64,000 bases of DNA from Pseudomonadota bacterium (GTDB taxonomy: Bacteria; Pseudomonadota; Gammaproteobacteria; Burkholderiales; Rhodocyclaceae): positions 36,301 through 100,300 of the forward strand of contig JAGTRS010000018.1 in assembly GCA_018262195.1 (NCBI GenBank). The letters run 5' to 3'. The notes beneath the pieces are model-generated. The model did not search any database. It was given only the letters and a program-made list of their open reading frames with translations, and was not told the DNA's origin. The position numbers and the translations under genes are program-made. Position 1 is the first letter of the stretch, and each line of letters begins with the position of its first letter. Positions 1 to 64,000 of the stretch are shown here, in pieces.

Positions 1-2162
<2,162 letters not shown>

Positions 2163-2188
2163 GACAAGACCTTCGTGGGTGGTTTGAC

Positions 2189-3007
2189 TTACGGACGCAG
2201 CAATTCGTTGATGCTGGTCTTCGAGCGGGTTTGCGCGTCGACCTTCTTGACGATGATAGCCGCATACAGGCTATAAGCGCCATTGGCCTTCGGCAAGGTG
2301 CCGCTGATCACGACAGAGCCCGGCGGCACGCGGCCGTAGGTCACTTCGCCGGTTTCGCGGTCGTAAATCGGGGTGCTCTGGCCGATATAAACGCCCATGG
2401 AAAGCACGGAGTTCTCCCCGATGATGACGCCTTCGACGACTTCCGAGCGGGCGCCGATGAAGCAGTTGTCTTCGATGATGGTCGGGTTGGCCTGCAGCGG
2501 CTCAAGCACGCCGCCGATGCCGACGCCGCCGGAAAGGTGCACGTTCTTGCCGATCTGGGCGCAGGAACCGACGGTCACCCAGGTGTCGACCATGGTGGCT
2601 TCATCAACGTAGGCACCGATATTGACGAACGAAGGCATCAGCACGGCATTCTTGGCAACGTAGGAACCCTTGCGGACGATGGTGCCCGGCACGACGCGGA
2701 AGCCGCCCTGACGGAACTGCTCTTCGCTCCAGCCTTCAAACTTGGTATCGACCTTGTCGAAGAAGCGGATGTCGCCGGCTTCCTGGACGCGGTTGTCACG
2801 CACACGGAAGGAAAGCAGCACGGCCTTCTTGATCCACTGATGGGTAACCCAGTCGCCATCGATCTTCTCGGCGACACGCAAGGCGCCGGAATCAAGCATG
2901 CCGACGACCTGATTGATGGCGGCGATGGTGTCGATCGAGGATTGCGGGGACAGCTCGGTGCGGCGTTCCCAGAGTTCTTCGATGATGGCTTGTAGCGGAT
3001 GGCTCAT
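2189..3007 (-). CDS. dapD: 2,3,4,5-tetrahydropyridine-2,6-dicarboxylate N-succinyltransferase
   Basis: 272 aa; left-handed beta-helix hexapeptides, [30 protein letters not shown]. Confidence 0.95.
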
Positions 3008-3022
3008 GGATGTTCTCTCTGT

Positions 3023-4213
3023 TTACAGTTGTTGTGCGAATTGGCGAATGCGTTGGGTGGCCTCGAGGCATTCCGCCAGCGAAGCGACCAGTGCGATACG
3101 AATGAAATTGGCCCCCGGATTGACGCCGCGGACTTCGCGCGCCAGGAAGCTGCCGGGCAGGACCACGACATTATAGTGTTCGAGCAGGCCGCGGGCGAAC
3201 TCGGTATCCGCGATGGGCGTCTTCGCCCACAGGTAGAAGCTGGCATCCGGCATGCCGGTGCCGAGCACTTCGGCAATCAGCGGCGTGCAGGCGGCGAACT
3301 TTTCGCGGTACTGGTTACGGTTGTCGAGTACGTGCGCCTCGTCATTCCAGGCGGCGATGGAAGCCGTCTGGACCGGCGGAGACATGGCGCAGCCCTGATA
3401 GGTGCGGAAGAGCAGGTATTTCTTGAGGATGGCCGCATCGCCAGCGACAAAACCCGAGCGCATACCCGGTACGTTGGAGCGCTTGGACAGGCTGGAGAAC
3501 ATCACGAGGCGTTCGTTCGAACGGCCGAGCAGCCTGGCTGCCTGCAGGCCGCCGATCGGCGGGTTGGCTTCGTCGAAATAGATTTCCGAATAGCACTCGT
3601 CGGAAGCAATGACGAAGCCGTATTTGTCGGACAATGCAAACAGTTGCTTCCAGTCTTCCAGCGACAGCACCTTGCCGGTCGGATTGCCCGGTGAGCAGAC
3701 GTAGAACAACTGGACGCGCGACCATTCTTCTTCGCTCAGGCTGGCGTAGTCGAAGGCGAAATCGTTGTCCGGCAGGTTGTTCAGGAAGCGTGGCTCGGCG
3801 CCGGAGAGATAGGCGGCGCCTTCGTAGATCTGGTAGAACGGGTTCGGGCTGACGACCAGCGGCACGTGCCCACGACTGGGGTCAATGACGGTTTGCGCAA
3901 AGGAGAACAGTGCCTCGCGTGAACCGTTGACCGGCAGGATTTCAGTTTCCGGGTTCAGTGCCAGATCGTAGCGGCGCTGGCACCAGGCCGCGATGGCCTG
4001 ACGGAGTGCCGGGACGCCCTGTGTCGTCGGGTAGTTGGCCAGGCCCTTCAAGCCGTTGGCCAGCGCCTCCATGATGAAAGCCGGGGTCGGATGCTGCGGT
4101 TCGCCGATGGAGAGTTTGATCTCTTTGTATTGCGGGTTTGGGGTGACGCCGGCGAACAGGGCGCGCAGTTTTTCGAAGGGGTAGGGCTGGAGTTGGGCGA
4201 GATGCGGATTCAC
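3023..4213 (-). CDS. dapC: Succinyldiaminopimelate aminotransferase (class I/II PLP aminotransferase)
   Basis: MNPHLAQLQPYPFEKLRALFAG..., PLP-binding SSLSKRSNVPGMRSGF; operon with dapD/dapE. Confidence 0.92.
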   Translation of the reverse strand: MNPHLAQLQPYPFEKLRALFAGVTPNPQYKEIKLSIGEPQHPTPAFIMEALANGLKGLANYPTTQGVPALRQAIAAWCQRRYDLALNPETEILPVNGSREALFSFAQTVIDPSRGHVPLVVSPNPFYQIYEGAAYLSGAEPRFLNNLPDNDFAFDYASLSEEEWSRVQLFYVCSPGNPTGKVLSLEDWKQLFALSDKYGFVIASDECYSEIYFDEANPPIGGLQAARLLGRSNERLVMFSSLSKRSNVPGMRSGFVAGDAAILKKYLLFRTYQGCAMSPPVQTASIAAWNDEAHVLDNRNQYREKFAACTPLIAEVLGTGMPDASFYLWAKTPIADTEFARGLLEHYNVVVLPGSFLAREVRGVNPGANFIRIALVASLAECLEATQRIRQFAQQL

Positions 4214-4271
4214 GTCGGGCGTCGAATGGGTGTAAAAAGCAGATTATCCCTGAAAATGCATTCGCTGCCTT

Positions 4272-4655
4272 GTGAACAAACATGCCGTCCTGCTAGTCCT
4301 CATCTTCTCCGCCTTGCTGGCCGGTTGTGCCATCGGCTATCAGGCCAGAGGCAGCCTGAGCGACGTGTCTGGCGAGTTGCGTGGCAAGGGCTTTCCCGGC
4401 AATGCGACCGGTGGTGGCCGCTTTGTGCTGGCTGATCGCGATGGGCGCCTGCAATGCGATGGGTTGATGTCGCCGCCGGATAGTTCGCCTTTGCCTGGCA
4501 GTTGCGATGGAGAAAAAGGGAAAGGGGTCGTTCGTTGCAGCGATGGCCGGGAGGTTGTCGTGCGTTGGACGGCGATAACTTGCCGCTCATTTGAGGGGGA
4601 AGGGAAGGACGCTCAGGGAAATCGCCTGGTCTTTCGCGTCGAACGCAGTAGATAG
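4272..4655 (+). CDS. Hypothetical lipoprotein
   Basis: 127 aa; signal peptide with lipobox LLAGC. Confidence 0.65.
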   Translation: MNKHAVLLVLIFSALLAGCAIGYQARGSLSDVSGELRGKGFPGNATGGGRFVLADRDGRLQCDGLMSPPDSSPLPGSCDGEKGKGVVRCSDGREVVVRWTAITCRSFEGEGKDAQGNRLVFRVERSR

Positions 4656-4675
4656 TGCCTTGGACAAATGGCGGG

Positions 4676-4993
4676 TTAGCCGAACAGCGTGACCTTCAGT
4701 TTTTGCAGGAAACCCAAGTTGGCCCACCAGTTCAGGCCCCTTGTCCGGAAATCACTTCCCGTCTCGGTCAGGGCCAGTTTTCTGGCGCCGAATTCCGTTT
4801 TCCCAATCTCGGCAATGAAGCCGGATTCCATCAGGTAGCGGGCGATGGCCGGCTGAACCTGTTGGCCGGCGATGGTCCAGCGCGAGCCATAGCCTTCGTC
4901 GTCACCAGTCAGCATCAGGATAGGCTCGAACTCGCTGATCAGGCGAAGCACCTGCAACGTTTCGGCGCGCTGCGGAATAGAGTCAGGAAGCAT
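4676..4993 (-). CDS. Hypothetical protein (~105 aa)
   Basis: Minus ORF; ATG at 4993 chosen because the longer ORF in the track overlaps the deaminase gene antiparallel-frame; MLPDSIPQRAETLQVLRLISEFEP... Confidence 0.5.
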   Translation of the reverse strand: MLPDSIPQRAETLQVLRLISEFEPILMLTGDDEGYGSRWTIAGQQVQPAIARYLMESGFIAEIGKTEFGARKLALTETGSDFRTRGLNWWANLGFLQKLKVTLFG

Positions 4994-5010
4994 CCGGTTG
5001 GCAAGGTGGA

Positions 5011-5484
5011 TCAATAAGGAATTCGACCGGGATTTGCTGCCCAGCGTTCCAACGGTTCCAATGCGCCCGCCAGCGGATGGTGTTCCATGACAATGCTGCG
5101 TGCCGAGAAGTGGCGGTTCAGTTCGCTGTACAGTTCGTCGTCGCAAAAGCCGATGGCAGCCGCTTCTGCCCTGCTGTTGGCGAAGACGATGCGTTCGATG
5201 CGCGCCCAGTAGGCGGCGGACAGGCACATCGGGCAGGGTTCGCTGGAGGCGTAGAGGGTGCAGCCATGCAGGTGGAAGTGATCCTGGTTGGCACAAGCGC
5301 TGCGGATGGCGGCGATTTCGGCGTGGGCTGTCGGGTCGTGGCTGGCGACGACGCGGTTCCAGCCTTCGGCGATGATCTGGCCGTCACGGACGATGACGGC
5401 ACCGAAAGGGCCGCCTTCACCGCTTTCGCTGCCTTGTCGCGCCAGTTCGATGGCACGGGCGAGAAACTGGTCATCCGGGTTCAT
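5011..5484 (-). CDS. Nucleoside deaminase (CDA/tRNA adenosine deaminase superfamily)
   Basis: HAEIAAIRSAC and PCPMCLSAAYWARI zinc-binding motifs. Confidence 0.9.
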   Translation of the reverse strand: MNPDDQFLARAIELARQGSESGEGGPFGAVIVRDGQIIAEGWNRVVASHDPTAHAEIAAIRSACANQDHFHLHGCTLYASSEPCPMCLSAAYWARIERIVFANSRAEAAAIGFCDDELYSELNRHFSARSIVMEHHPLAGALEPLERWAANPGRIPY

Positions 5485-5584
5485 CTGGCCGATTCCTCCT
5501 CTGTGCTACGAAGTCGATCAAATACGTCGATGCTATTATACGGCCCCCAAGATGGCAGGGGCATTTACCCCGCCGAAACCAGGT

Positions 5585-9086
<3,502 letters not shown>

Positions 9087-9088
<2 letters not shown>

Positions 9089-9249
9089 TGGTCTGCTTCG
9101 CAATTAACGAAACATGAAAGCTTGTCTTTGCGCCCCTGGCGGTGTTGCTCATCCTCGCGATAGCTACGGCTATCGTTGCGGTTCGCGCCTAGCCAGGAAC
9201 ACAAATCCGGCACTTTCATTCAGTTCCGCCAATTACGAAGCAGACCACT
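9087..9249. repeat. 163-bp imperfect palindromic element with near-identical terminal inverted repeats (MITE/REP-like)
   Basis: Left terminus AGTGGTCTGCTTCG (9087-9100), right terminus CGAAGCAGACCACT (9236-9249), exact reverse complements; central CGATAGC-TACG-GCTATCG hairpin; arms align along most of their length; smc stop codon lies in the left terminus. Confidence 0.8.
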
Positions 9250-9274
9250 GAGGCGCTCCAGGGAAGAGATTGAG

Positions 9275-12572
<3,298 letters not shown>

Positions 12573-12573
<1 letters not shown>

Positions 12574-13442
12574 TGAAGAAGGTTCGCAAGGCAGTATTCC
12601 CGGTTGCCGGGATGGGTACCCGTTTTCTGCCGGCCACCAAGGCCAGCCCAAAGGAAATGCTGCCCATCGTTGACAAGCCCTTGATCCAGTTTGCCGTTGA
12701 GGAAGCGGTGGCCGCCGGCATCACGGACATGGTCTTCGTGACCGGTCGTTCCAAGCGTTCCATCGAGGATCATTTCGACAAGGCCTACGAACTCGAAAGC
12801 GAATTGCAGGCGCGCGGCAAGGACGAGTTGCTCGATTTCGTCCGCAACATGATCCCGAAGAACATCAATTGCATCTATATCCGCCAGGCGGAAGCGCTGG
12901 GTCTCGGCCATGCCGTGTTGTGTGCCAAGCCGGTAATCGGTGATGAACCTTTCGCGGTGATACTGGCCGATGACCTGCTCGACGGCAAGCCGGCGGTCAT
13001 GAAGCAGATGACGGATACCTACGATTACTACCGCTGCTCGGTGCTCGGCGTGCAGGATGTGCCCCGCGCCGATACCCGCAGCTATGGCATCGTCGATGCC
13101 CGTCCGGTGGCAGAGCGGGTGGAGCAGATCAATGCCATCGTCGAGAAGCCGAAGCCCGAGGATGCCCCGTCGACGCTGGCCGTTGTCGGCCGCTACATCC
13201 TGACCCCGCGCATTTTCCATCATCTGGAAAACGTCAAACCGGGCGCTGGTGGTGAAATCCAGCTGACCGACGGCATTGCATCGCTGCTCAGCGAAGAGCA
13301 GGTGCTGGCTTATCGCTACGACGGCACTCGCTACGATTGTGGCTCCAAACTTGGTTACCTGCAGGCAACGGTCGTTTTTGGCCAGCGCCACCCGGAAATC
13401 GGCCCGGAATTCGAGGCCTACCTGAAAACGCTGGGAGGCTGA
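12573..13442 (+). CDS. galU: UTP-glucose-1-phosphate uridylyltransferase
   Basis: [35 protein letters not shown]. Confidence 0.96.
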
Positions 13443-13991
13443 ATGGACCTGAAAAAAGCGCAGGCCATGCTGGCCAATGCCGAGCTGATTCACAGCGAAT
13501 CTGTTGTTCAGGGCGCCGTGGCGGAGGTGGCTGCAGCCATTCGCGAGAGGTTGGCTGACAAGTATCCGTTGGTCCTGTGCGTGATGACCGGCGGCGTCGT
13601 CTTTTGCGGTCAATTGCTCACCAAGCTCGATTTTCCGCTCGACTTCGATTATCTGCATGCGACCCGCTACGGACCGGAAACGCAGGGCGGCAAGATTTCC
13701 TGGCGCTCCGCACCGTGGACCTCGGTCAAGGGGCGTTCAGTGCTGGTCGTGGATGACATCCTCGATGAGGGGGTGACCCTGGCTGCGGTCAAGGAAAGCC
13801 TTCGCCGCATGGGGGCCGAAGAGGTGCTCACGGTCGTCTTTGCCGACAAGCTGAACGGCAAGGAAAAACCAATTGTTGCCGACTTCATCGGGCTGACCGT
13901 ACCAGACCGCTTCGTCTTCGGTTTTGGCATGGACGCCGGCGGTGTCTGGCGCAATCTGCCTGCCATCTACGCCATGAAGGATGATGCATGA
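13443..13991 (+). CDS. hpt: Hypoxanthine-guanine phosphoribosyltransferase
   Basis: PRTase motif VLVVDDILDEGVTL; CVMTGGVVFCGQLL. Confidence 0.9.
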   Translation: MDLKKAQAMLANAELIHSESVVQGAVAEVAAAIRERLADKYPLVLCVMTGGVVFCGQLLTKLDFPLDFDYLHATRYGPETQGGKISWRSAPWTSVKGRSVLVVDDILDEGVTLAAVKESLRRMGAEEVLTVVFADKLNGKEKPIVADFIGLTVPDRFVFGFGMDAGGVWRNLPAIYAMKDDA

Positions 13992-14686
13992 GCGGTGCGA
14001 ACGTCGCCGAATTCATCGGATACTGGGAGGCCGAAGGGCAGACCTATGTCCGGCGTGGCGACTATGAGTGGATGGCATCGCTGGTCCCGGGGAAGCGGGT
14101 GCTGGAAATCGGCTGCGGCGTCGGCTTTGCAACGCAGGCTTTGGGCAGGAGTGGCTTGGCTGTGCTTTCCATCGATTCGCTGGACGAATGCCTGGAAGCG
14201 ACCCGGCCGCGAGTCGCTGGTAGTGACGTTAGCTTGATGCTGGCCGACATTTCTTCCTTGACGGGGCAGCAGCAGGCCGTGATCGAGGCATTTGCGCCCG
14301 ACACCGTTGTCTGCTGGCTGATGGGTGCCCCGGCGGAAACCACGGGAGCGGTGCCAACCGATGCTGGTAAGGCGGTCATCGCCTATCGCGAAAAGATTCA
14401 CCGTGTCGTGGCCGAAGTGGCCGCCAGTTTGCCGACCGTGCAGTTCCTGCATTTGGTCGATCGCACCGTTATTCCCTGGCAGGCCAAGGATATCGGCCGG
14501 GATACGCTGGTCGGTTACCACAATGGCAAGACCCTCGCTGATCTGCCGTTTGCCAGCGAACGGCGCAATGCGCTGTACCGCAAGCTTGAGGAAAATTCGG
14601 CCGAGATGGCCCGGTTAAAAACGCACCCATCGCTCAAGGGCGCGGTGCCGACGCTGGCTTCGCTGCTGGCTGAAAGGAAGAAATAA
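13988..14686 (+). CDS. Class I SAM-dependent methyltransferase
   Basis: VLEIGCGVGFATQAL motif I. Confidence 0.75.
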   Translation: MSGANVAEFIGYWEAEGQTYVRRGDYEWMASLVPGKRVLEIGCGVGFATQALGRSGLAVLSIDSLDECLEATRPRVAGSDVSLMLADISSLTGQQQAVIEAFAPDTVVCWLMGAPAETTGAVPTDAGKAVIAYREKIHRVVAEVAASLPTVQFLHLVDRTVIPWQAKDIGRDTLVGYHNGKTLADLPFASERRNALYRKLEENSAEMARLKTHPSLKGAVPTLASLLAERKK

Positions 14687-14687
14687 C

Positions 14688-15458
14688 ATGTTGGCAATCA
14701 TCGGTGGCAGCGGCCTGACAACGCTGTCGAACCTCGACGTGTCGCACCGGGAAGTTGTGCGCACTCCTTACGGTGAAGCCTCGGGAGCGCTTGTTTTCGG
14801 GCAAATCTGTGGTCAGCCTGCGGTCTTCTTGCCGCGCCACGGCTATGGTCACACCATCCCGCCGCACATGGTCAATTACCGGGCCAATATGTGGGCACTG
14901 CATCACCACAAGGTCAGCGGCATCATTTCCGTCGCATCGGTTGGCAGTATTCGCGGCGACCTGCAGCCGGGCGACATCGTGCTGCCCCACCAGATCATTG
15001 ACTATACCTGGGGCCGTAAATCGACCTTTTTCGATGGCAATGGCACGCCAGTGAATCACATCGATTTCACCGATCCGTATGATGCCGAACTGCGTCGTCG
15101 CATTCTTGAAGCTGGCGAACAGCTGAGCATCGATGTCAAGGTTGGCGCCGTCTACGCCGCAACTCAGGGGCCACGCCTCGAAACGGCGGCGGAAATCAAC
15201 CGGCTGGAACGTGACGGGGCGGATGTGGTTGGCATGACCGGTATGCCGGAAGCAGCGCTGGCGCGCGAGCTAGGCACGCCCTATGCAGCGATCAATGTCG
15301 TGGCCAACCATGCAGCAGGACGGGGTAGCAGCGCCAACGGCATCCATTTCGAAAGCCTGGAACCCGTTCTGCAGGAAGCGATGGGGCGGGTCAAGGCGAT
15401 CATCGAAAAACTGGTGGGTTGCCAGAACAACTGCCAACCGCTCGGTCTGTCGGTTTAA
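14688..15458 (+). CDS. S-methyl-5'-thioinosine / S-methyl-5'-thioadenosine phosphorylase
   Basis: MLAIIGGSGLTTL, PRHGYGHTIPPHMVNYRANMWAL, ATQGPRLETAAEI, VVGMTGMPEAALARELG. Confidence 0.88.
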   Translation: MLAIIGGSGLTTLSNLDVSHREVVRTPYGEASGALVFGQICGQPAVFLPRHGYGHTIPPHMVNYRANMWALHHHKVSGIISVASVGSIRGDLQPGDIVLPHQIIDYTWGRKSTFFDGNGTPVNHIDFTDPYDAELRRRILEAGEQLSIDVKVGAVYAATQGPRLETAAEINRLERDGADVVGMTGMPEAALARELGTPYAAINVVANHAAGRGSSANGIHFESLEPVLQEAMGRVKAIIEKLVGCQNNCQPLGLSV

Positions 15459-15465
15459 GTTACAC

Positions 15466-15502
15466 CTTCCGGTAAGCCGCGAGGCTTTGCGCTTACCGGA
15501 AG
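15466..15502. terminator. Hairpin between convergent genes (MTAP/MTIP and glnD)
   Basis: CTTCCGGTAAGC / GCTTACCGGAAG perfect 12-bp inverted repeat. Confidence 0.65.
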
Positions 15503-15506
15503 ATTT

Positions 15507-18065
15507 CTAGACCTTCAGCCGCTCCATCAATTCAGTTTCCAGGCGGATGCGGTTGTTGGTGTCGCGCAAATCACCGCCGCTGATTAGAAAGACGTCTTCT
15601 GCCCGTTCGCCGAGCGTGGTGATTTTGGCAGTGTGCAGATAGGCGCCATGCTCGGTGAGGGTATTGGCCACGGTGTAGAGCAGGCCGGGGCGGTCGGCGG
15701 CGACCAGCGACAGGATGAAGTGCGTACCCTTTTCGTCACCACGGATGCTGACTTCTGGCTTGATCGGGAAATGCTTTACCTGTCTCGACAGTCTGCCGGC
15801 TGAAGGTATGTCCGGCGGCATCTGGTGCAACAAGCGTTGCTCGAGTTCGTGCTCGATATAGGCGACCATTTCGCGATCGTTGTCGCGGTCTTCGACATCC
15901 AGCACGACGAAGCTGTCCAGGGCGTAACCATGAGCTGTGGTGTGAATCTTGGCATCGACGATGCTGTAGCCGGCGCGGGCGAAGAAACCCACGATACGGG
16001 CGAAGAGATCGGGCTGGTCCTGGGTATAGACCATGACCTGCAAGCCTTCACCTTCCTGATACGGACGGGCACGGACAACCGGCTGGTTGTTATAAATCCG
16101 GTAATGCAGGGAGCGTGTGTGCCAGGCAATTTCTTCGGCGGAATGGCGCAGGAAATAGACCGTATCGAGCTGCTTCCACAGACGCTCATGCACGGTGGCC
16201 GAGAGCGCGAAGAAACGGAGTAGACGCATGGCTTCAGCCTGGCGCTCGGCAATGACACCATGGGCCGCCGGTGCTTCGCCCTGATTGATATGGTGAATGG
16301 CCTGATAGTACAGATCGGCTAGCAGCTTGCCTTTCCAGTGGTTCCAGACTTTCGGGCTGGTACCGCGAATGTCGGCATGGGTCAGCAGGTAGAGCGCCTG
16401 AACGTGCCGCGTATCGCCAGCCAGTTGAATGAAGTTGGCGATGACGTCGGGGTCGGTGAGGTCTTCCTTCTGGGCAACCTGCGACATTACGAGGTGATTC
16501 TTGACCAGCCAGACGACCAGCTCGGTGTCTTCTTCTGTCATGCCGTGATTGATGCAGAATTCGCGGGCATCTACCGTACCGAGGTCCGAATGATCGCCGC
16601 CACGACCCTTGGCAATATCGTGAAATAGGGCAGCGACATAGAGCAGCCAGGGGCGCTCCAGTTCGCTGATGATGCGCGAACAGAGCGGATATTCGTGAGC
16701 GAACTCGCTCATTGTGAACCGGCGGATGTTGCGCATCACTTGCAGGATGTGTTGGTCGACCGTGTAAACGTGAAACAGGTCGTGCTGCATCTGTCCGACG
16801 ATGCGTCCGAAATTCGGCAGGTAGCTGCCAAGGATATCAAGCTGGTTCATGCGCCGGAATTCATGGACGATGCCTCGATCGCTATGAAGAAGCTTCATGA
16901 AGGCGGCCCGATTTTCCGGATTGGCACGGAACTCCGGCGTGATCTGGTCGCGAGCTCGCCACAGGGCGCGCAGTGTCCGGGCTGTCATGCCGAACAGTTC
17001 ATGGCTCTCCTGCATGACCAGAAAGCTGTCCAGAATGGCGGAAGGATTGCGCAAGTAGAGCTGCTCATCCCGGATGTCCAGCAGGTTGCCGACGATCTGG
17101 AAATTCTCGTCGAGTTGTTGCGGCGTTTGCTCGCTCTCCGGCGTCAGGGCGGCGCCCATGTTTTGCAGCAGTATGGTATTGAGCACGGTCACCGTCTTGG
17201 CATTACGGTAATAGACCTGCATCAATCGTTCCGATCCGCGCTTGGCTTCGTTTGAAACGAAGCCATAGTTGGCAGCCAGGTTGCCCTGATAGTCGAACAG
17301 CAGCCGGTCCTCGCGTCGCCCTAGCATGAAATGGAGGCGGATGCGCAAATGACTCAGGTATTGCTCGCATCCTTCTGCCTGAGCCATTTCTTCCTGAGTA
17401 ATGATGCCGTTCTGATGTAATTCGGCCCAGGTCGCTCCATAGCCCGCCGCTTTCGCAATCCAGAAAATAATCTGGATGTCTCTTAGACCGCCGGGTGAGT
17501 CCTTGCAGTTGGGTTCAAGGCTATACGGTGTTTCATTGAAACGAAGGTAGCGTTCCTGTTGCTCAAGGCGCTTTGCTTCGTAGAAAACCAGGGGGTCAAG
17601 ATTGCCGCGCAGTCGCTTCTGAAAAGTGGCAAACAGTTTGCTGTTGCCCGTCAACAGGCGAGCCTCGAGTAGCGCGGTTTGTACGGTAATGTCGTTGGCG
17701 GCTTCGTTCAGGCATTCCTGAATGGTGCGCACGCTGTGACCGATCTCCAGTCCAATGTCCCAGAAATGGCCCACCAGGCGTTCAAGCTTTTCCTGCAGGC
17801 TCGCGCTGACTTCCTGTGGCAACAGGATCAGCAGGTCGATATCGGACGCCGGGTAAAGTTCGCCACGTCCGTAGCCGCCGACCGCTGCCAGGGCCAGAGA
17901 GGCCGGAAATTCCAAGGATTTCCAGAGTTTTTCGAGGACCGTATCGACTTGCTGGCAACGATCGCGGAGCAAGGCAACAGCATCGTTGTTTTGCTCGTAG
18001 TTCAGCCGTAGCTGGCTTTGATTGGCCTTTACTTCGGCGCGCAGGGCAGCAACGTCGCAGACCAT
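15507..18065 (-). CDS. glnD: [Protein-PII] uridylyltransferase / UTase-UR GlnD
   Basis: Nucleotidyltransferase [21 protein letters not shown] domain [18 protein letters not shown], two C-terminal ACT domains. Confidence 0.96.
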
Positions 18066-18865
18066 TATCCGATCCAGTCAGGCTTGGGGCGACATCCGGC
18101 TGACAATGTCATTACCTCATAACCGGTATCGGTTACCAGTACCGTATGTTCCCACTGTGCGGAAAGGCTGCGGTCCTTGGTGACTATGGTCCAACCATCG
18201 GCCATTTCGCGGATCGCTGCCTTGCCGGCATTGATCATCGGTTCGATGGTGAAAATCATGCCCGGTTCCAGCTTTGGGCCGGTAGCTGGCTTGCCGTAAT
18301 GCAGCACTTGAGGGTCTTCGTGAAATTTCTTGCCGATGCCGTGACCGCAGAACTCGCGAACGACCGAGTAGCCGCTCTTCTCTGCGTATTTCTGGATCAC
18401 CGCACCGATGTCGCCGAGGAAGGCGCCCGGTTTGACGACGGAAATTCCCAGCCACATGCACTCAAAGGTGATTTCGCACAGGCGCTTGGCCTGGATCGAA
18501 CCTTCGCCAACGATGAACATCCGGCTGGTGTCCCCGTGATAACCGTCCTTGATGGTCGTGATGTCGAGATTGATGATGTCGCCGTTTTTCAGAACACGCT
18601 CTCCGGGAACGCCGTGGCAGACCTGCTGGTTGACCGAAGTGCAGATCGATTTCGGGTAAGGGTCGTAGCCCGAAGGGGCGTAATTGAGCGGGGCAGGAAT
18701 GCAGCCCTGCACGTTGACCATCAGGTCATGGCAAAGCTTGTCCAGTTCGTCGGTGGTGATGCCGGGTTTGACGAAAGGTTCGATGTAGTCGAGAACCTCT
18801 CCGGCGAGACGCCCGGCAACTCGCATTTTTTCGATTTCTTCCGGGGTCTTGATGGTGATACTCAT
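18065..18865 (-). CDS. map: Methionine aminopeptidase type I
   Basis: [56 protein letters not shown]. Confidence 0.97.
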
Positions 18866-18979
18866 GGATTTTCTATGGTGCGTAGGGAACGCTGAAGGAT
18901 AAATGATGGGGCTTGTTTCGCAAAGCAGATGCCGCGGAAAATGGCATACTCCGCGGGTTTTCTACTTGCTTGTGTGGCG

Positions 18980-19891
18980 ATGAAGATTCTTCTGCTTGGT
19001 AAGGATGGTCAGGTCGGCTGGCAGTTGCAGCGTTCGCTGGCGCCGCATGGCGAGGTCGTGGCATGTGGTCGGGATCGTTGTGATTTGGCCGATACGGTCC
19101 AGATTCGTTCCTTGGTGCGTGAAATTCGCCCTTCTGTCATTGTCAATGCCACCGCCTATACGGCAGTCGACAAGGCTGAATCCGAGCCTGATCTGGCAAA
19201 GCGTATCAATGCCGATGCGCCCGGTATTCTGGCCGAAGAGGCGGCATTGCTCGACGCCTTGTTGGTCCATTATTCAACGGACTACGTCTATGATGGCACC
19301 AAGTCTGCGGCCTATCAGGAAATAGATTTCACCGCCCCCCAAGGTGTCTACGGTCGAACCAAGCTGGCCGGCGAGGAGGCGATTCGTGCGGTTGGCGGCA
19401 AGTCGCTGATCTTTCGGACGAGTTGGGTATTCGGGGCGCGGGGCAACAACTTCGTCAAGACCATCTTGCGGCTGGCGCGGGAGAAGAAGAGTCTGAACGT
19501 GGTTGCGGACCAGATCGGTTCGCCGACGCCTGCTGCCCTGATTGCTACGGTCACCGGCGTTGTGCTGGCCATGCTGCATCAGGGCAGGTCGCTGGAAAAA
19601 GGCGAAAACCGCCTGTATCACCTGGCGGCATCGCGGCCGGTCAGTTGGTGCGAATTCGCACAAACGATCGTCGGATTGGCCGGACAGGTACCAGGCTTTG
19701 ATCTGTGCCTGAAGCCGGGGGCAATACGGGCAATATCCAGCTCAGAGTATCCGACGCCGGCCCGTCGCCCGGCTAACTCGCGACTCGACTGTAGTCGGCT
19801 CGAAAACGATTTCGGTTTACAGATGCCCGACTGGCAGCCATATCTGGAACGGATGCTGCAACTGCTGGCTTTGAAGCAGAACGGCTACTGA
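18980..19891 (+). CDS. rfbD: dTDP-4-dehydrorhamnose reductase
   Basis: MKILLLGKDGQVGWQLQRSL; HYSTDYVYDGTKSAAYQE; YGRTKLAGE; start trimmed from track ORF. Confidence 0.93.
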   Translation: MKILLLGKDGQVGWQLQRSLAPHGEVVACGRDRCDLADTVQIRSLVREIRPSVIVNATAYTAVDKAESEPDLAKRINADAPGILAEEAALLDALLVHYSTDYVYDGTKSAAYQEIDFTAPQGVYGRTKLAGEEAIRAVGGKSLIFRTSWVFGARGNNFVKTILRLAREKKSLNVVADQIGSPTPAALIATVTGVVLAMLHQGRSLEKGENRLYHLAASRPVSWCEFAQTIVGLAGQVPGFDLCLKPGAIRAISSSEYPTPARRPANSRLDCSRLENDFGLQMPDWQPYLERMLQLLALKQNGY

Positions 19892-19906
19892 TCCGTCATT
19901 TGGGCT

Positions 19907-19934
19907 TTTTTGTTGTCCCTTCTGCTGCTATAAT
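19907..19934 (+). promoter_or_regulatory. Predicted sigma70 promoter for rpsB operon
   Basis: TATAAT at 19929-19934 with weak TTTTTG -35 at 16-bp spacing. Confidence 0.5.
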
Positions 19935-20015
19935 CATCGGGTTTTTCTTGGCCTTCTTGGCTGAAAAGAACGGTTGTCTGCGTGGTGCAGGCGACCAAAA
20001 TCCACACATCCGCCG

Positions 20016-20087
20016 ATTAAGGGTGTCTGTCAAAACTCAATAATGACGGGCGTTTCCGGCGGGTGGAGGTTCAACCCTTAATAGGAA
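20016..20087 (+). promoter_or_regulatory. Candidate rpsB 5'UTR structured leader (S2 autoregulation)
   Basis: ATTAAGGGT (20016-20024) pairs perfectly with ACCCTTAAT (20074-20082), closing a ~67-nt domain that ends at the Shine-Dalgarno AGGAA. Confidence 0.6.
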
Positions 20088-20094
20088 TATTGCT

Positions 20095-20841
20095 ATGTCC
20101 GTTACCATGCGCGAAATGCTGGAGGCTGGTGTCCACTTCGGTCACCAGACCCGTTTCTGGTCCCCCAAGATGGCTCCGTACATCTTCGGTGCCCGCAACA
20201 AGATTCACATCGTCAACCTCGAAAAGACCCTGGCCAAGTACAACGAAGCCATGGCTTTCGTGAAGAAGCTGGCTTCCAGCCGCGGCACCATCCTGTTTGT
20301 TGGTACCAAGCGTCAGGCTCGTGAAATCATCGGCGAAGAAGCCCTGCGCGCCGGCGCTCCGTTTGTTGACCAGCGCTGGCTGGGTGGCATGCTGACCAAC
20401 TTCAAGACCGTCAAGACCTCGATCAAGCGTCTGAAGGACATGGAAGTTGCCGTTGAAGCCGGTGAACTGGAAAAGATGCCGAAGAAAGAAGCGCTGACCT
20501 TCCGTCGCGAACTGGAAAAGCTGCAGAAGTCCATCGGCGGCATCAAGGATATGGGCGGCTTGCCGGATGCCATCTTCGTCATCGACGTCGGCTACCACAA
20601 AATTGCCATCACCGAAGCCGAAAAGCTCGGTATCCCGGTCATCGGCGTGGTCGATACCAACCACTCTCCGGAAGGCGTTGCTTACGTGATCCCGGGTAAC
20701 GACGACTCTTCCCGCGCCATCCAGCTTTACGCTCGCGGCGTTGCTGATGCCATCCTTGAAGGCCGCAGCCAGGTTATTCAGGATATCGTGGCCGCCGGTG
20801 GTGACGATGAGTTCGTCGAAGTTCAGGAAGCTGCACAATAA
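20095..20841 (+). CDS. rpsB: 30S ribosomal protein S2
   Basis: [32 protein letters not shown]. Confidence 0.98.
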
Positions 20842-20850
20842 AGTTGTAAC

Positions 20851-20871
20851 GGCGGAGCTTTAGGCTCCGCC
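20851..20871 (+). terminator. rpsB-tsf intergenic attenuator hairpin
   Basis: GGCGGAGC-TTTAG-GCTCCGCC perfect stem without a strong T-tract. Confidence 0.55.
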
Positions 20872-20898
20872 TGTTCTAAAAGCTCAGGAGAAAGAAAT

Positions 20899-21798
20899 AT
20901 GGCGGCAATTACCGCAGGCATGGTGGCAGAACTGCGCGGCAAGACCGACGCACCCATGATGGAATGCAAGAAGGCCCTGACCGAAGCTGATGGCGACATG
21001 GCCAAGGCTGAAGAAATTCTTCGCGTCAAGCTGGGCAACAAGGCATCCAAGGCTGCAGTCCGTATCGCAGCCGAAGGTATCGTGGCCGTCAGCATCTCCG
21101 CTGATGGCAAGCTTGGCTCGATCATCGAAGTTAACAGCGAAACCGACTTCGTCGCCAAGAATGATGAATTCATCGCCCTGTCCAATGGCTGTGCCGCCCT
21201 GGTTGCTAACCAGAATCCGGCCGACGTTGCTGCGCTGTCCGCGCTGCCGATGGGCGAAGGCACGGTCGAATCGACCCGTTCCGCACTGGTCGGCAAGATC
21301 GGTGAAAACATGACCATCCGCCGCTTCGTTCGTTTCGAAGCCAAGGGCAAGCTGGTTTCCTATATCCACGGTGGTGCCAAGGTTGGCGTCGTGGTTGATC
21401 TGGTCGGTGGTGACGAGCAACTGGGCAAGGATCTGGCCATGCATATCGCCGCTTCCAAGCCGAAGTCGCTGGACTCCACCGGTGTTCCGGCTGAACTGCT
21501 GGAAACCGAGCGTCGCGTTGCCATCGAAAAGGCTCGCGAAGCCGGCAAGCCGGAAGCGATGCTGGAAAAGATCGCCGAAGGCACTGTCCAGAAGTACCTG
21601 AAGGATGTGACCTTGCTTGGTCAGGTCTTCGTCAAGGCCGCTGATGGCAAGCAGACCATTGAGCAGTTGCTGAAGGAAAAGGGCGCTTCGGTGGCCGGCT
21701 TCACGCTGTACATGGTCGGTGAGGGTATCGAGAAGAAGGTTGATGACTTTGCTGCTGAAGTGGCTGCCCAGGCTGCCGCTGCTGCTGCCAAGAAGTAA
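20899..21798 (+). CDS. tsf: Elongation factor Ts
   Basis: [39 protein letters not shown]. Confidence 0.98.
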
Positions 21799-21813
21799 TT
21801 GAAAGGAATGCCG

Positions 21814-22530
21814 ATGTCCGCACCCAAATACAAGCGCATCCTCCTGAAGCTCTCTGGCGAGGCCCTGATGGGCAATGACGCCTATGGCATCAACCCGCAG
21901 ACCATTGCGGCGATTGTCGGGGAGATCAAGGTGGTCGCCGATATGGGTGTGGAAATCGGTGTCGTGATCGGCGGTGGCAATATCTTCCGCGGCATGGCCG
22001 GTACGGCCACCGGGATGGATAGAGCCACTGCGGATTACATGGGCATGCTGGCCACGGTGATGAACGCCATGGCGCTGTCCGATGCTTTTCGTCAGGGGGG
22101 GCTGAATGCCCGCGTGCAGTCCGCTCTGAATATTGAACAGGTCGTCGAGCCCTACATTCGTGGCAAGGCGATTCGCTATCTCGAGGAAGGCAAGATCGTG
22201 ATTTTCGGCGCCGGTACCGGCAACCCGTTTTTCACGACCGATACTGCTGCAGCATTGCGCGGTTCGGAAATTGGCGCGGAAATCGTGCTGAAGGCGACCA
22301 AGGTCGATGGCATCTACTCGGCCGATCCCAAGAAGGATCCTTTGGCGACACGTTACGACAAGATCAGCTTCAATGAAGCGATCTCCAAGAGTCTGGCGGT
22401 CATGGATGCGACTGCCTTCGCGCTTTGTCGCGATCAGAAATTGCCGATCAACGTATTTTCGATCTTCAAGGCTGGCGCGCTGAAGCGCGTGGTCTGTGGT
22501 GAAGATGAAGGTACGCTGGTCTATTGCTGA
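21814..22530 (+). CDS. pyrH: UMP kinase
   Basis: [35 protein letters not shown]; start at 21814 has AAAGGA Shine-Dalgarno. Confidence 0.97.
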
Positions 22531-22541
22531 AGGAGACAAAA

Positions 22542-23099
22542 ATGATTCCTGAACTCAAAAAAACTGCTGAAGCAAAGATGCAGAAGTCGTTAGAAGCGCT
22601 GCGGCTTGATCTCCAGAAGGTCCGTACTGGCCGCGCGCATACCGGCTTGCTGGATCACGTCCAGGTTGATTACTACGGTTCCATGGTGCCGGTGAATCAG
22701 GTGGCCAATGTGACCTTGGTCGATGCCCGTACCATTGGCGTTCAGCCGTGGGAAAAGAACATGCTGCAAAAGGTCGAGAAAGCGATCCGCGACTGCGACC
22801 TTGGTCTGAACCCGGCTTCGCAGGGCGATCTGATTCGAGTGCCGATGCCTGCTTTGACCGAAGAGCGCCGCAAGGAAATGATCAAGATCGTCAGGACAGA
22901 GGGCGAGGGCGTCAAGGTGGCGATCCGCAATCTGCGCCGTGATGCCATTTCGCATCTTAAGGATGCCCTGAAAAAGGGTGAAATTCCGGAAGATGACGAG
23001 CGCAAGGCTCAGGACGATGTCCAGAAACTGACTGATCGCTATATCGTCGAAGTCGACAAGATGCTCGCCGCTAAAGAGGCAGAGCTGATGCAGGTTTAA
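22542..23099 (+). CDS. frr: Ribosome recycling factor
   Basis: [47 protein letters not shown] before ATG. Confidence 0.97.
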
Positions 23100-23126
23100 G
23101 CCGGTTCCGCCAGGATTACCGGCTAA

Positions 23127-23888
23127 ATGGCCTTCTTTTCCAGTTCAACGCGACAAGTCCCGGAAGCGGCGGCAGTGCCCAAGCACGTCGCCGTCATCAT
23201 GGATGGCAATGGTCGCTGGGCCAAAAAGCGTTTTTTGCCGCGCGTGGCCGGCCACGTTAAAGGGGTCGAACTGGTCCGTGAGATGGTTAGGGCCTGCCTG
23301 GAGCGTGGCGTTCAGTACCTGACCCTTTTTGCCTTTTCTTCCGAAAATTGGCGCCGGCCTCAAGAAGAGGTCACCCTGCTGATGCAGTTGTTCGTCAAGG
23401 CGCTCGAACAGGAAGTCGAGAAGCTTGACCGCAATGGTGTTCGCTTGCGTGTGATCGGCGATCTAGGCCGCTTCGAGCCGCGTCTGCAGGAATTGATCCG
23501 GCAGGCCGAGGCAAAGACGGCCGGTAATACCCGTCTTGATCTGACCATAGCGGCAAATTATGGTGGACGCTGGGACATCATTCAGGCCACAAATCGTATG
23601 CTTGCCGCGCAGCCAGAAAAACGTGAAGCTTGGCTGGAATCGGATCTTGAACCTCATTTGTCGATGAACTTCGCGCCTGAGCCCGATTTGTTCATTCGCA
23701 CTGGTGGCGAAGAGCGGATCAGCAATTTCCTGCTTTGGCAATTGGCCTATACCGAGCTTTATTTCACGCCGACGCTGTGGCCCGACTTTGATACGGCCGA
23801 ATTTGACAAGGCGATTGCCTCATTCCAGCAGCGCGAACGCCGTTTCGGCCGAACCAGTGAGCAACTGGTGGAAAAAACCAATGCTTAA
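23127..23888 (+). CDS. uppS: Undecaprenyl diphosphate synthase (isoprenyl transferase)
   Basis: [52 protein letters not shown]. Confidence 0.97.
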
Positions 23889-24711
23889 GACGCGCGTCAT
23901 CACGGCGCTTGTGCTGATGGCTTTGCTGTTGCCCAGCCTGTTCTATTCGTCACAGGCTACCTGGGCCTTGCTGGTTGCCGGATTCATCGGGATCGCGGCA
24001 TGGGAGTGGGGGGCGCTGCTTGGCTGGTCATTGATCGGCCGCGTGGTTCTTGGCCTTGTGACAGGCTTGCTCTGTGTCTTCCTGTCTATTGCCGATCCGA
24101 ATGCGATTGGCGCTGGCGAGGCTTTTGTGCCGGCCAATCCTTGGGTTTTTCTTGCCTATGGTATTTCTGCGGCCTTCTGGTGTCTTGTGATGCCATTCTG
24201 GTTGAAGAATAAGTGGCCGCTGCAGGGTATTGGTGGCGTGTTAATTGGGGCAGTCGTGTTGCTGCCGACTTGGCTGGCGATGGTGCAGTTGCGTGGCCTT
24301 GGTGCGGGGGCATTGCTTGGAATTTTCGCCGTAGTCTGGATGGCAGATATTGCTGCTTACTTTTCCGGCAAGGCTTTCGGTAAGCATAAACTGGCCCCGT
24401 CAATCAGCCCCGGCAAGACGCGCGAAGGGGCGATTGGTGCCTGCGTCGGCGTGGTGGTCTATGGCGTAGTGGTTCGCCTGGTATTCGGGCTGGATCTGAT
24501 GCCTTGGTGGTTGTGGATTGCGGCCCTGATCGGTGTAACCGTAATCAGCATTGTCGGCGATCTTTACGAGTCCTTGCTCAAGCGCAAGGCTGGAATAAAG
24601 GACAGCAGTAATGTCCTGCCAGGTCACGGTGGTGTGCTTGACCGCATCGACAGCCTGACCTCGACTTTGCCGGTTGTGGCGCTGGTCTGGTTGCTGTTGG
24701 CTTATCGGTGA
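23881..24711 (+). CDS. cdsA: Phosphatidate cytidylyltransferase
   Basis: Multi-[47 protein letters not shown] signature. Confidence 0.95.
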
Positions 24712-25904
24712 GCCTCAAGTTGCAAAACATCACTGTCCTGGGCTCTACCGGATCGATCGGTGTCAGTACGCTGGATGTGATTCGCCGTCATCCGGATCGC
24801 TATCGTGCTTTCGCACTATGTGCGCATTCTCAGATCGACAAATTATTTGAGCAGTGTGTCGAATTCCGTCCGCGTTTTGCTGTGTTGCGCAATGCGCCGC
24901 TGGCAGAGAAGCTCAGTGAGCGCTGCCGTACTGCCGGCTTGGACACTGAGGTCCGGCATGGTGTCGAGGCACTGATTGAATTGTCGTCGCTACCTGAGGT
25001 GGACGCGGTGATGGCGGCCATCGTTGGCGCAGCCGGTCTCGAACCGACACTTGCAGCCGCGCGGGCTGGCAAGAAGGTGATGCTGGCCAACAAGGAAGTG
25101 CTGGTCATGGCCGGTGAGTTATTTATGCAGGCGGTGCGTGAATATGGCGCTTCATTGCTACCGGTCGATAGTGAGCACAACGCCATTTTCCAGTCGCTGC
25201 CTGTCGATTTTGCGCGCGGGCTTGAATCCTGTGGTGTGCAAAAGATATTGCTGACGGCGTCAGGCGGCCCTTTCCGTAACTCGCCGCTGGCCGATCTGGC
25301 CAATGTTACGCCTGAGCAAGCCTGCGCCCATCCGAACTGGGTCATGGGGCGCAAGATTTCGGTAGATTCGGCAACGATGATGAACAAGGGGCTGGAGGTC
25401 ATCGAAGCGCACTGGCTCTTTGCTGCGCCGCCGGAAATGATTCAGGTGGTTGTGCATCCGCAGAGTGTCATTCATTCTGCAGTTCAGTATGCTGATGGTT
25501 CGGTGCTGGCACAGTTGGGTAATCCCGATATGCGCACCCCGATTGCCTACGCGATGGCTTGGCCTGAGCGCATTGCTGCGGGTGTCGAGCCGCTTGATCT
25601 GTTCAAGATTGCCCGACTCGATTTCTCTGCGCCTGATTTCGAGCGTTTCCGTTGTCTGCAGCTGGCCTATGACGTTTTGCGCGAGGGAGGTACTGCACCG
25701 GCCATTCTCAATGCGGCCAACGAAATCGCCGTGGCCGCTTTCCTTGATGGTCACCTGCCGTTCCTTGGGATTCCCTTGCTCAACGAAACTGTTTTGCAGT
25801 CGATGCCGGCCGGCCCCGAGGGTAGTCTGGCCGACGTTCTCGCGGCGGATGCCGAAGCACGCCATCTGGCCAGTCTATTGATCCGGGAACAGCGTTTCAC
25901 GTGA
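24708..25904 (+). CDS. ispC: 1-deoxy-D-xylulose 5-phosphate reductoisomerase
   Basis: [52 protein letters not shown]. Confidence 0.97.
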
Positions 25905-27268
25905 ACAACGTTCCGTTCTATTTTGCTGCATTTGCGGTCGTCCTCGGCGTTCTGATCGTTGTTCATGAACTGGGCCACTACCTGGCTGCACGCTGGTGCG
26001 GCGTCAAGGTCTTGCGCTTTTCTGTTGGTTTTGGTCGCATTCTGTGGAAGAAAGAGCTGGGTGAAGACCGCACCGAGTGGGCACTGAGCATTTTTCCGCT
26101 GGGCGGTTACGTCAAGATGCTTGACGAACGTGAAGGTGAAGTGGCGGCCAGTGAGGTTCATCGCGCGTTTAATCGGCAGGGTGTTGGGAAGCGCAGCATT
26201 ATTGTCGCAGCAGGGCCTCTGGCCAATTTTGCCCTCGCCATTCTTCTGTATTGGGCGACATTCATGCATGGCAGCGAGGAATTGCTCCCGGTGCTCGGTA
26301 CGCCGCCGGATGGGTCGCCGGCAGCAATGGCTACCATCAAGAATGGTGAGCAGGTTCGGCGGGTCGACGGGCAAGCTGTTGCAACCTGGAACGATTTCCG
26401 TTGGTTATTGTTGCAGAAGGCAGTTGATCAAGAAACTGTTGAACTAGAGGTAATCAACGGACAAAGCGAAATCGCTTTGCATCGCCTCTATCTTGCGGCA
26501 GCAGGAGAGCAGGGGTGGGAAGGTGATGCGCTGGAAAGGCTGGGAATCCGTTTTTATCGTCCAGATATGCCGCCAGTGATCGGTAAAGTCGTGGCGGGTG
26601 GTCCGGGTTCTGCGGCTGGAATACAGTCTGGAGACCGGGTTTTGGCCATTGATGGACAGTCGGTTGCGCTATGGATGGAATTCGTTGCGAAGGTGCGGGA
26701 TTCTGCAGGGCGCTCACTCAGGCTTGATCTCGAGCGCGCCGGTGACATTGTGGTGTTGGATGTGATTCCGGAAGCTGTTCTTGAACGGGGGCGTAGCGTC
26801 GGGAAAATCGGGATCGCTGTTGCCGAAAGCCCTGGCTCCAGACGCGAGTTGCGATCGTTTGTTAGCTATGGATTTGTTGAGGCTGGTCAGCGGGCCTTGG
26901 TTGAAACGTGGGATAAGTCTGTGTTTAGCCTGGTTATGATGGGCAAGATGCTCACGGGCGAAGTTTCATGGAAGAATCTCTCGGGGCCGGTAACGATTGC
27001 CGACTATGCCGGGCAATCGGCACGACTAGGAATGGATTATTACCTGAAGTTCATGGCGCTGGTCAGCATCAGTCTCGGCGTCCTGAATCTGCTGCCTATC
27101 CCGGTGCTGGACGGCGGGCATTTGTTGTATCATATGATTGAAGTCGTCAGGCGCAGACCGCTTTCTGAGCGGGCCATGGAGATTGGGCAGCAGGTTGGCA
27201 TGTCCATTCTCTTTTCCTTGATGGCTTTCGCCTTTTTTAATGACCTGACCCGCCTGTTTAACGGCTGA
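25901..27268 (+). CDS. rseP: RIP metalloprotease RseP
   Basis: [27 protein letters not shown] domains; [12 protein letters not shown]. Confidence 0.95.
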
Positions 27269-27271
27269 ACG

Positions 27272-29557
27272 ATGAAAAAATCCCTGTTGTCCATACTGAT
27301 TGCCGGCATGTTTGCCACGCCTGCCTTGGCATTCGAACCTTTTGCGGTCAAGGACATTCGGGTTGAGGGTATTCAGCGCACTGAAGCAGGTACGGTTTTC
27401 GGGTACCTCCCCGTCAAGGTTGGTGAGACCCTGACTGATGAAAAAGCTGCGCAATCAATCAAGGCACTGTTTGCGACCGGATTCTTCAAAGATGTCCGGA
27501 TTGAAGTCGAAAAAGATGTGATGGTCGTTGTAGTTCAGGAGCGTCCGGCTGTTGCGACGATCAATTTCGTTGGCCTCAAGGAATTCGACAAGGATGTCAT
27601 TGTCAAGGCGCTCAAGGAAACGGGGATTGCCGAGGGGCGTATTTTCGATCGTGCACTGCTGGAAAAGGCCGAACAGGAACTCAAGCGCCAGTATCTGACG
27701 CGCGGTAAGTACGCTGCCAATGTTACTACGACCGTTACGCCACTTGAGCGTAACCGTGTCGGGGTCAACTTCAATATCGAAGAAGGCTCCGCTGCCAAGA
27801 TCAAGCAGATCAACATTGTTGGAGCCAAGTCCTTCAGGGAGAAGGATTTGCTCGCCCAGTTCGAATTGACGACCCCGGGTTTGATTACTTGGTATACCAA
27901 GAACGATCAGTATTCCCGGCAAAAATTGTCGGCCGATCTAGAGAAACTGAAGTCGTTCTACATGAACCAGGGATATCTGGAATTTGCCGTCGAGTCGACG
28001 CAGGTTTCGATTTCTCCCGACAAACAGGACGTTTATATCACCGCCAACATCAATGAAGGGGAGCGTTATCAAGTCTCCTCGGTCAAGATGGCAGGTGATT
28101 TTTCGATATCCGAAGATGAGTTGAAAAAAATCGTTACGATCAAACCGGGGGATGTATTCTCCCGGGAGAAGCTCAACGCAACGACCAAGGCAATTAGTGA
28201 TCGACTCGGCAAGGAAGGTTATGCCTTCGCAAACGTCAACGCAGCTCCTGAGATCGATAAGGAGAAGCATCATGTTGCTTTCACCATCTTTGTCGACCCA
28301 GGCAAGCGAGTCTATGTTCGTCGGCTGAATATCACCGGCAATACAAAGACTCGGGATGAGGTTGTTCGTCGCGAGATGCGCCAGATGGAAGGTGGCTGGT
28401 ACGATGCCGATAAAGTAACAGCCTCCAAGCAGCGAGTTGATAAACTGGGGTTCTTCTCTGAAGTCGCAGTGGAGACTCCTGCGGTTGCCGGGACCTCGGA
28501 TCAATTGGACGTCAACGTGAACGTTACCGAAAAGCCGACCGGAAACCTTATGCTGGGCGTTGGTACCTCAAGTACCGATAAGGTCATCCTCTCGGGTTCC
28601 ATCGCGCAAAACAACTTCATGGGTAGCGGTAACAACGTTGCCATTCAGGTCAATTCAGCCAAGACCTACAGAACCTACGTATTCTCCTATACCAACCCTT
28701 ACTTCACTCAGGATGGGGTGAGTCAAGGGTTTGACGTCTATCATCGAACTGTCAATACGACATCTACCACACTTGCATATTATTCGTCGTCTTCAACCGG
28801 TGGTGGTATCCGTTTTGGGTTCCCGATCGGTGAAAAAGAGTCCATCGGTCTTGGCTTGGGGCTTGATTCAACCAGCATCAAGACCTACGAGCAGACGCCG
28901 CAGTACTACAAGGATTTTGTAACTCGTTTTGGCGAAACAAATATTTCGGTTCCGTTGACACTGACTTGGGCGAGCGATGGCAAGGATAGCTATTTCTTCC
29001 CGACCAAGGGAACGTTCCAAAGGGCCTCTTTGGAGGTCGCTTTGCCCGGTGGCGATTTGACCTATTACCGAGCCAGTTATCAGCTTCAGCATTTTGTTCC
29101 GCTCAATTCGAAGTTCACGTTGATGTTGAATGGTGAATACGGGTTGGCCAACGGTTATGGTGCTTCCGGCCTTCCGTTCTTCAAAAATTACTATGCGGGT
29201 GGTGTAACCTCCGTACGTGGCTACAAGGCATCTTCACTGGGGCCGATCTATACTGATCCTTCGACGACTACGCAATATCGTTTGGGTGGAAATCGTCGCG
29301 TGGTCGGGAATGCCGAATTGCTGTGGAGCTTGCCAGGAATGGAAAAATCGTTCCGCATGGGTTTGTTCTTTGACGTGGGTCAGGTCTTTGGTAGTGATGA
29401 AAAGCTGGATATGGCTGATTTGCGCTATTCATCGGGTCTTTCCGCTGCCTGGATTTCACCTATCGGGCCGCTAAAATTCAGTTTTGGTCGGCCTTTGAAC
29501 AAAAAAGAAGGCGATAAATCCGAAGTGTTCCAGTTCCAGCTGGGCACCACGTTTTAA
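27272..29557 (+). CDS. bamA: Outer membrane protein assembly factor BamA
   Basis: Signal peptide, POTRA repeats, VRGYKASSLGP barrel motif, C-terminal FQLGTTF. Confidence 0.96.
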   Translation: MKKSLLSILIAGMFATPALAFEPFAVKDIRVEGIQRTEAGTVFGYLPVKVGETLTDEKAAQSIKALFATGFFKDVRIEVEKDVMVVVVQERPAVATINFVGLKEFDKDVIVKALKETGIAEGRIFDRALLEKAEQELKRQYLTRGKYAANVTTTVTPLERNRVGVNFNIEEGSAAKIKQINIVGAKSFREKDLLAQFELTTPGLITWYTKNDQYSRQKLSADLEKLKSFYMNQGYLEFAVESTQVSISPDKQDVYITANINEGERYQVSSVKMAGDFSISEDELKKIVTIKPGDVFSREKLNATTKAISDRLGKEGYAFANVNAAPEIDKEKHHVAFTIFVDPGKRVYVRRLNITGNTKTRDEVVRREMRQMEGGWYDADKVTASKQRVDKLGFFSEVAVETPAVAGTSDQLDVNVNVTEKPTGNLMLGVGTSSTDKVILSGSIAQNNFMGSGNNVAIQVNSAKTYRTYVFSYTNPYFTQDGVSQGFDVYHRTVNTTSTTLAYYSSSSTGGGIRFGFPIGEKESIGLGLGLDSTSIKTYEQTPQYYKDFVTRFGETNISVPLTLTWASDGKDSYFFPTKGTFQRASLEVALPGGDLTYYRASYQLQHFVPLNSKFTLMLNGEYGLANGYGASGLPFFKNYYAGGVTSVRGYKASSLGPIYTDPSTTTQYRLGGNRRVVGNAELLWSLPGMEKSFRMGLFFDVGQVFGSDEKLDMADLRYSSGLSAAWISPIGPLKFSFGRPLNKKEGDKSEVFQFQLGTTF

Positions 29558-29572
29558 TTCAGGAGTATCAAG

Positions 29573-30076
29573 TTGAAAGTCAAAACCGTTGTTCTCGCAT
29601 CGTTGATGTCCGCTTTATTCGTGACCGGCGCTTGTGCCGCCGAATTGAAGGTCGGCTATGTGAATACCCAGCGCATTTTCCGTGATGCGCCGGCTGCACA
29701 GAAAGCAGCCAAGAAACTCGAAGGCGAGTTCGCCAAGCGAGACCAGGATCTTCAGCGCATGGCCAAGCAGTTGCAGGGCTTGCAGGAAAATCTGGAAAAG
29801 AATTCGGTGACCATGGCCGAAAGCGAGCGTCGCACAAAGGAAAAGGAATTTGGTGAATTGTCTCGCGAATTCCAGCGTCGCCAGCGTGAGTTCCGCGAAG
29901 ATCTAAATCTTCGTCAGAACGAGGAAAATGCCGCTGTGATTGAAAAGGCCAACAAGGCAATCAAGCAGATTGCCGAGGCTGAAAAGTTTGATCTGATCCT
30001 GCAGGATGTGGTTTGGGTCAGTCCCCGCCTGGATGTGACTGAACGAGTAATCAAGGCGCTGTCGGAAGCCAAGTAA
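29573..30076 (+). CDS. skp: Periplasmic chaperone Skp/OmpH
   Basis: Signal peptide; LKVGYVNTQRIFRDAPAAQKAAKKLEGEF. Confidence 0.9.
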   Translation: MKVKTVVLASLMSALFVTGACAAELKVGYVNTQRIFRDAPAAQKAAKKLEGEFAKRDQDLQRMAKQLQGLQENLEKNSVTMAESERRTKEKEFGELSREFQRRQREFREDLNLRQNEENAAVIEKANKAIKQIAEAEKFDLILQDVVWVSPRLDVTERVIKALSEAK

Positions 30077-31119
30077 TGGCTTCGCTAGGCAAGGTTGTTC
30101 TTACGCTTGCTGACATCGCCGCCCAATTGGGCGGCGATGTGCTTGGAGATTCGCAAACGCTGGTTTCAAGGGTTGCTCCTGTCGCTACGGCCGGAGAGGG
30201 GGAGATCACCTTTCTCGCGAATCCAAAATTCAGGAACCAGCTGGGTGCATGCAGGGCTTCGGCAGTAATTCTGCGCCCGGATGTGGCCAGTGAGTTTTCA
30301 GGCCCGCGTATCGTCACTGGCAATCCTTATGCCTACTACGCCAGGGTTGCGACGCTACTGAACCCATACCAGAGCGGACTCATCGGTGTTCACACAAGCG
30401 CTGTCGTTGAGTCCCCGGTTCCGGATAGCGTTGCAATTGGCCCCAACGTTTGCATCGGCAAAGATGTAACCTTGGGTGAAAATGTTGTAATCAACGCTGG
30501 TTGTGTGATTGATGACGGCGTAAGTATTGGTGCCGGTACGCTGCTTCATGCCAATGTGACGGTTTACTATGGATGCAATATCGGACGCCAGTGCATTATT
30601 CATTCTGGCGCGGTCATCGGCTCCGATGGCTTCGGGTTTGCGCCGGAAGGCCAGTCATGGATAAAAATTCCACAGATTGGCAAGGTCGTGATCGGCGATG
30701 ATGTGGAAATTGGCGCCAATACGGCGATCGATCGTGGTGCGCTTGAGGATACCGTGATTGGCGATGGCTGCAAGTTGGATAATCAGGTCCATGTTGCCCA
30801 CAACTGCAGGATCGGCGCTAATTCCGTATTGGCTGGGTGCACAGGAGTAGCGGGAAGTACTGTCTTTGGCGAACACTGTATTGTTGGTGGCGCTGGCATG
30901 ATTTCCGGGCATTTGAATATTGCAGCAGGGACGACGATTTCCGGTGGTACGACGGTGATGAAGAGCATTCTGAATCCCGGCGTCTATACCAGCGTATTTC
31001 CGCTGGATACCCATGAAGAATGGCTGCGGAATGCGTCGCACATTCGTCGTCTTTCCAGGTTGGCAGAGCGTATTTCCGAGCTTGAGAAAAAACTTAAAGA
31101 AAAAGATATAGAGGGTTGA
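30076..31119 (+). CDS. lpxD: UDP-3-O-(3-hydroxyacyl)glucosamine N-acyltransferase
   Basis: Hexapeptide repeats; [27 protein letters not shown]. Confidence 0.95.
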
Positions 31120-31123
31120 TCAA

Positions 31124-31558
31124 ATGGATATTAATGAAATCATGCAGCATCTGCCGCATCGTTACCCGTTCTTGTTGGTCGATCGCGTACTCGAAATCGA
31201 CCCGGGCAAATCCATCCATGCCTACAAGAACGTGACGATCAATGAGCCGTTCTTCGTTGGTCACTTTCCGCATCACCCGGTGATGCCGGGCGTGTTGATC
31301 ATGGAAGCGCTGGCTCAGGCTGCGGGCATTCTTTCTTTCAAGTCGATGGATGAAAAACCCTCACCGGACACCGTGTTCTACTTTGCCGGTATCGATGAGG
31401 CACGTTTCAAGAAGCCGGTGATGCCTGGCGATCAGCTACACCTGCATGTCGAAATCGAGCGTCAAATGCGCGGGGTCTGGAAGTACAAGGCCGAAGCACG
31501 CGTCGATGGGCAGCTGGCTGCCTCGGCCAAGTTGATGTGTGCCAAACGGGATCTCTGA
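31124..31558 (+). CDS. fabZ: 3-hydroxyacyl-ACP dehydratase
   Basis: [40 protein letters not shown]. Confidence 0.97.
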
Positions 31559-31559
31559 A

Positions 31560-32330
31560 ATGATTCACTCGACCGCTATTGTCGATCAGGGTGCCAAGAT
31601 CGGTGCCAATGTCGAGATCGGCCCCTACGCCATCATCGGTGCCAACGTCGAAATTGGCGACAATACCCAGATCGGGCCGCACACCGTCATCAAGGGACAC
31701 ACGAAGATCGGTCGCGACAACCGTATCTTCCAGTTCTGCTCCCTCGGCGAAGTGCCGCAAGACAAGAAGTACGCTGGTGAGCCGACACGGCTCGAGATTG
31801 GCGATCGCAACACGATTCGCGAGTTCTGCACCTTCAACCTGGGTACCGTCCAGGATGCAGGCGTGACCCGGATTGGTGACGACAATTGGATCATGGCGTA
31901 TGTGCATATTGCGCACGATTGCCAGGTCGGCAACAAAACCACGTTTGCCAACAATACCCAGCTGGCCGGCCATGTGATTGTCGATGACTGGGCGATTCTC
32001 GGTGGTTTTACCGGTGTGCATCAGTTCTGCCGCATTGGCGCGCATGTGATGACGGCAGTCAGCACAGTTATCCTGCAGGATGTGCCGCCTTATCTGATGG
32101 CGGCCGGCAATACGGCGACGCCTTACGGTATCAACGTCGAGGGCCTGAAGCGCCGTGGCTTTACCGCCGATGCGATTACCGCCCTGAAGCGCGCCTATCG
32201 CACCCTGTACAAGTCTGGCCTGCTGCTGGAAGAAGCCAAGACAAAATTGGCTGAAGAGGCCAAGACTCAGCCGGACATCCAGCGCCTTGTTGATTTTCTC
32301 GAGGTCTCCAAGCGAGGCATCATTCGCTGA
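31560..32330 (+). CDS. lpxA: Acyl-ACP-UDP-N-acetylglucosamine O-acyltransferase
   Basis: [27 protein letters not shown]; hexapeptide repeats; track start trimmed. Confidence 0.96.
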
Positions 32331-32331
32331 T

Positions 32332-33480
32332 ATGGGAAGCGCTGTTCGGATTGCCATGGTGGCGGGGGAGGCCTCCGGGGATCTCCTGGCCAGCCACCTG
32401 ATTGCTGCATTGAAGACCCACCTGCCGGATGCCGTTTTTTACGGTATCGGCGGGCCGAAGATGCAGGCTCAGGGATTCGATAGCTGGTGGCCGATGGAGA
32501 AACTGTCGGTCATGGGTTATTGGGATGCGCTGAAGCATTACCGTGAAATTTCCGGTATTCGCCGCCAGTTGAAGAAACGGCTGCTCGATCTCAAACCGGA
32601 TATCTTCATCGGTGTCGACGCTCCAGATTTCAACCTGGGTCTGGAAACAGATCTGAAATCTGCCGGGGTGCGAACGATCCATTACGTCAGCCCATCGATC
32701 TGGGCATGGCGAGGTGGGCGGATCAAGAAGATTGCCAAGGCGGTTAACCGTGTGCTGGCGCTGTTCCCCATGGAGCCGGCGCTCTATGAAAAAGAGCGTA
32801 TTCCGGTGACCTATGTCGGTCATCCGCTTGCAGATATCATTCCTTTGCAGACCAACAAGCAGGCGGTTCGGGAAAAACTTTCCCTGCCGCGTGATTATCC
32901 GATCTTTGCCATGCTGCCGGGCAGTCGCCAAGGCGAACTGGCCATGATGGCCGAGACCTTTGTCGAAACGGCAAAAATCATTCGCGAGCGTCATCTGCCG
33001 AATGCAATGTTTGTCGTGCCCTTGGCGACGCGCGAAACGCGCCTGCAGTTCGAGTCCGCCATCTATAGCCGGCAGGCTGGCGATGTGCCGTTTCGCCTGT
33101 TGTTCGGCCACGCTCAGGATGCGCTTGGTGCGGCCGATGTGTCGCTGGTGGCGAGTGGCACGGCGACGCTGGAGGCGGCGCTAATCAAGCGACCGATGGT
33201 GATTACCTACAAGATAGCCAAGTTCTCCTATTGGCTGATGAAGCGGATGGCCTACCTGCCGTATGTCGGCTTGCCCAATGTGCTGGCCGGGCGCTTTGTG
33301 GTGCCGGAAATCCTGCAGGATGAGGCTACACCGGAAAATCTTGCCGAGGCCTTGGTCAAGTTGTATGAGGACAAGGAGAATGCCGAGGCGGTTGAGGAGG
33401 CATTCACCGATATCCATCTGCAACTGCGGCAGAACACTGCTGAAAAGGCCGCTCACGCGGTCATTGAATGCCTGAACTGA
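32332..33480 (+). CDS. lpxB: Lipid-A-disaccharide synthase
   Basis: [47 protein letters not shown]. Confidence 0.96.
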
Positions 33481-34058
33481 TTGTCCCGGTCGGCCTCGTT
33501 TGTGGCATTGACGAGGCCGGGCGCGGCCCGCTGGCCGGGCCGGTTGTCGCTGCGGCGGTCATTCTCGATCCGGAGCGCCCGATTGCCGGGCTGAACGACT
33601 CCAAGAAACTGAGCGAGAAGAAGCGTGATGCGCTGGCCGGAATCATTCGGGAGCGAGCGCTGGCCTGGGCAGTGGCCGAAGCGACGGTCGAGGAAATAGA
33701 TCGCCTGAATATCCTGCAGGCGACGATGCTGGCCATGCAGCGCGCCGTAGCTGCCTTGCAGGTGCGGGCGGAAAGTGCCTTGGTCGATGGCAATCGCTGC
33801 CCAAGGCTCGACATTCCTAGTGAAGCCGTGGTCAAGGGCGATGGCAAGATTGCCTCAATTGCGGCGGCATCCATTCTCGCCAAAACCGTGCGCGACGCCG
33901 GCATGCTGGTTTTGCATGCGCAGTATCCGCAATACGGTTTTGACCGGCATATGGGCTATCCAACGGCGGCGCATTTCGCAGCGCTGGAAGCGCATGGTGC
34001 ATCGCCGGTGCATCGGCGCAGCTTCGGGCCGGTGGCAAGGCAATTGTCGCTGCTATGA
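33468..34058 (+). CDS. rnhB: Ribonuclease HII
   Basis: [47 protein letters not shown]. Confidence 0.96.
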
Positions 34059-34831
34059 AGCTGATCCAGTCGCGCGACAACGCATTTTTCAAGCATCTCA
34101 AGCGGCTGGCGGAGTCGGGGCGCGAGCGCCGGAAAACCGGGCAGACCTTGCTTGATGGTGTGCATCTGGTCGAGGCTTACGAGAAAGCCTTTGGGCCATT
34201 GGAGCACTTGATCGTCGCCGAGTCGGCGCTGGCTGGTGGCGAGATCGCGTCTTATCTCGAAGGGCGTCAGCCAGTGGTTCTGGCAGACGCACTGATGCGT
34301 GATCTGGGCCTGGTGGATACCCCTAGCGGCTTGCTGGCGATAGCGCCGATGCCACAACGCACCGCTGCTGCTGACTTTGGAAACGATGCTGTGCTCCTCG
34401 ATGGCGTGCAGGATCCCGGCAATGTCGGTACCTTGTTGCGGACGGCGGCGGCCTCGGGCGTGAAGCAGGTATTTTTGGCGCCAGGCTGTGCCTCGGCATG
34501 GTCACCCAAGGTTTTGCGGGCCGGGCAGGGCGCGCATTTTGCCCTTGCCATCCATGAAGAAGCTGATCTGGCCGCCTTCATGGCGGACTATCGCGGAACG
34601 ACTGCAGTCACTTGCCTGGATGGTGCGACATCGCTTTATGAAGCGCGCTGGTCCGGGCCGTTGGCGTGGGTTTTTGGCGCCGAGGGGCTGGGGGTCCGGG
34701 CTGAACTGATCAAAGCGGCCAAGCTGAGGATCAAGATCCCCATGCCTGGCGCGGTCGAATCACTGAATGTCGGGGCGGCCGCTGCGGCTTGCCTGTTCGA
34801 GGCACTGCGCCGCAAGTTAAAAGCCGGTTAA
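34055..34831 (+). CDS. RNA 2'-O-methyltransferase, TrmH/SpoU family
   Basis: [47 protein letters not shown]. Confidence 0.93.
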
Positions 34832-34836
34832 GGCGG

Positions 34837-34856
34837 ATCAGCCGTCGCCGGCTGAT
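34837..34856. terminator. Hairpin between convergent genes (rRNA methyltransferase / ppsR)
   Basis: ATCAGCCG-TCGC-CGGCTGAT perfect stem. Confidence 0.5.
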
Positions 34857-34863
34857 ACTAGCC

Positions 34864-35691
<828 letters not shown>

Positions 35692-38454
35692 TTACCCGCT
35701 GTTACGCAAACCGGATGCGATCCCGTTGATCGAAAGATGAATGCCCCGGGCCAGGCGTTCGTCGGTATCGCCGGCGCGGTGGCGCTTGAGCAACTCGACT
35801 TGCAGGTGGTTCAGCGGGTCCATGTAGGGGGAGCGCAGTTGCAGCGAGCGGGCGAGCATCGGGTTGTCGGCGAGGAATTCATCCTGCTCCAGAATGGCCA
35901 GCAGATGCTGGCGGGTCAGCGCCCATTCGGCCTTGATGCGGCTGAAGATGTGCTCACGCAGTTCGGTGTCGGTTACCAGTTCGGCGTAGCGCGAGGCAAT
36001 GGCGAGATCGGTCTTGGCCAGCACCATGTCCATGTTGGAGAGCAGGCTCTTGAAGAAAGGCCAGGCGTGAACCATGCGACGCAGCGTGGCAAGGCCGCCC
36101 GGATTGGCTTGCAGGTAGCCATCGACCGCGGCACCGAACCCGTACCAGCCCGGCAGCATCAGGCGGCATTGCGCCCAACTGAAGACCCAGGGAATGGCCC
36201 GCAGGTCTTCGATGCGATCGGAGGCCTTGCGCGAGGCGGGGCGGCTGCCGATGTTCAGCGAGGCAATTTCGGAGACGACCGTCGACTGGCGAAAATAGGT
36301 GGTGAAGCCCGGGGTTTCATAGACCAGACCGCGGTAGGCATTGAAGGCGCGCGCGGAAAGCTCGTCCATCACGGCGTGGAACTGCTCGGCCGGCTCGACG
36401 CGGTTTTCGTGGTCGGTCAGGCTGGCTTCCAATGTGGCGGCGAGCAACACTTCCAGATTGCGGCGGCCGGTGTCGGCATTGCCGTACTTGGTCGAGATGA
36501 CTTCGCCCTGTTCGGTCAGGCGGATCTGGCCGGCAACCGCCCCGGCCGGCTGGGCAAGGATGGCGTGATAGGTCGGGCCGCCACCGCGGCCAACCGAACC
36601 GCCACGGCCATGGAACAGGCGCAGACGGACGCCATGCTGGCCAAAGATGCGCGCCAGTTCGATCTCGGCCTTGTAGAGCTCCCAGCCGGAGGTCAGGAAG
36701 CCGCCGTCCTTGTTGCTGTCAGAGTAGCCAAGCATGACTTCATGTTCGTCACCCCGGCCGGCGATCAGTTCGCGGTAGGCCGGAATGGCGAAGACACCCG
36801 CCATGGTGGCCGCACTTTTCTGCAAGTCTTCGATGGTTTCGAAGAGCGGGATGATATTGACGTTCAGTTGCGGCTTGGCACCGGGCAGCAACAGGCCGGA
36901 TTCCTTGAGCAGCAGGGCGAGTTCAAGCAGGTCGGAAACGCCGTCGGTCTTCGAGATGATGCAGTTGGGCAGTGCGGCATCGCCGTATTTCTGGCGCAGT
37001 TCGCGGGCGGCGAAGAAGATGGCCAGTTCGCCTTCAGTCTCTTCCGAATAGTTCAGGTAGGGCGAGTACAAAGGGCGCGGCGTGCTGATTTCCTCGACCA
37101 GCAGCTTGATGCGCTCGGTTTCGGGCAGTGCTTCGTAATCCGGGCAACGGCCGGCGCCAGCCAGCAGTTCGGCGACGCTGCGGGCATGGACATCGGAATT
37201 CTGACGCAGGTCGATCGGGGCGAGGTGGAAGCCGAAGATCTGGACACCACGCAGCAGTCGGCGCAGTCGGCCACCGGCCAGCCTGGCACTGCCGTTGAGC
37301 TTGAGGGAGTTGGCGAGAACCTTCAGGTCGGCACGCAGGGCATCCGGGGTGTCGTATGGCGCAGCGTTGCCGATCTCGTGACGGACTGGCTCGAAATGGT
37401 CGAGGGCGCGTGCCGTTGCGGCAAGACGGGCGTAGATGCCGGACAGGGCACGGCGATAAGGCTCGTCGGCGCGCTGCGGTGAGTGGTCGGTGGAATGTTC
37501 GGCCAGGGCCAGCAGTTCGGGGGTGACCTTGACCAGCAGGTCGGAGAGCGGCAGTTCGCCGCCGAGTTCGTGGATCTCTTCGAGATAGTGATTGAGCGCG
37601 GCGGACGATTGCAGGCGCAGGGCTTCACGCAGGATTTCGGCGGTGACGAAGGGGTTGCCATCGCGGTCGCCGCCGATCCAGCTGCCGACACGGAAGAACG
37701 GCGGCAGGGCCCAATGCGTATCGGGATAGCGCTTCTGCAGTTGCTGTGTGGCCTGGATGTAGATGCGCGGCAGTTCAGTGAAGAAGGTTTCCTTGAAGTA
37801 GGTGATGCCGTTCTTGACCTCGTCGAGCACCTTGAGGCGCACCGGGCGCAGCATCCGTGACTGCCACAGGGTGAGAATGGAATTGGCGATCCCGAGATCG
37901 TTCTCGGCTTCTTCTTCCGGCGTCATCTGAAGGCGTTCACGCTGATCGAGCAGGCGGGCGAGATCGCGGTGGTTGCGGATCAGGCTCTGGCGCTGGACTT
38001 CGGTCGGGTGAGCGGTGAGTACCGGGGCCACGACGGCATGGGCGAAGAAGTCGGCGATGGCTTCCGGTGAGACGGCAGCAGTCGCCAGCGAATCCAGGGC
38101 AAAAATCAAACTGCCCTCGCGCGGTGGCGAACCGGCCAGATCGTGGGCACGACGCCGGCGGATATGGTGCTCGTCCTCGGCAATGTTGGCCAGTTGCAGG
38201 AAGTAGCTGAAGGCGCGGACGACCGCTTGCGTCGTGTCACCCGGTAGCGGATCGAGCAGGGCGGCGAGTTCGTTGCGGGCGGCCGGGTCGCCATTACGGG
38301 CGAAACGGACGGCAGTCTGGCGAACGCGTTCGACGATATCAAAAACCGACTCGCCTTCCTGCTCGCGGACGGTATCGCCAAGGATGCGGCCGAGCAGGCG
38401 GATATCGTTGCGAAGCGGTTCGTCCTTGTTGCTTTCGAGTGCGCGTTCAGACAT
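35692..38454 (-). CDS. ppc: Phosphoenolpyruvate carboxylase
   Basis: VLTAHPTEVQRQSL; LGYSDSNKDGGFLTSGW; FHGRGGSVGRGGGP; C-terminal SINGIASGLRNSG. Confidence 0.97.
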   Translation of the reverse strand: MSERALESNKDEPLRNDIRLLGRILGDTVREQEGESVFDIVERVRQTAVRFARNGDPAARNELAALLDPLPGDTTQAVVRAFSYFLQLANIAEDEHHIRRRRAHDLAGSPPREGSLIFALDSLATAAVSPEAIADFFAHAVVAPVLTAHPTEVQRQSLIRNHRDLARLLDQRERLQMTPEEEAENDLGIANSILTLWQSRMLRPVRLKVLDEVKNGITYFKETFFTELPRIYIQATQQLQKRYPDTHWALPPFFRVGSWIGGDRDGNPFVTAEILREALRLQSSAALNHYLEEIHELGGELPLSDLLVKVTPELLALAEHSTDHSPQRADEPYRRALSGIYARLAATARALDHFEPVRHEIGNAAPYDTPDALRADLKVLANSLKLNGSARLAGGRLRRLLRGVQIFGFHLAPIDLRQNSDVHARSVAELLAGAGRCPDYEALPETERIKLLVEEISTPRPLYSPYLNYSEETEGELAIFFAARELRQKYGDAALPNCIISKTDGVSDLLELALLLKESGLLLPGAKPQLNVNIIPLFETIEDLQKSAATMAGVFAIPAYRELIAGRGDEHEVMLGYSDSNKDGGFLTSGWELYKAEIELARIFGQHGVRLRLFHGRGGSVGRGGGPTYHAILAQPAGAVAGQIRLTEQGEVISTKYGNADTGRRNLEVLLAATLEASLTDHENRVEPAEQFHAVMDELSARAFNAYRGLVYETPGFTTYFRQSTVVSEIASLNIGSRPASRKASDRIEDLRAIPWVFSWAQCRLMLPGWYGFGAAVDGYLQANPGGLATLRRMVHAWPFFKSLLSNMDMVLAKTDLAIASRYAELVTDTELREHIFSRIKAEWALTRQHLLAILEQDEFLADNPMLARSLQLRSPYMDPLNHLQVELLKRHRAGDTDERLARGIHLSINGIASGLRNSG

Positions 38455-38549
38455 TGGAATTCCCATCGTGAATGATCCCCGGACGGGCGGGGATCAGGTG
38501 ATTGTTGCAACATCATTGCCCGCCGTGGCGGGCGGCAAGACGGCCGGAT

Positions 38550-38996
38550 TTAGTGCTTGCGAACCAGCAGCACCGATGCATCGGCGATTCTAGCCAATTG
38601 TTCGGCCACCGAGCCAAGAATAAACGTTGCCAGGCCACGCTGACCGTGGCGACCGATGATGATCAGATCAACGCTCAGTTCCTTGGCCTTGTCGGCAATG
38701 ATTTCCGAGATGCGACGCTTGCTCGCTTCCAGCATTAGCGCTTCGGCATTGATACCCGTGGCGGATTTCATGGCCTCATCGAGCAGCTTTTGACCGGCCT
38801 GGATAAGGTTGGCCACGGCGTTGTCCAGATTGACGACATTGGACATGGCGTGACCATGAAGGTTGAGTACGGTTTCGTCTGCGACGTGGGTGATGTAGAG
38901 CTTGGCATTGCTGCACTTGGCGATGTGCAGGGCTTCGGCAAGGGCACAACGGGAAGTGTCGCTATCGTCGATGGCAACGAGGATCTTTTTGTACAT
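38550..38996 (-). CDS. Universal stress protein UspA family
   Basis: MYKKILVAIDDSDTSRCALAEAL; IIIGRHGQRGLATFILGSVAEQLAR (G2xG9xG(S/T)). Confidence 0.92.
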   Translation of the reverse strand: MYKKILVAIDDSDTSRCALAEALHIAKCSNAKLYITHVADETVLNLHGHAMSNVVNLDNAVANLIQAGQKLLDEAMKSATGINAEALMLEASKRRISEIIADKAKELSVDLIIIGRHGQRGLATFILGSVAEQLARIADASVLLVRKH

Positions 38997-39070
38997 GGGT
39001 GTTCTCCTTGAATTTTTTGGATGGGGCGTAACTTAACAATTCGTTTACGTTTGCGCTGTTAGGGAAATCC

Positions 39071-41836
39071 TCAACACGTAGGTTGCGGGCGACTGCATTT
39101 TTCGAGCAAATAGGCGATGGACTGGTAATTGATGCCGGTTTCGGCGGTCAGGCCGATTTCACAGGTACGGTTGGTTGAGACGCCACAACCACAGTTGGCG
39201 GGTAGATCCTTGTGGATGTGGCGAAGCGCGTGCTGGTTCAGTTCCGGTACGACGAAGCCGCGGTCGCCGGCAAAGCCGCAACAAGTGACGCCAGTCGGTT
39301 CGATGACGTTCTCGGTGCAGGCCTTGAGCAGCGTGCGCAGCTTGGCATCGGCGCCGTTCTTACGCACGCTGCAGTTGATGTGCAGGGCAACCGGCTCGGA
39401 CTGTTTGGAAATCATCAGGCGCGGCAGCAGGGCATCGTGGGCGAATTCGTGGAAGTCGTAGAGTTTGATGCGGCCGGCGAGGTGGCTCTGCATACGGGCC
39501 GAGCAGGTGCTGGCATCCATGATTACCGGATACTTGCCGTTCTCGGAGGCCTTCATCAGCGCTGCTTCCAGCGTGTTGGACATGCCTTCGGCCTCCTCGG
39601 CCATGCCCTTGCTGGCGAGCATCTGGCCGCAGCAGAGTTTGTCGAAACCTTCCGGCAGGATGGGCGCGTAACCGGCGCGGACGAGCAGTTCGATGATCAC
39701 GTCGCCAAGTTGCTGATCGCCTGATTTCGATGGGCCAAAGATGCGGCCGCCGCAGGTCGGGAAATAGACGACCGGATCACCCTTCGTGCTGCGTGCGACG
39801 GGGGCTTTGCCGGCATGGGGCATGTTCTTCTTCCAGGCACCGCCGGAAATGCGGCCGAGGAAGTTGTCGCCGAGCACGCCGGAAACGGCGTGGCCGACTT
39901 TCAGGCCAAGACGCGAGGCGTTGGCCAGCGTGCCGAAGTGTTCGCCGGTCCAGCCATTGACGGCCCGGGTGGTATCACCGATCTTGCGGCCGCGCAGGCG
40001 GCGGGTCAGGTCGCCGGTATCGATGCCGACCGGGCAGGCCGTCGAGCACAGGCCGCAGCCGGCGCAGGTGTCGAGGCCCATGTAGGCGTAATCCTCGCCG
40101 ATGGCCCCGGCCGGTTGGCCTGTAGCAGCGCGGCGGGCCAGTTCGCGGACGCTGACGATGCGCTGGCGCGGGCTGAGGGTCAGGCGGTGCGACGGGCACA
40201 GCGGTTCGCAGAAACCGCATTCGATACAGCGGTCGACGATGTCTTCGGCCGCCGGCATCGGCTTCAGGTTTTCTAGATGGGCATGCGGGTTGTCGTTGAG
40301 GATGACGCCGGGGTTGAGCAGGTTTTCCGGGTCGAACAGGCGCTTTATCTTGCGCATCAATTCGGTTGCTTCCTTGCCCCATTCCATTTCGACAAAGGGC
40401 GCCATGTTGCGGCCGGTGCCGTGCTCAGCCTTCAGAGAACCATCGTATTTCTTGACAACCAGGTCGCAAACGTCGTCCATCAGGCGGGCATAGCGGTCGA
40501 CTTCGGTCTGGTCGCCGAAATCCTGCGTGAAGACGAAGTGCAGGTTGCCTTCCAGCGCGTGGCCGAAAATGATTGCTTCGTGGTAGCCGTGGTGGCGGAG
40601 CAGGGCCTGCAGGTCGAGCGTGGCATCGGCCAGCGATTCAATCGGGAAGGCGACGTCCTCGATCAGCACCGTGGTGCCGGTTCGGCGCATGGCACCGACC
40701 GAGGGGAAGGTGCCCTTACGCACCTTCCAGTACATCTCGCAGGTTGCCGGATCAGTCGAGAACTGCATCGGCTCGACGGTGGCGACGCCGGCCATGGCCG
40801 CATGAACTGCGGCAATCTTTTCGTTGATTCCCTCTGCCGTGGCGGCGCGCACTTCGATCAGCAGTGCGGCGGCTTCCTCGCCCAGTTGGCGCATGATGGC
40901 GGGCAGGCCGGGCTTGTTCTCGACCGAGTGCAGGGCCGGGCGGTCGAGCAGTTCGACGGCCGAAACCGGCTGCGGCTTGAGGCGGATGACCGCCTCGCAG
41001 GCGGTGCGGATATCCGGGAAGAAGACCAGCGCCGATGCCTTGAACGGGTCTTCGACGACGGTGTTGTAGGTGATGCGCGAAATGAAGCCGAGCGTGCCTT
41101 CCGAACCGATCATCAGGTGGCTGAGGATGTCGATCGGGTGCTCGTAATCGACCAGCGCATTCAGGCTGTAGCCGGTCGTGTTCTTGATCTTGAACTTGTG
41201 GCGAATGCGCTCGGCCAGCTTGGCATTGGCGCGGGTGTCGCTACCCAGACGCTCCAGTTCGCCGAGCATGACGGCGTGGCTCTTGGTGAAGGCATCGACG
41301 CTGAGCGGATCTTCCGTATCGAGCAGCGAGCCATCGGCCAGCATGACGCGCAGGCCAGCCAGTGTGCGATAGCTGTTCTGGGCTGTACCGCAGCACATGC
41401 CCGAAGCGTTGTTGGCCGCAATCCCGCCGATCTTGGCGGCGCCGATGGAAGCCGGGTCGGGGCCAATCTTCTTGCCGTGCGGGGCGAGACGGCGATTCAC
41501 CTCGCCTCCGATGATGCCGGGGCCAACCTTGACCTTGCTGGCATCTGCATTTTGCTCGTAGGTCGCGAAACCTTCGCCGATCAGCGCCAGGATGCCGTTG
41601 GTGATGGCCTGGCCGGAAAGGCTGGTGCCGGCGGCACGGAAAGTGACCGGGGTGTTGTTTTGCCTTGCGGTTTGCAGAACCGACTGGGCTTCACGCTCGT
41701 TTTCGATGACGGCGATGACCTGCGGGATCAGGCGGTAGAAGCTGGCGTCGGTGCCATAGGCCAGGCGGCGCAGGTCATCGACGATGATCTGGTTGGGGGG
41801 CAGGTGTTGGCTTAGGTGCTGGATGAGTTCGCTCAT
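39071..41836 (-). CDS. FAD/Fe-S D-lactate dehydrogenase-like oxidoreductase (Dld-II type)
   Basis: N-terminal FAD_binding_4 (VTFRAAGTSLSGQA), two 4Fe-4S motifs CIECGFCEPLCP and CAGCGLCSTACP, C-terminal CCG domains; start at MSELIQHL (41836), because the track extension translates repeat DNA. Confidence 0.85.
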   Translation of the reverse strand: MSELIQHLSQHLPPNQIIVDDLRRLAYGTDASFYRLIPQVIAVIENEREAQSVLQTARQNNTPVTFRAAGTSLSGQAITNGILALIGEGFATYEQNADASKVKVGPGIIGGEVNRRLAPHGKKIGPDPASIGAAKIGGIAANNASGMCCGTAQNSYRTLAGLRVMLADGSLLDTEDPLSVDAFTKSHAVMLGELERLGSDTRANAKLAERIRHKFKIKNTTGYSLNALVDYEHPIDILSHLMIGSEGTLGFISRITYNTVVEDPFKASALVFFPDIRTACEAVIRLKPQPVSAVELLDRPALHSVENKPGLPAIMRQLGEEAAALLIEVRAATAEGINEKIAAVHAAMAGVATVEPMQFSTDPATCEMYWKVRKGTFPSVGAMRRTGTTVLIEDVAFPIESLADATLDLQALLRHHGYHEAIIFGHALEGNLHFVFTQDFGDQTEVDRYARLMDDVCDLVVKKYDGSLKAEHGTGRNMAPFVEMEWGKEATELMRKIKRLFDPENLLNPGVILNDNPHAHLENLKPMPAAEDIVDRCIECGFCEPLCPSHRLTLSPRQRIVSVRELARRAATGQPAGAIGEDYAYMGLDTCAGCGLCSTACPVGIDTGDLTRRLRGRKIGDTTRAVNGWTGEHFGTLANASRLGLKVGHAVSGVLGDNFLGRISGGAWKKNMPHAGKAPVARSTKGDPVVYFPTCGGRIFGPSKSGDQQLGDVIIELLVRAGYAPILPEGFDKLCCGQMLASKGMAEEAEGMSNTLEAALMKASENGKYPVIMDASTCSARMQSHLAGRIKLYDFHEFAHDALLPRLMISKQSEPVALHINCSVRKNGADAKLRTLLKACTENVIEPTGVTCCGFAGDRGFVVPELNQHALRHIHKDLPANCGCGVSTNRTCEIGLTAETGINYQSIAYLLEKCSRPQPTC

Positions 41837-41908
41837 GGGGTTGTCTCGGGTGTTTTTTGTTGGCAGGGGGTTACGCCTTGCTGGCGCTTTCCCGTTGCCA
41901 GGCATGGG

Positions 41909-42130
41909 TTTCCGCCCTGTTGGCGGACGTACTTTCTTTTGCTTCGCCAAAAGAAAGTAGCCAAAGAAAAGGCGACCCCTGGGTCGGTGCCGGCTGCGCC
42001 GGTTCCCTGCGCTACTCGGTTTGAGCGGGGGCTGCGGAACTCGGGCTTCGCCCTCAGACAGTCCTCGCCCTTTTCCCGCTCAAACCTGCGTTGCTCGGCA
42101 CCTCTCAAGGGGCCCGGTGAAACGTCCGCG
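41909..42130 (+). repeat. Structured intergenic repeat, copy 1
   Basis: Contains TACTTTCTTTTG-CTTCGC-CAAAAGAAAGTA hairpin (41930-41959), GTAGCCAAAGAAAAGGCGACCCC, CCGGC-TGC-GCCGG, and GGTTTGAGCGGG...CCCGCTCAAACC (42018-42029/42075-42086). Confidence 0.85.
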
Positions 42131-42224
42131 CTGAAGCTGTGGATTTCAATTTTTGGCTTTTTTTCGGGTTGACCGTGGCAATCGGTTTTGGAAGCTTGTC
42201 GGTTGAACTTGGACGCCTTTCGGG

Positions 42225-42433
42225 TCCCCGTGGAAGGCGCTGAGCAACGCAGGAAGGCCGGGAGCTTTCGGCTGGCGTTGTTTGAGCCGCAGGCGAGTTT
42301 AGCCAGCCGCCCGGCCTTCCGAGTAGCGCAAGGAACCGGCGTAGCCGGCGCCGCCCCCGGGGTCGCCTTCTTTTTGGCTACTTTTTCTTGGCGAAGCAAG
42401 AAAAAGTACGCCCGCCAGCAAGGCGGAACCCCA
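42225..42433 (-). repeat. Structured intergenic repeat, copy 2 (inverted relative to copy 1)
   Basis: Minus strand: TACTTTTTCTTG-CTTCGC-CAAGAAAAAGTA (42379-42408), GTAGCCAAAAAGAAGGCGACCCC, CCGGC-TAC-GCCGG, and GGAAGGCCGGG...CCCGGCCTTCC (42252-42262/42310-42320). Confidence 0.85.
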
Positions 42434-42476
42434 AGCTCATTCAACCGAACCACGTGCGAATGAAGAGAGAACGCCA

Positions 42477-43919
42477 TTACTGGCGTTCCTTCAACATATC
42501 CCGCAACCGCTTCGGCGCCGGCTTCAACGGCACCCGAACCGAAGTCCACGCCCCTTGCTTCGAAGGCATCAGCCACGAAAACCGACTCCCCAACCAAGTT
42601 GCCAAGCCGTACAAGGAAGGCGACCGATATACCGCCGCCCATCCCTTCCAGACAGAAGTCATCAACCAGCTGTACCCCGCCCCCTGCCCAACCATCGAAG
42701 GATTCGCATGCGGCGCAGTAAAAGCCTCCTCCCGCAAGCGCATCAACAGCTCTGGAATCGGAATCTTCACCGGACAAACCTCGCCACAGGCCCCGCACAA
42801 CGACGAGGCTGTCGCCATCGTGGAGGTCGCTTCCAGACCCAGCATGTGCGGCGAGATGATCTTGCCGATGGGCCCCGGATAGGTCGTCCCGTAGGCATGT
42901 CCGCCAATCCGCGTATAAACCGGGCAGTGGTTCATGCACGCCCCACAACGAATGCATTGCAGCGTCTTGCGCAGCTGCTCGTCGGCATAGGCCTGGCTGC
43001 GGCCGTTGTCGAGCAGGACGAGATGCACTTCGCTCGGCCCATCCTTCTCGCCGGCCTTGCGCGGGCTTGAAATCATGTTGAAGTAGGTCGAGATATTCTG
43101 ACCGGTGGCCGAGCGGGTGAGCAGCGAGAGCAGCGGCGGCACGTGTTCGACCTTTTCGACGATCTTCTCGATGCCGGTGATGGCGATATGCACCGGCGGC
43201 GCCGTGGTGCACATGCGGCCATTGCCTTCGTTCTCGACCAGGCAGAGCGTGCCGGTTTCGGCGACGGCGAAATTGACGCCGGAGAGTCCGATGTCGGCTT
43301 CCAGGAATTTCTGCCGCAGGACATTGCGGCCGATCTGGATCAGCGCATCTACGTTGTCGGTGTAATCGACGCCTTCGACTTTGTCGGCAAAGAGCTGGGC
43401 GATTTCCTGCTTGGTCTTGTGGATGGCCGGCATGATGATGTGCGACGGCTTTTCGCCGGCCAGCTGGACGATGTACTCGCCCATGTCCGACTCCAGGGCG
43501 CCGATGCCGGCTGCTTCGGCTGCGTGGTTCAGCTCGATCTCCTCGCTGACCATCGATTTGCCCTTGACCATCAGCCGGGCCGAGTGCTTCTGGCAGATGC
43601 CGAGAATGATGGCGTTGGCTTCATCCGGCGTTTCGGCCCAATGGACCTGGATGCCGTTGCTGGTCAGCTTGGCTTCGAGTTGTTCGAGCAGCGTCGGCAA
43701 CTTGGCCAGGTTGTACTGGCGGATGCTTTCGCCCAGCGTGCGCAGGCTTTCCAGCTCCTCGGCATCGGGGAACTGGGCAGCGCGCTTGCTCATCAGGAAA
43801 TCCATCGCGCCGCGGAAGCTCTGGCGCAGGAAGGGATTCTCGACGACGTCCTTGGCTCGGGCGCGGAAACCTGCCGAGGGCATGAAGTGTAGGGCGTGCG
43901 GGGTCTGCGGGGCGTTCAT
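42477..43919 (-). CDS. lutB: Lactate utilization iron-sulfur protein LutB/LldF
   Basis: CIRCGACMNHCPVYTRIGGHAYGTTYPGPIG; CGACGEVCPVKIPIPELL; VKGKSMVSEEIELN. Confidence 0.93.
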   Translation of the reverse strand: MNAPQTPHALHFMPSAGFRARAKDVVENPFLRQSFRGAMDFLMSKRAAQFPDAEELESLRTLGESIRQYNLAKLPTLLEQLEAKLTSNGIQVHWAETPDEANAIILGICQKHSARLMVKGKSMVSEEIELNHAAEAAGIGALESDMGEYIVQLAGEKPSHIIMPAIHKTKQEIAQLFADKVEGVDYTDNVDALIQIGRNVLRQKFLEADIGLSGVNFAVAETGTLCLVENEGNGRMCTTAPPVHIAITGIEKIVEKVEHVPPLLSLLTRSATGQNISTYFNMISSPRKAGEKDGPSEVHLVLLDNGRSQAYADEQLRKTLQCIRCGACMNHCPVYTRIGGHAYGTTYPGPIGKIISPHMLGLEATSTMATASSLCGACGEVCPVKIPIPELLMRLREEAFTAPHANPSMVGQGAGYSWLMTSVWKGWAAVYRSPSLYGLATWLGSRFSWLMPSKQGAWTSVRVPLKPAPKRLRDMLKERQ

Positions 43920-44584
43920 TGTTCGTCTCCGATCAACAGGACGACCAGCTCCTTCGGGCCGTGCGCACCGTAGGCCAGCGTCTGTTGGATGTCGGCGGTT
44001 TTCGATGGGCCGGAGATGAGCAGGGAATTGGTCGGCAGCCCTTCCTTCCAGCCTTCGGTGGTCATCGCTTCGAAAAAGGTGTTGTAGATATTGGCGGCGT
44101 CGAGCAGCACGATATGGATCGGCGGCACCAGCGACATCAGGCGCGGCTCGTCGGCGTCAGGCCACAGAATCAGCGTGCCAGTCTCGGCAATGGCGGCGCG
44201 GGCGGCGGTGAAACTGGCAGGCATTTCGTTGAACATGGCTGGTTTCCAGTTCTCGATCGGCGTGTCGTAGCCTGGACAGGTGATGCCCAGGGCAGGCAGA
44301 TCGGCTTGGGCGCGGGCGCCGTGCGGCGTGCCGGGAGCGACCAGCAACTTGTCGATCTGCTTCGCGCTCAGGACTTCGTACAGTTTCTGCAGCCAGCCGC
44401 CACGTGAAACGGCATAGACCTCCGCGTGCGCCAGTTCGATACAGGCGCGGAAGCGCTTCGCCTTGTCGGAAGGCGACTCGACGACACGGTGGCTGGAGAA
44501 CCAGCTGGCGACATCGGGCAGGATCGGGGACGTCGTCGGCATGGTCGCCTTCAGTTTGCCAAGAATGCGGTCACGGGCGCTCAT
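43916..44584 (-). CDS. lutC: Lactate utilization protein LutC/LldG (LUD domain)
   Basis: MSARDRILGKLKA; AAIAETGTLILWPDADEPRLMSLVPPIHIVLLD; track start trimmed. Confidence 0.9.
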   Translation of the reverse strand: MSARDRILGKLKATMPTTSPILPDVASWFSSHRVVESPSDKAKRFRACIELAHAEVYAVSRGGWLQKLYEVLSAKQIDKLLVAPGTPHGARAQADLPALGITCPGYDTPIENWKPAMFNEMPASFTAARAAIAETGTLILWPDADEPRLMSLVPPIHIVLLDAANIYNTFFEAMTTEGWKEGLPTNSLLISGPSKTADIQQTLAYGAHGPKELVVLLIGDEQ

Positions 44585-45363
44585 TTGGAAGTCCTCCGCA
44601 GCAGGAAGCTGGCGATGTGTTCGCCGGGCAGGCTGGGTTTCGCGAGGCCGGCCTGTTGGTCCTTCCAGGCGGCATGGCCGAGGATGTTCATCAGGCAGCC
44701 ACAATCGGCGCTGACAACGCGTTCGGCGCCGGTCGCCTTGAGCGCCTTGACCTTGTCTTCAACCATGGCGCCGGAAATTTCCGGCTGCTTGACCGAGAAG
44801 GTGCCGCCAAAGCCACAGCATTCCGATTCGTGATCCTGCTGCGCGACCGTGACCTTGTGCAGGTCGCCCAGCAGCTTGCGGCCGGTCAGATGGACCCCCA
44901 TCTCGCGACGGGCCGAGCAGGAGGTATGCAGTACCACCGTGCACTCGCCGCCTTTGTCTTCCGGCTTGAAGTCGAGGACATTGACCAGAAAGTCGGTCAG
45001 TTCGTAAATGCGGGCCGACAAGGCTTCGGCCTGGCCCTTGCGAACCGGGTCGGCGGCGAACAGGGTGGGGTAGTGGTGTTTCATCATCCCGGCGCAGGAG
45101 CCGGATGGCACAACCACTGGCCAGTCGTTCGGAAACAGCGTCAATTGATGTGCCGCGACCTTGCGGGCTTGATCGGGAAAGCCGCTGGTGTAGGCCGGCT
45201 GACCGCAGCAGGTTTGTTCTTCCGGAAAATGAACGCGGATGCCTTGGCGTTCGAGCAGCGTGATGGCATCCATGCCGGCGCCGGGAAAGAACTGGTCTAC
45301 GACGCAGGTGGCGAAGAAATAAACGTCGCCGGGGCGGGGCGGCGGGGTGTGCGCTTGGGTCAT
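44581..45363 (-). CDS. lutA: Lactate utilization Fe-S oxidoreductase LutA/LldE
   Basis: YFFATCVVDQFFPGAGMDAITLLERQGIRVHFPEEQTCCGQPAY; ECCGFGGTFSVKQPEIS (CCG motifs). Confidence 0.94.
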   Translation of the reverse strand: MTQAHTPPPRPGDVYFFATCVVDQFFPGAGMDAITLLERQGIRVHFPEEQTCCGQPAYTSGFPDQARKVAAHQLTLFPNDWPVVVPSGSCAGMMKHHYPTLFAADPVRKGQAEALSARIYELTDFLVNVLDFKPEDKGGECTVVLHTSCSARREMGVHLTGRKLLGDLHKVTVAQQDHESECCGFGGTFSVKQPEISGAMVEDKVKALKATGAERVVSADCGCLMNILGHAAWKDQQAGLAKPSLPGEHIASFLLRRTSK

Positions 45364-45396
45364 CTCGTCTCCGGTGTGAATTATTTAACGGTCAAA

Positions 45397-45407
45397 TGGT
45401 AAGACCA
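45397..45407. promoter_or_regulatory. Candidate LldR/FadR-type operator O1 upstream of lutA
   Basis: TGGTAAGACCA matches TGGTNNNACCA palindrome; just downstream of predicted lutA promoter. Confidence 0.75.
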
Positions 45408-45424
45408 ATAATCAATAAAGTGAA

Positions 45425-45453
45425 AATTTACGTGAATACCGTGACTTAGTCAA
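45425..45453 (-). promoter_or_regulatory. Predicted sigma70 promoter for lutABC
   Basis: Minus strand TTGACT-17 bp-TAAATT. Confidence 0.65.
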
Positions 45454-45476
45454 TTAACCAAGGGAAATCCCCATGC

Positions 45477-45505
45477 TTGCGCTTTGCGGAATGGCTGGCT
45501 AAAAT
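45477..45505 (+). promoter_or_regulatory. Predicted sigma70 promoter for the GntR-family regulator
   Basis: TTGCGC-17 bp-TAAAAT. Confidence 0.5.
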
Positions 45506-45509
45506 ATGT

Positions 45510-45520
45510 TGGTCTTACCA
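45510..45520. promoter_or_regulatory. Candidate LldR-type operator O2
   Basis: TGGTCTTACCA, exact reverse complement of O1. Confidence 0.75.
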
Positions 45521-45527
45521 ATCAATG

Positions 45528-45538
45528 TGGTCATACCA
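45528..45538. promoter_or_regulatory. Candidate LldR-type operator O3
   Basis: TGGTCATACCA, 18 bp from O2, abutting ATG at 45539. Confidence 0.75.
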
Positions 45539-46306
45539 ATGCCAAACAAGGTGCAGGTTCCGCGTATTTCAGATGCTGTTGCTTCGACACTGGAGCGCCG
45601 TATCCTCGAAGGCTCGTTGAAGTCCGGCGACCGCCTGCCGCCCGAGCGCGAGCTGGCGATCGAGCTCGGCGTTTCCCGCCCGAGCCTGCGCGAAGCCATC
45701 CAGAAGCTGGCCTCGAAGGGCATGGTGACCAGCCGCCAGGGTGGTGGCACCTATGTAACCGATGCGCTGGAGTCGACTTTTTTCGACCCCTGGCAGGACA
45801 TGATGGGCAGCTACCCCAATCTGCGCGAAGACATGCTCGAATTCCGCCGCATGCTCGAAGGCCAGGCCGCCGAATGGGCCGCCGAGCGTGCCACCGATGC
45901 CGACCTGCAGCGTCTCGATCAGGCTTTCACGGCCTTGCAATCCTCTTTCGAGAGCGACGATACCGCCCGGCGCTCCGATGCCGATATCGCCTTTCACCAG
46001 GCCATTGGCGACGCCGCACATAACGTGTTGCTTGGCCACTTGTCATCGGCCTTGCTGCGCCTGATGCACGACAACATTCGCCTCAACCTTGGCGAACTGA
46101 AGACTGTGCCGGCCGCCAGCCGCCTGCTGATGAGCCAGCACGCCGCCATCCATACCGCCGTGCGCGAGCGCAAGCCGCAGGCCGCGCGGTCGGCGGCTGA
46201 AACCCATATCGATTTCGTCCGCGAAACGCTGGCCCAGACGCTGCGTTCCGTGGCGCGTCGCGAAACGGCCGAGCGCCGTCTCTCTACCGATTTCTCCAGT
46301 TCCTGA
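45539..46306 (+). CDS. GntR-family (FadR subfamily) transcriptional regulator, LldR/PdhR-like
   Basis: N-terminal w[51 protein letters not shown]-type C-terminus; divergent from lutABC; alternative start at 45506. Confidence 0.88.
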
Positions 46307-46344
46307 TTCTTAACTTTTACATTCCATCCCGAAAGGAAACAGCA

Positions 46345-48720
46345 ATGGAAGCCTTGGTAATCCCCTTTGAAAAACTGCGCATGAATGACGTCGAACAAGT
46401 CGGCGGCAAGAATTCATCGCTTGGTGAAATGATCAGCCAGCTGGCCGATACCGGCGTCCGCGTCCCGGGTGGTTTTGCCACCACGGCCCACGCCTACCGT
46501 GTCTTTCTGGCCCAGTCCGGCCTCGACGCCAAGATCAATGCCGTCCTCGATGCGCTGGATGTTGAAGATGTGAACGCCCTGGTCAAGGCCGGTGCCGAGA
46601 TTCGCCAGTGGGTGATCGACACCCCGTTCCCGATGGACCTGACCATCGCCATCACCGAGCAGTATCAGCGCCTGGTGGCCGATTCCACCGCCGACATGTC
46701 CTTCGCCGTGCGCTCTTCCGCTACCGCCGAAGACTTGCCGGATGCTTCCTTTGCCGGTCAGCAGGAAACCTTCCTGAACATCGTCGGCCTGGAAAACATC
46801 ATGCACGCGATCAAGGAAGTCTTCGCTTCCCTGTATAACGACCGCGCCATTTCCTACCGCGTCCACAAGGGCTTCCTGCACGCTGATGTCGCCCTGTCCG
46901 CCGGTATCCAGCGCATGGTCCGCTCCGACAAGGGTTCCGCTGGCGTGATGTTCACGCTCGACACCGAATCTGGCTTCCGCGACGCCGTCTTCGTCACCTC
47001 CAGCTACGGTCTGGGTGAAACGGTGGTGCAGGGTGCCGTAAATCCGGACGAGTTCTACGTGCACAAGCCGATGCTGGCCGCCGGCAAGAAGGCTGTCGTG
47101 CGTCGCAACCTCGGCTCCAAGATGATCAAGATGACCTTTGCCGCCGAAAAGGTCGCCGGCAAGTCCACGATCACCGAAGATGTGCCGGAAGCCCAGCGTC
47201 ACCAGTTCTCGATCAACGACGAAGAAGTCATGGAGCTGGCCCGCTACGCGATGATCATCGAAAAGCACTACGGTCGTCCGATGGACATCGAGTGGGGCAA
47301 GGATGGCGTCGACGGCAAGCTGTACATCCTCCAGGCCCGTCCGGAAACCGTGCAGTCGCAAGCTGCTGCCGGCAAGCAGGAAAAGTTCAAGCTGAAGTCC
47401 TTCTCCAAGGTGCTGGCTTCCGGCCGCGCCATTGGCCAGAAGATTGGTGTCGGCCCGGTTCGCATCGTCAAGGATCCGAAGGAAATGGATCAGGTCAAGC
47501 CGGGTGACGTGCTCGTCGCCGATATGACCGACCCGAACTGGGAACCGGTGATGAAGCGCGCTTCCGCCATCGTTACCAACCGTGGCGGCCGCACCTGCCA
47601 CGCGGCGATCATCGCCCGCGAACTGGGCATTCCGGCCATCGTTGGTTGCGGTGATGCTACCGATACCCTGACCGAAGGCGATATTGTCACTGTCTCCTGC
47701 ACCGAAGGCGATACCGGCCACGTCTATCGCGGCAGCCTCGATTACGAAGTGACCACCCGCGATATCTCGGCCATGCCGGACGTCCCGGTCAAGGTCATGA
47801 TGAACGTCGGTAACCCGGAACTGGCCTTCGAATTTGCCCAGTTGCCGAACTCCGGCGTCGGTCTGGCCCGTGTTGAATTCATCATCAACAACGTGATCGG
47901 TATCCACCCGAAGGCCATCCTCGATGTCGAGCGTCTGCCGGCCTCGAAGCGCGAGGAAATCAAGCGCCGCGCCCGTGGCTATGCTTCGCCGAAGGATTTC
48001 TTCGTTGAGAAGCTGGTTGAAGGTGTTTCGACGATTGCTGCTGCTTTCTGGCCGAATCCGGTCATCGTCCGTCTGTCCGACTTCAAGTCCAACGAATACC
48101 GCAAGCTGCTCGGCGGCGAACTGTACGAGCCGGAAGAAGAAAACCCGATGCTCGGCTTCCGCGGCGCTTCCCGCTACATCGCGCACACCTTCGAAGACTG
48201 CTTCGAAATGGAATGCCGCGCCATGAAGCGTGTCCGTGAAGAGATGGGCCTGACCAACGTGCAACTGATGGTGCCGTTCGTCCGTACCGTTGGCGAAGGC
48301 AAGGCCGTCGTCGAACTGCTGGCCGATCATGGCCTGAAGCAGGGCGAAAACGACCTGAAGCTGATCATGATGTGCGAAATTCCGTCCAACGCGCTGTTGG
48401 CCGATGACTTCCTCAAGGTCTTCGACGGCTTCTCGATCGGTTCCAACGACCTGACCCAGCTCACCCTCGGCCTCGACCGCGACTCCGGGCTGGTTGCCAA
48501 CCTGTTCGACGAACGCGATCCGGCCGTCAAGATGCTGCTGGCCATGGCAATCGCGGCCGCCAACAAGGCTGGCAAGTACATCGGTATCTGCGGCCAGGGC
48601 CCGTCCGACCACCCCGATCTGGCTGAATGGCTGATGGATCAGGGTATCGACAGCATCTCGCTGAACCCGGATACGGTGGTCGATACCTGGACGCGTCTGG
48701 CGACGCACAAGAAGGCCTGA
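46345..48720 (+). CDS. ppsA: Phosphoenolpyruvate synthase
   Basis: [65 protein letters not shown]. Confidence 0.97.
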
Positions 48721-48750
48721 TTGCTTCTGGCAAGCAGGGAAAGATGAAGA

Positions 48751-48780
48751 AGGCCGGGGAAACCCGGCCTTTTTTGTTTT
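48751..48780 (+). terminator. Rho-independent terminator of ppsA
   Basis: AGGCCGGG-GAAA-CCCGGCCT followed by TTTTTGTTTT. Confidence 0.88.
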
Positions 48781-48870
48781 GGTGACTACTTGATGTCGCC
48801 ATTTTCAGACAGTCAAAGCCCTTGTAAATGCGGGCCTCATCTCTCTTCTTGTAAAATGACGTTGTCAAAA

Positions 48871-48916
48871 AACGACAGTGGCTCGTCAAAAATGAAGCGA
48901 GCCACTGTATTTTTTT
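48871..48916. terminator. Bidirectional intrinsic terminator
   Basis: ACAGTGGCTCG / CGAGCCACTGT 11-bp perfect arms, T7 on the + side and A6 on the other side. Confidence 0.7.
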
Positions 48917-48972
48917 CGTTTTCGTTCTTTTGTTTCCTCGGTTAACTAGGAAGACGGAACGAAAATTAAGGC

Positions 48973-49419
48973 TTATTTATAGTAGCCGACGGCGCAGACC
49001 TGGTCACCAATTCTGGTGACGTAGCTGATCTTTTGTACCGGCTCGGTGGCGCCCGGGCGTGGCCACTTGTAAGAAACCTCGGCGATGGCGCCATCCTTTG
49101 CGGCTTCATAGAGCTTGGCGCCAACCGGTTCGCCGGAGGCATTCACGAGGCCTTTCATGCTTTTTCCGTTAAGGGTCGGATGAGCGGTGAAATTCCCGTC
49201 TGGCCCGCCACAGAAGGGGTATAGGTCACGATCCCGGAAGCCATTTTCACCTTTGGCGATCTGGGTCAGCGCTGCCGATTTGTCGGCCTTCACCGCGGAA
49301 ATGGTTTTTTCGAGCATGGCCTTGGCTTCTGATGCGCTGCCAAACTCGGCTGCGCTGACTGCAAGATTGCTAAAGCCGGTAGCGGCGGCGATCAGGCTGA
49401 GTGTGATGACTTTTTTCAA
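48973..49419 (-). CDS. Secreted single-Cache (sCache)-like protein
   Basis: Signal peptide (LKKVITLSLIAAATGFSNLAVSAA); GFRDRDLYPFCGGPDGNFTAHPTLNGKSMKGLVNASGEPVG typical of Cache_2; TTG start at 49419 preceded by AAAGGAG preferred over the track ATG. Confidence 0.7.
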   Translation of the reverse strand: MKKVITLSLIAAATGFSNLAVSAAEFGSASEAKAMLEKTISAVKADKSAALTQIAKGENGFRDRDLYPFCGGPDGNFTAHPTLNGKSMKGLVNASGEPVGAKLYEAAKDGAIAEVSYKWPRPGATEPVQKISYVTRIGDQVCAVGYYK

Positions 49420-49739
49420 TGTAGCTCCTTTATCGATCAATCACCTTGGCCGGGTGGCTATGGTGTGCTCAGTCTTACGCAAGATGAATGCCAATTGGAT
49501 GTGGTGTGTCGATCGTCGTTTATGGTCAGGGCGTTTTTGCAAGCTTTCGCCCATTGTTTCGATTGATTCAAGCCTCACGGGATGGCGTTTTAAAGCGTTA
49601 GTGAGATGAATATTCCCAATTCGTGCCTTCAAGCCTGAATATGCAATAAGAATATTCGCGTTTAAAATTGGCGATTTCGAAAAATTGAGACGCGGATCAG
49701 GATTCGGTGTCTCTCATGCAAACATTTGGGGAGTTGTAT

Positions 49740-50699
49740 ATGAAGCACCGATTCGGCCGTCTTGCAGCCATGGCAGTTGCCACTTCGTTGGTCATGGCTT
49801 TTGCTGCACCGGCGAATGCAAGTATTTATCGAACCGCTACCGGTTATTCGATCAGCGACTTGTATGTATTTGGCGACAGCCTGTCGGACGTGGGGAATAT
49901 TTCGGCAGCCACCGGCGGAGCACAACCCTCGGCAGCGCTGGGCTATGTCGATGGACGCTTCACTAATGGTGGCAATTACACGGACTACCTGGCGGCTTCG
50001 CTCGGGGTAAGCAATACAGCAGCGCTGTCAGGGGGCAATAACTACGCTTTCGGCGGCGCCAAGATCGATACAGGCATGGCGCCACCGGGGCTGCTCACGC
50101 AGTACGGCATGTACGCCATGAGCCATGCGCTTGCCGACCCCAATGCCTTGTTTGTAATCTACGGCGGTGGCAATGACATCAATGACCCGAATGTTGACCT
50201 GAGGGATTCCCTGGCCAATCTGGGACTGATTATTGGCGCGCTGATCAACCAGGGTGCCACCAATATCCTCATTCCGAATTCCCCTGACCTGGGGCGAACC
50301 CCAAACAACAACGCCTCGCTGAATGCAGACGTGATGAGAGCTCGTACTCAGGCTTACAACATGGGTTTGGCCACGCTGATTGCTCAGATGGAGTCGCTTT
50401 TTTCAATTGATCTGCTGGCAGTGGATGTTTTTGGTTTTAGCGGGCAGGTGCTCAATAACCCGGCCGCTTATGGGCTGAACAACGTCGGGGATAGCTGTCT
50501 CGGCAATGCGGCATGCACAGATCCCGGCAAGTATTTCTATTGGGATGGCATTCATCCGAATACACAGATGCACGCGTTGCTGGCCAACGAAATGCTCTCC
50601 GTTATCGATAAAAATGCAGTTCCTGAGCCGGCCACTCTGGCCTTGATGGTATTGGGCGTTTTGAGTCTGGCCTGGAGGCAGGGGCGTTGTAACGGCTAG
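49740..50699 (+). CDS. SGNH/GDSL-family lipase/esterase with C-terminal PEP-CTERM sorting signal
   Basis: YVFGDSLSDVGN block I, GGGNDIND, DGIHPN block V; C-terminus VPEPATLALMVLGVLSLAWRQGR. Confidence 0.9.
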   Translation: MKHRFGRLAAMAVATSLVMAFAAPANASIYRTATGYSISDLYVFGDSLSDVGNISAATGGAQPSAALGYVDGRFTNGGNYTDYLAASLGVSNTAALSGGNNYAFGGAKIDTGMAPPGLLTQYGMYAMSHALADPNALFVIYGGGNDINDPNVDLRDSLANLGLIIGALINQGATNILIPNSPDLGRTPNNNASLNADVMRARTQAYNMGLATLIAQMESLFSIDLLAVDVFGFSGQVLNNPAAYGLNNVGDSCLGNAACTDPGKYFYWDGIHPNTQMHALLANEMLSVIDKNAVPEPATLALMVLGVLSLAWRQGRCNG

Positions 50700-50747
50700 G
50701 CAGATTCGCGATTCAGCTGCTTTCCGCTGCCGCGAATGGCGACCAAT

Positions 50748-50775
50748 GAAGAAAGCTGGGCAACCAGCTTTCTTC
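50748..50775 (+). terminator. Hairpin downstream of PEP-CTERM gene
   Basis: GAAGAAAGCTGG-GCAA-CCAGCTTTCTTC perfect 12-bp stem. Confidence 0.65.
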
Positions 50776-50845
50776 AATACAAACTTAACTCTCCTGCCAG
50801 ATCAAAATTTCCCGATAATTCGGCCTTTAACTGGCGGAAGCAGCG

Positions 50846-51550
50846 ATGGCTGATGCGGATGAAGAGATCTGCCTGATCGAGGGTTCAAGCACGCTGCGCA
50901 ATGTGCGCCGCGATTTTCCGGAATGGCACCTGGGGCGGTCACCCTTTGTTTTCTGGGCACTTGACGTCGATCTTCCTGCAGTTCGTGATCGGGTCGCCAT
51001 GGCCGGGCAGCATATGGCCGGCCTATTACTCGATGACTATCGTCGCCAATCTCATATCACGCTCGATCTATGCGGATTTCCCGCCGAAGTGCAACGAAAT
51101 CCTGATGACTTTGGCGCCGAGTATTTGCAGAAGCAATGCGGTGCCCTGCGCCTGGCTGGTCTGTCGGATTTCGAAATTGAACTGGGAGGGCTTTCCAGTT
51201 TCTCTTCGGCGCCATTCCTGAGCGTCGTTGACAGGGGAGGCAACATCACAGCACTGCGGAAATGTCTGGCTGTGGATGGCAGTCATCGATTGTTCGGAAG
51301 CTATGTGCCGCATGTCACCGTCGGGCTCTATGCCGATGAGTGGCCTGTAGAATATGTGAAACGGCGATTGACTGGCTTTCCTTCGGGCGCAGCGCTGTCT
51401 TGTCGGATCAAGCGCGTCAGCCTGATGAGCTACAGCCCCTCCGAAGTGGCCGGTGCCCTAGACCTCCTCGGCGACTACTGGTTCGCCAGCGGCGAAATGC
51501 GCTGGCACGCGGCTGCAGGAAAAATGGGTTTTCCTGATTTTTCGGGTTGA
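50846..51550 (+). CDS. Divergent 2H phosphoesterase / 2'-5' RNA ligase-like protein
   Basis: Two HxT motifs, SHITL (H70) and PHVTV (H156), 86 residues apart; FEIELGGLSSFSSAPFLSV resembles the LigT beta-hairpin segment. Confidence 0.75.
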   Translation: MADADEEICLIEGSSTLRNVRRDFPEWHLGRSPFVFWALDVDLPAVRDRVAMAGQHMAGLLLDDYRRQSHITLDLCGFPAEVQRNPDDFGAEYLQKQCGALRLAGLSDFEIELGGLSSFSSAPFLSVVDRGGNITALRKCLAVDGSHRLFGSYVPHVTVGLYADEWPVEYVKRRLTGFPSGAALSCRIKRVSLMSYSPSEVAGALDLLGDYWFASGEMRWHAAAGKMGFPDFSG

Positions 51551-51742
51551 GCTTCCTCACCGGAAATGCGATTTCTCCTCAGTCAAAACCATATACTTAT
51601 TCAATGAATGGGGGCGGGATGAGGGGCAGGCAGGAACGATTGCTTGGTGCCCCCCGGCCTTGTCTGCGGGTTGCCTGAACATGCGATCGTCAAGGCGGTC
51701 TTGTCTGACCACACTCAGGCGAAAGCGACGAAATTCTCGACC

Positions 51743-51769
51743 AAAAAAAGGCCAGGAACGCCTGGCCTT
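51743..51769 (-). terminator. Intrinsic terminator for the Nif11-like gene
   Basis: AAGGCCAGG-AACG-CCTGGCCTT with A7 on the + strand (T7 on minus). Confidence 0.8.
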
Positions 51770-51791
51770 GTCCGGAAGTGCTGCTTGCACT

Positions 51792-52010
51792 TTAGACGCG
51801 CAGTAGTGCCTTGATCAGTCGTTCAGAGAGCTGGTCTTCGGTGAATTGCGGCTCGTTTGGCGGGTAGAGCGAGTTTTCCTCGATGGTGAAACCGTGCTCC
51901 AACGCGAGGGCGCGCAATTCCTTGATTTTCTGGCAGGCCTTGAGGGCTTCGCCGAGGGCAGCGTCAGCCTTGGCTTTATCGGCAAATGCCTTGATGGGTG
52001 CGACGGACAT
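51792..52010 (-). CDS. Small Nif11-like domain protein
   Basis: 72 aa; IKAFADKAKADAALGEALKACQKIKELRALALEHGFTIEE resembles the Nif11 helix pair. Confidence 0.55.
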   Translation of the reverse strand: MSVAPIKAFADKAKADAALGEALKACQKIKELRALALEHGFTIEENSLYPPNEPQFTEDQLSERLIKALLRV

Positions 52011-52052
52011 GCTTGTTCTCCTGATGAGGTTTGTTGCAGAAAACTGCTGGGC

Positions 52053-52334
52053 TCAGGCCGGGTAGTCGATGATGGCCGGTTCATCACCGCCGTCGTCGAT
52101 CGTCGCACGGGCGATGCGGCCATCCGGGTGGTAGCTGTATTCGTGGCGGAATTCGGTTTCGCCGTAGACCATTTTTTCGCAGACGATCAGCTGTCCTGCA
52201 GCATCGAAGCTGCCCCGGAAATAGGTGTTGCGATTGCGCATGTCGTTCTCGTCGAGCTCTCCGACGAGCTTGAGCGGTAGCTTGGCGCCGCTGTAACTGG
52301 TGAAATAGCGGCAGGCAGTGACTTTGTCGGGCAT
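52053..52334 (-). CDS. Conserved hypothetical small protein (93 aa; possibly DUF6156-like)
   Basis: MPDKVTACRYFTSYSGAKLPLKLVGELDENDMRNRNTYFRGSFDAAGQLIVCEKMVYGETEFRHEYSYHPDGRIARATI; ATG at 52334; family name from memory only. Confidence 0.5.
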   Translation of the reverse strand: MPDKVTACRYFTSYSGAKLPLKLVGELDENDMRNRNTYFRGSFDAAGQLIVCEKMVYGETEFRHEYSYHPDGRIARATIDDGGDEPAIIDYPA

Positions 52335-52534
52335 CTCGTTCTCTGGTCGTGGTTTGATTCCGCCGAAAAACTCAGCGCCTGGCTTGTCAGTGTTCCGACA
52401 AAAACCAGCCTCTTTCTCGCGGCTAGCGAGGTGTATGCAATAAAGGGGCCAAATCCGGCGGGCGGCTGAAAATCTGCTGGTTCGCCGAGTCATCAGGGTT
52501 TTCTCTGGGGCACAATAGATTCAGGAGGTGAGAG

Positions 52535-53863
52535 ATGGTTGCGAAAGGCTTGGTCGATAAATTGCGCTCGATTATCGGTTCCGGTTCGGAGCGAGTTGGG
52601 CTGACAGCACGAGGTGTCGAGCAGTTGCGCGCCCAGTTGCGCGAATGCGCCGAAGGGCAGGGGGGCGAGGTTTCAGCCCGTGCGCGGGCGGCACGCCTGG
52701 CCGAAACTTATCTTGGGCTCAACGACGAGGGGCGCCACCGCTTCCTCAAGCTGATCGCGCTGGAGTTCGGGCCAGATCCCGCAAAAGTGGCGACGGCGCA
52801 TGCCGCCTACCAGAAGGCGATTGGCACCTCTGACCAGTGGAAGGCGGAAGCGGCCATGCGTGTCGCCATGCGCTCTTCGCGCATCCGCATCCTCACCCAA
52901 TTCAATGCCATTCCGCAGGGTGTGAAATTTCTCGTCGATCTGCGCGCCGACCTGCTGCGCTATCTTGAGGATGACCGTGAATTGGCGGTACTGGACCGTG
53001 AACTGGAGTCGCGGCTCTCGGCCTGGTTCGACGTCGGTTTCCTCGAGTTGCAGCGCATTACCTGGAATTCGCCGGCTGCCTTGCTGGAGAAACTGATCGA
53101 GTATGAGGCGGTGCACGAAATCCGTTCATGGACCGATCTGAAGAATCGGGTCGATTCCGATCGCCGCCTGTATGCCTTCTTCCACCCGCGCATGCCAGCT
53201 GAGCCGCTGATTTTCGTCGAGGTGGCGTTGACCGACCATCTGGCCGACAACGTCCAGGCGCTGCTCGACGAGCATGCCCCGGTTTTCGACCACCGCAAGG
53301 CCGATACGGCGATTTTCTATTCGATCTCGAACACTCAGGTGGGTTTGCGCGGCGTCTCCTTCGGCAATTTCCTATTGAAGCGCGTGATCGATGATCTGAA
53401 GCGCGATTTTTCGAAACTGGCTAATTTCGCCACCCTGTCGCCAATGCCAGCCATGGCCGCCTGGCTGCGCAAGAATCCGCAAGCTTTGGCAGAGGCCGGC
53501 ATCGAGTTGTCGCAGGAAGAGTTGTCGACAGGAACCTGGGCGGCGGACAAGAAACTCGCTCGCTCCCTGCGCGACCCGCTGAGCCGCCTTGGCGCCCGAT
53601 ATCTGGCCAGCGCCAAGCAAGGAGGCGGCGAGGCCGGGCCACCATTCGATCCCGTGTCGCGCTTCCATCTGGGCAACGGCGCGCGGGTCGAGCGCATCAA
53701 TTACCTCGGCGATAGTTCGGCCAAGGGTTTCCGGCAGTCATTCGGATTGATGGTGAATTACCTGTACAGCCCGGATGACATCGAAACCAATCTGGAGGCC
53801 TTTGCCAGCCAAGGGAGCATCGCCATGTCGGCGACGGTGCGCCGGCTAGCGAAAAGGAGCTAG
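52535..53863 (+). CDS. Malonyl-CoA decarboxylase
   Basis: Full-length MCD family: FFHPRMPAEPLIFVEVALTDHLADNVQ, FYSISNTQVGLRGVSFGNFLLKRV, MVNYLYSPDDIETNLEAF. Confidence 0.93.
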   Translation: MVAKGLVDKLRSIIGSGSERVGLTARGVEQLRAQLRECAEGQGGEVSARARAARLAETYLGLNDEGRHRFLKLIALEFGPDPAKVATAHAAYQKAIGTSDQWKAEAAMRVAMRSSRIRILTQFNAIPQGVKFLVDLRADLLRYLEDDRELAVLDRELESRLSAWFDVGFLELQRITWNSPAALLEKLIEYEAVHEIRSWTDLKNRVDSDRRLYAFFHPRMPAEPLIFVEVALTDHLADNVQALLDEHAPVFDHRKADTAIFYSISNTQVGLRGVSFGNFLLKRVIDDLKRDFSKLANFATLSPMPAMAAWLRKNPQALAEAGIELSQEELSTGTWAADKKLARSLRDPLSRLGARYLASAKQGGGEAGPPFDPVSRFHLGNGARVERINYLGDSSAKGFRQSFGLMVNYLYSPDDIETNLEAFASQGSIAMSATVRRLAKRS

Positions 53864-54085
53864 GGAGGCGCGGTTTTTCTTAACGACTTTTTATGATCGT
53901 TAAGCCCTGTTGTATCGACGATCAACGTCTATGATGAATGTATGGGTTTTTGCCTGAGGAGTAAGCGTAAGGTCCATATCTCATGACGGCGGATCAAATG
54001 GGATTGCTGGTTGAATTATTGCGCTCCAGCGCGTGAGCCGGGCATACGTGCTTGTATCCGCCATGCATTCTTGAAGGGAGACGCC

Positions 54086-54487
54086 ATGTCAAAAATTTCC
54101 ATTGCTGTTTTCGCCTGCCTTGTTGCGACGAATGTTCTTGCCCAAGATGGCAGCAGAAAAATGACCCGGGACGAATTGTTGTCGTTTCTACCGGGAGCCA
54201 AGGTGACGCACATCTCGCAAGCCGGGAGCGAGCGTCGCTGGACCAACAAGACCGATGGTACCTTGATCGCCAATAGCAATAACAAGCTGTATGGGAATGC
54301 AATCGGTACTCAGGGGGCCACCCAGGCTGGCACCTGGATGGTCAATGACGAAGGCAAATACTGCATCGACATCGACTGGAAGCGCGTCCATGAAAAATGG
54401 TGCGCCAACATTATAAAGAGCCAGGACGGTGCTTATTACCTGAATGTCGTTGATGACAAACACAAAATAGACTTTGTCACCAAATGA
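54086..54487 (+). CDS. Hypothetical secreted protein (DUF995-like)
   Basis: Signal peptide ending at LAQ; GTWMVNDEGKYCIDIDWKRVHEKWCANIIK; AAGGGAG Shine-Dalgarno. Confidence 0.65.
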   Translation: MSKISIAVFACLVATNVLAQDGSRKMTRDELLSFLPGAKVTHISQAGSERRWTNKTDGTLIANSNNKLYGNAIGTQGATQAGTWMVNDEGKYCIDIDWKRVHEKWCANIIKSQDGAYYLNVVDDKHKIDFVTK

Positions 54488-54507
54488 TGATCGGGGCTGC
54501 GACAAGG

Positions 54508-54528
54508 CCCCCCGGCTAAATCCCGGGG
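54508..54528. terminator. Hairpin between convergent genes
   Basis: CCCCCGG-CTAAAT-CCCGGGGG-type inverted repeat followed by CTTT. Confidence 0.5.
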
Positions 54529-54531
54529 GCT

Positions 54532-55290
54532 TTAGATTAGCCCGACCACCGCCATCTTGCGCCGTAGAAAAGCGATCTGCGTTTGCAGCGGCAACTGCTT
54601 GGGGCAGACGTCGTGGCAGCCGACCAGCGACATGCAGCCGAAGACGCCATCGTCGTCGCCGACCAGTTCGTAGAAATCCTCGTCATTGCGCGTGTCGCGC
54701 GGGTCGAGTCGGAAGCGGGCGATCTTGTTGAGGCCGACGGCGCCGACGAAGCTCTCTCGCATCTGCACCGTGCCGCAGCCGGCGATGCAGCAGCCGCACT
54801 CGATGCAGCGGTCGAGCTCGTAGATGGCTTCGGCGGTGAGTGGCTCCATCCTTGTTTCGATGGCGTCAATGTCGGTTGGCGTGTTGTTGTGGATCCAGGT
54901 CTGCAGGCGTTCGCTGGTGCCGCGCATCCACTTGCCGGTATTGACTGACAGGTCGCCGATCAGTTCGAAGACGGGCAGCGGCGCCAGCGTTATCCGCTCG
55001 CCGAGATCGCGGGTCAAGGTGCGGCAGGCCAGGCCAGGGCGGCCGTTGACCAGCATGGCGCAACTGCCGCAGATGCCGGCCCGACAGACGAAGTCGAACA
55101 TCAGCGACGGGTCCTGCAGGGCGCGGATTTCGTTGAGTGCGATGAACAGCGTCATGCCCTCGGCTTCCTCTATTTCATAGGCTTGCAGGTGCGGCACGCT
55201 GGCCGGATCGGCCGGGTTGTGGCGGAGGATTTCGAGGGTCAGGCGGCGTGGCTGGCCATCCGGCTTTCTGCGGCGGAGCAGGGGGATCAT
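54532..55290 (-). CDS. frdB: Fumarate reductase iron-sulfur subunit
   Basis: [50 protein letters not shown]. Confidence 0.92.
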
Positions 55291-57266
55291 ACGGGTTCTC
55301 CCGGGCGGGCATTGTCGCCGCGCAGGTGGGCGGGGAGCAGGTGGCGGAAAGGCATCAGGGCGTGCTGCACGCTGTGGCGATCGGCGTTGGCGAACTGGGC
55401 CTTGATTGTTTCGATCTGGTCCATACGACGGGCCGTTTCCGGATGTTCGATGGCATCGCGGGCGCCGTAGCCGCGCCAGCCGGGTGGCAGTTCCATGCGA
55501 CGGATATCGAGCGCTTCATAGTGCAGCGAGGGAACCACCTGCTTGGGATCGGTCCAGTAGGCCAGCGTGCGCTTAAGCCATTCGGCGTCGTTGCGCTGCG
55601 GGTAATCCTCGCGGAAGTGGGCGCCGCGGCTTTCGGTGCGCTGGCGGGCGCCGTGGGCCACGCAGATGGCCAGCTTGAGCATCTTCTGCAGACGCCAGGC
55701 GAGTGTCAGTTCCGGGTTGGCGCCGGGCCGGTGAGTGCGCAGGCCGACCTGCCGGCTGCGCGCAGCGAGTTCCGTGAGTTCCTTGACGGCTTCGGCCAAC
55801 TGGTCGCCGTGACGAACGATGCCAACCTTGTCGGTCATGATCGCTTGCATCGCAGCGAGCAGGGCGGCCGGATTTTCCGGGCCATGGTTGTCGGTAATCG
55901 CCGAGAATTCGGCCCGTGCCTTGTCGGCGCATTCGCGCAACAGGGCCGTCGAAAGGGACATGTCACCGGCTGATGAGGTGCAGAAGTCGGCAATTGCCTC
56001 GCCGACGATCATCCCTGAAACCACGGTTTCGGCCACTGAGTTGCCACCCAGGCGGTTGAAGCCGTGCAGATCCCAGCAGGCGGCTTCACCACAGGCAAAA
56101 AGCCCGCTCAGGCCATAGGCGGCGCCGTGCGCATTGGTTCGAATGCCGCCCATCGAGTAGTGCTGGGCCGGACGGACGGGAATCCACTGCTTGGTCGGGT
56201 CAATGCCCAGGAAGTAGTGGCAGATTTCCTTCACTTCGCGCAGCTTGCGATCGATGTGCTGGGCGCCGAGCTGGGTGATGTCCAGCCACAGGTGTTCGCC
56301 GAAACGGTTCTTTGCTCCCTTGCCGGAACGAATGTGCGCTTCCATCCGTCGCGAAACGACGTCACGTGAGGCCAGTTCTTTCTTTTCCGGCTCGTAGTCG
56401 GGCATGAAGCGGTGGCCGTCGACATCGCGTAGCAAACCGCCATCGCCGCGGCAGCCTTCGGTAACCAGGATGCCGGCCGGGAAGATGGCCGTCGGATGAA
56501 ACTGCACTGCTTCCATATTGCCGAGCGGCACGACACCGGTTTCCAGCGCTATGGCAGCGCCAATGCCTTCGTTGATCACGGCATTGGTCGTCGACTGGTA
56601 GATGCGACCAAAGCCGCCGGTGGCGATGCAGGTGGCGCGGGCAATGTAGGCGACCAGCTTGCCGTCGATCAGGTTGCGGACGATGGCACCATAGCAGCGC
56701 AGGCCGTCATGGATCAGCGAAACGGCTTCCATGCGTTCGTGGACTGGAATGCCTTCGGCAATGGTCTGGTCGCTGACGGCGTAGAGCATGGCGTGGCCGG
56801 TGCCGTCTGACACGTAGCAGGTACGCCATTTCTTGGTGCCGCCAAAGTCGCGGGCGGTAATCAGGCCATGAGCCTCTTCCGGCTCACTGAGCGTAACCCG
56901 CTGGTTATCGATGATCGCCTCGCGGTCACCGGCCTGAACCCGGTTCCAGGGCACGCCCCAGCCGGCCAGTTCGCGCACGGCTTTGGGCGCGGTGTGGACG
57001 AACATGCGGGCGACATCCTGGTCGTTGCCCCAGTCGCTGCCCCGCACCGTGTCTTGGAAATGCACATCCTCGTTGTCGCCGGCGCCTTTGGTCGTATTGC
57101 CGAGGCTGGCCTGCATGCCGCCCTGGGCCGCAGCCGAGTGCGAACGCTTGGGCGGCACCAGGCTGAGAATCAGCACCGAATTGCCGCGCTTGCGAGCCGC
57201 CAGGGCCGCACGTAGCCCGGCCAGCCCGCCGCCGATGACGAGCACGTCGGTATGGATGGTTTCCAT
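55287..57266 (-). CDS. frdA: Fumarate reductase flavoprotein subunit
   Basis: [74 protein letters not shown]. Confidence 0.94.
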
Positions 57267-57267
57267 G

Positions 57268-58092
57268 TCAGTGCCTGTCTATGGAAGAAAGGCTCTGGGG
57301 CGGCGTGTAGCGTTCTCCGGCGTGGTCGGCATGGGCGCGGCCGAGATCGACATAGGCCAGCAGTGTGACCAGCCCAAGGGTAATGAAAAAGGCGCTGATC
57401 GAATGGCGGACGATGGCCAGGCGACGACGGCTCTGCCGCGGATTGTGGCCTTCCAGCCAACCCCACTTGATTGCCAGTCGGTAAAGCCCGATTCCGCCAT
57501 GCAGTTCAACTGCGAAGAGCAGCCCGAGATAGAGCGGCCACATGTTGCCGGTCCACACCCGGTCGGCTGATTCAAAGGGGCCGATCAGCGCCGGCTGGGT
57601 CAGCATGTCGTAGAGGTGAACGGTGGTCATGAAGAACAGCGCAAACCCGGTCAATACCTGAATCCACCATAGCGAGGTATCGCCATGTTGAAAACGGTTC
57701 TTGTGCAGCCGGAAGGCGCTGAATTGGCGGTAACCAGCCGGGAATTTGCGCATTGCCAGAGCGGCGTGGCCGATGAACAGTGCAAGGATTACAGCGACGA
57801 CACCGGAAACCAGGATGGGGTAGGGTTTGCCGAGGAAATAGGCACCCTCGAAAAAGCGGGCGACGCTGTAAAAAGCCTGGTGGCTGATCAGGATGGTGGA
57901 CACGAAGAACATGTGCGCCATCAGGAATACGGCGAGGGCGAAACCGGTAGCGCTCTGTAGCACGTCAAGACGGGCTGGCCAGCGATTTTTGCGCGGCGTT
58001 GATTGTGTCGTGCTTTGCGTCAGGGGAAGGGGAAGTACTTGAACGCCCAGTTCACCGCTGGCGTTGGTTTTGATCAGGCTACTCATGGCCAT
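57268..58092 (-). CDS. frdC: Fumarate reductase di-heme cytochrome b subunit (Wolinella type)
   Basis: Five TM segments; conserved His in [20 protein letters not shown] and [19 protein letters not shown]; start trimmed. Confidence 0.88.
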
Positions 58093-58422
58093 TTTCCTTG
58101 CTGAATCCTTCGAACTGCAAAGGTGAAGGTCGGAAGCCGAACAAGCGCGATCACGGCAGGTGCCGAACGCCACATGTCGGCTACCGACATGCTGCTTGTC
58201 TCCACCTGTTTTTGTTATGACTTGAATTTAGCACAACAAAATCGGTGCTCATGGGAATAATGCTGCGCAGCAACAAAATAGATCTTTGAGTTCCTGAAAA
58301 GCAACATAAAGCCTTGTGCCCTGTAACTTTCACAGCTTGGCTGGTGATTTTGCAATGCGGAATGAAAGGGGCTTTCATCGGCATCTGATAAAATCCGGCC
58401 CTGATTTTTAAGGCCTTCCTCC

Positions 58423-60345
58423 TTGTCCTCCCTCCCGGAAATATTCTCTCCCGAAGGCCCGCTCGCCCGGGCCATCAGCGGCTATCGCATTCGCGAACAG
58501 CAGCTCGACATGGCCGAGCGCATCGCCGCCGCCATCAAAGGCTGTTCGGTCTTCATCGCCGAGGCCGGCACCGGCACGGGCAAGACTTTCGCCTACCTCG
58601 TCCCGGCGCTGCAATCGGGCGGCAAGGTCATCGTGTCGACCGGCACCAAAACCTTGCAGGACCAGCTGTTCAACAAGGATTTGCCGATGGTCCGCGACGC
58701 CCTGAAGGCGCCGGTCAAGACTGCGCTGCTCAAGGGCCGGGCCAACTACGTCTGCCCCTACCACCTGCAACACGCCATCGCCGATGGTCGTTTCCTGACC
58801 CGCGAGGACGCCGCCGACGCCCGCCGCATCTCGGTCTTCGCCAAGACCACCCAGAGCGGCGACAAGGCCGAGTGCATCGAGGTTTCCGAGAACTCGCCGG
58901 TGTGGGGCCATGCCACCTCGACGCGCGACAACTGCCTCGGCCAGGAGTGTCCGGACTACAAGGAATGCTTCGTCATGCTCGCCCGGCGCGAGGCGATGGC
59001 GGCCGATCTGGTTGTCGTCAATCACCACCTGTTCTTCGCCGACGTCATGCTCCGCGACGAAGGCATGGCCGAACTGCTCCCGGCCTGCAACACGGTCATC
59101 TTCGACGAAGCCCACCAGTTGCCGGAAGTGGCGACGCTGTTCTTCGGCGACAGCATTTCGACGGCGCAGGTGCTCGATCTGGCCCGCGACGTGCGCGCCG
59201 AAGCACTGACCAACGCCCGCGACTGCCTGGCGCTGCCGGAAACCAGCAAGAAAGTCGAAAAGGCTGCCAAGGACCTGCGCCTGGCCGTCGGTGTCGACAG
59301 CGGCCGCTTCTCCTACGGTCAACTGGAAGAAAAGCCCGATTTTGAAGCCGCCCTCAAGGCCCTCGAAGCCGAGGTTGTCGCCTTCGCGGCATTGCTCGAA
59401 ACTCAGGCCGAACGTGCCGAAGGCCTCGAGAAGTGCTGGCAACGCGCCACCGAACTCGTCCAGCACCTCGGCCAGTGGCAGAACCCGACGCCCGGCTACG
59501 TGCGCTGGGCCGAAGCTTTCACCCATTCGCTGCAGCTCAATGCAACGCCGCTCAATGTTGCCGAAATTTTCCGCAAGCAGATGGGCGGCCATCCGCGGGC
59601 GTGGATTTTTACGTCAGCCACCTTGGCCGTGCAGGGCAAGTTCCACCACTACTGCGCCGAACTCGGCCTCGGCGAGCCGGATTCCGCCTGCTGGCACAGT
59701 CCTTTCGATTACGACAAGCAGGCCATCCTATACGCGCCGCTCGGCATGCCCGACCCCAACGCCTGGAACTACACCGACGCCGTCGTCGAGGCTGCCTGGC
59801 CGGCCGTCAAGGCGGCCAACGGCGGGGCATTCTTCCTGTGCACCAGCCTGCGCGCCATGCGCCGCACGCATGAGCTGCTCAAGGCAAAGCTCGAAGACGA
59901 GAATATCGACATGCCGCTGCTCGTTCAGGGCGAGGGCAGCAAGAACGATCTGCTGCAACGTTTTCGCCACCACGGCAATTCCATCCTGGTCGGCAGCCAG
60001 AGCTTCTGGGAAGGCGTCGATGTGCGCGGCGAGGCGCTGTCGCTTGTCGTCATCGACAAGATCCCCTTCGCGCCGCCCGACGACCCGGTGCTCTCGGCGC
60101 GCATCGAGCAGATGAAGAAGGATGGCCGCAACGCCTTCATGGAATACCAGTTGCCGCGCGCCGTTATCAACGTCAAGCAGGGCGCCGGCCGGCTGATTCG
60201 CGACGAGAACGACAAGGGCGTGCTCATGATGTGCGATCCACGACTCATATCAAAGCCCTACGGCCGCCGCGTCTGGCAAAGTCTGCCGCCAATGAAACGA
60301 ACCCGCGAACTGCAGGTCGTCCTCGATTTCTTCGCCAACCGGTAA
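58423..60345 (+). CDS. DinG/YoaA-family ATP-dependent DNA helicase
   Basis: EAGTGTGKTFAYLVPAL Walker A, DEAH box, Fe-S cysteines CPYH/CLGQECPDYKEC, GSQSFWEGVDVRG, GAGRLIRDENDKGV; TTG start. Confidence 0.94.
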   Translation: MSSLPEIFSPEGPLARAISGYRIREQQLDMAERIAAAIKGCSVFIAEAGTGTGKTFAYLVPALQSGGKVIVSTGTKTLQDQLFNKDLPMVRDALKAPVKTALLKGRANYVCPYHLQHAIADGRFLTREDAADARRISVFAKTTQSGDKAECIEVSENSPVWGHATSTRDNCLGQECPDYKECFVMLARREAMAADLVVVNHHLFFADVMLRDEGMAELLPACNTVIFDEAHQLPEVATLFFGDSISTAQVLDLARDVRAEALTNARDCLALPETSKKVEKAAKDLRLAVGVDSGRFSYGQLEEKPDFEAALKALEAEVVAFAALLETQAERAEGLEKCWQRATELVQHLGQWQNPTPGYVRWAEAFTHSLQLNATPLNVAEIFRKQMGGHPRAWIFTSATLAVQGKFHHYCAELGLGEPDSACWHSPFDYDKQAILYAPLGMPDPNAWNYTDAVVEAAWPAVKAANGGAFFLCTSLRAMRRTHELLKAKLEDENIDMPLLVQGEGSKNDLLQRFRHHGNSILVGSQSFWEGVDVRGEALSLVVIDKIPFAPPDDPVLSARIEQMKKDGRNAFMEYQLPRAVINVKQGAGRLIRDENDKGVLMMCDPRLISKPYGRRVWQSLPPMKRTRELQVVLDFFANR

Positions 60346-60350
60346 CGCGG

Positions 60351-61484
60351 ATGAAAACCATCTTCGAGCAAATGCGCGCGCAGCAGCCGCAATTCTTCTC
60401 CAGCGCCGACATCACCATCGACGCCGGGCCGATGCAGGCCATGGCCGACATCATCACGGCCATCGAATCGGTCATCGCCATGCCGGACTACCAGGCGCAC
60501 GCGCTCGCCCAGGCGCCGGAAATTGCCCGCCTGCCGGTGAAGTCGCGTGGCGTTTTCATGGGCTACGATTTTCACTTGACCGAAACCGGCCCCAAGCTCA
60601 TCGAGATCAACACCAACGCTGGCGGTGGTCTGCTTAACGCCTACCTGCTCGCCTCGCACGGCAAGGTGGAGGAGGCGGCGCGGATTCGTGACGAATACGT
60701 TGCCATGTTCCGCGAGGAATGGCGCCTGGAACGCGGCGATGCACCGCTGCGCCGCATCGCCATCGTCGATGAAAACCCGGCCGAGCAGTTTCTCGCCCCC
60801 GAATTCGCGCTCTTCAAGGAATTGTTCGAGCAGCACGGCATCGCTGCCGTGGTGTCCGATCCGGGCGAATTCGAGAGCGACGGCCAGCAGCTTCTGCATG
60901 CCGGCCAGCCCATCGACCTGATCTACAACCGCCTGACCGACTTTGCCCTCGATGCCACGGTCAACGGGAAAATTCGCGCAGTTTTCGAATCAGGTGGTGT
61001 TGTTATCACGCCGCATCCGCGTGCCCACGCCCTGTACGCCGACAAGCGCAATCTGATGCAGCTCTCCGACGAAGCGGCGTTGCAGGCTATGGGCGTCGCC
61101 GAGGCCACCCGCCAGACGCTGCTCGCCGGTATCCCGAAAACCGTGATGGTCTCGCCGGAGCAGGCTGAGCAATTCTGGGCCGAGCGCAAGCGCTGGTTCT
61201 TCAAGCCGCCGGCCGGTTTCGGCAGCCGCGCCGCCTATCGCGGCGACAAGCTGACCAAGCGCGTTTTCGAGGAAATCCTGCACGGCGGCTACATCGCCCA
61301 GGAAATTGCACCGCCGTCCGAGCATGTCGTGCCGGTCGATGGTGTCGAAACGACCATGAAGGCCGACATCCGCTGCTACGTCTACGCCGGCCGCATCCAG
61401 CTCGTCGCCGCCCGCCTGTACCAGGGGCAAACCACCAATTTCCGGACGCCGGGCGGCGGTTTCGCCCCGGTTTTCGTGGCCTGA
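60351..61484 (+). CDS. Unclassified ATP-grasp-like protein
   Basis: FFKPPAGFGSRAAYRGDKLTKRVFEEI (glycine-rich loop), KADIRCYVYAGRIQLVAARLYQG, and an N-terminal LIEINTNAGGG. Confidence 0.65.
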   Translation: MKTIFEQMRAQQPQFFSSADITIDAGPMQAMADIITAIESVIAMPDYQAHALAQAPEIARLPVKSRGVFMGYDFHLTETGPKLIEINTNAGGGLLNAYLLASHGKVEEAARIRDEYVAMFREEWRLERGDAPLRRIAIVDENPAEQFLAPEFALFKELFEQHGIAAVVSDPGEFESDGQQLLHAGQPIDLIYNRLTDFALDATVNGKIRAVFESGGVVITPHPRAHALYADKRNLMQLSDEAALQAMGVAEATRQTLLAGIPKTVMVSPEQAEQFWAERKRWFFKPPAGFGSRAAYRGDKLTKRVFEEILHGGYIAQEIAPPSEHVVPVDGVETTMKADIRCYVYAGRIQLVAARLYQGQTTNFRTPGGGFAPVFVA

Positions 61485-61501
61485 GCGAGTAAAATCCGCC
61501 C

Positions 61502-62008
61502 ATGAAAGTTTTCGGTATCGCCGGTTATTCCGGCTCCGGCAAGACCACCTTGCTGGAAAAGCTCATCCCCCAACTGACGGCGCGTGGCCTCAAGGTGTCG
61601 GTGATCAAGCACGCCCATCATGGTTTCGACATCGACCGCCCGGGCAAGGACTCCTACCGTCACCGCGAAGCCGGTGCCACGGAGGTGTTGCTCTCCTGTG
61701 GCGACCGCTGGGCGTTGATGCACGAGCGGCGCGACGAGGTTGAGCCGACACTAGACGAACTGATCGGCCACCTGTCGCCCTGTGACCTCGTGCTGATCGA
61801 AGGTTTCAAGCAGGAACCGGTGCCCAAGCTCGAAGTCTACCGCCCTGAAAACGGCAAGCCGCCACTCTTCCCCGAGCGCAAGGACATCGTTGCCGTGGCC
61901 ACCGACGCTGCCATCGAAACCGGCCTGCCGACGCTGCCGCTCAACGACTACGCCGCGATGGCCGATTTCGTCATGAACCACCTTAATTTGCAGGCCCGCC
62001 CATGCTGA
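61502..62008 (+). CDS. mobB: Molybdopterin-guanine dinucleotide biosynthesis protein MobB
   Basis: [51 protein letters not shown]. Confidence 0.95.
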
Positions 62009-63210
62009 GTTTTGAACAAGCCCTGGAAAAGCTGCTGGCCGCCGCCCAGCCGGTCGAGGAAATCCGCTCGCTGCCGATTACCGCCGCCGCCGGCCGCATT
62101 CTCGCCGCTTCCCAGCAATCCACCGTCGCCGTGCCGCCGCTCGACAACTCGGCCATGGACGGTTACGCCGTGCGTGTCGCCGACATCACCGCCGCCGGCA
62201 TCTGCCTGCCGGTCAGCCAGCGCATTCCGGCCGGCACGGTCGGTACCACGCTGCAACCGGGCACGGCAGCCCGCATCTTCACCGGCGCCCCGATCCCGGC
62301 CGGCGCCGACGCCGTGATCATGCAGGAACGCTGCGAGCACGGTGAAAATGGCGTGGTCATCAACCACGTGCCGCGCGATGGCGAAAACATCCGCCGGGCC
62401 GGCGAAGACATCTCGGTCGGTGCCGAAATCCTCAAGGCCGGCGTCAAATTGCGTCCGCAGGAAATCGCCCTGGCCGCCTCGGCCGGCCTGCCCGAATTGC
62501 CGGTCTATCGCCGCGTTCGCGTCGGCGTCTTCTTCACCGGTGATGAACTCGTCCAGCCCGGCGAGCCGCTGCCGCCGGGCGCCATCTACAATTCCAACCG
62601 CTACGCCCTGCGCGCCCTGCTCGAAGGCATGGGCTGCGAAGTCCGTGACCTCGGCGCTGTTGCAGATACGCTCGAAGCCACCCGCGACGCCCTGCGCCGT
62701 GCCGCGGCCGACAACGATCTGGTCCTGACCAGTGGCGGCGTTTCGGTCGGCGAGGAAGACCACGTCAAGCCGGCCGTCGAAGCCGAAGGCCGGCTCGACA
62801 TGTGGAAGATCGCCATCAAACCCGGCAAGCCGCTGGCCTTCGGTGAAATCCGCAAAACCGATGGCAAGGCCTGGTTCCTCGGCCTGCCGGGTAATCCGGT
62901 TGCCGCCTTCGTCACCTTCCTGACCATGGTTCGCCCGTTCATCCTGCGTTTGCAGGGGGCGGCCAGCGTTTCGCCGCGCGTCCTGAATTTGCCATCTGCC
63001 TCGGTGTGGGGCAGGGCCGATGGCGCCCGCCTCGAATTTCTGCGCGGCTGGCTCAACGACGATGGTGCCGTCGAGTTGTACAAAAATCAGGGCTCGGCCG
63101 TCGTCACCTCGCTGTGCTGGAGCGACGGGCTGGTGCTCAACCCGCCGGGCAACACCATCGCCGTCGGCGACACGGTGCGCTTTGTATCCTTCGCGGAGCT
63201 GCTGTCGTGA
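62002..63210 (+). CDS. moeA: Molybdopterin molybdenumtransferase MoeA
   Basis: [56 protein letters not shown]. Confidence 0.96.
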
Positions 63211-63455
63211 GCGTCAAAATTCTCTACTTCGCCGGCCTCAAGGAGGCCCTTGGCCTACCTGGCGAAACTGTTGAGTTGCCAGCCGGCGTGGCTACCGTCG
63301 GCGGCTTGCGTGACTGGCTGGTCGGGCAAGGGCGCGACAAGCTGGCCACCGCCAAAAATCTGCGCTGCGCCGTCAATCAGGACATGGCCAAGCTTGATGC
63401 AGCCATCCAAGATGGCGACGAAATCGCCTTCTTCCCGCCGGTGACCGGCGGTTGA
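63207..63455 (+). CDS. moaD: Molybdopterin synthase sulfur carrier subunit MoaD
   Basis: GTG start; ~82 aa ubiquitin-like, VKILYFAGLKEALGLPGETVELP..., C-terminal FFPPVTGG. Confidence 0.93.
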   Translation: MSVKILYFAGLKEALGLPGETVELPAGVATVGGLRDWLVGQGRDKLATAKNLRCAVNQDMAKLDAAIQDGDEIAFFPPVTGG

Positions 63456-63472
63456 AAATAGAAAGATAAAAA

Positions 63473-64000
63473 ATGTCCATCCAATGGTTCCCGGGGCACA
63501 TGACCCAGGCCCGCAAGAAAGCCGGCGAAACGCTGGCTGTGGCCGACGTCGTCGTCGAAGTCCTCGACGCCCGCCTGCCGCAGGCGAGCAGCAATCCGAT
63601 GATCCACGAGCTGCGCGTCTTCCGTCAGCGCCCGTGCCTCAAGCTGCTCAACAAGGCCGACTTGGCCGACCCCGAAGCAACGAAGGCCTGGCTGGCTTTT
63701 TTTGATGCCCAGCCGAACGTCAAGGCCGTCGCCATTTCCTGCAAGAAAGCCAGCGACGTGGCGCGCATCCCCGGTCTGGCCCAGAAGCTGGCGCCGCACC
63801 GCAACGACGCCGTCAAGCCGCTGCGCCTGATGATCATGGGTATCCCCAACGTCGGCAAATCGACGCTGATGAACGCGCTGGTCAAGAAAAAGGTGGCAGC
63901 TGTCGGCGACCAGCCGGCCGTCACCAAGAGCCAGCAACGCATCGACATCAGCAACCGCCTGACCCTCTACGACACCCCGGGCATGCTCTGGCCGAAGATC
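63473..64000 (+). CDS. YlqF/RbgA-like circularly permuted ribosome biogenesis GTPase (truncated by window edge)
   Basis: MSIQWFPGHMTQARKKAGETLAVADVVVEVLDARLPQASSNPMI; NKADL; GIPNVGKSTLMNAL; DTPGMLWPK. Confidence 0.92.
   Translation, partial: MSIQWFPGHMTQARKKAGETLAVADVVVEVLDARLPQASSNPMIHELRVFRQRPCLKLLNKADLADPEATKAWLAFFDAQPNVKAVAISCKKASDVARIPGLAQKLAPHRNDAVKPLRLMIMGIPNVGKSTLMNALVKKKVAAVGDQPAVTKSQQRIDISNRLTLYDTPGMLWPKI

Follow-up and report, generated by a model that had tools for sequence, protein, structure and literature searches.

Relationship to known intergenic repeats

Intergenic palindromes are common and usually small, and RAYT transposases account for the best-studied examples. The REP, BIME and REPIN sequences are GTAG- or CGTC-tagged palindromes with units of 20–40 bp, and the GTAG REPs among them are tied to RAYT transposases (PMC3733652, PMC3116915). 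ERIC is a 127-bp imperfect palindrome that forms a single long stem-loop, whereas the Ppu-1 family of Pseudomonas putida consists of 617-nt intergenic sequences with a predicted stem-loop and has 39 matches in one genome (PMC2267715). The beta-proteobacterial repeat element (BRE) is about 90 bp long, chromosomal and mostly intergenic, and occurs in Betaproteobacteria (PMC3110155).

In the window, by which we mean the whole stretch of 64,000 nucleotides analysed here, there is a large imperfect palindrome that shares some properties with these repeats. REP, BIME and REPIN sequences are likewise intergenic, often arranged as inverted pairs and plausibly transcribed, with single units occurring beside pairs, and the element also shares their location in co-directional or convergent gaps. 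However, an arm of the element is about 200 nt long and carries several hairpins, the whole measures about 535 nt, the complementary arms of at least 133 nt do not fit the size and tag of a REP or REPIN, and six element-bearing genomes have no RAYT. ERIC resembles the element in being a larger intergenic imperfect palindrome, and it is reported to act as an RNA hairpin on neighbouring genes (PMC2267715). Its description as 127 bp with one stem-loop nevertheless sets it apart from a branched element of about 535 nt with two lateral ears, which differs in both length and fold. By description only, Ppu-1 is similar in length, intergenic and predicted to fold, and may be a relative. BRE, compared in the same way, has similar copy numbers and a size near that of one ear with its frames, but is described as a number-varying tandem repeat (VNTR) and not as palindrome arms (PMC3110155).

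We rate the element as a large, unusual relative of the REP/ERIC-type intergenic palindromes. It is much larger than these usually are, and its branched, covarying structure is conserved through the class with no visible mover. Rfam gave no match in the window at the gathering score, and a relaxed threshold returned weak, chance-level hits only; a known RNA family was rejected, as none was found in Rfam. Searching the literature by sequence string returned no named description of the element. It is probably a non-autonomous, chromosomal, intergenic palindromic repeat with two covarying ears, whose copies at old gene junctions are converted within each genome.

Architecture of the palindrome

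The components of the element and its flanking genes are as follows.

41902–42436, no strand: whole element, a large imperfect palindrome of about 535 nt (inverted-repeat search, fold, six genomic copies)
41911–41927, + strand: left terminal hairpin TCCGCC..GGCGGA with a T-rich run after it
41930–41959, + strand: outer hairpin module TACTTTCTTTTGCTTCGCCAAAAGAAAGTA, then GCCAAAGAAAAGGCGACCCC (kept in 6/6 genomic copies)
42008–42017, + strand: left frame TGCGCTACTC
42018–42086, + strand: left ear, 69 nt, with 'a' outer stem and T1 core
42087–42096, + strand: inner left frame TGCGTTGCTC
42085–42127, + strand: left strand of the inner stem, 74% complementary to 42211–42253
42141–42186, + strand: apical-loop motif (ATTTCAATTTTTGGCTTTTTTTCGGGTTGACCGTGG...), kin of a short repeat elsewhere in the genome
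42211–42253, - strand: right strand of the inner stem, partner of 42085–42127
42242–42251, - strand: inner right frame, TGCGTTGCTC on the - strand
42252–42320, - strand: right ear, 69 nt as read on the - strand, with 'b' outer stem and T2 core
42321–42330, - strand: right frame, TGCGCTACTC on the - strand
42379–42408, - strand: right outer hairpin module (TACTTTTTCTTGGCGAAGCAAGAAAAAGTA on the + strand; inverted-repeat search)
42411–42427, - strand: right terminal hairpin with a T-rich run after it on the - strand
42477–43919, - strand: lutB (LUD domain, LutB_C), the flanking gene that lies transcriptionally upstream
39071–41836, - strand: the flanking gene that lies transcriptionally downstream, encoding an FAD-linked oxidase with Fe–S and CCG domains

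The preliminary description had drawn attention to two variable slots, each held between conserved 10-nt frames. Both frames and their complements lie where it had placed them, TGCGCTACTC at 42008–42017 with its complement at 42321–42330 and TGCGTTGCTC at 42087–42096 with its complement at 42242–42251, and the inserts are indeed closed by perfect stems, of 12 bp in the left insert (42018–42086) and 11 bp in the right one (42252–42320). The latter stem can be read directly from the sequence as GGAAGGCCGGG/CCCGGCCTTCC. The frames alone are weak evidence, as their counts in the window with one mismatch are at or near chance.

The two slots turn out to be side hairpins ('ears') belonging to a single large, imperfect palindrome. 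Its outer arms (41902–42034 and 42304–42436) are 83% complementary, and the predicted RNA fold has a long main stem from which the slots project as two lateral hairpins, together with an inner stem topped by an apical loop. The left ear comprises, in order, the 12-bp outer stem, a 3' bulge, a middle stem, an internal loop of AACTCG and CTCAGACA, and an apical hairpin. Folding of the whole element gave -322 kcal/mol, compared with -205 ± 7 for shuffled sequences (z = -16.7). A chance origin was rejected on the basis of this energy, which is far below that of the shuffles, and of the covariation of the ear stems.

Open reading frames that enter or cross the element (41833–43212 on the - strand; 41816–42172, 42188–42463 and 42388–42882 on the + strand) are probably spurious and could become annotated as hypothetical proteins.

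Conservation and covariation of the ears

We extracted 152 ears from 86 loci and aligned the 144 distinct ones. The inserts are 65–78 nt long and have an invariant core, AACTC ... CTCRRACA, within a variable closing stem. Over nine pairs, the outer stem is 88% paired, compared with 54% when partners are shuffled and 42–48% when the pairing is slid by one base. A five-pair test gave 82.8% paired against 56.2% and a covariation score of 0.596, against 0.154 for shuffled partners (0 of 500 shuffles) and at most 0.184 for slid controls. Ears from distant families of the class follow the same plan with other stems. The conserved internal loop is the best candidate for any part of the ear that a host factor may recognise.

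Since the inserts align and the closing stem covaries, the ear insert evolves by ordinary substitution that preserves pairing, with compensation, which is what the preliminary description itself had named as an outcome counting against its slot. That description proposed that a palindrome, hypervariable and open to exchange, occupies a site of recombination or recognition, or else that the two arms undergo gene conversion. Two alternative cores do occur within one outer stem and are swapped among copies, and the idea of a dispersed palindrome with real core exchange inside the frame holds; a free slot does not, as the main core types number only two. The reported lack of similarity between the inserts was not borne out either, as both are homologous and the two ears of one element have a mean identity of 0.68. 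Nor is the slot hypervariable: the 144 distinct ears can be aligned around the invariant core, and the inner part is the most conserved, with 24 invariant columns. Conversion between arms fails as the main process, because the arms of one element are not homogenised and are no more alike than those of different elements (0.818 for a_i-b_i versus 0.834 for a_i-b_j). We therefore regard the slot reading as mostly refuted and give it very little credence.

In the ear outer stems (alignment A4), A–C mismatches on the strand of the ear itself are about six times as frequent as G–U pairs, a ratio that is inflated by shared ancestry; the excess is independent of the direction in which the neighbouring genes are transcribed.

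Distribution among genomes and gene junctions

The genome of the window, whose assembly has an estimated contamination of 9.95%, holds six diverged copies, the other five of which are about 78–83% identical to the element in the window. A covariance model of the ear found exactly 12 ears there, two per copy, and no further ear. Within the genus, 33 of 37 genomes have a match to the element (E <= 0.001), and of 229 genomes sampled across the class at least 26 match the ear model, these representing more than 20 families; in a sample of the phylum, matches were confined to the class. Many of the genomes are draft assemblies, in which some copies may be mis-joined.

No phage record searched had an element match, and plasmid records were practically free of the element, with only the short outer-hairpin motif present, in the form of a 51-nt outer-hairpin stretch in an Ilyobacter megaplasmid. 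Three Pasteurella records have a weaker match to the outer hairpin. A phage or plasmid origin was rejected, the element being essentially absent from both record sets.

The 76 copies with both neighbours resolved, based on gene calls from a simple codon-usage script, lie between co-directional (67), convergent (7) or divergent (2) genes, and none lies inside a predicted gene. Compared with control gaps (50 nt or longer), divergent gaps are under-represented (p = 5e-5). The orientation of the a and b ears relative to transcription has no bias (19 against 16). Among 86 sampled copies, which were picked by similarity to the element in the window and so may be a biased sample, 69 fall into 14 positional groups with homologous flanking genes. 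These groups come from single-linkage clustering of the flanking ORFs, and in two of them one genome contributes two copies.

Two junctions occur in filled, reduced and unoccupied states, and could serve as natural test sites for how repeats arise, persist and affect operons. The lutB-dehydrogenase junction is filled in G000, G007, G009, G011, G013, G023, G024, G026 and G027. It lacks the element in G001, G008, G010, G015, G017, G019 and G022, where its place is taken by an ordinary hairpin that resembles a terminator and has a T run, and G018 has only a single end-hairpin like the left terminal hairpin. The a ear at this junction points towards the dehydrogenase gene in G000 and G024, and towards lutB in G007. 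Presence at the hypD-hypE junction is patchy: elements or parts of them are found in G000, G007, G008, G010, G014, G016, G017 and G026, and the genes overlap, without the element, in G002, G006, G011, G018, G020 and G024. G025 looks like it keeps an end-hairpin remnant.

Core exchange and probable conversion between copies

A full element usually has one 'a' ear, with an outer stem ending in ..GCGGG and core T1, and one 'b' ear, with an outer stem ending in ..CCGGGCGG and a core that is either T1 or T2. When the tree is built with the ears left out, the label of the b core changes about 10 times; supported branches force 7 of these changes, and the count is approximate because row L169 was mislabelled by pattern. 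L105 (G002) and L153 (G003) share identical frames and inner arm, have outer arms that are 96% identical and differ little in the outer ear stem, yet carry different cores. This exchange looks like conversion between copies, limited to the two main core types.

The p-distance is 0.258 between positional orthologues, 0.193 between copies of one genome and 0.273 between other pairs. The nearest relative is a copy of the same genome in 29 of 54 cases and a positional orthologue in 2 of 54. Five copies in G034 form one clade and four in G027 another, each with support of 100/100, and the members of both clades occupy sites common to other species. Because copies at the same site are hardly closer than random pairs and those of the same genome are closer, conversion from copy to copy is suggested. 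Neither the distances nor the tree support the view that each site has kept one ancestral copy which evolved in place. A combination of shared positions and unlike sequences would also arise if copies were repeatedly re-inserted at preferred sites and later lost.

Under conversion, copies at old sites would be refreshed by recombination with other copies of the same genome, and this process could swap ear cores, flip orientation and homogenise the copies. Pairing may be kept because the folded form, as a cruciform or a single strand, is recognised by a host factor or makes the element persist, and insertions would be tolerated only in intergenic positions that are clear of divergent promoter regions. 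The combination of shared sites and genome-specific sequences looks like concerted evolution. A bolder proposal, which we put forward tentatively and consider rather unlikely, is that giant palindromes stand at fixed junctions throughout the class, with the ear and its invariant internal loop bound by a dedicated host factor and the copies within each genome kept alike by structure-guided recombination; if true, it would mean that a non-coding bacterial element undergoes concerted evolution at its ancestral sites.

Mobility

The same distribution could be produced by a MITE-like element that is moved by a transposase acting in trans and prefers certain junctions; shared sites would then be independent insertions and end-hairpins would be excision scars. 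The copies are dispersed and form lineage-specific clusters of similar sequences, orthologous sites are both filled and empty, and single end-hairpin footprints are present in G018 and G025. In another species, the near-identical pair L113/L114, whose similarity spans 565 nt, has terminal inverted repeats as in a MITE, imperfect and about 24 nt long. Neither a clear target-site duplication at L113/L114 nor an evident one at hypDE was found, however, and the element is nearly absent from phages and from plasmids, which have the short hairpin motif only. The recurrent neighbours are ordinary genes at orthologous sites, and no recurrent transposase was recognised among 321 ORFs near copies. The Y1 transposase is also missing from six copy-bearing genomes: PF01797 (Y1/RAYT) had no match in G000, G002, G007, G015, G017 or G027, the genome of the window included. 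A RAYT-driven REP was rejected for these six genomes. In G012, there are four PF01797 genes and no element match. We consider trans-mobilised insertion unlikely and favour conversion among copies at old junctions.

Possible role in transcripts

The molecular function of the element is one that we can only infer. Terminator-like sites, each a G+C-rich hairpin with a T run, lie at both ends of the element, and the region contains more such sites than expected (10 against 2.4). Together with the avoidance of divergent gaps and the terminator-like hairpin with a T run at the lutB-dehydrogenase junction of the seven relatives without the element, this could indicate a functional 3'-end element of transcripts, such as a two-way terminator or an RNA-processing hairpin kept for gene regulation. 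The element is also found inside the hypDE junction, however, where it parts genes that overlap in relatives without it. This position argues against a strict terminator role, because a strong terminator would cut off hypE unless a promoter had been gained. In the main stem, G–U pairs do not significantly exceed A–C mismatches on the transcribed strand (352:319, p = 0.22), and there is therefore no sign of selection for pairing in mRNA. A role at transcript ends seems improbable as the reason for the element's maintenance, and we retain the converted intergenic repeat as our preferred reading.

Parts of the element outside full copies

The apical-loop motif of about 36 nt (ATTTCAATTTTGGSCNTTTTTTCSGGTTGACCGTG; 42141–42186 in the window; loci L016-L030 and L072-L101) also stands alone. 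Its 19-nt 3' part has 33 matches in the genome of the window, several of them at gene 3' ends, and the reversed pattern has none there. In G002, which gave 549 first-look candidates for the element query, many of the extra matches listed are this motif.

The outer hairpin motif (TTACTTTCTTTGCTTGCCCAAAGAAAGTAACCAAAGAAAAGGCACCCC) occurs at about seven places in pILYOP01 of Ilyobacter polytropus (L070), a fusobacterial megaplasmid far outside the class. The outer end-hairpins are repeated beyond the element at L174 and L242 (G027) and at L119-L121 and L140-L141 (G034). In G027, they are repeated on both sides, and the gap at the lut site is longer than 1100 nt. At L142, L143 and L144, which lie on one contig of G019, the matches span one arm only; this suggests that they are solitary arms, and the arm may be the basic unit.
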